Part shown: positions 1 through 64,000 of the stretch, in pieces
How positions within the stretch are numbered: position 1 is the stretch's first letter
How the letters are laid out: every line of letters begins with the position of its first letter
Source: Apostichopus japonicus
Lineage: Eukaryota > Echinodermata > Holothuroidea > Aspidochirotida > Stichopodidae
Direction: 5' to 3'
Length of the DNA: 64,000 bases
Assembly (NCBI RefSeq): GCF_037975245.1
Contig: NC_092582.1
Span: 14,548,077-14,612,076, forward strand
Notes under the pieces: generated by a model
Seen by the model: the letters and a program-made list of their open reading frames with translations, nothing else
What the model was told of the DNA's origin: nothing
Databases searched by the model: none
Translations under genes and position numbers: made by a program

Positions 1-84
1 TAACGCTTTGGTTCTAACTGTTCAACTTTTGGATGTATTTTTATTCTTGAAAGAATGAAAGGGGGAATGCACGATGTAACTCCC

Positions 85-300
85 AAAGGTGGAGAATGTG
101 GGTGAGTGGATGGGTGGGTGTGTAAGAGGACAAGTAAAATCTCTTTATTAGCTGTCCCAAACCAGGACCAACTCCCACAGTGGAAAATGTGGGGTGAGAT
201 GTGTGCGTGTGGGTGGGTCGGTTAGAGGACACGAAGAATTTCTTTATTAGTTGTCCCAAACTAGGGAGAAGGTTGGGTGAGATGTGGGTGGGTTAGAGGA
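85..300 (+). repeat. Diverged tandem duplication
   Basis: The phrase rgaggacaaga-aa-tttctttattagctgtcccaaac occurs at about 125 and again at about 231, with similar 'gtggagaatgtgggtgagtg' lead-ins at 90 and 181. Two to three units of about 100 bp, in the intron following exon 18 of V-ATPase copy A. Confidence 0.55.
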
Positions 301-787
301 AGAGAGAGAAAAATCAGGATGGGGGTAGTGAGAATTTACACTAAAGGATATTAAAAGTCACACCAATTACGCTCATCTCACCATCTCATAATATACCTAC
401 ATAGGCCACCCCCTGCCCCCCCCCCCCCTGCCAAACACATACACCCAGGGATAGTCAACTAATAACACATTTGTCCTCTGTGAAGCCAACAAGATATAAC
501 ATTTCAATGATAAATTCCAAATTTAAATATTTTCAAATAAAAACACTTTGTGTTCTCTAACTCTATATTTTGCATTTTTTAAACTTATGTCAGTCTTTCT
601 TCTCCCTTTTACATACACCTCCCCCATCCTCCTACCCCTCTCCCACCTGGCAAACTCAAACAGGAGAACTTAACGTTGAATTGTTACAGATAATTGAAAC
701 ATGTGAGATCTATAATCCTTCCAGAATAATCATAAAAAGAAACCAAGTTAAGACTTCTACGTTCTGACGTGACTTTTACAGACTCAC

Positions 788-3700
788 CTGCATGAGCCAG
801 ACTCAGGGCCCAGAGTCGGAGATAAGAGGCAGTGTGTGAGACGCAACCCAGACAAAACTCAATCGTATGAATGGCTTGATGGACGAAAACTTCTCCAAAT
901 TCAAACTGGAGTGGAGAGAATATAATCAAAAAAGAAAAATAATAACAAATAAAGAATGAGATTGACACCAAAAGCCAAGAAAAGGATGAAGATGAAATTA
1001 TGACTGATCATTGAGAAATCACAATCAGCTCCTTTTTTTTGTGGACAGGATAGGATTTTTTTTCAGAGTACCATTTCACCGTACAGCAAGTGGTTATTAG
1101 TACATTTCACTTAGGCAACTGTGTCAATGGTCGGTCTCTGAGGGGGCTCCTGCAATACAATGCCTGGACTACAATAGCACGTAATAAAAAAACATATATA
1201 TATATGCTGCAAAGTCTCACACAATAGCCACTGCTGGCCTTCATAGAAAATGAATAAAATATTGGTCTGAAAGGGCAATTACTTTGACGACGCCAAGCAG
1301 CCACACGGGGGAAGTGGGAGAAAGCTGAATGGCTTATAACTCGCACTTCACATTGAGTGATTATCCAAGAACAAATTTTCAGCTCAATTTGGAGTATTTC
1401 ACAATTTGGGATCCCACCTTAGTTAAGCCAACCAGGATTCTAGGTCTCATTCCTTTTGATGCAACGGCCTTTATAAATTCGACAGTAGCACTGGTACCTC
1501 CATTCTTTCGTACCCTGTCACCCTTACAGCCACTGATTTTACAACTGGTGCGGCTTTTTCTTTTAGATGTGGTGCCCGACCAATTTGATAACCACTGTGC
1601 TGCCTCCTCACCTGCGGTGGAGTCATCCGCCGGTTATTACTAATTATTTGATTTTAACAACATCATGATAAATTATAACAGATAAATTTTTCTCCACACC
1701 TGTCTGTCTTTGTCCTTCTCCAGTTTAATCCCTACCCCTTCCCTTAATCCTCTCTTTGTCCCTCCACTGTTTATCTCCTACCTCTCCTCTTCCCCTATTG
1801 GTTTTTTCTTTCTTCTCTCCAACTCTTGTCTTCTAATCCCCTTACATCTATCTCTTTGTGTTCACCACGCTCATTAACCTGTCTGTATTCTGTGCGAGTT
1901 TTTTGTCTCTTCTGTTACTGTTACTTGTCATTTAGCCTTTGAAGAAGATCCTACTATGATTGAAACGTCAGGCCAACTTACTTTTACACAACAGATAATG
2001 TCCACGACATTTTATTGAACAAACTCAATTCATGAAGCTATATCATACATACCTCCTCCTCTTCGTGTCCACCACCAGAATGGCTCGGCCCGGCCTGGTC
2101 TTCCTTTCCGTTATATTTCGGCGGAGGGTCTGTCTCGCTTTCGCCTTGCAACTCGTCAAAGACGACGATGGACGAACGCTCGTCGGCCACAGCAGGGTTC
2201 CGGTTGGGTAAGTGACCTTCCTGAAATTGAGAGTCGCGGCAATTAACATTTCATTGTGAGAAAGACAGCAGTTAATGATTTAAAACAGAAGTATGCTGTG
2301 ATTTTCTGACCATAGAGTAATTAAAGGGACATTCAGGTAGCTGAAAGTAGATTGCTTAATTTGACAAATGTTGGAAATTTTCTATATACGTAGGTCAAAA
2401 CCACACATCCTCGTTGCATTCCTTATGGTGAAGATACACATTTTTCAAAATGCGTGAAGGCATCTGGCAACAGTAGAATGAATGATATCGTCATGGCAAT
2501 TGAGCTGATTATTTTTTATAGTTTTTGTCTTTAACTCACCTTGCCACAGGGCAAAATAAAATCTCTAGGCCCCCCCCCCCAAAAAAAAAAAGAGGATGCA
2601 TTCTGGTGAAATTCTAAATACAGCGAATCTTGTCAGCTACACAAACATTCCACTATTGGTGTCATGTTTCTAGGATAAATCAACAGGAAGACTATAATAG
2701 GAAACTATAAGCAAATTGAAGAATATTTGCCAATTATGACACATCACAGTCCAACTACTGTAATCCACTCCCAGAGAAGAATTGAGAGATTAGCCAGCCA
2801 AAATAGCTTACACTAAATCATCCATATCTTGAGTTAGGGACGATATATTGATATGAAGTTTCCAACTAACAGTGTGTGGAATATCTTTCTTTTCCATATA
2901 TAAGAGTTTACATTGTCTGCTACTGGAATACCTCCTTTATAAACTTGAATCTTGATTTAGGTCCAGTCTTAATTAATCTGTCATGTTACGGGGAAGAGTC
3001 ACGAAGGGGCACAGAGGAAAGCGAGTCACCTACCCTTGCTACTTTCCTGTCATTCTGCTTCTTCAGAATGAAGGGTTTGACAAACAACATCCAGGGTGCA
3101 CATATCACAGCAACAGCGATCAACCCAGTCTGTATTGTGGATTGGAGCTGTTTAACAAAGAAAAAGAAAATTCAACCAGACTGATAAAATATTCTGACCG
3201 ATTCTTATCTAGTCATCAATCTACAATGTATATATATGCATCAACTGAAGCAATTTGCTGCCAAACAGAGGTTGGGCAGGCACCTCACATGATAACGATA
3301 TTATATACTACAATTAAAGAGATTCTTTACTGTTATGACAACAGATGATATTAATAACCAACCATATTCATACAGAAGTGGGTGTAGGCACCTCACATCA
3401 TAACCATACGTTGTACAACAATTAAAGAGACCCTTTACTGTTATAAAAACAGTTGATATTACTCTTAACCATTCCATCACCATAAAGAAGGTGAATTGGC
3501 CATATCCAGCATCACCAAAGTCTCTGCTACAATCAAAGATTATTTCTTACTGTTATATTAAAGACCAGGAGATGTTTCTGACCGACCATACCTATGCAGA
3601 AATGGGTAGAAATCCTTAATACTACGATTAAAGAGACTCTTTCACTGTTACAGAAACAGGAGATATTACTAACCGTTCCATCCCCATAGAGAGGAGGGTC

Positions 3701-6700
3701 GGCGCCACCCAACATCACCATGTCGATAAGGGTGATAATCAAGGAGGGAGCCTGGCCGGAAGAGGTCGCGTCGAAGAAAAACCACTTGGCGACGATCATG
3801 AACACCAAGTAGCCGAAGATGGAGAGGAGGAAGATCATCTCCGGGATGAATTGACAGAAAATGTTGAGGTTACTCCTGAAATAACTTTAAGAATAAAATA
3901 GCAGAGAAGAAGATGGTTGCCACCATTAGAATGAAACTAAAGAAATAGTCAAAGAGCATCTATAAACGTTAATTCCCCCGATCAGAATCTAGTTTGTTAT
4001 TTTACATCTTCAGGGAATGCAGTAAGAAGGGTTTTACTTTCATTTCTCAGTGCTGAGACATGAGAGAACGGTTACTTTATTATCACAAAATGCGCGATTC
4101 ATACAGAAAACAAGGATCGGGGGAACGTAAATAACCATAATCGTAAATCTACATTTCATTTTAAAGAAGAGTTTCGTGGGGATATTTGACGATATTTATA
4201 ATAAAATCAAACATATTTCAGGTGTTTGATTAATAAAAAACCACAGACACCTGTATTTACTGCAGTCCTTCTACTACATTTCATGACAAATTATTAATAT
4301 TGAGTATTTATGATTACATTTAAATGAATTAAGAAAATTAAAAACAATAACAAAATGGTCAAAATATTTGAAATTCTTTCGAATTCCGGTAAAGAATTTC
4401 ACAAAATTTCAATATCTAGATTATTCTGATGTCAGTGGAACACTAAACCAATAAACGCACCACAGCTCTTGCAACCATTCTATTCCCTATTGCAGGCCTA
4501 TCCTTTTTCAACTTTTATGGTTGCTTTCTGTAACTCTGAAAGCTGGATTAACGGTTCACATTGAGATAATTCTTCTTGAGAAAGAGATCCCAAAGTTTCG
4601 CAAGGGGAACCAATGAATTTCCACGGCTAGTTGCGGTGTTAGTTGACACATCTGTACTTTGACCATAATCTTCTGCATATTTGAGTGATGACGCTTCCAT
4701 GACATGGTAAAACTATCCCTAGTTAACTGGATATATTTTTACACCCACCTGTGATTCAAAAAGCTGAGGAAAACACCAAATGTCATCTGGGTAACTCCAA
4801 AGATGACGGAAATTTTCATCTTGAACGAATTCAGAAAGCTCAGCTTATTTATGGCTACCTGCCAAATCTGAGATGCAGAGAGACAAAAAAGGAAAGACAT
4901 CAGAGATTAACCCAGCGGGGCAAATTCTTAACAGCTGAGACGACCAAATTTCTGTCCGGGACAACAAAATTCACCGGTGGACGATTACAAGTGGTTTGAA
5001 TCAAATTCAGATTGCGATGTGACTAAGTAAACAGGTCATAAGGTCAATTGGCATCAGCCTCCATCACTTTGGCGATACTTGATACGAAACATAAATAACT
5101 GGAAGTGTCTTCAATCCAGCCAAGGGTTGAGCTTTACTGGGCCAAAGCTGGCCATCTATTCACCAAACCTACTACATCTCTCCTGCGGTGCACAATTGGT
5201 CGGTCTTTCAAAATTTGCACCGACTTTGCAACAAATTTGCCCTGCCCAATGTGGTCATTTTACACTTCCATGATAATAATGAAAGCTTGATTAGTAAACA
5301 AAGTAATCTACATAAATTTACAAACAGTTGGGGGATATTACTATCTATTGCGACTGTTCTCTACCTCAAAGTTAAAAGGAAAGCACAACCATGTATTCAG
5401 CCCTATCAAACAAAAACAAAAAAAACACACAAACATAAAATGACACTGATCCATTTGATGGAGACACTTGGGCATTCTGTGCCACAAATTCCAGTATTTG
5501 CATACTTTTCCACACAAAGGCAGTTTTTAATTTCAAAATTTATATCATTATTATTATTGTTTTTCTTGAAAAAAGGGCACTTTTCACATATCAAGAGTGG
5601 ACTATTTCATTGCCAACATGGTTACACGGTAGAAAGGTACTTTTTATCACCAAAAACATGAGGAACTTCTAATTTATGAAAAAGGTCACTTTATTGCATC
5701 TCACAAAAAATTGAGATGAAGGCGGGGGGGGGGGGTGGGGGGGAATGCCACCTGTGTCCACATCCCATACATGCCAGCTCCAAAGTAGTTCTACAGGCAA
5801 TTTGTGATAAAGGATGGATTTTTGAAATTAAGTTTTATCAAAAAACAATCAAGAAAGGTTTTCCTTTACATGTTCATGTCGTGGCTTTGTTTTTTATGAA
5901 CATAAAAATAGAAAGCTCAAGAAAAAGACCTTTACTAAAGAGCTTTGACTTGACTGAACTACGAACACTCACCGGATCGATACCAAACGGATAGATGTAA
6001 TCCTTGCTGGTCGTATTAACTGGATTTAACTGAAAGCTTCCCTCTGATTCTAGGTCAGCTTCACTGCAATAAGAAAATTCATTGTGTCAAGCATTGCCAA
6101 AAAAAAACATAAAAAAATTATAACAAACCCCTTTGGCAGACATCCAAGTTCTCCCTCCCACTCCCCCCCCAAACCTCCTCCTCTTTCCCATGAAATCTTA
6201 TGGCCTCTTTAATCTTTCACCTAGCAGCCGTGTGACTTACTGAATAAGTTTATGACTTTTCAGAAGAGACTTGTACGAGAGGTCTGAAAAAGAAAAGCAA
6301 CGGCCACAAACATACGTCAACCAAAACACATACAATACACTGCTATTATCAGTTCCCAAGACATCTACCCTCTAGGTTATGTGCTCGGTCCCAGACATCT
6401 ACCCTCTAGGTTATGTACTCGGTCCCAAACATCTACCCTCTAGGTTATGTACTGGGTCCCAGACATCTACCCTCCATTATGTACTTGGTCCCAGACATCT
6501 ACCCTCTACTTAATGGACTCTGTCTGAGACATCTACCCTCTATGTTATGTGCTCGGTCCAAGTCATCTACCCTCTACTTTATATACTCTGTCCAAGACAT
6601 CTACCCTCTACTTTATGTACTCTGTCCAAGACATCTACCGTGGACTTTATGTACTGGGTCCGAGACATCTACCCTCTACTTTATGTACTCTATACCTTTA

Positions 6701-9700
6701 CTTGATATTCTTAAAGAGATAGTTAATAAAAAAGAGTTAGTTCAAATCAAAAGAGCAAAGAATCAGCTATTCCATGGTGTTTTTTGTTTGATGATACAAT
6801 AATGTTTTCAGAGATGCCCAGAGATCCTGACTTGTAGTGTGAGTACAACGTCCTGGGTACAAATACGAGTACAGACTACTATTATGAGTTTGAGTACTGG
6901 AGTACAAGTAGGAGTTGAGAATCCAGAGCAACGTTCCAGCGTGCATCAAGTGATACTGCTATCTACCGTACTCAGATGACTTCCTCACCTGAATCCTTGG
7001 CCAGACACATTCCACGACGAACCGAAGATGTTGACGGATTTTGAAAACAGGTCGTTGTAGATGAACCCAGCGTATATGGAGAATAGCCCCATCAGGAAAA
7101 TGATGTAACGTCCACCGTAGATCGGTGCCAGCATCTGTAAGGAAATGGTAAGAAATCCGTAATGAGGCAGAGAGTTGTGTTCAGTACCATACAAGGAATT
7201 TAGAACACAAACTCTCTTCAATTTGTTTGCCTTTTGCTGCATCAAAAGAGAATGATGCTTCAGATGGTCCCATAAAAAAATTTAGGTCTACATGTACCAG
7301 CTATACCAAGTTTGGCTATAATCCGACTAAACGGTTGCACAGTTATTGCAATGTGAAGAAAATGTGGGCCCCAATGGTCCCAAAAATATATTGGGCCCCA
7401 CAAACTTCAGCCCAAAGAATGTGTCCCAATATGTATTTGAGATGGAAATAAAATTTCAGCCCACTCAGCTAAAAAATGCGCCAAGAATTGACCCTTGCAA
7501 GTGTCACAGATGAACACAGACAAATGCACACATCAACCTGACTGCAATTGATTCCTTTGCTCTCAGAAAAGAAACCAAAAACACCACATTCGTGACGTTC
7601 CAAGAATGTTTACTCTCTAGGGATGAAAGTGTCTGTCACATTCTGCAGTATGACTTACCTCGTTCTTTCCGAGTGTGTTCGCTAAAGGTTTCTCCCTCAG
7701 AATCATCCACAGTGCAAAGATTGCCATGATGGCTCCATGTCCGAGATCGCCAAACATCACGGAGAAGAGGAAAGGGAACGTTATGATGGCATAGGGCGCT
7801 GGAGGGACAGAGAACGGTGAGAGGCAGATATGTAAATTACAGGCAAAAGATAAACACATCAATTCTATTATAATGTATTACAGTCTGTGCAATCTTTGTT
7901 TATTGTGAATTAATATAAACAAGTAAATATGCTACATTGAGCAACAACAAAAAATGGTCACACCTTTTCTTAAAAACATTCTAGATCTCTCTTCACAACC
8001 ATGTTAAACCTCACAATCACCACATGTAATTGTTACATCAGACCTTCTCCAACTTTTCCTGGAGAAAATTCTGAATCCAGTTTGCAAGGTATTTTCTGAA
8101 ATTCTTGGCTAAAATTCTTTCCTCATATTTAAAGATGAAAGACAAATCAATTTATTTACATCACTGAAATAAAATTAGAGTTTAATCGAGTCCGCCTTGT
8201 TGTACCCACGAAGAGTAAAGAAAATTTGACCGAAAGATGATGAGGACCACGAATCATGTATAGAACCAGCTTAACCTACCGGGATTGACTTCTCTGTAAG
8301 TCGAAACACCGTACGAGTCCACAATCGACTGAAAGACTGAGGTAAATTTGTTAGTCTTGTTGTAAGTCGGCGGGGCTTCATCAGTGTCCACACGATTCAA
8401 AATGGACTGAACCGATGAGCCACTCCTCTCCTGTGATCAATAACAAATAAATATATATTTAAATATATATATAAATATATGTATATATATCACATATAAT
8501 GGTGGCCAATATTCACAAAGAGTGCTCTATGCCAAGGCAGAGCTGGAATATCACTGAGTTGCCTGATGATCGGTGCGCGAGCCGTACCCGTGAAACTCCG
8601 AGTAGCAGTATGATGATAGTTTAGTTAAGTATATTATGTGATATATATATATATATATATTTGATGAAGCAAAGAAAATTTGTTCTTGTTTGATATGGTC
8701 AATGTAACGAATGTCTCATAGGGTGATATTTTGATTGCATACCGAATATGTTTCTGTTTGATATGTGCAGGCTGTTTATACAGGTCTCCTATTGAGTATC
8801 ATGAATGCCGAATACATCACTGTTTGATATGTTCAATTCTGTGTGTGGATCCTATAGTGTTTAACAAATACAGAATATATTCTTGTTTGATGTACTCCGG
8901 ATGTATGTGACTCACAGTGTGATTTATGAATACAGAATATATTCTTGTTTGATATACTCCTGATGTATGTGACTCACAGTGTGATTTAAGAATACAGAAT
9001 ATATTTTTGTTTGATATAGTTCTGCAGTGTATGTCTCTTTTTGGCATTGAGGAACTATATTCTTGTTTCATTTACTCCTGATGTAGGTGACTCGCCGAGT
9101 CATTTATGAATACAGAATATTCTTGTTTGATATACTCCTGATATATGTGACTCGCATCGTGATTTATGAATACAGAATATATTCTTGTTTGATGTAGTTT
9201 TGCTGTGTATGCCTCCTACTTTTATTAATATATACATAACATGTTTGATATTGTACTGCTGTTTTATATGAAACATAATGTGATTTATGAATACAAAATA
9301 AGTTTCTTATTTGATATAATCATCCTGCTGCATATGTTTCATACTGCACCCAGTATGATTTACAAATACAGACATGTATTTTTTTTCCCCCTTGACGTGA
9401 GCTATGGTACCCTCTTTGGTAAAAAAAAAAAAATTATCATTTACCGTTCCCCTTCTGAGCGCTATCTGGATCTGGCTGAGGTCTGCCACAGGGCACCAGC
9501 ACTCTGCTATCAGACATTTCTGGGTCACATCGAGATTGAAGAGGTTCAGGGTGTGGTAGATGGCCTTCAGCTTACGGACTTTGATGAACCACAAGGAGAG
9601 CTTCCGAGCCGCTGAAGACAAAACTCGTGAACGATGTTCGTCTGTTTGAACAAGAACCTGTACAGAAACAAACCAAATATCAAATATCAAGTCTGAGCAA

Positions 9701-12700
9701 ACAGATCGAGCTTGGACGGTGTTTTGACTCTCTCCCTAAGAATTCATGCATCACCACACACTGAATGCGCACATCCATAAAGATGAGATAAAAATTGTTC
9801 CCTCACCGCTTTAAAATCTTCTATTCTTGTCATCACTCCAAGAGCCATTTCACGCCGTTCGCTCTGACTCTCTGGGCATGGGTACAGCATGGCTCGAAAT
9901 CTGCACATAAAATTTTAAAAAAAAAATTGATGCAACAAAAAAAATATATAAAAGAATGGCATGAGTGCAAATCCACTAACGAACTGCAATCTAACATCTT
10001 CAAGTGTCCTCCTTTGGCAACGAAAACTTTCCTCGACTTTCTTTTTCACAGCAGAGAGAAGTTTTGCACAACTATGGTACTATATTTAATGTGTATTGCT
10101 TTGCTGCGACTGAAAAGCTCTGCGTAGAAATTGCTAAAGCATGATAGTTCAAGACAGGAAGATTGACTACGACTTCTGTATAAGGTTCATTAGCCATTTG
10201 GCCCACAAGTTCAACAAGCTTAAAAACAGATTCAGTTTGAGTATCTGTTATTCCGTTGTGCACCGAATCATGCAAGTTTCACATGGAAATAAATTCTCAC
10301 CCTTCACAGATCTTTTTCACTCTCGACTTCAACTGGTCTCCCTGGAAGAAGATGATGAATACATTTTTCAACATCTCATCTCCCTGGAAAAGAGAAATTG
10401 GAGATTTTTTATTATTATTTATTATATTTTTATCTCATCGTTAGTCGTTAGTATCTGAAATATTTAATCATTGCTAAAGGAAAGGTAAGAATGTAGAAAG
10501 TTATATATACAAGAGAAGATAGTTTTAATATTCCTGCAATACTTGATTTGTTCCATTGAACTCCAAATGTGTATTTAATCTTTAGATTGACAACACAGAG
10601 TGGGACTGTATACAACTGCACACAGATCTGTGCAGAGTATAATGCCCCTTCAATACTTCAAACAGAATGAAATGCATCTTTCATAAAGCATAAGTCTGGA
10701 AGGAGAGAAGGAACCCAAATTTTTGAATTAACTCTGGAGAGAAAAAGAAATATCAGTTTTAAGGACACTTTCGTTTAACAATTTGTAAGTTCTTAGAAAA
10801 CTTGGAGTGGACAGTGAGGAGAGTTGCTTGGGTTGATTAATCATACTTGCATTAGATAAATCCTCTGAAAGTTTGTGAACATTGCTGTAATACATCATGA
10901 GTTCCATGTGTGTGTAGTTAACTGGAAGCAAATTCAGTCTCTATATTATGATTCAATGTTAAAAGAGGTGGGAAACATTTACCGAACTTGGGTCTTCGAG
11001 CGGCTCCTCGATTTCTGCCAGTCGCAGAAACACGTTGCCACGGCAAACCCGCCACAACATCTGTTCGAAGGCTGCCAGACGCCCTCGTTCGATGACACCG
11101 GCCACAAATCTGTAGGAAGGGGTAACAGAATGGAGTGAGTACATAAACATAGCTTTTGGGAATTAAGATAATTGCTGCATGGCACGTCTTTACTTGATGA
11201 CAGTTACGGTATGACTCAGAATTTAAAAAAAAATCACTTAATCACGGTTTATTCAAGAGCCCTATAAAAGAAAATAGAACAGTCTCAGTGATATCAAACA
11301 TGGTTGGATAATGTAAATTCCTCAACACAGACTGCATTATATATCCAAGCCACTGAACAAGCTACGACAGTCGTAGCTGGACCAATGTAAGTACTGGTCA
11401 ATGTATTAAAATATTGCTTTCATTTTTGCCCATTGTTCACTTATTGAAACCTATTGTATTGCGTTGAACTGGGATACTATCTCGTCGATCTCTCTAGGTA
11501 TCACTCACCCCAGTCTCATGGCCTGTCCTATTCTGGGTCCCTCTTCTCCCAGCAATGTGTGAGACTCTTCGTCTTTGTCCGCATCGTGCATCTGTTGATG
11601 ATGAAGTTCTGCCTGTGTATCGATCAAAGTCAATAAAATCAATCAATCAAGCACAAATTTAAAAACATCACGTAAAAGCCAAGAAGTGACTGGACGAATG
11701 GGCTGATTGACAAAAGTTTGGAGCTAACATTCAGTAAGGGAACCAACCACCTCATAGATGTACCGGTTTGGGTATATGAACGAATGACAATATTCCACTC
11801 TACGTATATACACTCAAAAGACTACCTCGCCTACAAAAGTTTAGCACTACTACCCTATTTCCTCTTCCTTCTGAATCTACCATTTTCAAGGTTTACAGAT
11901 CCAAAGTTTTGTGACGGCGGGAGGGGGGGAGGAAGGCGGGGAGGGGGGGCAGGGGAGGAAGGCGGGGAGGGGGGGCAGGGGAGGACAAGACAGTATTTAT
12001 CACAACCTGTGCACATATAGAATTACTGTTGTGCTCTGCTTGTTATCAATGAAGGGTGAGAAGGTACAAGAGCACCTTTCTTCCCCTCCCACCCCCACCC
12101 TCTCCACCATCAACCTAAGATTTTCTTGATTAGGATTCTTAACCATCTTCCTGAAGTTTCAAAGACAACAGTATTCAGACTAACCACCCTGTTCTTCAAA
12201 ACATTTGATTCCAGCAAGGTTCAATGTTTGATAGGCTACCTACAGTAAACCAACAATAGGCTTTAACACAAAGAACCTAGAACACTAGCCTATTCTATGC
12301 AAAAAATCAAAAGTAAAATGCTCTGTGCTTACAAAACTGTACAATCGGCAATCATTTACAGACCACCTGTCATGCGTACAGGTTTTTACAAGAATAACAT
12401 TCACTTTCATTATACAGGTAAGTATTGTGGAATGCTTTGCAAAGAAACTGTTGCCCCGGTGATCTATTTAGGATAACTTGACACAAACCTCGTCAAAGAA
12501 ATGCTGAGTCTTCCTAAGAATATGCTTCAACTCTGTCAGTTCGAGGAAATTCCTCTTCAAGGCTTCTTGGTTCGAGTTCACCTCTCGGCTTTCATTTTCC
12601 AGCTTTTCAAAATTCGACTGATGGGTTGATAGAGAGACAAAAGGGTATGCTTAATATTTTGGAATCACAAAGCTATCGACAAAAAACAAACTATCTTCAC

Positions 12701-15700
12701 CTCCACTCGGGAAATAAACCGTTCCTCTTGCCGGCGGTGAAAGTCTCAGAGTTAACATTTCATTAATACTGTCTCTCGTAATTAAATATGATTCAATCAA
12801 ATTTTCAAACGATAGATCCCTTCCCCGGGCCGACTTTCACTACACTATTTTCATTGACTAGAGAAAGCTATATAAATACACCATAGTAGCCTACCTCGAG
12901 GTCTATCATCTCCCGGGGAGCGGGGGCCTCTGGATTGTCCGTCGCTTCTGGGATTGGAATCTGGCTTTTCAAGATCTCTCTTTCCAGATATCCTACGATT
13001 TAGAAAACAAACAAAAGCGGAAATAATCGGCTTAGTTTGAAATTTTTCTTTTAGCGCACAATATCAGGATCTACGTAAAACTATGAATTATGATAAAAAA
13101 ATTAATTGGTGATAAAAAATAATATAAAAACATTTGGAAAAAATATTTGGTCTTGACAAATATCTCAAATGTATCTACAACGTGATTATCTAAGAAATGT
13201 AGAACTTTAGAAGACCACAGGCTTTGATAACGACTCAGAAAACATACTGGCATGCCTTTCCTGGAGAATCAAGGGTTTATCTGCATCTGCGATAGAATGA
13301 TGCGGTAGAATGAGTCTGCTAAGGTTGTGGGGAGACAGGTAAGCGAGGAGCGAAGTAAATTACACTTTTCCTACAGACAACCAAACGGACCAAGATATTA
13401 AAGAGGCCATGACACGAAAAATCCAACTCATCGAGAGTAACTTCCTCTGAATCTATGAGAAAATCTATGTTCAAAACTATCCTCAACACCTTGAAAACCT
13501 CAAGGACTAATTAGTAATTAACGTTTTAATATTCGCATCCGAAAATAGATATCTGAGAATGCGATTTCACAACAAGACAATGATGACGTCATGTTAGGAA
13601 CACACGTGCAAAGCCCAGGCATGTATCGGATGCGCGACGATCATACCGTTCCATATACACGCACATTTACACTGAGAGAACAACCACTGTATTACGCTAT
13701 ATCGTTAGAAATTTCAAGTTTGTTTTACAACTGTTGTAAACTATCCGAGAGAAATGCCGGTCCGTTGTGTTGTTGGGGGCTGCATAAATATCATTACCCA
13801 TACAATTAGCCTTCATCCATGGCTGAAGGACGAAAAAAACACGGCGATTATGACCAAGTTAGTGCACAACACCAGCGCCGATTTCACTGGGCCTAGCCAG
13901 TATGCAGCTCCGAATGAAGCGAACACTTCACGGAAGCATACTACGATCCCTCCTTTTTGTTATGAAATAAAACAAATGGACTTTAACGGTTCGACATAAA
14001 AGAGTCATTCTTCTGTCAAGTAATCCACAAAAAACTACTCTGAAGACCAGATCGGGGAACAGGAAACCTCTAATGGGGCAAGTGGCGATCGTTAGGAGGT
14101 AGCGCGCCGAGCACTAGTAGTACTATAGTATTAGCGTTACTACACTGAAGTCGCAATAGACGAAGAGATTTTACTGTATCATCTAAATTAACACCCCCTT
14201 CATTGCTCTATTGTATACTAATAAGCTATGAGGTTAGCTTCAGAAGCGATGGGTTACATCTTCTTGTGAACAAATCTCAGTGCCCCAATTTATTTCTGGA
14301 ATATGCTGGATCAGTTAGTTATAGCAATAATTTCTTATTCCTATTCCAGGAAAACCATTTTTTATGTTGTGGAGGGAGTGGGGGTAATGGGGATGGGTCA
14401 AAATAGGTAGGTAAAAAGATTTTATTCCAAAGGGTGTTTAATTAAATCTCAAAGCGATTTATTTTAAAGTCACAGAGCCAAAAATTCACACAACATAGTC
14501 CAAGTGTTAAATCATTGAACAAAATTTATTCAATATCAGTTCTAGACAGTCATTCTGGACAATCTGAACTAACATTAACAACAATCATTGTATTATATGA
14601 CATAAAAGTAAAACTGTACTTTCCATAAACATGATCATTCTTAAATTACACTAATGTAATTTGTGACATCAAAGGAGGTTAAAAGAAAACAACTTACATG
14701 AATTTTTTGGCTTTAAGCCTACAAAGCAGTTGCATGTCCATCGCTATCAATTGTTGTTGTGACAAATTAATTAGAATAATCCAGAATCAAATACAATAAA
14801 GGGTTATTTAAACCAAGAAACACTGCACGAAGTAACTCACATGCAAAAATGTTACACAAGCATGACGACACGTACAACACTGATGGGCAATGTGAAACAC
14901 AGCATCACACGCATTAAAACAATCGAAGACCATTAACAGGGTGTACTGCTGAGTTTTTGAAGAAAGACTACAAAACAAACCAACTGCTGCTGAAGAAACA
15001 AAGTCTAAACATTCAAGAGTTCTGCTGCCTCCATTGGTCTTTATTATGACTTTTCTGTCAAATATCATTGGTGATATGGATATTTTGGCTTCCAGATTAA
15101 AGGTACGAATCAAACGTCTGGGAGGTAAATGCCCCTAAAAAGGTCAATGCCCGTTCCCTTATGCACATATTATATGACATCACGGTCACGCCAACACTTG
15201 TGTCCAAATGCTTCAAAACATGCCTTTTCTTTCATTGTTGATGTTGGGTCTGGAAAATAACCTTTTCATCCTGAATTAAAAGTCTTGAATTTCAATATAT
15301 CAACACTGAGGGAACCCTGACGGATTGATAATCCAACACAATTGTAGTTTAGAAAAGGTGTTCCTGGAGGAATTTCTCAACCAAGGCTTCCTATACAATG
15401 AGTTTTCTCCTGGCAACTTGAATCCAGTGTAATGACCATTGGCTGGAAAATCACTTCTGATCCTTTGGACTGCACATGATGGTAGCACAACCCTGACATG
15501 TCTTGCTAGGAACCCCAAGTATCATTGAACCTGTTGACCGTAGGCTATGTATCTGTACTGCCTGGGAAAAAATTTATGAAAGTTCAAAATGTATTAATGT
15601 TGGCCATGATGTCCACAATAACAAGCAGGCATACAATGTACAGTTATGGTTACATTTGTTGTGATTTTACACCTTCCGTGTATCATGAAACATTCTTTTG

Positions 15701-18393
15701 TTTCAGAAAATTGATTTGCAAAACTCCAGGCCAAAGTACTAGCCAAGTAATAATGAGTATGAAATAACACATATGCCTACCTAGCATGGCTGCATAATGC
15801 AACTTACATCCCCGAGCCAAACTTTCAGTATGCAACAACCCTACTAGTACTACACACTCTACATACGGGTTGTAAGTTACCGTAACACAACGCACAATAC
15901 GGTTTAGGGTGTTCCGCGAATTCCAACAACACATGCACAAAATGGACTGGATTTTGTTTTTAAATGCTTTGTTAATAAATTCTTACCACGTTGTATGTTC
16001 CTTGCAATGGTTTCGAACGGATTTCTTCTTCGATATGTTGTGGAGCTTCAATTTCGGCTCGTTTAACAGGCTCGAACTGATACGGTTCTAACACCTCCGC
16101 TCCACCCTCAACGTTCGGTTCAATATTGGAATGATCATCGCCTTCACTCTCTGCTTCGAATATGAGAAAGGGCGCTCTAATTATAGCCCAATTTCACTGC
16201 CTAGTGAAGAACCATTATCACTTTGAACTTCGGTTGCCACAATTGGTTCTGGATCCGCCATTTCACAGGAAATTTTGATTTGATATCGCACTTGTGATCG
16301 GTGTTTTGTTTAGTAACTACTAGTGGTATGTGTACTTGTCTACTGTGTACGTGAATGGTATATTCGGAGGATCGTAAATGTGTTCAAAACGTGACGTCAC
16401 ATGACGTCATGCGAATCGGAAAATTTTCGAGTAAACAAAGTTTCAAACGCCGAAAAGGGTAAATTCATTCTCAATTTTCGACTTGAAAAATCAAGTTTTA
16501 AACTGGCAGAATGGTTGATACATGTTCTAGAGAACATTCTTTGATGGATCCCAAAAATATAGGACTTTGAAATTTTCGTGTCATGGCCACTTTAATTCTC
16601 TGCAGTTTTCAACAAGGATCCTGATTAATTCTTATTGTCTTCCCTTTTAGTAATTCATTGTCTTTAATTATGTAACGCTTTTCTACAGTTTGCCTTGTCA
16701 AAATTGGTTCATCCCCCCCCCTCGGCCCTCATAAATCTCACCATAGAGAGCACTCCTAACTCAAGGCATTGTTGTTACAATCTCAATAGTAAAACTTGCT
16801 GGGAGAATCTACAGCTCTTCAAAATCAGCTACTCTGTGGGTAGTCATTGAAGTCAATAAGGATCACAAAATTGCATTTTCTCTGGTCGAAACTTACGTAA
16901 TTTGCGTTCCATTTCATCGCATCTTCGAACTTCATTTACAAACTTTCTACGGAATGCATTGACATCAGGGTTAAGCTGTTATTAAAAAAAAAGAAATACA
17001 TCAAAAACCCCGAAAATAATGCAAAAAGCTATCTTTACAAAATAGAAATGATCAAGATGCAGTCCAATATATGACATCATTAATATTTTAATGTAGAAAT
17101 GAACAATCTCATATCAAATACTTTCAATTCTGTAACATGGCAATCGTTTTCAGGTATTGTCAATTTATGGTCTTTTGTTATCAGACAAGCTACTGTCATT
17201 AGTTGCCTGAGAACATCAGGCAGTCAAAACTTAAACATGTTCACCCTGTGTCTCTCCTCCCCACCATCCCTCTCCAAACCAACCCCAACCCCCTTCCACC
17301 AATCCCCTCACCCCTTCCCAAAGCATCCCCTTAGTTACAAGAATCAGATGAACAACTGATTCACTAAATTACAATATTTTCTGTAATTAACGAATAGGGT
17401 ATGCAATAGGTAAACAGAAGCTAGATAAACTCATATACTAACCATTTAGAGGGATATGAGTGGTGTATTAAGATTATCATCTCCATATTGGCCGACCACT
17501 ATACAAACCAAAATTGCACAAGTAAAATTGCCTTTTAATTTACTCAAAATTCCCAATTTTACAGTACTCACTTCCATATGGCACCCACAATAAAACTATT
17601 CATCTATACAACCATTGAAAACTAATCCACCTTGACACCGTCAACCAGCTTATCGACCAAAACTGCCTTTCAATAAACAAGCATCTTGGTACTTACTACT
17701 TGAAAAAAGGTGGCATCCTCACCGAGCATAAACAAGCCAAAAAGAAGGTCAGGAATATGAGTAAATGTGATGGTAGGCCGCCTAGCACTGTAAATTTTTT
17801 TTTCAAATTTACTTAATAACCCTACTGCAAGAAGCAAACACATTGGGAGATATTTCCAATTCCAATGGTTTCGTGACAAAAATTTAAGAAAAACTTTAAG
17901 AGGTTGGTTTTAAATTTATGTGTAACTTAAAAGCTTCCATGCTGAAGAGTTACTGTACACAGGTCTGCTAATATTGTCCGATTTTACGTTGTTCCGAATC
18001 TTGCTGTATTGTTCTGTGTTGTTCGTAAATACTTCCAAACTGACTGGTTTGGGTATTTACTGTAAATATGACACTAGTCACCTGTCTCCTACACATGTAT
18101 TCACTCTAATCTACCTAGCGACTAGTGACATTCTGTAACAGTTTAACCACCTACAGTACAGATTAAAGTTTTCTCTCCTAGATATAGTTATTTACATACT
18201 ATACATAATAGACATACTGGACATTAACAATGATCAGCCCCCCCCCCCCCCCCCCAAATAAAACCTTTCAACTCACATCCCTAAACTGGACGAGTCCAAG
18301 TTCTCCCAACTCTGAGACACAAGAAAAAGCTGCCTCTGACTGAAGGAACAGTTGGGCCTTACACATCTCTTCGCTGCGAAACAGAGAACCCAT
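788..18393 (-). CDS. ATP6V0A: V-type proton ATPase subunit a, copy A (3' end outside window)
   Basis: Membrane subunit a of the V0 sector, which carries protons past the c-ring in endolysosomal or plasma membranes. Exons, in transcription order: 18277-18393, 16897-16975, 12895-12992, 12489-12617, 11509-11612, 10983-11109, 10301-10383, 9807-9900, 9445-9657, 8280-8430, 7659-7798, 6989-7134, 5973-6063, 4749-4867, 3674-3884, 3034-3147, 2053-2220, 788-905. All are bounded by GT-AG and keep one frame for about 767 residues. The start ATG opens [10 protein letters not shown], the family N-terminus. Exon 11 has the GDLGHG segment in the first membrane helices. Exon 18 has [12 protein letters not shown] with the essential arginine (residue 758; R735 in yeast Vph1). 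Exons 19-20, about 88 C-terminal residues by comparison with copy B, must lie left of position 1. Intron 2 holds a 3.2-kb transposon. Exon 15 is 6 bp shorter and exon 17 is 3 bp longer than in copy B. Confidence 0.95.
3300..3720 (-). repeat. Tandem repeat made from the 3' edge of exon 15 and its intron
   Basis: Four diverged units of about 96-111 bp. Each has a phrase like attaaagaga-tctttactgttat (at about 3315, 3420, 3531 and 3627) and, next to it, a sequence resembling the end of exon 15 of V-ATPase copy A with its splice donor (minus strand TATGGGGATGGAACG then gttagtaatat). In the other units this becomes ATGGTGATGGAATG gttaagag, ATGAATATGGTTG gttatt and ATAGGTATGGTCG gtcaga. Only the unit at 3674 abuts real exon sequence. 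Confidence 0.7.
6350..6705 (+). repeat. Minisatellite, about 32-36-bp unit
   Basis: About ten copies of a unit like cagacatctaccctctaggttatgtactcggtc, in intron 12 of V-ATPase copy A. Units vary (Ctaggt, Actttat, Ctattat after ACCCT). An open frame across it is a by-product of the repeat. Confidence 0.85.
8448..8662. repeat. AT/TA dinucleotide-rich tracts
   Basis: Two simple-sequence blocks: tatatttaaatatatatataa near 8450-8495 and (at)n at 8639-8661. Intronic, between exons 9 and 10 of V-ATPase copy A. Confidence 0.8.
8690..9320 (+). repeat. Tandem repeat, about 60-bp unit
   Basis: Roughly ten diverged copies of a unit containing gaatacagaatatattcttg, tttgatatactcctgatgta and tgtgactcacagtgtgattt, in intron 9 of V-ATPase copy A. 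The phrases 'attcttgtttgat' and 'gatttatgaatacagaata' recur every 55-62 bp. A TA-rich microsatellite (8636-8660) lies just before it. Confidence 0.8.
11915..11990 (+). repeat. G-rich direct repeat with G-quadruplex potential
   Basis: Two near-identical units of about 28 bp (gaggaaggcggggagggggg) in tandem, giving well over four G-runs of three or more. It lies in intron 4 of V-ATPase copy A. On the transcribed (minus) strand of that gene it is C-rich, so a quadruplex would form on the non-template-like plus strand of DNA, not in the RNA. Confidence 0.65.
13398..13420 (+). repeat. Left terminal inverted repeat plus TTAA
   Basis: TTAA followed by the 19-bp left terminus of the Kolobok-like element. 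It pairs with 16573-16595 in inverted orientation, with one mismatch in the first 19 bases; similarity fades after that. Confidence 0.75.
13754..13999 (+). pseudogene. THAP-like zinc-finger fragment in transposon
   Basis: An 81-codon open frame whose N-terminus ([13 protein letters not shown], then [13 protein letters not shown]) has the CxxxxC start and the basic/tryptophan spacing of a THAP DNA-binding domain. The following [18 protein letters not shown] fits the middle of the domain. The expected second half of the C2CH zinc site (Cys-x2-His) is not visible; the frame instead continues to [12 protein letters not shown] and stops. It is probably a decayed or 3'-spliced transposon gene. Family membership is from pattern memory, so moderate confidence. 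Confidence 0.5.
15300..16261 (-). pseudogene. Decayed gene with P2X7-C-like domain inside transposon
   Basis: On the minus strand an ATG at 16261 opens [17 protein letters not shown] and reaches a stop after 26 codons. The coding signal resumes one frame over ([15 protein letters not shown], then [17 protein letters not shown]) up to a donor at 15986. A later exon, after an acceptor at 15562, reads [12 protein letters not shown], a stop, then [18 protein letters not shown] and [13 protein letters not shown]. The PYxFEP segment plus the RxVxPSCxVxxIRxxFPxxxGxYTGF block match my memory of invertebrate proteins with the domain found at the intracellular end of the P2X7 receptor. With a frameshift and an in-frame stop it is broken. 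The cysteine-rich middle of such proteins was not found. Confidence 0.5.
16573..16595 (-). repeat. Right terminal inverted repeat plus TTAA
   Basis: Right end of the Kolobok-like element, the inverted counterpart of 13398-13420, again ending in TTAA. Beyond it the intron of V-ATPase copy A resumes. Confidence 0.75.
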
Positions 18394-18486
18394 GATGACA
18401 GCTCAGGGAAGCAATCTGCTTCTGTGATACCAGAGTTAACTTCTTCTACAAACTTATCAATCAATTGTTCTAGCCCTGGTATGAGC
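18394..18486 (-). other. 5' leader part of exon 1, V-ATPase copy A
   Basis: On the minus strand a strong acceptor (tttgttacag) lies just above 18486, and exon sequence then runs to the ATG at 18393. The acceptor implies at least one upstream non-coding exon, which I could not place. The bases just before the ATG (tcatcATGGG) resemble those of copy B (catcatcATGGG), which supports the start choice. Confidence 0.6.
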
Positions 18487-21400
18487 CTGTAACAAAACAA
18501 AGAAATGGGAGACATTAAAGATTATGTCTGTACGAATAAAAGCATGCAATTATACCAACATAACTTCGTTTACAGCAACGACTTAAGGTATGCTGTATTT
18601 GCCCCAAATTTAGGTATTCAAGTATGGTCACCTTTGGTCGAAATTCTAACTGTTTTGGCAACAACTTCCTTCTAGGAAATTTTCCTCACTAGGACATTCA
18701 GTCATCTTGTGTGCTCCTTAAAAATGTCTGAAAACAATTTTGAGAGTAAAGACCTCCAGGAAAGTACTTTTTGAAAACTTCTAGCAATTATAGTGTGCTG
18801 TAATTTGGGGCCTATATTGACCACCTTTAAGAACTGGACTGAAGAACTGGAGGCTGCTACAGTATGTTCATATCAAGTTTAGACTTGAGGTTAAGGTTTT
18901 ATTAACCAAACCGAGACTTGCACTTTAATCATATATCGTATTATGCAGTAAATATAACATCAGCAGGTATATGAAAACTAACACAGGCCATTGATGTTGT
19001 GCTTTACCCTGATATACTGGATGGTTACCATTCAATTCACTAAGTGTACAGCTATTGAAGTTTTCACATTTCCAGCAGTCATATACGCAGTGCATACCGA
19101 ATATACCCTAGCTACAGTTCTAGTACATATAGAGATGCACACATACAGCCTGTATGATACAGGTACATGTGGAAGATGAAATCAGATACAGTAACTGACA
19201 TGTTTCAAGGCTACTATCTGTATAATATTACACCAGCTTTGAACTCTGCAATGATGAGGTTTGCAGCATCCAAGATATACTATCTGAAAACTACTGTAAC
19301 TATAAGTTCAAATATTAAGAACTAAGTTCAAATATTAAGTACTCTGTACAAACCTCTCTAGAAATGTGTAAATTATGAAGATACAGTATCAGTTTGACAC
19401 ACAAATTTACAAACTATACCAGATTAATTTTGAACCTGTTGTGTCACTTTACAGCAAACTCTGAAAGCGTGATCTCTGGAACAGCTTAAAGTAGGTGGAA
19501 CTGTTGATCGAAATCTAAGGTAAACATAAAGGTCAGAGCTTCACAGGCCAAGAAAAACAAACGAACCAGATGAAGGCCCGATATTGATCGATCAAAGTCA
19601 ACTTCTAATTATCATCCCCTGATTGACGAAAAACATCAAAACAAAAGGTATAGTTGCATAGTGGTCATATGAATTTTCTACAATCCCATACTTTGATAAA
19701 TACTACAAAAAAATCACCAATATTGCCAACAGTACTTCAGTACTACAGACTTCATACAGCAATTTGTCATCTTGGTCACCATCAATTCAATTTCAAAGTT
19801 AGAGATCAAATATCATCTAGAGGTTGGCAATTTGTCAGGGTCTGAGTTAGGGACTTAGTTGAGAGGCTCCCGTTCCCTTCCGTTTGTGGAAGAAATGATT
19901 CAGTACTTACTATAGCAATGTTACTGACCGTGCGCACAAAAGTCGTAATGTTCGTACCATAAAGTTCATGAATATACGACAGGCAACTGATTCAAGGCAT
20001 GACACCAACGAGGGGGGGGGGGGGCCAAAATCCAGCTCAACAAAATGCTACCATCAGAACAGTCAGAGGACTGTTTCTAAACTTTCTATAAATATTGATG
20101 ATTTACCTAAGTTCTGTGCTCACATTGGAACGGTCAGATTGACTTTATAGAGAGTTTTACTTCCCCCTAAAGTGCTGTATCTGTAAATTATAACTTTGTC
20201 ATAACTACCTAAAATTCCAGACATTTTGTAAAATTTGGATAAATTGACAGGCGACACACATGTCTGCTATCATGCCATATACATGTAATTTACTTATGAG
20301 TGTCACATGTTTTACCATATGTTCATATGTACTGTAGATTAAGCTATCAACTTAGGCTGTGTAGTTTCAAAACTGTTGTAGAGTAAATTGTTAATATTCA
20401 ATACCTAGCTTTGAATACCTTTTCTTTTCTTTCTAGATCTTTTGTGAGCGTCCAAGTGGATTTACAAAACTGTTATGGTACGAAATATAAAATACAGAGG
20501 TCATTTGATATGGCCATACTGTCAGTAACAAAATAGTCGGCATTATGCATGTACATACAGTACAAGGACACAAATCACCTTTACACAGCTCAATTACAAA
20601 CAGACATATCTCTTTCATCAGTGTCTAAATTCCATCCTTTTTGCTAATGGAAGTAATTAATATTAAAGGAGAGCCAACAATCTAAACTGTACTTTCCATA
20701 TATCGGCTGAGGTATTGCATTTGTGTACACAGTTTTGTACTGTAGTTAATTCTCATAAATATGTTACACTGACACCAAGTCAGTCAGTCAGTCTTTCTGG
20801 AGAAAAGTGCTTTAGTTTCTTACAAAAAAATGCTGTCAACCATGGTTTATCCCAAGAACACAGAATTAAGGATGAGGCACAATTTGGCCTATTGTAATCT
20901 TTAGTTCTTCCTCCCCCTCCCCCCCCCCCGTCCCATATGTAAAAACATGTATCCTTTGCATATATACTGCTATATACTGTGGTCGTGAATGAACATTAAG
21001 TGTATATATGGTTTGTGAACAAACATGCATCATAGAGAGTACTGTACATGCCTGCAGATTGATGTTTAAGATTGCCAAACATTATACTTCCTGTTTTTCT
21101 GCAATTCTGCTGTCTAATTTGCATAACTTTATTCAGACAGCTGTCTATGTACTGTACAGTAAGATTGTGTCACATACATGTGATTAGTAGTGCACATATA
21201 AAACTCAACCAGCAAAAATAAGACAGCACACAGTAAATTTAATCTATTTCTTTCCCATTCATTTCCTATCCAATGTATTAAAAGTTATGTGTTTTACAGA
21301 CTTTACAAGAGACTTATAACTATATAAACACACTGTACATGGTACAGTCTGTATGTACTGTACACAAACAACTGCTATACTGTTATCCTTTACCTGGATG

Positions 21401-24400
21401 AATGTGGTGCTGCAACTAAATTATGCTGAATTTGCCTTAGTTACACATGTATACGATATGTACTGAATACATCACTTTTTCACTCCAAAATTGTGGACCT
21501 CGATCATCAATCATTCAGTTTCCTGTTTACAAGGTTTAAACTGAGGAGTGGGCATTTTTTACTTCCTTACACACTTCCATGGCATATCCTTCTATATATA
21601 CACACCGAAATACACAATGAAGGGGATGAGCCACACTACGCAGAGAATGGGAATATATATGTGGAAAGAATTTGCAAATCTCCTTTCTAAATAGCAGCTT
21701 TTCTGATGTGCTGTATGCACACCAGTGTGTATATGTACATCGGTTCAATGTCATGGGACTTTTCTATGGTCGCAAGAATTTTGATGTTTGATTTATTCGA
21801 TGGAATATGAGAGTGTGACATCTCAGCTGTTACTTCTGCAGTTAAAAGTGTTAAAAGAAACATTTCTCTCACAAGGGCCCACTTACCCTAAACTACTATA
21901 CACTCTACCTGTACATGTAGAAATCGAACATGGAGCAATGAGTTAAAAATTACAGTTCTCAGAAGTTCACTCGGAGACCAGGATGGAAAACGACATTCAA
22001 CTGCATCATGTTAAGATGTTACAGTATTCACTGGCTCTCAAGATTGATAGATAGATAGAAACTTTATTGTCCATTTCAGAAAACAAAAAACGGAAATTAT
22101 TTCTCTTCAACGGAGTAGTGTGAGGACATCTGAATTTTACATGTGGCCTATATAGTTTAACACTAAGAACCACAAATGTTGCTGAGCTGTGTTCTGTTTC
22201 CCTGAAATCAATTGACATTTAATCACATACATGGTACCTCTGTAATCTACTAAGACCCACATCCTATAAATTTCTTTCACAAGGGCCCACTTAAATTTAA
22301 TATACTGTACATGTATCAACCATTGAGCTCAGAGTTAAACATTCTGACAGAAACCAGGCTTAAAAACAAACTAAAAATGTGTTCTATAAATGTGTAAACA
22401 CTCTAAAGTGAGTGAGAAATCTCAGCTTTACTTTGCAATGAAAGTTTAATAAGAAGCTACCCAATTTATAATCCGGACTTTGACTAGGCTCGAACACAGA
22501 GAACACTCATGTATTCAAATAAATAAACATTATAAAGCATATATGCTCTTCGAATCAAGGTAGCCCCTTAATGAACCTCTCTAATTGACATTACCCAGAT
22601 CTGAAGCACGTCATGAACGTCTATACGTTGTATTGTGGAATATATAACATAGTGTAAACATGCAATGTCAAGCATGGTATGCCTTGATCTGCATCAGAAT
22701 CAGATCTAATGAAATGTGAAGACACTTCAGGAACTAGAAAATGCTCTTGAGAGAGTCCACTTGGAAAGTCACGGTTTACACCGATTTGCAAAAGAAGTTT
22801 ATTCAACTTCCCATACTACCAGTCAAACACAGACTCACTTATTCAGTGCATGAGTCAAGTGTTCAAATTTTGTTTAGCGAGTTTTGAAGACTCTGATTTT
22901 TTTCTCTTATAAAGAACTCTCCTATACAGATCCTGCATCAAAAATAGCTATACTGTACTGTACATCCTTACACAGTTCGTATGTATACTGTATATTATAG
23001 CAATCTGACCCTTTTGCATTGCATTTTAATTGCGATGCGATACTTGTATACATTATTCCCTACACTTAATATATACTGTACAAAGATCAAAAGATACCAT
23101 CTGTGTCCCGCAGTATTATGGTCTACATGTATATGCATACTGTATACATGAACAGTACAGTACTAGATAAGAGAAAGTATCATATTTTTTTGTGCTGGTA
23201 TAACTTCCAAACCACTGTCAGAATAGTACTAACGGCTCATTAGCATTGCATGTTTGAATACTTGTGAGGTGTGGTGCATCCTCTACTTACATGTACAATG
23301 CTATACAGTACTAATACTGTCCACATAGTTAAATTAATTAATATTCATGTAAAAAAACACAAACAAGGACTTAGGGATATGAGAGAAATAATATATAGTA
23401 CATGTAATGTATTGGAAAACTATGACAAAATCCTCGAACCGATCCGACTGGTTGTACAGCAGAGCGCAAAGACATAAGGTGGGGTTGAATGTGTTGGGGG
23501 TGAAAGAGGGGGGGGTATTAGATGTCAAAAATATTCAAAACTATAAGCTGTGGTTGCAGCTGCCTCTAATGTGTTAATAGAATTGTCAGATGTTTTAACC
23601 TCTTTACAAAATGAATGAAAAAAATAATGGGGAAAAAAGGAATATAGTAACAAAAGATTTGTTGTTGAACATTGCAGCAATTAATAACCTCTCCCTCTCG
23701 TAGTCTCCTATGCCAGTGACAGTGTGTGATAAACAATCACTGCATGATCATATGTATATATCATTCACAATGATCTGCAGCTACTGATGAATGAAAAGCC
23801 AATGCATACTGTCCATGCTCCTGCTTGTAACAAACTTCAATGGAACACAAAAAAATGACTAGTGGGATAATTAATGTACTGAAAAATTATGTATGGGCCA
23901 GGAACTTTATGAATTTCTCTTTCATTTTTTTTTTGGCAATTTCTTTTGCTGAACATTTGTGTTTGAAACAAAAGTATGGTATAAACTTTGAAAACTGGCA
24001 AGCACCCACACTGTTAAACAAAACACAAGTAGCAACTGAAAGTGAATACTAAATTTATTAGTACTTACGGGAGACTTTGTCGCAATTATACAGTACCACT
24101 CAAAACACTGTAAACCTCTAACAGCTTAAATCTGCAAAGGAATTTCCTTCTAACTACACATTATTTCTGACATTTTTCATGATCCAGATATAAATAGAAA
24201 CAAGAAACGCTAAATACTTACTGTGTTTCGTCCGAACACACTGGCAAATTCTCCCACACTTTGGGTTTACAGACTTTATAGATTGGAAAGTTAAAAACAA
24301 AAGCCAAGAAAAATGAGGAACTAGGTGCCTCAAGCTTCCTGTTAACTTGACTGGGCCACCGATGATTAAAACAGACACTATACAGATCATGGTGGCACAT

Positions 24401-27400
24401 TATAAGTTACTGTGTGTTGGATACAGGAAGTGACCAAATTCCACATTGTCCTGTGTATGAGGTACAGATTACTCATACCCCTGTATGATATATGAACAAC
24501 AAGACACAAACCTAGTACTAAGATGGAAAGTATGGTTATGTATCACTGTCTTCTAAATGGTATTAATAAACCATGAGTAAGAAATACCTTAGAATTAAAA
24601 CATTCAATTCATTTAAGGTTTTGACCCCAGAGGAAAGCTGAATCATTGTATGAAATATGCTGTCTCCATTCACAGTAATTTTAAAAACACTGTCATCACT
24701 TCCCTTCTACCCCCATCCCTCTACCTTCTTTTGCAAACTGGAGAGTGAGAAATATAAATTAATAAAACATTGGCAAAATTAAAAAAAAAAAAAAAAAAAT
24801 TAAGACTCATTATGATCACTATGCTTCTTTATCATGCATTAATGTACAGAGGGACACAGAACAGTATTGTATCAGTTTTCAGTATTGGCCGGGAGTGCAG
24901 GCTGAAGAGGAGTGGGTGGGAGGTGGGGATGGGGGAAGATGGGGGATTCAGTATTTTTCACATCTTTCAGATTCCTCTCTTTCAGTAATTATCAAGTATG
25001 ACACAAATCTTTCCAAAAAAAAGAGGAATTACTTTGAAATTTTGTCTTTTTCAGCAACTGATTGGATTGGGGTGGGGAGGGAGGGGAGGGGAAGTAAGTA
25101 TCGCTGCTATCCCAACTCTAATGCTCCTGGCATGACATGCAGTACCATCAGTGGGTTAATCTGGGGGAGGGGGGCAGTGACGGCCAAAATGTAAAAAAAA
25201 AAAATTGAAGGCCACTATGGCGTTAATCTAAATGTCTAAAGTACACCGAAGGTTTGTAGCTCCATTTGACTTGAAAATGTAACTGTGATCAGCAAATACT
25301 GAACAAACACAACCAGAAAATACAGAATTAAAAGTGCTTTGACAAAGTGAAAACAACGGGTTAAAGCAAGAAAGCAGCATTTTGTGGCCATTGGTAGATC
25401 TATCTGTTTGAAATAGATACTACAAGCCAACAGTACCTTTCTTCTGAGGAATAAAGTGAAGGACATTTACAACAGAGGCCATCTGCGCTATCACTTTTTT
25501 TAAACATTGCCATGTATACACTGTAGAGTCTTGCTATCAATGTACTGTATGAGTATTCAGCGAGAAGTGCAAAAAAGCAAAGTGCAATACATGTTAGTTT
25601 AAGTAAGATTTGGATTTTTATGACTTCTAGCTTCCAAAACTGCATTTAATACATGTATCTGTGGTTTGAAAATTGCGGGAAGAAAAATTAAGTAAGTGAA
25701 TTTAAATACCACGTTGGGATTGCAGCAGTCCTCAGATCCTAGAGGGCCAGATTTAGAGATCAACATTCTGGCTCTTCTAGCTAAATATCCACTTGTTTAT
25801 GAATGCACACATAGTATTGAACTGAAGGTACTGTTGTGTAAGCTAGTACTATTGTACTTAATGAAGGTACTTAAAAGCTATTGTATTTTGTATTGCTAAC
25901 TAAAGTGCATAAGAAATGCAATTTATATCGTAAGTATACAAATGTATTTCAGGTAGTGAGGCTATTTGCATATATAACAGATAAATAATCATAATAATTA
26001 TAATTATCATTATAATAATAGTCAGCAGTTAACCCTCATTGCTTCAAATGCCACTGCTTTTATCCCATCGGACACAGCACCTGTTAAATATTCCACTCAA
26101 GATGTGTCCCTAATTTGTCTGAGGAACAGGGCCAATTGGTAAGGAATTTGCATGGTCATCTGACGAAAACAGGACTTGTGTGGCTGCATCATGTGACCAT
26201 ACACAATCAGCCTGTATTAGTATTATAGTATATTATAACTACTGTATAAAGACATTGATTTACGGAGAAGAAAATGCACTATGTGAAATACATTTAAGTA
26301 TTGTTATTGTCTTGAACCAATTGTTGAACTTCCGTTTCAAATCATATCCCATTAAAACGTTTATAATACTTACAATAAGTGAGATTGACCCTGATACCCA
26401 TGATGTAAAAAGTTACCAACGACCTAGCCTATACTGTTATTGTGTTAATGATTATTCCTAACCAGGTTTGGCCTTAGAGTTTAGAGCACTATATCATGAT
26501 AGTATTACTATGCTGGTTGGTGTTCATACCAGTCTTGTACAAACATATGCACATTGGGTACTTAATCTATATACTATTAAAACTTTTCAAAATAATTTCG
26601 GCATAAAATGGAGTAAACGTTAACGTTCGATCGATCTCCTGTACTACTTCAGATCGGCTTTAAATAAATGCTCCCATAACTTACTTTGCGCACACTTTGT
26701 CGTTGTGAGTTTTTACAGGGAATTTGTCAATGTTCAGATCTGCCTGGCCAGAGCGCTATTGTGCAACTTGTTGGAGTGCGATAGTAAGTTTAAACCAAAG
26801 GCCAGCTGTCACATGCCTGTCTACGGAAGCCTTGTAATGATAATGGAATGAAAGTATGAACGCAGAAAAAATTGCTACACCCATTAAAACGATAAAATAG
26901 TTTTGCTTTACTCCATAACATATCTCAGATTATTTTGGGAATGTATTAAAACTTAAAATTTGAGAACATTGCTACCGTGAGATGTTTTATGATTTGTATC
27001 ATAGGCCTCGGTAGTTGATGATTATGTCATAACTTATTATGGGAAAGCACGAGAAACATTTTATGGGAAGCCAAACTATGCTTTATACAGCGAGGTTTTA
27101 TATTACGTCAACAACACATAATCAACGATAAACATAGAATTTCAGCTCTACTTCTAAGACTATCAACCAATAATTTAAATTTCCAACAAATTATTTTGCC
27201 TATGTAATTACTATTACCCATGTTTATTAGATAATATAAAGAAACATATTATTTTATATGTTTCCAGGCCCCAAATTTGAAACTACCTCTTATCTGGTCA
27301 TCCGTGTAAAATCCATGTAACTCTATGCAGGCCCATATGCATAGCCATGGAAACATTACTGCGCCAACCTCCTCCCCTCCCCTCATCTGTGCCACAATCT

Positions 27401-28158
27401 TGTGTAAAGAAAGTTAAAAACTTACAGGACTCGAAGGTTTTATCCCCTTCTCCTTATATTGTTAGTGTCCATTCAACCCATAATTACTTGCTATGGGCCT
27501 ACAGTGATGATTTATCCGTCAAGATCGAGATGGGGGCGATATTACAGTCAACATATAGTTACAAATCACCGTAACGTACGTGGAACCTGCTACTTAGTAA
27601 ACAGTGGTAAGTTGCTCTTACGTTTTTCGAATATTTGCGAAATTTAAGAACGTAACACTGTCCATTTCATCAAATAATTCCAAAGTTATTTGTTTGTTGC
27701 ATTTCAATGTGTACAAATATGCTGGAATTAAACACGTTATTCGTGATTGACATAATTTTATGAATATTAAATTTGAATACAGCACACTAGCTAACACAAT
27801 ATACTAGTTTCGCGAATTTTTTGATAGCCATCTTCCGGCTTTACACAGTTGTAACTCGGCTGTATAGGCCTAAACATAAAGTTCTACTGGACACAGCTTG
27901 CAGCGAATCTATATGGCTAGAACAAGACTATGGTTTATGATCTGAAAAATAAACCTATGCCTGACCGATTATAGTAATTTAAGTAAATAATATCAACAAC
28001 ATAAATTTTAATTTTGTTCAGTATGTAAATGTAATGCAGCCAGCATTGGCTAGGCTTTATTGACACAGTTTAACAGTAGGCCCCTAAAGTCATAATTTAA
28101 ATGATTTCACAGGTAGATTCAGGCCTATGTACACAGTATTCCTCTTTTAATTCTCAGG
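18487..28158. other. Intergenic region between the two V-ATPase a genes
   Basis: No open frame here looks like a conserved protein and I found no convincing exon with splice sites. It must contain the promoters and non-coding first exons of both divergent V-ATPase genes. Between about 20900 and 23500 the motifs tactgtac, gtacagta and acatgta are strikingly frequent. Homopolymers: C tract at 18238-18255, G tract near 20012-20023, A tract near 24781. Confidence 0.6.
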
Positions 28159-28233
28159 TATAAACAACCAGATAAATATTCAGAAGCAACCCGTCTGATG
28201 CTAAAGTTATAATCACTGGCCTCAGACATCATC
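28159..28233 (+). other. 5' leader part of exon 1, V-ATPase copy B
   Basis: A pyrimidine-rich tract ending in ttctcag at 28158 looks like an acceptor, followed by 75 bp of leader before the ATG. As in copy A, this implies a separate upstream non-coding first exon, which was not located. Confidence 0.5.
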
Positions 28234-31200
28234 ATGGGTTCTCTGTTTCGCAGTGAAGAGATGTGTAAGGCCCAACTGTTCCTTCAGTCAGAGGCAGCTT
28301 ATTCTTGTGTATCGGAGTTGGGAGAACTTGGACTTGTCCAATTCAGAGATGTGAGTTGTTCAAATCTATTTATTTTTTATTTCATTGGACCTAATGTTGT
28401 TTAAAATATTTAAATGTTTTTGATATTTAAGTCATGACTTAAGAATACTATTATTAATTAAAGAAACATTTTCTTAACAAGGTACATCAATCAAATAAAT
28501 TAAAGATTGGCTAGTGCGCTTGACAACTATAGGTAGGTTTATTAAGCGTGAAGTAGTTTTTTCTCATAAGGTCTGTTCTGAAAACCATTAATATTCCTAG
28601 CTTCCAGCAATGTAAATGCAGGCTTTGGTGTAGTTAAATGCCCTTCATTGACATAAAGTTTGAAAGTCGATCCTCTGAAGATTGAAAAATAACATGTTGT
28701 TTTTGATGTGCAATTATCAGCATATTATTGACTGTACCAATAGACATTGTAAAATACAATATCACAGATTTAGTAGTTTTAAGGATTTATTATAGTATTT
28801 TTTTAGTTTTTTTAGTAAGTCGACACCATTTGATATGAGTACTGTATGTATTTGAAAGAAAAGCCTCTTCATATTGCTTCCACAAGGGAGATATCATTTT
28901 TGTGATTGCAATTTATTCTGATAAATATCAACAAATCTGGTATTTGAGAACTGGTATTTGGGCAATATATATCTCAAACAGAGCTGAGATACCCAAATGA
29001 AAATCAAATGCCACTTTTTTAAGGTTGTAGAACTTACAGTTTATTTACTAAATTTTGTGTTTTTCTGTCTTATTTTGCAGCTTAATCCTGAGGTCAATGC
29101 CTTTCGCAGGAAGTTTGTGAATGAAGTCCGAAGATGTGACGAAATGGAGCGTCAACTGCGTATGTTGATCAAGTTTTTATTGTGCTGAAATCTGTACCTC
29201 TCGATATCAGTTACTATTCACTAAGTTTTTCACTGTCAATTCCATCCTTACCCAAGAAGACATTTTTTTATTCTTTCAAATACAACCAAAACCAAATACA
29301 GAATGGAAATTCCAGGCAGGGATTTTCATTACATATATTTACTTATATACATGAAGTATCGCAGTGTCTGCTGGAACACAAATTGTTTCCTTTTCAAACT
29401 TCAATTGAAGATCGCCATGTGATTGTGTAGTATTTTGACCAGAAGGCTTGAAACAAAACTGATGTCACATTGTGCAAAGTTCTAAAAGTTTTTAAAAGTA
29501 CATCCGTGGGGGCTCTGACTCTGCTCATACTTTACAGATATTGAAGAGTAATAAATGAGACATCTAGATTAGAGTACAATGAATAGAGTTTGAAAATGAG
29601 TAATATTAATAAATGGACACAAGCTCCCAGCCACACTAGATTCTCACAAATATCTTATGTGCCATATTCTGTGGAAATGGTTGTGACTTGTGATATTTTG
29701 AGATTTGCTGTTAAATCACTTGAATTAGTGGAAAGTACTAGACTGTCATGAAACTTATATTTAAACTTTTGCCTGAAATTTGGCCAAATGTTTTCTCTGG
29801 GGGTAAATCAGTTCATTGATGATTAATCATAGGTTACCTGGAAAAGGAAGTATCGAAAAGTGAGATTGATATCCCAGAAGCGACTGAAAATCCAGACGCG
29901 CCTGCTCCCCGGGAGATGATAGACCTCGAGGTTTGCTTTTAGTTACATTTTAATTTTCCATGTCTATGAAGTGAAATAGCTTAGCAGGTTGATGTTTGTC
30001 ATTTTAAATAATTATTTGTGTTAAAGTCAGTATTTTTGTGGTGAGCATGGACAGTGCTTGATGTAATGTGAGTGTCTTGAAGCATAAGATATATCATAAG
30101 CAATTGGGTTTTAGTAAAATGTTGTGGGTTTTGATGAAAGGACTTTTTGGTAGATATCGTCTCATGTCACTTTCTTAGTATTAAATACACACCATTTGTA
30201 AGGTTGTACAGAATTTCAATACTAATTATTGAGTATGGAATGAACCCAGGGCTTTGATCACTGTCTTAAATTTCTGATAAATTGTAAAAGCATTAAAATA
30301 AATTAAAAACTACTGTATATAAATAAAAGGAACAGAGTCATTTTTGCCGGTAGTCCTTTTAAAAATGGCAACGGTTTTAAGAATGCTTGATTGAAGAGTT
30401 GCATCAGGATGATTAGGTTTCTGTGCTTTTTAAGTAGGTTTTTTATATTACATAGCATCCTCGATGGCGACTGTATGTCCTGTCCTGATCTAATTTTGCC
30501 CCTAATCTGAACTAAACTAGACTAAACACGCAGGGAAAGGAATAGTTATTTACCGAGGGGTACAATTTATTTATTATCAAGATCTCTTAGGATTCAGTAA
30601 TGAAGCATCACATTTCCATTTTTCTCACTCGATTCGACAGGCGATTTTCGAGAAGCTGGAAAACGAAATCCGAGAGGTGAACTCGAACCAGGAAGCCTTG
30701 AAGAGGAATTTCCTCGAACTGACGGAGTTGAAGCATATTCTGAGGAAGACTCAGCATTTCTTTGACGAGGTTTGTAAACGTCGTGATTTTATCTCTGAAT
30801 GACAGAAGCCCCGACTGAGGTCATCCAAATGTTTTAACATTCTTCATGTGGGTTAAAGTTGTTTACGACATGTTAACAAATAACATTTTGTTGTTTGTTT
30901 CAATGTGCCATTAATGCAACAAGCTTTACTGGCATTCAGTGTGTTAACTCTATGTGCTTTCTATTTTGTACCGATGTACAGGCTGAATTGCATCACCAGC
31001 AGATACATGATGCTGACAAAGATGAGGAGGCCCACTCCTTGCTGGGGGAAGAGGGACCCAGAATAGGACAGGCCCTGAGACTCGGGTGAGTAGCTCTCCT
31101 AAGGCAGGCCACAACAGTGCCGCACCGGATGCAACCCAACCCAACTTGACTCGAACTTGACTCTTAACATTGAAAATCCCTCGGTTGGACAGTATGTGTT

Positions 31201-34200
31201 TGTGTGAGCTTACAACTGCACATGCAAGATTTAGCCAGTTTTTAGCCACATTGGCTCCAGATAGGGAAACTTAGCAAGTAGTTTATTCCTGACTGGAAGT
31301 TGACAGTGTTGGTGGCACATGACTATACAACTGTTATGTTTCAACAAATGTTACCTATCAATGGAAATAATAATGCATGTACAAACAAAATGAGCTCTAG
31401 TTATCAGCAGAAAATAGACAGTGTCTGCTCATCACCCAATCACAGTTGTATGCCCTCTGGAGCTTCAGGAAATTAGGTTCATGATAGTCAGGGGGGGGGG
31501 GGTGGGGTTGGGGTTTTGTTTGGTCTGACAGTGTTTGGACCTCTTTAGAGCAACAGGTAAAGGAATGTTGCACTTGTATATAAGTTGTTTTTACTAAAAT
31601 GTGGAGCAAATTCAAAAGGTTTGAAAAGTGCAAAGAATATGCATAGTGAGACATACTTCAAGTATTTAGATGAACTTTAATTTTTTCAAGTGGTATTGTA
31701 TTTGGAGACATTTGATTTATTAACTTGAGTAGGTCCCATGTAGATGGCAAGATTGATGAAAGAAATAGTATAAAACATTTCAATGCTTTGCAAATAGTGA
31801 TCATGGAGGGGTTTATGTAGATTTTTGTAATATTTGCCAAAACGGTCAGATGATATTTTAGAGTCAAAGTAATAAAGTTTTAACCGCTTCACACTTAAAA
31901 GTAATTTCAATTTCATTCAACATCATACTTTACCAAAAATAAGAAGGACATACATATTGCAAAGGACTGGGCAAATTCAATAATATGATTAAAGTAACAT
32001 CAGCATCTGCCCCAAAATATGCTAGAGAACCAAATAACGGTCACTCAAGTTTAAACTTCAACAAGCCTAGTAGTGCCTTCTCTCCTTCCATCCAAAGAAT
32101 GACCAGTCGTGCATTGTTGCTAACCTCTCCTCTCTTGACAGATTTGTGGCCGGTGCTATCGAACGAGAACGGCTCCCAGCATTTGAGCAGATGCTTTGGC
32201 GCGTTTGCCGTGGCAACGTGTATTTGAGGCATGCTCAGATAGAAACTCAACTGAAGGATCCAAGTACAGTAAGTAAACCCTATGCTAGTATGCAGCCATT
32301 CTGCGGGTAGGTAACGGGCATGTGCAGGTATAAATACATATGTTATAGGCAGGTTTATACACCTCTTTTAAAATGTGTAAAAAGTAAGAGTGCCTGGCGT
32401 TTTGATCCTAGCAGGATCTTATTCAGAGGCTGAATGACTTTTTTTTATAGAAAGGGATCTCAGGACAAAATGTGTGGTTCTCTCAAGGGTCACTAGTGCA
32501 AATGTAGAAGAAAGGGCAAGTAATGGGGGACAGGACAAGAGGGTTTGGGCAGGGAGAGGGGGGGGCAAGTATTGGGGGTAAAATTGTACGTATCTCTTTT
32601 AAGACATTTTGCTCTAGGGGAGCAGCACAGTCGGAAGGTATTATTTACCCTTCTGATGAATAGAAGGCCTGTGGAAAACAAACGATATATTTTAGGTTGT
32701 GTTAAATAACAAATGTGACATTAAAAACAATGGCTTTTAGTTTTTTGGCTTGTACGTTTGCATTATGTTAGTTCTTTTGAGATTGTTCCACTTTCACTCA
32801 TGATTGGTTCTTTCATAGTTAAGAGGTTCATGAATATTGATGTTTACAATGATGTCTCACATAAGAAGCCTGCAATCACAAGCTACGGTACTTAATTACA
32901 GCGTAGTATCCTATGCTAGCATGCCATAGAATGAGATCCATGAGGTATCACTTTACAGAGTTATAGGGTTCGTTGACCGAGTACATAGCAGTGCTAAACC
33001 CATGTTTTTAGTCATGTTCTGTTCCCTTGTAAATATTAACATTTAAGTATTTGAGGGAGTCGAGAAAAACTTTCAATTTATTTTTGATCCTCCAGGGTGA
33101 TGAAATGTTGAAGAATGTATTCATCATCTTCTTCCAAGGAGACCAGTTGAAGTCGAGAGTGAAGATGATTTGTGAAGGGTGAGTCCGGGTCAAACTTGGC
33201 ATGATTTCAACATGCAATTTCAGTTTGCGACATGCTGTGGTGTGAGAGATGTAAGCTGTGGGATGTGAGATGTATGCTTTGTGCTGGAAGGAGAGCTTGA
33301 GCCGATAAACAAGTGGACAGATGGGTCTATAAAAGCCAACCAATTTCATAAAGGTCATTCTGTCATGAAAAAAGGAAATTAATAAAAGAAGAGGATTAAG
33401 AAATCATATTGCTTAGAAATTGTGCAAAACATTCAGGAAAGTTAGAACGGAACAACAGAAAAAATAACTTTTATTCTGTAACGATATATTCTGACTTGTG
33501 TTGCCATTTCTCTGTGCAGGTTCCGAGCCATGCTCTACCCATGTCCGGAGACTCAGAGCGAACGTCGTGAAATGGCCATGGGGGTGATGACCAGACTGGA
33601 AGACTTTCAAGCGGTGAGGATCGGATTATCGTTCGTCTCGGCAATGTGGAATGTATTTTTTGGGATGGGAAATTTTTGAACCTAGGGCAGAGTCTCAGAG
33701 ATCATGCAATGGGTACATAGGTCATTTGTTGGCTTGTCTGTTGGTTAGTTTGTTTGTTTGCTTGCTTGTCTAATTAATTAATTTCTTAATTTGTTTGTTT
33801 GTTTGTCTAATCCATTTATTCATTTGCTATCTCCTCCAGGTTCTCCATCAAACGGAGGAACATCGCATGCTAGTTCTGGTTTCAGCGGCCCGGAAGCTCT
33901 CCGTGTGGTTCATCAAGGTCCGTAAGCTGAAGGCCATCTACCACACCATGAACCTCTTTAATCTCGATGTGACCCAGAAATGTCTGATAGCAGAGTGCTG
34001 GTGCCCTGTGACAGACCTCCACCTGATCCAGCTGGCGCTCAGGAGGGGAACGGTAAATTACAGAACCTGTTTATTGCCACCGAGATGCCATGAGCATTGA
34101 TAAACTCGCTACGGTCCTTTCCGATCGTTGTCTGGGAATCTACATCATGTCTCCATGTCAGATGTGGCACTAACAAATCAATTAGGAATATATTCTGCAC

Positions 34201-37200
34201 TTCAAATATAGACAAGTTGCAAAGGATTTGGAAGGAAAAAAAAACTCCCATCGGACAATTTGCAAACTTTTTGTCCGAAATGAACAGAAAAGAAGAAAAC
34301 AAAATTGACTTAAATTTGTACAGACCGTTGCTGAAGTAATTTGGGTGAATCTAGTGAGGAGAAGAAGGCAAGAATCAATAATTGGTTTCATATAGCTGAG
34401 TATTGATTAGGTAGTTCAAGTAAGCTATGCCCTATGAACAATTTAAATGTACAGTATAATGCCTCATTATTTCATGTCGAATCATGTGAGTTTGACTGCC
34501 AGGCGAAAGATGTTGTTGTTGACATTGTTGTTCTTGTTGTTGCTTATCGTTGATATTTTTGTGATAAGTTTCTTTATGTTTACTACAGGAGAGGAGTGGC
34601 TCATCGGTTCCGTCCATTTTGAATCGTGTGGACACTGAGGAAGCCCCGCCGACTTACAACAAGACTAACAAATTTACCTCAGTCTTTCAGGCGATTGTGG
34701 ACTCCTACGGTATTTCGACTTACAGAGAAGTCAATCCCGGTAGGTTAAGTTGTTTTAATGATGATTTGTATTAATTTTAAATTAATTAAATAAATAATGT
34801 TTTCTTTGTGGGGGTGGGAAGGGGGTGTGGTGGGGAGTCTGATTTTGATTTTTGACCCAGATGACCAAGACTGAATTTCAATTCAGTGATTTTATTTTGA
34901 CTTGTTGAAAAGGTACGTAACAAAGCCATAAACGAAGGAGAATTTTGATGCGGAAAGGTTATGCGTACTGAAACTTACTCAAATTTGCAAACAATTTTGA
35001 CAAGTACTTCCTAATGGGTTCTTGGCCTCCGCTTGTTAATGGTTATGTGGAATTGTCTAATGAGATTCATTTTCACAGCAAAGAAAAATGTACTGAGGGT
35101 TGAAGTCCTTTGTTTCTTCTAACATATTAATTATAGTCAGCAGTTGATTCACTTTCGATTTGTAGTTTTACTGCTATCACGATCAAAGCATATTAACAGT
35201 GATAAATTAACTCATCGATAACTATAAATCTTCTTCTGTCCATCCAGCGCCGTATGCGATCATAACGTTCCCTTTCCTCTTCTCCGTGATGTTTGGCGAT
35301 CTCGGACATGGAGCCATCATGGCAATCTTTGCACTGTGGATGATTGTGAAGGAGAAACCTTTAGCGAACACGCTCGGGAAGAACGAGGTAAATCGGTGAA
35401 GAAAACTTGCCATTTAAATCCTGGATAGTTGAGCGGTGCATGTTTAAAGACTATGACCGATCAACATTCTTGCCCGTTTTTAACTCTAGTCAACTTCAAT
35501 CGGGGAAACTCTTCACGTAGCTATTTCCCGACTGTCGGTCGGCAGTTCTGCGGGTGGTTCGGGTGGTAAAAAAGTATAGCCAATCGCAGAGAAATAATTT
35601 TGCATGTGACCTAAGCATGCACTGGTCATTGGCCAAAGGCAGTTGTTGTCTTGCTTCTGATTGGGCGTTCACTTTGTGGGTGTCGAATGTCAGACTCTGA
35701 GACTTCACGACTGTGGAAACTAGGTCTTGATGGGCGAGTCGAGTAGGACTGCGTTGAGTCAGGGCAGTGTGCGGCGGGCGTTAGGCATAGCTTCATTCTG
35801 GTCTCAAACTCAGGACCCGGCCTTGCTATTGCTGTCAGGTGATTTCTATTGGCATTTTTTGTGACCAGCTGATTGGGACTATGTCAGGGAAGATGAAAAT
35901 TTTGATTTTTAAATTTTTTTTATAGCATTATGCATTACCTACATTCAAAAGCAAAGAGAAATTGAAAGTAGAGAGCGTGTTTGTATCAATTGGGACTTCT
36001 TCTTAGGAAAAAAATAGTATTATTCACAAGTTGCTACCTTTAAAGATTTGAAAAATGATCTGGGTGGAATTTATATTATATATAATTGATGTATATTAAT
36101 CAATCCTACAAGACTAAAAAATGTCTATTCAATGGTTTGATTGATTTGCAATTAAATAACTTTGAAATACAAAAATTAAAATGATATGTTCTGTGATTAA
36201 ATCTTTGCCTTTCTTACCTGGCAAAGGGAAAGACCTATCCAGCTGCTTTGATGGTCCTATTGTTTTTGTGTTTTTAACAGATGTTGGCACCAATCTACGA
36301 TGGACGTTACATCGTTTTCCTGATGGGCCTTTTCTCTATTTACGCGGGATTCATATACAATGACTTATTTTCGAAATCCATCAACATCTTTGGTTCGGCG
36401 TGGTATGTGTCTGGTCAAGGCTTCAGGTGAGAAAGCCTAACTATGTGCTTCCCTTAAACTTTGGACCAATATTACCATTGGTTTTGCTCTGTGCTACATG
36501 AACTATCAGAAAGTACGATACTTCTTGAAAATGTCATATTTTTGCAAAGAAATCTGTCTCTCTCTTTGGATAAATGATTTGTAATTTAAAGTAACTAAGT
36601 TACATAGAATGTAAGCGTGAATAATAATTAAGCATAAGAAAACATCAAACTGACGAACGGTGAAAGAGTAGAAAGATTATAACAAAGGCTCCTATACTCC
36701 AAATTAGATTTTAAGACAAAAGAGCAGTTCTGTACCTAATGGAGTTCTTAAAAAAAAAAGGAATATTCCATTACAAGGATTTGTTCAGGATTTTTAAAAT
36801 TGTACTTTGCACTATTACATAGCATAGTTGAATCGTGTGTGGGAAGACTCGTAGAAAATGGTCAAAGACTTATTTCCGTAGGTACTTTCAAAATCTCTCT
36901 CCAGAGAACGACTATCACAAATTTAGTTTCTCTATTATAACTGTCAGCTATTCTTTTATAAATTTTCGTAAAAACTGATAAATATAATTTTTTTGCTTAA
37001 AAAAAACTTCTTCTTCAAAGATTAACTGCCTTCCTCTTTTTCAATGTAAAGTTTCAAACAAAGATAAAGTCAAATGTGGATATCTTTGGGTGTTTCATAT
37101 TTCTATAATACCTATAAATTCACCTCTATTGCAGCAAAGCCGACTTAGCAGGAGACTGGAGCCTTCAGTTAGATCCTCGTAATACGAGCATCGAGGGTTA

Positions 37201-40200
37201 CGTCTATCCATTCGGGATCGATCCAGTGAGTATCTCATACATATCTCATCCCATCAAATCCAAGCACTATCTATCTTTTAGAGCTGATATGAGAGAGAGA
37301 GTTCTTTACGAAGGACGACCTCCCTCGGATCAGACAGCTAAGAAAAATACTTGTTCAGATTGGGAGATGTCCGGGAGGTGTTGGGGGGGGGGCAGGTGGA
37401 TGAGGGGGGGTGGTGGCTGTCATTTTTAAAATCTGTGATGTCATAGAGCCACAGGGATCTGGGAACCTTTCACTTTCTCTGTTTTCTTTCATATTTTCTT
37501 TTCATATATTCCAGGTAATATGCTAACTTGTGCTGACAATGAAACCAGAGACATAATCATTATTTCAATATTTTTGATTCTGCATTATTTAGAAGCATCC
37601 TCCATTTCACAAAATAAATATTGCATTAAAAAATAATAAAAAAAATAATAAAAAAATTGAAACACATTTGGCTATATTATGTCATATTTAGACTTGATCA
37701 AGTCATCTGCCTTCTTTGTGAAGGAACATTAGACTTGTGATATCTGCTAAATGGAATCAGATTTTTCTTTAGCTGTCTGGGAAGTTGTCCAACATAACAT
37801 AGGACAACATTGATTATGGTGTGGTCTGTGTCTTCTTTTAGTTTGTTTGTTTAACCCATTAGAAATGGTTAACTTGATTAATCAATTCATTGACTAATTA
37901 AAGCTTAGAGCGTACTGATAGATAGATGTGTCCGATATCTCTGTCGTCTTTTTTTACTTTTTTACTCATCGCTAGAAGTCCTAAACTGATAGATTAGAGA
38001 ACTGCCCTGTCCTCTTGGATGGATCTTTCCTCAAAATGGGAACGAAATGTTAGGCAACCGTATTTTTTTTTAACTTTAGGAAAAAGAAGCTTGTCAGAAA
38101 AGTAACACAAAGTACGCAAATAATTATGTTAATTTATTTGCAGTTATTTTATTCTGATAACAATCCTATAACCATGATAGTGGTAGAACCATTACTCTAG
38201 TTTGATCCAACGTTCTGATAATCTCTCTTATGTATGGTTTCTTTTTCCTCCCCGAACGTCAGATTTGGCAAGTGGCCGAGAATAAACTCAGCTTCCTGAA
38301 TTCGTTCAAGATGAAAATTTCCGTCATCTTTGGGGTTTCCCAGATGACCTTTGGTGTCTTCCTCAGCTTTTTAAACCACAGGTGGGTTGAAAGATTTCTG
38401 TTCATTAGTATTGACAAGTCCAAAAACCTTTCCTTGGGATGGCTAGAGCTCAATTCTATATTCGTGTACATATGCAATGTCATGTTTATATGATTTTCCT
38501 TTGCTAAGTGTAAAGAGCAAACAATAAAAATAGAATTTAATCCTATTCAACCTTTCTGAAATATTTGTTGTTGAAGTAAACTGCTATAAAGAAATACTGC
38601 ATGAGCAGACTTGATGAGATGATGGTGGTGATGGGTGGGGAGGGGTGTGGGGGTAGGGGGTATAGCATAGGTGCCTAGGGTCAATTTGGTGACAGGAGAA
38701 AGAATGTGTTAAAGAAGATGCATTTTCATTTTCATAATTTATATAATTGTATTAGGGGCCCAACCAGACTCTTGATATCTCCATAGCTAGGGAGGGAGGG
38801 AGGGGGTGGGGTAGGGTTGTTGGGTGAAGGACCCACCACCACTCAAGTGTTATACCCTGAGTGTATTGAATTCTGCTTAAATCTTCAAACATATAGTTTT
38901 TTTTTTATAATAATTTCAATGAACCAAGCTATCAGTACAGTTGCCTATAGATTTTTCTCTTATAATGATGCCACCATATTACAATGATAGTAAATAGCAA
39001 TTTTTGCTAAAATTTTACATGGCCAAAAAACAAATAGAGCATCAAAATAATTGCATTTCTTGATAGCAAATTCCTATATGAACATAATCTTCAAAAGAAG
39101 CCTAGTTGCCACGGTGTAAAGGTTGCCGCTATTCCTGTATGTAAGATGACCACATTACAACGAAGGTAGATAGCCAGTTTTGGTCTGCCAAATCTACTTT
39201 TCGTAGAAGATGGAAAGAGAAGAAAGAAATCTTCCTCGATGCATCTAACTCAAAGCAACCATTGTTTTTGACTCCATCATCATAACGATTTTGAGCATTC
39301 ATCTGAAAATGATAGGATTATTGTTCCGTTGTCTTCATGTTATTTTATAAAGCCGATAAAAATAGATGATCTTTCTTCGATGTGTCATGTTTCTTCCAGG
39401 TATTTTAGAAGTAACTTGAACGTTTTCTGCGAGTTTGTCCCAGGGATGATCTTCCTCCTCTCCATCTTCGGCTACTTGGTGTTCATGATCGTCGCCAAGT
39501 GGTTTCTCTTCGACGCGACCTCTTCTGGCCAGGCTCCCTCCTTGATCATCACGCTCATCGACATGGTGATGATGGGTGGCGCTGACCCTCCTCTCTATGG
39601 GGATGATCTCGGAAAAGTAAGTCAACTACCTATTATCTAGTGTTTGCAACACTTAAGAATTGCCAGAATTTTGTCGTAAAGAATATGAGTGATGATAGGC
39701 TGTGGTGACCCAGCTGTGTAAGGCGGTACAAAGATGATCCCTAGGTTTTTGTTAAAATAAAGAATCTCTATTCATAAGAGAAGATATACGTAAAGGTTCT
39801 TGCTCTGTTTCAGTCGGAGTGTATGGGATTTTTGTGACTGCTGATTGAGTGTGTATAATCTGTTAGATTTATTCCACCATTCCTCGTCTTGTTTTTCGGC
39901 AGCGGCAAACCACGATACAGACACTGTTGGTCGTCACTGCTGTGTTATGTGCACCCTGGATGTTGTTTGCGAAGCCGTACATTCTGAAGAAGAGAAACGA
40001 CAAAAAGGTCGCACGGGTGAGTAATTTACCGCAGGAGATAAAGTGCGCAGCGGAGTTAGCACGGAAGAGGCGAAGGGATTTGAGGTGAAGGGTGAAGGTG
40101 AGGTGAGGTGAAGGGCAGGGAATTCGGGTGAAGGGAAAGGAAAGTGAGGTTAGATTCAAAGTAAGGCTCGGTGAAGACGATTATGAATCCGAAAGTAAAA

Positions 40201-43200
40201 AAAACACAAGTCCTTTGAAAGTGTTTCATACTAATTTTTGTTATCGGACGACGAATATTAATCAATCTATTTCAATTTGCAGGATCGAAATATACGTAGA
40301 CTGGGTCCCGGGGCTGTCGACGAACATGCGTCGTTAATTAATCTCGAAGAGATGGGAGGAGAGGAGAGTGATTTAGACCCTACGGTGACTTATCACGGGA
40401 CCGAAGACCAGGTCGGACCGGGCCATTCCGGAGAACACGAAGAGAAGGTATGGGATAGATAAGATGAATGGGGTATGAGATAAGACAATATTATTATTAA
40501 TACATTATTATAATATAGTATTGAGAAAGAGATTATCATGAATATAATTGTATTACATTTTGATGTTTTTTAACATATGAAATGACTCTGTTAAGTTTCA
40601 GGACAAATGTCAACAAAATAGCATAGGCCTTTCACAACTGTCATAGCATCATGCAGCTTTTTTCTAGGCTAATCTGCACATAGGAATCTGGACAGAATTT
40701 ATGAATGTCATCAATTTGATTTAGGTTAGGAACTGTTTTGATTGAACAAATTTTGAGGGAAGTGGGTATAGTTTGTAGCATTTTTATAAAACGATGCGCT
40801 TAGTTCATCGAGGGGAAAACAAGTAAATTCATGGGAGAATGCAGTATATATTTTCATAACTTTGCTTTAAGGTGCAATGATGTCAGTTGTTTACCAGTAA
40901 GAAATGATAAAGAGAAAATCCACAACGTGGAGTCTTAATGCAATATTGATTCTCACTTGGATTTTGCTTCAACTGTTTGTTTTTCTATCTTTTTTGGGCT
41001 TATGCTCTCTCCCTCTCCAGTTTGACTTTGGAGAAGTTTTCGTCCATCAAGCGATTCATACGATTGAGTTTTGTCTGGGTTGCGTCTCACACACCGCTTC
41101 TTATCTCCGACTCTGGGCCCTGAGTCTGGCTCATGCAGGTGAGGCTATTCATCTTGCCATTTTTTTTGGGGGGGTGGGTGAGGGGGGGGTTTGGTGCTGT
41201 AAGAATATTTTTGTGTGAACCATCTAAAGTAACAATGCCTGAAGGATTGGAAACCTCTCCTGCTTATATTAATTCTTTCGAGCAGAAGTGGAAGAGACTA
41301 TTACAGGCCTGCCTCTTAATTTCTCTGTACACTCATGGAAAAAGAGATGGCTTGATATAATAAAGCCTGCATATATCCATGTTCATCAGATGGTCAGATT
41401 TTTTCAAATGAACTTGGCTTTCTAATCCTTGGGAATCACTGTGAACTATAAACTAACTATATAACAACTGGCAATGTCTTTCTCCTTATTTTAAAGAGCT
41501 CTCAGAAGTGTTGTGGACTATGTTACTAGGTATCGGCCTCCAGACCAAAGGAACTGTTCTCGGGACCATCCTGATATGGTCTACATTTGCAGTCTGGGCC
41601 ACCCTTACCTTAGGTATCCTTCTCTTCATGGAAGGTCTGTCTGCATTTCTTCATACTCTTCGGCTTCACTGGTAAGTCTTTATCGATTAATTTTTTGTCT
41701 CGAGTTCATTCTTCACTGAAACCCCCCTCTCTTCAGGTTTGTCTAAATGGATATCTCGGTGGCAGACCACGTAAAAACTTATATCAAAGAGAAAAGTATT
41801 TCCACAGTTGCTTGTCTCAATATCTTGTCCCTTCCAGTTGTTTGAATGTAATCATATCTTGTTGAGTTAAATCTTCAACTACTCCAGGGAGTTGAATCAC
41901 AGTAGGGGGGTATCGTGATGTCATCTAAGAGGATGCTTTCCAAAAGCTTTTCTTAATTTATTATAACCTTCTTGTTCATTTATCCTCGAAACCTGATCCA
42001 TTTGAAATGTTTCGCTTAATAACCTGTCAATAATTTCTGTATTTAGAATTTCATAAAAATGCAGCTTCCTGTAGAAGTATTGTTTTCCCCTGTGGACAAA
42101 TGATTTGAAATTTTTAAAAACAAAAGTGCAAAGATTATTTTTCAGCTGAAGTGCTCTGATGACATCATTTAGTCTGCTGTTGCCAGATGCATAATTTACA
42201 AAATACCACCAAATTTGAAACATTTGTCTCTTCTTGATACAAAACGCAATGAGGATGTTGGTTTTGTTTCAAGATCCCGGAAATTTTCAGCGATTGTGCT
42301 AGGCAATCAACTTCATCCACCAGATCAGGTTACTGCTTAACAAGCAACTGTTAATGACTTAAAATTTCATTACATGGCATTATTTCTTGGATTTTTCTGT
42401 TTTGTTCCACTAACGTTTTTTGAGTGGGTTTTGGGTGAATCATGGAATAATATAGTACTGGAATTTTGTACAGCACTTTTGAAGGCTCTGAACCAGGTTC
42501 CCTTACAAAATACTATGGTTTTCTATGTACAAAGAATGCTATACATCATTGCAGTGGTAGAGCGATTTACTCGATTTTGCATAGCATTTTGCAAAGCGAT
42601 ACCGGATAAATTATTCCCTCTGAATGCTTTCTTGGTATCAGATATTTACAGCTTGGCCATAGGTTTTGCTTACGCATTGCTAAATAGTCAGTCCACAGTC
42701 ATTACACACACTGCAGCAATTTAAGGCACTCTGTCAGAGGCTGTGAAAGTGTGCAGCATAATCAATTATGTCTTGCAGCCTAGCTGCATGATGCTGCAGC
42801 CTAGCTGCAAGATGCTGCAACCTGGCTGCAAGATGCTACAGCCTAGCTGCATGATGCTGCAGTCTGGCTGCATGATGCTGCAGTCTGGCTGCATGATGCT
42901 GCAGTCTGGCTGCATGATGCTGCAGTCTGGCTGCATGATACTGCAGTCTGGCTGCATGATGCTGCAGCCTAGCTGCAAGATGCTGCAACCTGGCTGCAAG
43001 ATGCTACAGCCTAGCTGCATGATGCTGCAGTCTGGCTGCATGATGCTGCAGTCTGGCTGCATGATGCTGCAGTCTGGCTGCATGATGCTGCAGTCTGGCT
43101 GCATGATGCTGCAGTCAGGCTGCATGATGCTGCAGTCTGGCTGCATGATGCTGCAGTCTGGCTGCATGATGATGCAGTCTGGCTGCATGATGCTGCAACC

Positions 43201-44178
43201 TGGCTGCAAGATGCTGCAGTCTTGCTGTATGATGCTGCAGTCTGGCTGCATGATGCTGCAGTCTGGCTGCATGATGCTGAAGTCTGGCTGCATGATGCTG
43301 CAGTCTGGCTGCATGATGCTGCAACCTGGCTGCAGTCTGGCTGCATGATGCTGCAGTCTGGCTGCATGATGCTGCAACCTGGCTGCAGTCTGGCTGCATG
43401 ATGCTGCAGTCAGGCTGCATGATGCTGCAGTCTGGCTGCATGATGCTGCAGTCTGCATGATGCTGCAACCTGGCTGCAGTCTGGCTGCATGATGCTGCAG
43501 TCTGGCTGCATGATGCTGCAACCTGGCTGCAGTCTGGCTGCATGATGCTGCAGTCAGGCTGCATGATGCTGCAGTCTGGCTGCATGATGCTGCAGTCTGG
43601 CTGCATGATGATGCAGTCTGGCTGCATGATGCTGCAACCTGGCTGCAAGATGCTGCAGTCTTGCTGTATGATGCTGCAGTCTGGCTGCATGATGCTGCAG
43701 TCTGGCTGCATGATGCTGAAGTCTGGCTGCATGATGCTGCAGTCTGGCTGCATGATGCTGCAACCTGGCTGCAGTCTGGCTGCATGATGCTGCATGATGA
43801 TGCAGTCTGGCTGCATGATGCTGCAACCTGGCTGCAGTCTGGCTGCATAATGCTGCAGTCTGGCTGCATGATGATGCAGACTGGCTGTATGATGCTGCAG
43901 CCTGGCTGCATGATGCTGCAGCCCTCTTAATATCTTTCTTTTGACACAGTGCCTGAGTATATTGCCATCTTACCCAATTTAATACCTGAAATGTCCTGTG
44001 GCATGACAACAGAAATGATAGAAACTTAGATTTTTACTTGATTTCCAGATGTACTGTAAATTAATCTTCTCTTTTTATTGTTTACAGGGTGGAGTTCCAG
44101 AACAAATTCTTTCGAGGCGAAGGCTATGCATTTTGTCCATTCTCGTTCAAAGTGATTCTTGAGAACAGAACTGAATAA
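28234..44178 (+). CDS. ATP6V0A: V-type proton ATPase subunit a, copy B (complete)
   Basis: Second V0 subunit a gene, 856 residues, close to the roughly 830-840 of animal relatives. Exons: 28234-28350, 29081-29159, 29833-29930, 30641-30769, 30982-31085, 32142-32268, 33096-33178, 33520-33613, 33840-34052, 34589-34739, 35248-35387, 36281-36426, 37135-37225, 38263-38381, 39400-39616, 39903-40016, 40283-40447, 41021-41138, 41497-41671, 44088-44178. Every junction is GT-AG and the summed length, 2571 bp, is in frame from ATG to TAA. The first half is the cytosolic N-terminal domain ([10 protein letters not shown] start). Membrane helices begin near [15 protein letters not shown] in exon 11. The proton-path arginine is residue 759 in [12 protein letters not shown]. 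The acidic segment of exon 17 is the most diverged part relative to copy A. Intron 19 (2.4 kb) contains a 1.15-kb minisatellite. Intron positions match copy A exactly, so the pair arose by local duplication. Which copy serves which compartment cannot be told. Confidence 0.97.
35580..35664. promoter_or_regulatory. Cluster of three CCAAT boxes in intron 11 of V-ATPase copy B
   Basis: CCAAT at 35580-35584 (plus) and ATTGG at 35628-35632 and 35660-35664 (CCAAT on minus), spaced about 48 and 32 bp, in a locally GC-richer patch. NF-Y-type promoters show such clusters. It could be an internal promoter or chance. Confidence 0.25.
42775..43922 (+). repeat. 1.15-kb minisatellite, 21-bp unit, with higher-order structure
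   Basis: About 54 units of GCTGCATGATGCTGCAGTCTG and variants, in intron 19 of V-ATPase copy B. Because 21 is divisible by three the array is open in several frames on both strands (SGCMMLQ on plus, PDCSIMQ on minus), which is not evidence of coding. Variant units (a cctagctgcaagatgct type, a cttgctgtatg type, a gatgatgcag type) recur in the same order. A block at about 43110-43340 is repeated at about 43550-43780. Confidence 0.95.
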
Positions 44179-44473
44179 CACTGGCTGCTGCAAGTCTCAG
44201 TCTATATGCCTTACTTCTAAAATTATGAGTTCTACAAACTCATAATTAGTCTAAATTTTGAGGCCTTTCAGAAAAAATTTTATTTTATAAATTGTCTTGC
44301 TCATGCTTACTTTAAAGACTTACCTTTTTTGTTTCCAGCAAAAGCAATCCACTAGTGATAGATTGGATGGAGGAAAGAAACTGTCAACTATTCAATATTT
44401 GTTTTACATAGCTAGTGGTTTATCACGCCTGTCAAATGTTAAACGGTGACTGTTGTCTTGCTGCTGCAGTCAC

Positions 44474-44479
44474 AATAAA
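44474..44479 (+). terminator. Candidate poly(A) signal of V-ATPase copy B
   Basis: AATAAA about 295 bp after the TAA stop, followed by a GT-rich stretch (tgtatgttgttag). It is the first AATAAA downstream of the gene. Confidence 0.5.
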
Positions 44480-45454
44480 CTAGTCAAGCTCTATTAAAAA
44501 CAAACAGGACACATGTTAGACTGTATGTTGTTAGATGGAATGTTTGTTGGGAAGTTAAGAATTAGAGAGTTTATGTACAAAATACATACCTTTTGAAGTT
44601 TCTGGCATTTTTTGGGGGTTGGGGGGTGTGAGAGGGGGTGGTGCAATACTGATAACCTTAAAGTAATTCCTACTGTGTATGATCCCCCTTCCCTGCTCCT
44701 CATCCAGCAAGCAACATAGAGAGACCACCCAAGGGGGTGGGGGGAGGAGGCGTTGCAGTTCTATTTATGTTGCACTTATTTTTCTGATTTTAGTCACAGG
44801 TTCTGCTAGGTTCTACCTCTGTATAGCATGGTTTAACACTAGATAGCTCAGTAGGTGGAGCACAGCATAGCTACCTTTATCTGTATTTTGATCCTACTAT
44901 TAAATCTCATGAAAAGCATATGTTAATACTTCTTGGAAATTTAATTGGTATTATCAGATGGTTTATTCTTAATAAAAGGTACTTGTTCATTTGCTTTTCG
45001 GATCGTCATAAATAAATCCTGGACCTCTGTTTGGACTTACCAACACAGTTTGCACATTTAGGTAAAGAAGTTTCTTACTCAGATAAAAGTGATAATCGAG
45101 CATCGATCGGTATCGAAGAGATGTGTACGTCGACAGAAACGATATCGGATTGGTCCATGTTTTTAAATTTTTTTTTTTACTATGGGGACCATTATGTCGT
45201 CTTTAATAATATGTAAATTAAAGGGTCGTCTTATCAGCTGTAATTGTGAATATGAAAACAGTGAATTTATAAACGGAAATGGTGGTGGCCGGAAAAATGA
45301 AAATAAAACCACAGTATTAAAACCAACAAGAACGATAAACCATGGCGTTTTTGTTTTCTTTTTAATGGTTTGTTGTTTGTACAAAGACTATATATAGCAA
45401 TGCAGTATCATTCAGTGTGATGTTAATAGGCTGTTGGTTGGCAGCACACAATCA

Positions 45455-46082
45455 AGGGCGGCGGAAGCACTTTTAATCTGGGGGGGCACCGACATCAAAG
45501 GGCACTTTGCAGAAATTCGATTGGACTGATGCAGCCTTATATTTAGTACCCTTTATAACTCTTATTGTATTATCTTATTTGCATATACACATCAATGCCC
45601 CCCCCCCCCCCTCAAGGAAAATATGCATACTAGCACTGCAATATCCAATGTGCAAATTGGGAAACAAGGAACAAGTTGACAAAATGAGGTGAAATCATGC
45701 TAGTTGCTAATGTAGGAATCTTCTGAATTAGAGTTTATTTCTTGTCGATATCTTACAAATTTTTTTCCAATCGAAATAGCTTTGAGTTGGACCCACAGAA
45801 ATTCATTAAAAGTCAGGGGCGTAGCCAGGATTTGCAAAGTTGTATGCACGACTATCTGAGCGGAGCGCCACTATCAGTTGGCGCGGAGCGTACAAGAAAA
45901 TTGTTGGTTTTACAAACCCCTCTGATGGCTGGAAACGGCCCTTCCCGAGTGTTCATTCTGGTTCCCTGGCCTCTTGCTAACTTGAGACACCTCAATTTTT
46001 ATGTAGAAAAAGGGCACATTTTTAACCTGAGGAAAAGTGGGGGGGCACATGCCCCCTGTGCCCCCCCGGTTCCGCTGCCCTT
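45455..46082. mobile_element. Terminal-inverted-repeat element with 11-bp target duplication
   Basis: A 628-bp insertion. The left end AGGGCGGCGGAAGC and the complement of the right end AAGGGCAGCGGAACC are inverted, and both ends run into a G/C homopolymer tract followed by GGCAC. Directly outside both ends lies GCACACAATCA (45444-45454 and 46083-46093), an 11-bp direct repeat. A 9-11-bp duplication fits Mutator-like elements better than other classes, but no coding sequence is present. An internal stretch (GGGGCGTAGCCAGGAT near 45828) is a phrase that recurs in a weaker form near 46872, suggesting a multicopy family. Confidence 0.65.
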
Positions 46083-48109
46083 GCACACAATCAAAACAAA
46101 ATGACTAGTATGTAAATAAAAGAATAGTAATTACAATTATGAATGTAATACGAAAGAATTTTAGAGATGAAATTTAGGTGTTTTTAACTGGGCACACTGA
46201 GGGGGGGAGATCAATCAATACCTGGGACAATACTTGATGTGGGAGGTGTGGGGAGGGGAAGATACAGATGGGGTGGGGGTCAAAACTAAAAAGAATATAC
46301 AAATGGTTACAGCTAAAGCCATGGTAAGGCGAAGCTATATATGGATTGTACCACACGTCATTTTAAAAACGGCTGTCTGTGATTTTTGTGCAGTGATAAA
46401 TTTAGTGATTGTCTTATTAAAGAAATGAACTGTGGTCTGTAAGTGATATTGGGAACAAAGTACTCTGGGCGGTGTACTCTGGGGGGTAAGGTTGGGTGTC
46501 AGCCGCCATATATATTAGGCAAAATAAACATGGCCTTGTGACAAAACTGATGAAATAGCAGATGGATTATATTTACAGTTGGTAGTTACTTTTCCTTCTA
46601 GTTTTGTTAGGTTTAAGGATGGTACATTCTATCCCTAGTGACCTCACAGGACACAGGAATCAAACACAAATTAATGACACATGCATTGATTATAATATTT
46701 AATTTCATATAACATAACACGTCACTGTTTTACATGTGTTGAGAGTCGCTTCAGAAGACTTGAAAATCTAGCAAATTTGAGTCATGATATGTTACAACAC
46801 TGCTGCAGACTCAGTTATTTACTATATCAACTACAAACATTAATGTTCATACGATTAACACTTTCCCCATCGGCATAGCCAGGAGAGAGGGTGGGGGGTA
46901 GGTATAATTCCTCCGCAGACAATTTTCAGGGACGAAACAGGGACGTCAAAAATGTGACACAAGAAAAATAAATAGCCATGATATAACATGAGATCTACTT
47001 TTCAGGAAGTTTTCCTCATTAGCCATACAAGCATATATAAGCAAGATCTCTCGGAATAAGTTAACTTTAGTTCAATGATTGACACTTTTAGTCAAAGTTC
47101 CGTACATAGTATGGACTTGATCGATGTCTTTAAATGACAACACAACATCTCCATTTGGGTCAATTTATATTATATAGAGATATGAGATGTACTCCATGTA
47201 CCTACCAACATGTACTATGGGGCATCAGGGTATAGGCCTTTGTCCCTCTACCCGTACACACACAAACACATGCAAAGCTGTATACACTAGCAACATTTGT
47301 ACAGTACTAAAAATATGTAGTAAAAGTGCCAGAACTGATAGCACCATCATGCATCAAAGTCCTGTTACCGAATATTTCTTGAAGAGGAAGGGAGATCCCC
47401 TCAACAGGCCGGAGGTAAGCCCAATTTTGTCGAGCTAGTGATATATAGCAAACTAAAGTACTGTGATGCCACCAACAAAGTGATTAAAATGTTTGTGGTA
47501 CACTAAGAGGATTGTTCCTTAAAGTTAATTTATATTGATCATAAACAGTAATTCTTTTTTGAGTTCTTGACAAAATCATAGAAAGAGTTGTGTTTTCACT
47601 CATGGTACGTGCTTAAATGGCTTTCGGACTGAAAGTGATCTCATCGCTGAAATGTAAACGAATCGGGAGTGAAACATCACTCCGCTTGGATCTGTCACGA
47701 AGAACTGTCTCTGATGCAAATTTCAACGGACGTGCTGATTTCTGTGGTGTACGATAAGCATTATTGTGCACTTCTTATTTCTTAGTTTTATTTTAATTCC
47801 TCAAGCAAGACTCTCTCTTATCAGTTTCTGTCCACTCTTTGTTATGGTTTTATGTGGTTTAATATGGTTTTATGGTTATGGCCCATCTTAAATTGATAGT
47901 GACTCATTTTGCTCCAACTACAGTGCTAGTGTCCTAGAATCGCTATGGTAAGAGTTGTCTTTCAACTCCAGTCCAATCATATTCATGGCAAAACCATGAC
48001 TTTTCCAGACCTTTCCAACAGTCAGACTTAGGTCTCTGTACGTTGAAATATTTGTCTTCTCTCCGGTATGTACGTGTACTGCACATTTACTCAATACAGT
48101 GTGTCCAAT

Positions 48110-48782
48110 GGCTGAAAAGATTTCACAATGTTTCTTAAATCAAAAACTTCCAATGGCTGAAAAGATTTCACAATGTTTCTTAAATCCGAAACTTCCAATG
48201 GCTGAAAAGATTTCACAATGTTTCTTAGATCAGAAACTTCCAATGGCTGAAAAGATTTCACAATGTTTCTTAGATCAGAAACTTCCAATGGCTGAAAAGA
48301 TTTCACAATGTTTCTTAAATCCGAAACTTCCAATGGCTGAAAAGATTTCACGATGTTTCTTAAATCCGAAACTTCCAATGGCTGAAAAGATTTCACAATG
48401 TTTCTTAGATCAGAAACTTCCAATGGCTGAAAAGATTTCACAATGTTTCTTAAATCCGAAACTTCCAATGGCTGAAAAGATTTCACGATGTTTCTTAAAT
48501 CCGAAACTTCCAATGGCTGAAAAGATTTCACAATGTTTCTTAAATCAGAAACTTCCAATGGCTGAAAAGATTTCACAATGTTTCTTAGATCAGAAACTTC
48601 CAATGGCTGAAAAGATTTCACAATGTTTCTTAAATCCGAAACTTCCAATGGCTGAAAAGATTTCACAATGTTTCTTAAATCAGAAACTTCCAATGGCTGA
48701 AAAGATTTCACAATGTTTCTTAAATCCGAAACTTCCAATGGCTGAAAAGATTTCACGATGTTTCTTATATCAGAAACTTCCA
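48110..48782 (+). repeat. Minisatellite, 45-bp unit, 15 copies
   Basis: Highly uniform tandem array of a 45-bp unit containing CCAATGGCTGAAAAGATTTC and ACAATGTTTCTTAAATC. Units differ mainly at AAATCC/AAATCA/AGATCA and ACAATG/ACGATG. It is open on both strands (unit translations LPMAEKISQCFLNQK and EVSDLRNIVKSFQPL) because 45 is a multiple of three. It lies 130 bp beyond the RABGGTB poly(A) signal. Flanks share the phrase catgacttttcca. Confidence 0.95.
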
Positions 48783-48921
48783 TGACTTTTCCATGACTGT
48801 AATTTCCTCTCTTGAAAATTCTGTGACACCACAACCATGAATTACATGTACTAGAGGACTTGGGTCACTTCTGAAAACAGACAATCTGTCAGTCAGTGTA
48901 TCTGTCTGCCTGTTACCAGAC

Positions 48922-48927
48922 TTTATT
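48922..48927 (-). terminator. Poly(A) signal of RABGGTB
   Basis: AATAAA on the minus strand about 30 bp past the TGA stop. It predicts a very short 3' UTR, so the 45-bp minisatellite further downstream is probably outside the mature transcript. Confidence 0.6.
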
Positions 48928-48957
48928 GCACCATATGTCAGTTATACCACCCCTACC

Positions 48958-51900
48958 TCATAGTAGTTGAGTCCTGACACCCAGACGAGTAAGTGTTTCC
49001 TCGGGCATGCAGAAGACTGGATTCACAGCTTTCAACTGGTTTCTGTAACTACCGAGTAAGGATAGGCCAGCGACACCAAATAACGTGTGGAATGGATCGA
49101 CCTGTGGAAAGGGGATAAGAAAAAGGGTGCCCATTATAGATTGATTGTTGGGAGGGGCACCAAAAAATTGAAGATGGGCACGACACTCCTGTCCTGGAAC
49201 TTGCAAACTTGATAGTGGCATGGATGGGGGGAGGAGTGGGGGGGGCACAGTATTCTTCATGGATGAGCATGACCCCCTTGGTCTGACCTGGTTACAGCCA
49301 AATTGTAATACCTGTTTTGTGGAGCCTGAAATGCATGTTGTACTATGTTTTAACTCTGTGTCAATCTGACCAAGTCAGATATTAAACATTCACGTATCAT
49401 TGGATAAGCTTATTAAGGTCTAACAAATAATTTCCCTCTCCCCGCCTGAGTTGCGGGGAGGGGGGAGCAGAGGGGGTGCTGTACACAGTTCTTTGCACAT
49501 GCCACTAACTATTACAATTTGAAAGGGTATATTCTTTATTTCCCTTGCCAACCTACATTTTTTACAATGTGCTACTCACTATATCTCCTGGTCTATCAGC
49601 AATACCACCCGTCTCCTCGTCTTGGCAAGCCAGGATAAATCTCTCCAGCTTTGATTTATCAATCCAGTGAATTCTTCCCATGACCTTGAGAGAAGCTAAG
49701 ACCCACCATGAATAGCAGACGTCTGGAAGTTTCTCAGGTCGGCCTGAGACACAAAGGAAAGTTCCTTCTATGTATAGTCATTAAAAAGTCTTAAAAAAAA
49801 GTTCTCCTTAAAATGCCATAAATCAAAACCTTTTACCAGTGTTTTATGGTGTTTTAGAACAGTGTTACATTAAACCAGTGTTACGATAAACCATACTTTT
49901 GGATGCAGACAAGTTGATAAAAGCCTTCTTTTCAAAGCGATCACTTGAAGTGTTCTCTTGTTGAGTGTATAACACTCCTTTAAAGTTGTATTGTTCACCT
50001 ACCGTTGAGTCCTCCAGAAGGGAGTTGTCTCTCGCAGAGCCACCAGCCTAATAGATCCGGGTCTACGTGGTGGAGACTATTTGTGATGGCTAACATACCT
50101 ACACAGCAGTAAATCTATAAAGAAAGAAAACAAGAAACATTACATTTATAACTAAATTTTAAATGATACAATGCCAAACGTGGCAATTGAGCTGAAATGT
50201 CGTTATGATTCCAAATATAACATTAAACTCACCTATTCACAAACGGGGAAAGGAAACATTATTTTTACAAGATAATCTTTTGAAAGTTTCACACAACAGG
50301 CAATGCTGGTCTGCAGAGATTATCTCTCCTGGTTGATATCACTAATTCAGCCTTGCTGCAGGGGATCTTACAGCTTCTGCAGTTTTTACTACTGTATCTG
50401 ACACAGTGCCAAGCCCTAGTGTTAAATGATGGTTAATCTATCCCAGAGAACTCTCTTGTTTCTAACCCAAAGCTCACCTGTCCAGAATGAGACTCTGATC
50501 CAGGCCTCACACCGAATCCACCATCAAAATTTTTACAGGAGACTACATACTCCACAGCCTTGTCGACATTTATGACATCCAACCGTTTCTGGAAAGAGGA
50601 GCGAGTTGAGAGATGATACTTCAGATCAGTTTAGTACAAAAGAGAGGGGTAGGGGTAGTGGGGGAGGGGGATGGGGAAAGGGATCAGGAGGGACAAATAG
50701 AAAAATCTTACAACAGAACACATCAAATCCTATTGCAATTCTTCAAAGAAATACTTGTCCAAAGCATTCCTAACCCCATCGACAGTTTGTGAGAACACAA
50801 TGGATACACACAAACCGCTCCGTGCATTCTTAGCTTTCTTCGCAAAAAAAGTTCTCATGAACATTTAGTATACTACAAAAACTTTCTACAACCTGAGGTA
50901 ATGAATGACCTGTAGTATTCCAATTTTGGAGAAACTGAGCAAAACAGATCACCAAACATAAACTTATCTAGGCCATAGACAATCTGGTCAACCTTGATTC
51001 CTTTCAATTCACATTGAAAGGACAGATAACAATCCCAGAAAGCAAAGTGTTTCTTAGAGTCCACCCAAAATCACAACAGGAATCTTGCAATTATGAGTAA
51101 AACTTCAGAGGTGTGTCAAACAGATAAAAACTTCCTGACATTAAAGTTTCATTGTGTAAAGTTTTTACCAGGTAGCATAATAACTGACTATTAAAATTCT
51201 TAAAAGAGGGCTGCAACAAAAGATATCTCTTAGCTTGGGACTGAGGGGTATCCAATTCAATGGGAATACTTGATTATGACTTGGTCAATGTGATGCAAAG
51301 TCTCGACAGAACGAAAAAAATTGCTAAAAGGGAAAAAGAGCGTAAGAGATCAATTCCAAAGAACTTAAATAAAGAAAGGTGAACTCCTTCAGAACACAAT
51401 TTGTAAGGAAGATATCATCCCTAGAGATTTGAAGAGATTCAGAAAACTTCATGAAACTTACCAGTAAGGCAAGACAGGCTACAGCACAGAATGAAAATCT
51501 GGTATCAATTTCACCTGTAGAAGAGAAATCAAATCTTGGTTATCAGTGTGTTATATTACATTATTACACTTGGTTTGATTTAGCGTGCAGTGATCTCCAA
51601 AAGGAGGCAAGCCATAGCTTGGGCTCATTTGAGATCCCAATCTTTGTGTGATAATCATGGAGAAACATCAATTCTTCTCTTTAAGACCCAAAATGCTGCC
51701 TTGAGAATCTAGACTCAGGTGTGCTCAGGTATTTCTGTCAACATCACGGCAGAGCAGTGGTGGTGGCAAAGTTGTTTAAAATATACTGACACAAAACTTT
51801 TCCACAATTTCTCTGGGAATTTTAAATCGAAATAAACCATTTCTGATAGCACCTGCAGTAACGTAATTAGATAAATTTATCCATTGTTCCAATGCAGGCA

Positions 51901-53556
51901 AGACCTCACAATGTATACAGAAATACCACTAATTTTACACCACTGAAAACAAAGGAAATTGTTAAAACAGCTAGTTATATCACTGAAGCCTAGCATATTG
52001 CAAAGCACTTCTATAACTCCAAACCAACCCCCCCCCCCAAACCACTGTGGTAAGTTTTGTAGAAGCTACAGTTGAATGTTAAAGTGATGGTTTATACCGA
52101 CCACCTGTACCGTGTACGTGTATTATTATTACTCACTGTCTCAAAGATAAAAACAAACCACAAATATCGCTCACCCCACTGATCCCCCATAAAGGATCCG
52201 TCCTCCTGCTGCAGACCTCGGATAAACTCCACCACTTTGTCAACGTCGATGGCATCGACGGCATCAAAAATAGATAAAATCTGAAAGCAATATTAAATTA
52301 CACAGAATTTTGAACTGACTTTAATAATATACTGTAACTGTACAATGTCAATAGTCACAGCTTGTCGACAGTGATTCTTTTGCAGTACAGTATGTTACAG
52401 TATATACTGTATGTTACAGGACTGGTCTATTCCTTTCATGGAGCATATTACACACGACTGTCACTGCTCTGATACAAAGGAAATCTATTTAACATATAAT
52501 ACAGAGACTGATGCATAAAAGAAATTAATTTGATATAACATCATCTACATAGCTTTCTCCAACTGCTGAGATCTATACGAATGTTGAAATTTATTCATCA
52601 GCTCTCAGTTCATACAACAGATAAAAATATTCCTCCACATATATATATATATGCTTTGAAAAACTGTTACGAAGTTACGATAAATAGTAAATATTTAGGA
52701 TATATAACTTCCAAGGGCCTAGGCCAATGTCACAGGCCAGTAGACTTTCAAAAAGTTACAACTCATAGAAACTCTGAAACATGCAAGCATCAGTCTTATT
52801 AATTAAATGAAACTAATTAAACAAGGTCAGAAGATTTGTAGTAAACAATTCTGTGAATTCTACTTACTTGGACAGCACTCAGCGTATACAGGAGATGAGG
52901 GTCATGTGACACACTAGCTCCAATCCCTCCACAATCGTGTTGGCAACTTTTGACAAATGAAACAACTTCTTCTTTATTCATTTTCGGTAATTGTTTCATC
53001 AAATCCAAGGCGGTGATTCCCCAGTAGATGCCACTCATTCGTAAATATTCTGTCATTACATACTCCTGGAAAAGAAGAGAGATTAGGAGGCAAAAAGTAA
53101 AACAAACACATTTGATATTTGAAAGGTTATACTCATAAACAGTGAAGTCACTTGTCTCAGCTCTATCTTTAAACTGAGCAACACTTGTAGGATATTTGGC
53201 ACAGACTGATATCGTTTTCAGATTCTTATCTTGTACAAAGCTTAAATGCTTATAAGTTACATATCAAAATTTACTGCCACATTACGTACGTTGTATGTGA
53301 GTCACATCTAATTTTCCATTTGGCGCATTCAACCAGTGAAAAAGCTTGTTTGCTTCTCCATGTAATTGTTGCTAATACACTGGGAAAGGGGCATTACAAC
53401 TATCACAACAATCTTTTCTGTGCATACAAATATATGTTACATACTTACATAGTCATTAACCTTGTCACTATAGGCAGCAATGTAGTCTACATGCTTTTGA
53501 AGAAGAAGTTCAGATGGTGCATCAGCCTTTATAGTTACATCTTTCAGCGGGGTACC
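48958..53556 (-). CDS. RABGGTB: Rab geranylgeranyltransferase subunit beta
   Basis: Catalytic beta subunit of the cytosolic enzyme that attaches geranylgeranyl groups to Rab C-termini. Exons in order: 53449-53556, 52868-53065, 52175-52280, 51462-51514, 50478-50588, 50003-50114, 49580-49743, 48958-49101. Together they give 331 residues plus stop. The first residues here (GTPLKDV) equal residue 2 onward of the mammalian protein, so the initiator Met must sit on a separate tiny exon. With one Met added, numbering matches the human enzyme and the zinc ligands fall exactly at Asp238 and Cys240 (LPDVCYSWW) and His290 (VDPFHTLFG). Prenyltransferase alpha-toroid repeats are visible as GGF/GGI motifs ([23 protein letters not shown]). 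A candidate Met exon ends at 55063-55065 (ATG followed by gtaatt). An alternative 57-bp exon at 54058-54114 is in frame but would add 19 hydrophobic residues. Confidence 0.95.
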
Positions 53557-54173
53557 CTTGAGAGAAAAAAAAAACGAAAGGAATAAAGACATTAAAACAT
53601 ACTTACAGCAACTGAAGGACACATCATTATCATTGAGATTGGACGTGGAGAGGAATGAGGGAGAATTTTTATGTATAAAGAAGTATGTTACTATGACAGT
53701 GTAGCTTTCTTCATATTTATCTTATGTTCCCAATACTTCAGTCTCGCATTGGCCTGTAGTTATTCTACGACTTACTGTACCTATAGCACAATACATGTAT
53801 ATTGGTCAGAAATCACATTCCATAATTACGCCTAGTATCTCAAATTTGGACCATAATTCTGGATCAAGTCCTGAGCAAGTCCTACATTGCACCAGTCAGA
53901 TTCTTGCTTTTATATTTTTAAGCAAAATTTCATTTTTTCATTTTAATGAATTGATGTTAACTAGTTTTAAACTTGGATTTTAACTCATTTACAGTAGTAA
54001 GGTGCTTTGTCTGATGTCGTTCATATATTATTATATTGTGAACGACACGTCACATACCTTAGTTACACTTACAGCTAAAATAAATGTAAGAACCTGATTG
54101 GCACTTGATGCCATAATATTTTATTCCCAGTAAACATGGACCTAGTAAGTTGTACTAGTAGTAGTAGTAGTAG

Positions 54174-54667
54174 CATGGTGACTTCGAAGTTCGGACACGT
54201 ACGCCTTAAAACACCCCAAAACTATATCTTCTGGTATAAATCACCTGAAAATATACTTCATATGGTGGGAGAAGTGTGTTATATTACGATACACGGCCAA
54301 ACTTTCTTTCCTGCAAACTGTTTTCACGTTGTATTCCAAGAAGATTCTTTGTGATGGTGGAACTGGTATTTATTTGCTAGAGTATGTTGTTCGGACACCT
54401 AGTCCCACAGTGTGGCGCTGGTGATAAAATTGGTGGCGCAGTTGCTCTTTCAGTAATTATAACAGACTTCATAGATCTTCGTCATTTTATTGACAAATAT
54501 GTAAATTAATTTCTTGCACAGGGGTCATTTTGGAGAGAAAATAACTGTAGCTTCGTACTTTTTGGTGAAATTTGGCTCTTCCTGTAGGTTTTCATGGTGA
54601 AAATCGTGTATTTCTTAGGGTGCCTGAACTTCGCAGTATGGCGAACTTCGCAATACTGACTATACCT
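54174..54667 (+). repeat. Dispersed 0.5-kb repeat, copy 1
   Basis: Near-identical over its length to 55920-56380, same orientation. The left end contains TTCGAAGTTCGGACAC; the other end carries the inverted phrase, clearest in copy 2. That gives a short-inverted-terminus, MITE-like look. Copy 1 keeps about 33 bp near 54490-54525 that copy 2 lacks. It lies upstream of the second RABGGTB exon, probably in its first intron. Confidence 0.7.
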
Positions 54668-55065
54668 TAAATGTACTGGGCCTAAATTTTTACCACATTC
54701 ACAAATAGAAAACTTCCAGTTAAAACAGAACTGCTATATTATATAGGCTAGTTATCAAATTAGGCTAGGTCTCAGATAAGATAAGCCTTTATTGGTTTGG
54801 GTGGGCTATAACTGTAACAGTCTATAATGTATGGCCTACATTGTGGCCTAGCTTTATGAAGGCGGTATAGGGATCCATATAACTCAGTTTTCATATTTCG
54901 CAAAAATGGTACAGGCCTTTACTGAGTTAGTATGTGTAATACAAATGCTTTGTAGGTTACGATTGATCTGTATAGGTTAGGCATTAAGAGGAACAAACCC
55001 TGTAAAAACGTTACAAACAGTAAGGCTGGATGCAATTGGCATATGATGTAAGGTTAAATTACCAT

Positions 55066-55339
55066 GTTCGGAACTTGTGCTAGAGTGTCAAAGATCCCCA
55101 CTCAAACTAACAGAATAGAAATCGGTTCCGTAAAGGTAGGACTTAGCCGAGATGAATATACGTTTCTTACTGAGCTTACCCTAGTAGCATACGAATCTGG
55201 TCAGCTCTGTCAACTAACTTCGACACATTGTAATGTTTACACGCTACTTGCATTACAACTCAAAGCCTCTGCCTTAAAAAATAAAAAGACCGATTAAATA
55301 TTCTGTAGTCTGCGACGAATTTATGATACCTCTACTACC
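55066..55339. promoter_or_regulatory. Candidate bidirectional promoter between RABGGTB and TMCO1
   Basis: If the Met-only exon of RABGGTB is at 55063-55065, the two divergent genes are separated by only about 270 bp here. Short head-to-head spacing of housekeeping genes usually means a shared promoter. I see no clear TATA box. The call rests on gene geometry, not on motifs. Confidence 0.35.
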
Positions 55340-58300
55340 ATGTTGGCTGACACACTTTTAATTGTCTTCATATCAATATGTACAGCTCTTTTGTCAGAAG
55401 GTACTGTTTTGTTCCAAATCCTATTTACGAATGTGATAAGATTTGTAGTTGGCCTAGGCTAACTCAAGTGTAGGACTTACTTGTTAGGCTAGGCTACACT
55501 AATTTGCTTAAACGATGTCTTGTCTGCTACTGCACTAAACAAACGCCTGGAAGTGGCTATCAACATACAGACATGATTATTTTGTCAAAGAGTTATCTTA
55601 TTTCCATTATTTGATTTAGAGAAATTTATCACTGCAGTTGAAGTGTATATTAAATTCAATTTGGAGAATGGACTGGGCAGTTGCTCTGTTTACGTGACAG
55701 AAACATTTGTGAATTGTTCTAAAGTTAATTAACGATGTTTGCTCACCACTTTATCTGAAGTTTTACTTAACTAGTCCTTTGTTTTATCCAGTCTGCTAGT
55801 GCTACTGTAGTAGGCCTTCGGTAACATATAACATGAGGACAAGCCCTCACAACCATATTCAGGCAAGTAACTTGCCTTTGGTGGGCGTGTGGGCTTGATC
55901 TCACATAACTAGTCTGGTAGCATGGACACTTCGAAGTTCGGACACGTAAGCCTTAAAACACCCCAAAACTATATCTTCTGGTATAAATCACCTGAAAATA
56001 TACTTGATATGGTGGGAGAAGTGTGTTATATTACGATACACGGCCAAACTTTCTTTCCTGCAAACTGTTTTCACGTTGTATTCCAAGAAGATTCTTTGTG
56101 ATGGTGGAACTGGTATTTATTTGCTAGAGTATGTTGTTCGGACACCTAGTCCCACAGTGTGGCGCTGGTGATACAATTGGTGGCGCAGTTGCTCTTTCGG
56201 TAATTATAACAGACTTCATAGATCTCCGTCATTTTATGGTCACTTTGGAGAGAAAGTATCTGTAGCTTCGTAGTTTTTCGTGAAATTGGCTGTTGCTATA
56301 GGTTGTCATGGTGGAATCGTGTATTTCTTAGGGGTGTCCGAACTTCGCAGTGTTCCGAACTTCGCAATACTGACTATACTTCAGTAGGCTACTACTAGAA
56401 CTACTAGGTAAGTGAGACTTTCAGTTTCAGCATGTGCAGCTTATTTCTTGTTTGAACAGTGATATATATCTGCATAGTTTGGTGTTTGAACAGATAAATT
56501 TTTAAAACTTTTAATCATCCCTCCTGTTGAAAATTAGGGTATGCAAAATTCCTTTTTTTCTTAATTTTGCTTTCAGGTATCACCTTTTTGTTGGTTTATC
56601 GCACTGAAACATACAAAAAGTTGAAAGGAGAGGTGGAGAAGCAGAGCAAGAAATGTAAGTTTTTTGTGATATGGGATAATTTATTATTTAGTATAAACCC
56701 CAACATGGGAGTTCTGTGAGAAATTTTGAAGCCATTATAACAGTCTGTCTTGACATCTAATTTTTGATTTTCACAAATAACTTGTATGTTTAGAAAATGT
56801 TTTGAAGAACTATAATGTGTAACTAGGAACAGTATAAACCTAGGGCTTAAAAGTACAGTTCAGAGAAAATGTTTGTTACTTTTGAAAGACAGGATTTATA
56901 AATGACCATTTTACTTGCTATTCATTCAACCTATTCAAATTGCCTTTATTTTTAACAGTGGAAAAGAGTAAAGAAAATGTCACTGGACAAGAGAGTAAAG
57001 GACAAAAGAAAAAACTTGGTAAGTATGATTAAAATATCGTTTAAGAAGCTGCTAAATTACAGATGCATTTTGTGTTCAAATGTAGAAAGTGCATGTGGAG
57101 GTGATGTCCTGTTAGAAACACAGATCTATAGCTTCTCGTCACTTAAAGAGGTATTTGATAATTGTACTCTAACAATAGCAAACTGACTTGGAAAACTATA
57201 AGCAAACATGAAAAGTTCAAAGACTTTGGCTAGAATGATTCGAACCAGTGTCCTCAGGGTTACAAGCACTGTGCTGAAGTTACAAGTTTAACAACAATTA
57301 ATTGTAATTTGTAGTTCAAGTTGCTGTCTATTGAAATAGTACATAATTTTGTATAGGAAGTGTCACTAAATATTGCAGAAATGTACCAGTTTTTTATACT
57401 GTTAGTAATTGTTAAGAGTACAGATTAGACAGCAATTTTGCAGAACAACTATAACAGTTTAATAAACATCGTAAATTGTTTGATCTCTCAGATGGTCATA
57501 TCTTATTTATTGATCTATGTAAATATCTGGTGTCGATCAAAAAAGTTGAAATATATCAAGATGTCAAAATACTGCATACAAAATTCTACATATATGTGAC
57601 TAAGTGCAATCTGAAAGTGTGACAGTTCCCTGGTTGATGTTGTATGTTTTGTTGATATTTGATACCATTTCATGTTCTTTGTCGAGAGGTGACTTTTCTT
57701 TATTTCTTTATTTCACTCTCCAGAGAGGCAGGAGGAAAGACTAAAAGATCACAGCAGAGCTCTGTCGATGGTCAAAATGAAGTCCATGTTTGTTATTGCA
57801 TTTACTTTCACCTCTCTAATGAGCATGTTCAACTCAATGTAAGTATTAAGTTAGAGGAGCTACTCCCACAAATTTTACTACAGTTTTGATGTTTGTCACA
57901 GGAAAGGTACTACTGTACTGTCTGTATGTTGAAGTATTGCGGTCGATGGATTGGGTAAAAAATTTCACTGTTTACATTCTGTTGCCCTCATCATCAATTT
58001 CACACTCACTTTTGGTCTATTCCATCTTGTTTCACAGTTTTGACGGTAGAGTCGTCGCAAAGCTGCCTTTTGTCCCAATTTCTTGGATTCATGGACTGTC
58101 ACATCGAAACCTGATGGGCAACGATTTTACCGAGTGTTCTTTTATATTTCTCTATATACTTTGTACTATGTCAATCCGGCAGGTGAGTTGTTGTAGCTTT
58201 AGCAAACGGTTCGATTTCATTACCAAACTTGGACTAACACAAGCAATGCTTTATTTGTCTTCTATATGGATCTGTTTTCGTGTTCATAGATCATTGTGTT

Positions 58301-58610
58301 GTTCTGTTCAAGTGCAATAAAATTCTTTGTTCCAAGAAGGCTGTGGTCTGGTAATTAACCTTATCACTCAAGAATAACCAGAATTGTATATTCAAATGTT
58401 ATTCGAGTCTCTCACTTAATATTCATTCAACAGTAAAAATATTAGGTCTACATTCTCACAAATTCATTTATCATTTCCTATGTCACTCTTACATTCAAGC
58501 GTCATCACTCCTCATTTCAGAACATTCAGAAGTTGCTGGGGTTTGCTCCATCTAGAGCGGTTGCCAAGCAGTCGGGAGGGTTCTTCTCTCAACCTCAACA
58601 AGGGAAATGA
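55340..58610 (+). CDS. TMCO1: TMCO1, calcium load-activated calcium channel
   Basis: ER membrane protein of the Oxa1/EMC3 superfamily. It is known both as a channel that vents overfilled ER calcium and as part of a ribosome-translocon complex for multipass proteins. Exons: 55340-55400, 56577-56654, 56959-57018, 57724-57838, 58038-58182, 58521-58610. This gives 549 bp and 182 residues (the human short form is 188). Residues 1-30 form the first membrane helix (MLADTLLIVFISICTALLSE). A basic coiled-coil follows (KKLKGEVEKQSKKLEKSK), then RLKDHSRALSMVKMKSMF, the FDGRVVAKLPF motif and the GLSHRNLMGNDFTECSFIF block typical of the family. The tail AVAKQSGGFF is also conserved. I started at the ATG giving MLADT because there is no upstream in-frame ATG in the exon. 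Candidate poly(A) signals are at 58642 (ATTAAA), 59209 and 59697 (AATAAA). Intron 1 carries one copy of a 0.5-kb repeat. Confidence 0.97.
55920..56380 (+). repeat. Dispersed 0.5-kb repeat, copy 2
   Basis: Second copy of the 54174-54667 repeat, inside TMCO1 intron 1. Its right end reads GTGTCCGAACTTCGCAG, the inverse of its own left-end phrase. Shared internal open stretches show no recognisable protein. Confidence 0.7.
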
Positions 58611-61139
58611 TAGATCATAATGCCGATGCTAGTACTATACAATTAAAGGGAAACAGAAGTCATGGATCACAGCTCTGCATGTTACCCTTGGGCTAAATCT
58701 AGGGTAAAGAAATCATGTTGTTCTGATTGTAGAGTTTTGCAGCGAGCCACCATTATGGAAGTAGAAGATAAACTACTTCAGAACAACACTGGAATGTGTG
58801 GCATAAACTAGATATATAACTTGTGTTATGGGAGGTAGAGAAAGGGTGGAGGGGGGTATGAAAAAAGAAGAGATTAACTCAAACATTCAAATGCTGGCAT
58901 ATACTTGTACTTCAGCAATTGGGAGGGAGGGGAGGGAGGGGCAAGTCGTCAAGGGGATGGTATGTTCGGTTATGAAACTACCTAATTGAAGATGGCACTG
59001 GTTGTTGGAGATGTGAAGAGTGGCTTCTCCTTACTGTGTGGTGAGAGAGCTTCTTCATGAGTAGCCTCAAGAGATTGAGAAATAGTATGGTTGTTCTCCA
59101 CTGTCCTTTATTGATAAAAATCATGTTACCAAAGACTAGTTGATGCAGTCCTTTGTGTTTGAGGGTTTCTTAAAAGGATTAACTGTAACAATTTCAAGGG
59201 ACATTAATAATAAATACTTATAGCATTATCCTACCTATTAACCACCTACTTATAGCATTATCCTACCTATAAACCACCAGGCTCATCATTACTGAGGTAT
59301 TAAAGGATCTCTAAAAGTAGTTGCTCGAAGGAATTTTGACTGAGAGAAATTTCAGATGTCATTCCAAGTAGAGCAATCTAAAATTTGACCATGGAATCAA
59401 TTTAGCATTAAAATATTAAACAAAATACATTTGTCTGCTGGTTAGGGTTTCCCCCCAAGGTAAGCAGTCCCATTAGATTTGATCTGTGTATCATCAATAA
59501 GTGTATTTGACCAATGGGTAGGGTACACTTAAGGTAAGAACAGCAGATCTATTATACCTCAAACAGGAGTTTTTAAAGGTAAATTCTTCTTCCTCCAGCA
59601 ATAGGATATCACCATAATTTGTGTTTATACACATTTTGGTGAAGGTGGAATTTCCAAATACTTGTATGTATTCAGTTCACCAGTAAATGACCAGTAAATA
59701 AATTTTGCTATTAACTGTTTACTACATGAAATGTCTTTCTTTTCTTTCTCTTTCATCTTTGATTATTAAGACAAAAATTGTATGATCTACCATTTAGCTG
59801 GCTGACAGTTATTAAAACAATGATAGTAGCTCATTGAGTTTGTATTGGTAAAGCTGTTAATGAGAGGCATGATTTAATGCAAGTTGAAAGGTGCAGGGTC
59901 GTAAAAAAAACCCAAAGAAAACAAAGCAATATTTCTTCATGGAATAGAAGATTTATTAATAAATGGAAGACAAATTATTTCAATTTTTAGAAGATCCTTC
60001 TAACCTGTAATTTTGTAGATTAAATATGCTATTTACATTAAACAAAATACAACATTTGAATGACAAAATCTGTCAAAGTACCTCATTAACTACTAGACTG
60101 ACTGTGAGGCATATCAAGTATAACAACATCTGTTCTAAAAGCAAGGCCCCAAATTTCAATTCAGATAATTTTTCTACTCGAACAATATAAATTAAATAAC
60201 TAGTGCTTGTCGCATCAATAAACAGGTTGTTAATATGGACGATGTTGACTTGTGTGTTCTACTAAAAAAAAAAATATGTACATCAATATAACTATCCAAA
60301 TGTGCCAATTCTATTGATGAAAAGGGGTACGTCTGCTTAAGATAATATCCCTAATGAATTTACATACCAATTAGCAGTTACAAATTTACTAATCGTTTAT
60401 GTTAATGAGGATCTCTTCCATGGATGGGTCTATTTGTATGGAACAAGCACCTTTGAACCTGGCCTTCGCAAGTTATTGTTCATGGTTTTCAAGTGCTTCG
60501 TTCAGCTCATACAACATAGCAGCTTTTCATAGACAATTTCTTTACAAAGTATCTTTAGTTGCACTAAGTCATTAACAGTTCCAAAACCTGGAAAAAAACA
60601 CAGTTAAACTTTTAATCAACCCTGTATCCAATAGTTACTAATACAAAAGAAACAAAGCAATTGCAGCCAATAATATTTCTCTTTCACGAGGCACCACTAT
60701 GTACCAAAAAATGGGAGATGAAGGGTAACAAGAACCAGAATGCAAAAATGCATTGTGGTTTTGATGATGTAACATGAGCAGAAGAAAATAAGCCCTTATT
60801 TACACAGTAACTCTCCATCAGTGAAAATGTCTTAACATTTACCGACAAATTCCAGAGAAAAGAAAGATGTGGGAAGGGGGTACTGAAAACTCCTGTAAGC
60901 AACTAGATATCGACAGTGTATTATTGCACATGTAGAACCAAGAAACAATATTAATTAATTAAGAAAGTGTTCCCATAGAATGGTATGTTTGTCCTTTTCC
61001 AAAGAGAAATATAATCACACTTATTTAATAGCTAGATGTTTACTAAGGTACTGAGTGAATAATTGTTGATCAAAAGAACATTTTCAAATGTGGCATGTAG
61101 AAATTGAATGAACATGACACTTGGATAACATTCCTATTT
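58611..61139. other. TMCO1 3' UTR and intergenic or VAMP 3' region
   Basis: Follows the TMCO1 stop. Several poly(A) signals suggest the UTR ends between about 58650 and 59720. A tandem duplicate of about 29 bp (acttatagcattatcctacctat) sits at about 59216-59273. Beyond 59720 no open frame is convincing. The minus-strand VAMP terminal exon or 3' UTR may lie in the right part. Confidence 0.5.
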
Positions 61140-62581
61140 TTACGTGGCCAAAAGGAGTCTACCTGTGATCTTGTATTTTTAATATTCGTTGTTTCTGTCT
61201 GTTATCACTCAGGAATGAACCAACTGTTATGAGAAATCCCACTTTCAATGAACAGAGCAGCACTCTTCACTAGCTCCTTCCACTTGCTCAACTCCTGCAA
61301 ACATGTTCCATAAGAGTTTTAAATAGCTGTTTGCATATATGCAACATATACACAATGTAAGGTTTCCATCTTGCAAAGATTTGAAAACTGAGTATATCTC
61401 ACTTATTAAGGAGACTTACAAGCCATTTCACAAAAAATACTACTTACGAAATAAGTGAACGTTGCAACAAGAAAACACATTTCTAACCTCAGTATTAAAG
61501 GTTTGCAAAACCTGTCCTAAATCTATGTCAAAAGTGACTGTAATGTCTGTAAACATATACAGGTGGATATGGAATGAAAAGGGTGCCTTGAACAATATTA
61601 TTTCAGTGACCTTAAAGAAAGAGTAAATTTCAACTGAATTGAAACATTTGTAGAAGAGTGAAATAAACAAAAACATGTCCAAGTAGAAACTGGAAAGTAT
61701 CAGGGGCCATTCGAAAACCTTTCTTTCTTCAACAGCATCCTGAAAATGACTGCGACAAGAGTTCTAAGAAGCAGATCACTTTGATGATGAACCCTTGATG
61801 ATGATTGGAACTATAGGATGAAATAGGTAAAAAGTAAGAAAATTCAAATGATGGAGAGAAAGACGTTCCACATTTTCAGTCTTCAGTTTTTAAAAATTTC
61901 AATGTTATCAGCTTTATTTATAAAGGAGAGCAATTTTTAGTCATAATGGTGAGACTTAAAAAATGTCATGAAGAACCTCACCGAGATTGGTACATAAATT
62001 AAAAAGTCCAAGCTAAGTGATTCAGTAAACAAAGTTTTCTTAAATGAACTTTGAAAGGTTCAAGGAGTGTTTGCCAACAGAAACAAAAAGTCCTGAGCTA
62101 TCCAACCATATATATATTTTTCTGAAATTTTACTAGCTGATATTTCCTGTGATGGCACCCCAGGTCTGCTAGGGAAAAGCCTTTACCTACCTAGAAATTC
62201 TCATCCATGCTCTTGTTTTCAAAATAAAACAGTATGTTAACCATAAAAAAAGCATAGTCTCTGCAAATAGAAAATGTGAGCAATGTTTTGACTTAAGGTC
62301 CCATTACCCCTCCCCCCCACTCCTCCCCTGGCACCTTTTCTGCTGTTTCATTTACTGATGCATTGCAGCACATGATACTCATCATGGGTTGCACTTAATC
62401 ACCCAAACCTGGTCATAAGTTTGGTTATATTTTTCGAGCAAATCTTTACAGCCCCCCCAAATCAAATTGGTCTCCTATACGCCTATGCCTCAGGTACCTC
62501 TAATAGGTTATAACTTGTTGGTAATAAATACAGAAAACTAATATTTAATGAAGACAAAATGGCTGAATATCAGATACTCAC

Positions 62582-63790
62582 TGAATATGATGAGCAGCAG
62601 AGCTACCAATAATACAACAAAGATTAATTTCATCTGCAAAGAAAGGGAAACATTTGTCATCGAAAACGGACGACGATAAACTAAAAGTGTGGCAGATAGC
62701 TGTTTTGAACACCAAAGAAAGAACAGAAAAAAATCTTGTTTTTCACATTCAAAACCCTTGTTCCAACATATACCCGATAAGACCAAATTTTCCAACATAT
62801 ACCCGATAAGACCAAATACCAAGCATCTGACCACTCCCTGACATACTGTGGGGAAACAATGGCACCTATTGCAACAACACTGAACTTAGTTCAGTGCTAT
62901 GAAAGAACCAAAAGAAAACATTACATGTCAAGATTTTGTTGAGAAATTACTCATTTGCACTCCCATACATGCCACTGATGTTCAATGGATGACAGTGCAC
63001 CACAAGTGGTTGATAACTTTCTAAAACACTGGGAAATAAAGGCACTGTGGGAAATAAAGGCACTGTGGGAAATAAAGGCACTGTGAGAAATAAAGGCACC
63101 ATGAGAAATAAAGGCATTGTGGGAAAAATGGCACTGTGGGAAACGAGGCACCATGGGAAGTAAAAGCACTGTGAGAAATAAAGGCACAGTGGGAAATAAA
63201 AGGCACTGTGGGAAACAAAGGCACCATGGGAAATAAAGGAACCATGGGAAATAAAGGCACTTTGAGAAACAAAGGCACCATGGAAATAAAGGCACTGTGA
63301 GAAACAAAGGCACTTTGTGAAATAAAGGCACTGTGGGAAACAAAGGCACCATGGGAAATAAAGGCACCATGGGAAATAAAGGCACTGTGAGAAACAAAGG
63401 CAATGTGAGAAATAAAGGCACTGTGAGAAACAAAGGCACCATGGGATATAAAGGCACCGCGGGAAACAAAGGCACTGTGGATAAACGAAGGCACTGCATT
63501 CAACACAACTGTCATTAAAATCAAAGCAAAACAAATGGAAACGACTCCTTTTTCACAATACAGTAATTACCACAGCACAAATGGTAAGAAACATTCCAAC
63601 CTTGCTACTTACTGGAAAATATAACAAAATAATAATACAAATCTATCAGCCAGTTTTCTAACTTTGCTAAGGGTTATAATACTAAGGCAGTACTTGTAAG
63701 AAATGCTTACCTTAAAGTCTCGCCACCAAAACTGACTCCTTAGACCTTTAGCACTCACTCTGAAGACTGAGGCATTAAAGGCTAGGTCAT
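62582..63790 (-). CDS. VAMP-type R-SNARE, C-terminal exons (5' part outside window)
   Basis: Two exons read in frame: 63711-63790 and 62582-62633. The first encodes the end of a SNARE coiled-coil and its juxtamembrane motif (LAFNASVFRVSAKGLRSQ, then FWWRDFK). The second encodes the start of the tail anchor (MKLIFVVLLVALLLIIF). The pattern LR-x-Q-x-WWR-x-x-K before a single terminal helix is typical of vesicle-associated membrane proteins and is closest in memory to VAMP4, but subfamily is uncertain. The earlier SNARE-motif exons, including the zero-layer arginine, lie beyond position 64000. The last exon is unresolved. After the donor at 62581, acceptors ending above 61294, 61162 or 60587 all give an open frame to a stop; the 61140-61162 option yields the short luminal tail SRLLLAT expected of a VAMP. 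The intron between the two exons holds an 18-bp minisatellite. Confidence 0.75.
63027..63492 (+). repeat. Minisatellite, 18-bp unit
   Basis: About 25 copies of GGCACTGTGGGAAATAAA with variants GGCACCATGGGAAATAAA and GGCACTGTGAGAAACAAA, in the intron between the two visible VAMP exons. Two dimer-like variants alternate irregularly. The open frames on the minus strand are repeat artefacts. Confidence 0.93.
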
Positions 63791-64000
63791 CTGCAAAAAA
63801 AGGTAATGTCAAAGTGTCACATATTAATATACATCACTAACTCTACTAAAGTTATCAGTAAGACTGAAAGACTGTCCACTGGTGGAATATAAATGTACAA
63901 TGAAAACCAAACCTGATGATTAACTTCATTCATCTACCCCCCACCCAACCCAATTACCCCTCCCCCCTTCCTTCTCCCCACCAAGCTTAGAAAATCATTC

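Follow-up and report, generated by a model that had tools for sequence, protein, structure and literature searches.

Remnants of THAP and KolX (P2X7-C) genes in convergent orientation within a Kolobok-like, probably trans-mobilised transposon of Apostichopus japonicus

How do the THAP-type start of a transposase gene and a piece of a gene for the C-terminal domain of the P2X7 receptor come to lie, in convergent orientation, within a single transposon, and is their pairing meaningful? The question is raised by a locus in the 64-kb stretch of the Apostichopus japonicus genome analyzed here (the window; coordinates given without a contig or locus name refer to it), which a preliminary description had likened to Kolobok transposons. 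Kolobok elements have 5'-RR/YY-3' ends and use TTAA sites, and KolX, a protein of the Kol0 lineage of Kolobok, has been identified as the P2X7 ballast domain (Kojima and Bao 2022; PMC9587614). A THAP domain is carried by the Kolobok transposases of Xenopus (PMC6004289). The ballast domain has been described across animals by Rump et al. (2020; PMC7016195), and the string "transpos" is absent from the main text of that article.

The window contains, at 13398-16595, a TTAA-flanked DNA transposon of 3,190 bp with AG...CT inverted ends that agree at 18 of 19 bp (Table 1) and lie within inverted arms of 30 nt that are 90% complementary. The exact bounds that had been claimed, namely TTAA on both sides and 18/19 termini, were confirmed: with up to 3 mismatches, TTAAAGNGGCCATGACACG occurs twice in the 64 kb, precisely at both ends of the element, compared to 0.03 occurrences expected, and none of 100 shuffles reached two. 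The AG...CT termini follow the 5'-RR...YY-3' pattern of Kolobok, and the 4-bp TTAA duplication that is the Kolobok target site is present at both ends of 11 of the 12 aligned copies of the element (the right end of L015 is unmatched). A search with the joined flanks for an empty site of the window insertion recovered the insertion locus itself and a short repeat, with no match spanning the join among the 40 of 1447 candidates scored. Directly to the left of the element lies a short high-copy repeat (13302-13361), with at least 41 other matches among 40 of 1447 candidates scored.

Table 1. Features of the window element and of complete related elements in the Apostichopus japonicus genome
Feature	Location	Strand	Length	Details
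Left TTAA target-site duplication	13398..13401	.		seen directly in the sequence
Left terminal inverted repeat, begins AG	13402..13420	+		18/19 versus right end
TGACGTCA, CRE-type palindrome	13584..13591	.		182 nt inside left end
Decayed THAP-containing first exon of a lost transposase, ATG 13754, frame broken	13652..14055	+		homology to L005 THAP exon
Decayed last exon of KolX/P2X7-C gene, in-frame TGA, after acceptor-like TTTTTTCCCAG	15300..15561	-		P2RX7_C profile and tblastn
Probable first exon of KolX-like gene, ATG 16261, PYQFEP, donor GTAAGAA at 15986, frame broken	15987..16261	-		inferred
Two TGACGTCA palindromes (16392, 16402)	16392..16409	.		182 and 192 nt inside right end
Right terminal inverted repeat, plus strand ends CT	16573..16591	-		18/19 versus left end
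Right TTAA target-site duplication	16592..16595	.		seen directly in the sequence
Family A	C21:13379608-13390318 and C9 copy		~10.7 kb	ends alike 16/20 (AGRGGCGTGGTCGT)
Family B	C5:9984704-9998825 and further copies		~14.1 kb	ends alike 15/20
Family C	C7:5557224-5567450 and C16:8062582-8072809		~10.2 kb	ends alike 17/18
Family D (around L043)	C17:25324578-25336602		~12.0 kb	perfect 18-nt inverted ends, TTAA

In the host genome (671.6 Mb, 35 contigs), the 22-nt terminus with at most one mismatch occurs 484 times, compared to 0 occurrences for the reversed control, and a DNA search (41 matches; 40 of 526 candidates scored) identified at least 38 near-full-length copies, including that in the window, at 97-100% identity. 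We aligned the window copy with 11 of the 37 others. The mean pairwise identity of these 12 copies is 98.6% (range 97.8-99.75), which indicates that the spread of the window family is recent; the outer 12-nt flanks, as printed, vary between copies. All 12 copies share the single TGA in the KolX/P2X7-C exon as well as the broken THAP-like frame (its start was matched in 11 copies and its middle in 12), suggesting that it was an already dead copy that was amplified, that is, in trans. In four siblings, each about 2.1 kb long and almost identical to the window element at the ends (L005, L023, L024 and L026), the THAP exon is present but P2X7-C could not be convincingly matched, so not every element that ends in this way carries the pair. 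Among the first 100 of the 484 terminus places, no complete element bounded by the window element's own termini was found.

The plus-strand THAP remnant matches, in two pieces in different frames, the THAP exon of L005 (tblastn, E 5e-24), a 2.07-kb sibling with ends nearly identical to those of the window element, and the L005 exon itself scores 51 bits against PF05485. For the window piece alone (13709-13999), there is no Pfam match; the THAP reading holds by homology because the piece matches an exon that scores as THAP. The THAP-type start that had been claimed on the plus strand is upheld in this way, and the THAP domain expected of a Kolobok transposase is accordingly recognized in the window element by homology to the sibling exon only. 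The profile comparison suggested at the outset thus gave a split result, with P2RX7_C found in the minus-strand exon but no domain called in the THAP piece.

On the minus strand, where the acceptor-like TTTTTTCCCAG ends at 15562, the segment 15300-15521 scores 24.7 bits against Pfam P2RX7_C (cut-off 23.5), and 15557-15414 matches intact relatives with a best E of 2e-10 (tblastn). The similarity to the P2X7 ballast domain that marks KolX of the Kol0 lineage is therefore present in the window as a remnant, and in relatives in intact form. The PYQFEP exon may encode the N-terminus of this P2X7-C-like gene; since it has no convincing match in 12 relative loci (9 distinct places; best E 0.93 and 0.94), its assignment to the KolX-like gene is only inferred. 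A PYxFEP-type motif is present in 13 of the loci L001-L043, every one of them a copy of the window family. Of the broken minus-strand gene in the preliminary description, the P2X7-C exon stands, and the PYQFEP exon is a plausible part of the same gene.

The remainder of the interior is poor in recognizable sequence. With intact KolX proteins as queries (E 0.01), the cysteine-rich middle exon was not detected in the window element; with transposase proteins as queries (E 0.01), neither was the transposase core, so the element has no detectable DDE transposase with DxxH of its own and is a non-autonomous derivative and not an autonomous member of Kolobok. A Pfam scan of seven window frames identified P2RX7_C in one and otherwise nothing, and for the central part of the element, approximately 1.25 kb, none of the searches made detected any similarity. 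Elsewhere in the window, tandem arrays were observed with 34-bp units (6354-6690) and, each with an open frame of at least 150 aa, with 21-bp (42774-43921), 45-bp (48104-48782) and 18-bp units (63030-63496). There are no tRNAs in the window and no Rfam families at the gathering threshold.

Beyond the window family, we delimited four TTAA-bounded families (A-D; Table 1) that encode a Kolobok DDE transposase and a P2X7-C-like gene on opposite strands, tail to tail. In two of the four (C and D), the transposase starts with THAP. In particular, the family D element contains THAP (64.9 bits), DDE-like exons (tblastn) and KolX (42.3 bits), and is matched by both window remnants (E 2e-6 and 6.6e-9). 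Family C contains a THAP exon and a transposase that is 36% identical to that of family B; its KolX is recognized through exon matches that are weak (E 1.3e-4 and 5.3e-5). The frames of family A are a 548-aa transposase and a 178-aa KolX; family B is supported at its right end by three copies and at its left end by two. In families A and B, there is no recognized THAP exon, and the first-exon candidates at the transposase ends match no Pfam family; these candidates (L040:4255-4584 and L037:2427-2672) weakly resemble each other (E 0.013). Next to one complete Kolobok copy lies a frame (L037:2889-3599) that we take to resemble a reverse transcriptase.

In the transposases of four relatives, D198, D265, D288xxH291 and E416 are invariant, and these are likely to be the catalytic residues. 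Two of them score above the Pfam Mutator-transposase cut-off (26.5) and one just below it (25.6); the family A transposase has no Pfam match. The predicted structures, with mean pLDDT of 41 for the transposase and 48 for KolX, were too poor to use.

The association between the two genes recurs elsewhere in the genome. In four loci fetched with wide flanks, the P2X7-C frames are intact (~168-205 aa), and in all four KolX is convergent with a DDE-like transposase or its tail; at L020, it lies tail to tail with a transposase tail and scattered pieces only. One intact KolX aligns with residues 465-592 of P2X7, matching P2X7 structures (E 4e-22). In three intact KolX frames (169, 205 and 178 aa), P2RX7_C is the sole family above the cut-off, and the combination of P2X channel domain and ballast that defines the P2X7 receptor is not found in the KolX frames scanned.

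To place these loci in a wider count, we merged 89 of the 150 matches of one P2X7-C-like search with all 46 of another into 131 loci, many of them short or decayed; the 61 matches left out all score at or below 32.5 bits, and almost all appear to contain a single TGA, as in the window family. The comparison sets were 60 transposase loci (from all 93 matches) and 145 THAP matches (all of those obtained), and the candidates scored were 150 of 471 and 107 of 107 in the P2X7-C-like searches, 150 of 557 for THAP and 79 of 319 for the transposase. Of the 131 loci, 42 have a related transposase no more than 10 kb away (0.23 expected), convergent in 40 cases and on the same strand in 2; for the remaining 89, no transposase match was found at this distance. 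A THAP match is found at up to 12 kb from 16 loci (0.68 expected), 15 of these convergent and 1 on the same strand, and 10 of the 145 THAP matches are within 12 kb of a transposase, 8 of the 10 upstream on the same strand. Since the families are multicopy, the pairs counted are not independent of one another. This count supersedes an earlier, smaller one (41 KolX matches against 79 of 93 transposase matches), in which 31 of 41 were near and 31 of 31 convergent. The pairing, on the recurrence of which the preliminary description had made its proposal depend, thus does recur, both in these counts and in the four TTAA-bounded families that carry both genes, and the idea that P2X7-C-like families belong to Kolobok transposons is supported in the Apostichopus japonicus genome. 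Given that the connection of KolX with Kolobok is already in print (PMC9587614), this main idea was right, but it is not a discovery. In the literature searched, one paper links KolX to Kolobok, and two mention both Kolobok and P2X7, the second being a review (PMC9319628) in which each term appears once.

Taken together, these observations make it very probable that the window element is a non-autonomous Kolobok of the Kol0 (KolX-carrying) kind, internally deleted and decayed, mobilized in trans and recently brought to high copy number. Its ancestor would have had a THAP-headed DDE transposase gene running inward from the left end and a KolX gene running inward from the right, tail to tail. 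An internal deletion may then have removed the catalytic core, with both leftover gene pieces decaying. The dead copy would have been cut and pasted into new TTAA sites by the transposase of an intact relative, whichever relative supplies it to the window family, through recognition of the ends, and would only recently have reached high copy number.

Membership in the piggyBac type, which likewise uses TTAA, is a much less probable origin, with very little weight in our assessment. The target sites agree with it, the cysteine exon was not detected in the window copy, and a few piggyBac families have KolX-like C-termini without most cysteines (PMC9587614); however, the AG...CT termini fit the 5'-RR/YY-3' rule that sets Kolobok apart from piggyBac (PMC9587614), whereas piggyBac membership would call for TTAA sites with termini that break it. 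In addition, a THAP exon is present in the window element, and the relatives encode a DDE-like protein with D..D..DxxH..E invariant in four sequences, two of which pass the Pfam Mutator cut-off. We give even less credence to a chance joining of two unrelated elements or gene fragments between inverted repeats, which would make the THAP-KolX pairing meaningless. The decay of both pieces, the middle of about 1.25 kb without similarity and the four same-ended siblings with THAP and without convincing KolX could all be so explained, but the convergent layout is shared by 40 of the 42 neighboring pairs of KolX and transposase and by 15 of the 16 of KolX and THAP, and it recurs in independent complete elements with exact ends; on these grounds chance joining was rejected.

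It could also be imagined that the element was kept and amplified because KolX or THAP protein is still being produced and serves some purpose, and the splice-like signals and subterminal CRE-type palindromes that remain would be in keeping with such a role. Against this, one and the same TGA in the KolX exon and a broken THAP-like frame are common to all 12 copies, and the search of the window copy revealed no cysteine exon; on these grounds selection for the encoded products was rejected, and it appears highly improbable. We therefore retain the interpretation of the element as a decayed, trans-mobilized Kolobok, in whose intact relatives KolX, with zinc bound, probably plays an accessory part in transposition.

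A further property of these elements concerns the subterminal palindromes. TGACGTCA occurs three times in the 64 kb, all within the element (0.34 expected; 0 of 100 shuffles reach 3). Of 17 elements of the window family and its siblings, a count that leaves out L015 with its one unmatched end, 15 have TGACGTCA near both ends, with its position retained in the siblings, and two near a single end. In the THAP families C and D, half sites are found at 171, 182 and 186 bp, that is, at 3 of 4 distinct ends, compared to an expectation of 0.008 per 21-nt slot at the density of 28 other loci. The two families without a recognized THAP exon do not follow this spacing: in family A, full sites are confined to one end, at 74 and 88 bp, and family B has no TGACGTCA site near its ends. 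Because the motif was picked after the fact, this pattern is a lead only. We take TGACGTCA to be a CRE-type site, presumably associated with CREB/ATF. A speculative and, in our judgment, rather unlikely possibility is that KolX-type Kolobok elements retain such a site, full or half, some 180 bp from each terminus, where it would act either as a promoter directing both convergent genes inward or as a docking site, so that host CREB/ATF signaling would drive the transposon.

Among known systems, the closest is Kol0 (Kolobok-1_XT type; PMC9587614), with the same TTAA sites and AG...CT ends, a DDE-like DxxH transposase, here found in the relatives, and a second protein with the ballast domain. Kol0 encodes the transposase and KolX, whereas a transposase core is absent from the window family, whose two gene remnants are dead. 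The convergence of KolX with the transposase is counted here; orientation is absent from the relevant passages of that article (PMC9587614). The THAP-containing Kolobok elements of Xenopus resemble the present ones in the THAP domain at the start of the transposase and in terminal inverted repeats with AG ends (PMC6004289); the text of that study makes no mention of KolX or P2X7, whereas here THAP, DDE-like exons and KolX are combined in one element. Similarity to the P2X7 ballast (ZCD) domain and nanor-like proteins (PMC7016195) is seen in the alignment of intact KolX with P2X7, but KolX is not a receptor: it is transposon-encoded, with 131 merged matches in this genome.

The window family is, thus, a new non-autonomous family of the KolX-carrying Kolobok kind, and what is added here to the published picture is the in-genome count, the complete elements and the subterminal TGACGTCA located ~182 bp from each end. 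The count supports the view, already in print, that the ballast domain of P2X7 is a transposon protein. By the same token, invertebrate genes annotated as P2X7-like may be transposon genes, and the complete elements provide concrete loci for testing the role of KolX in transposition.
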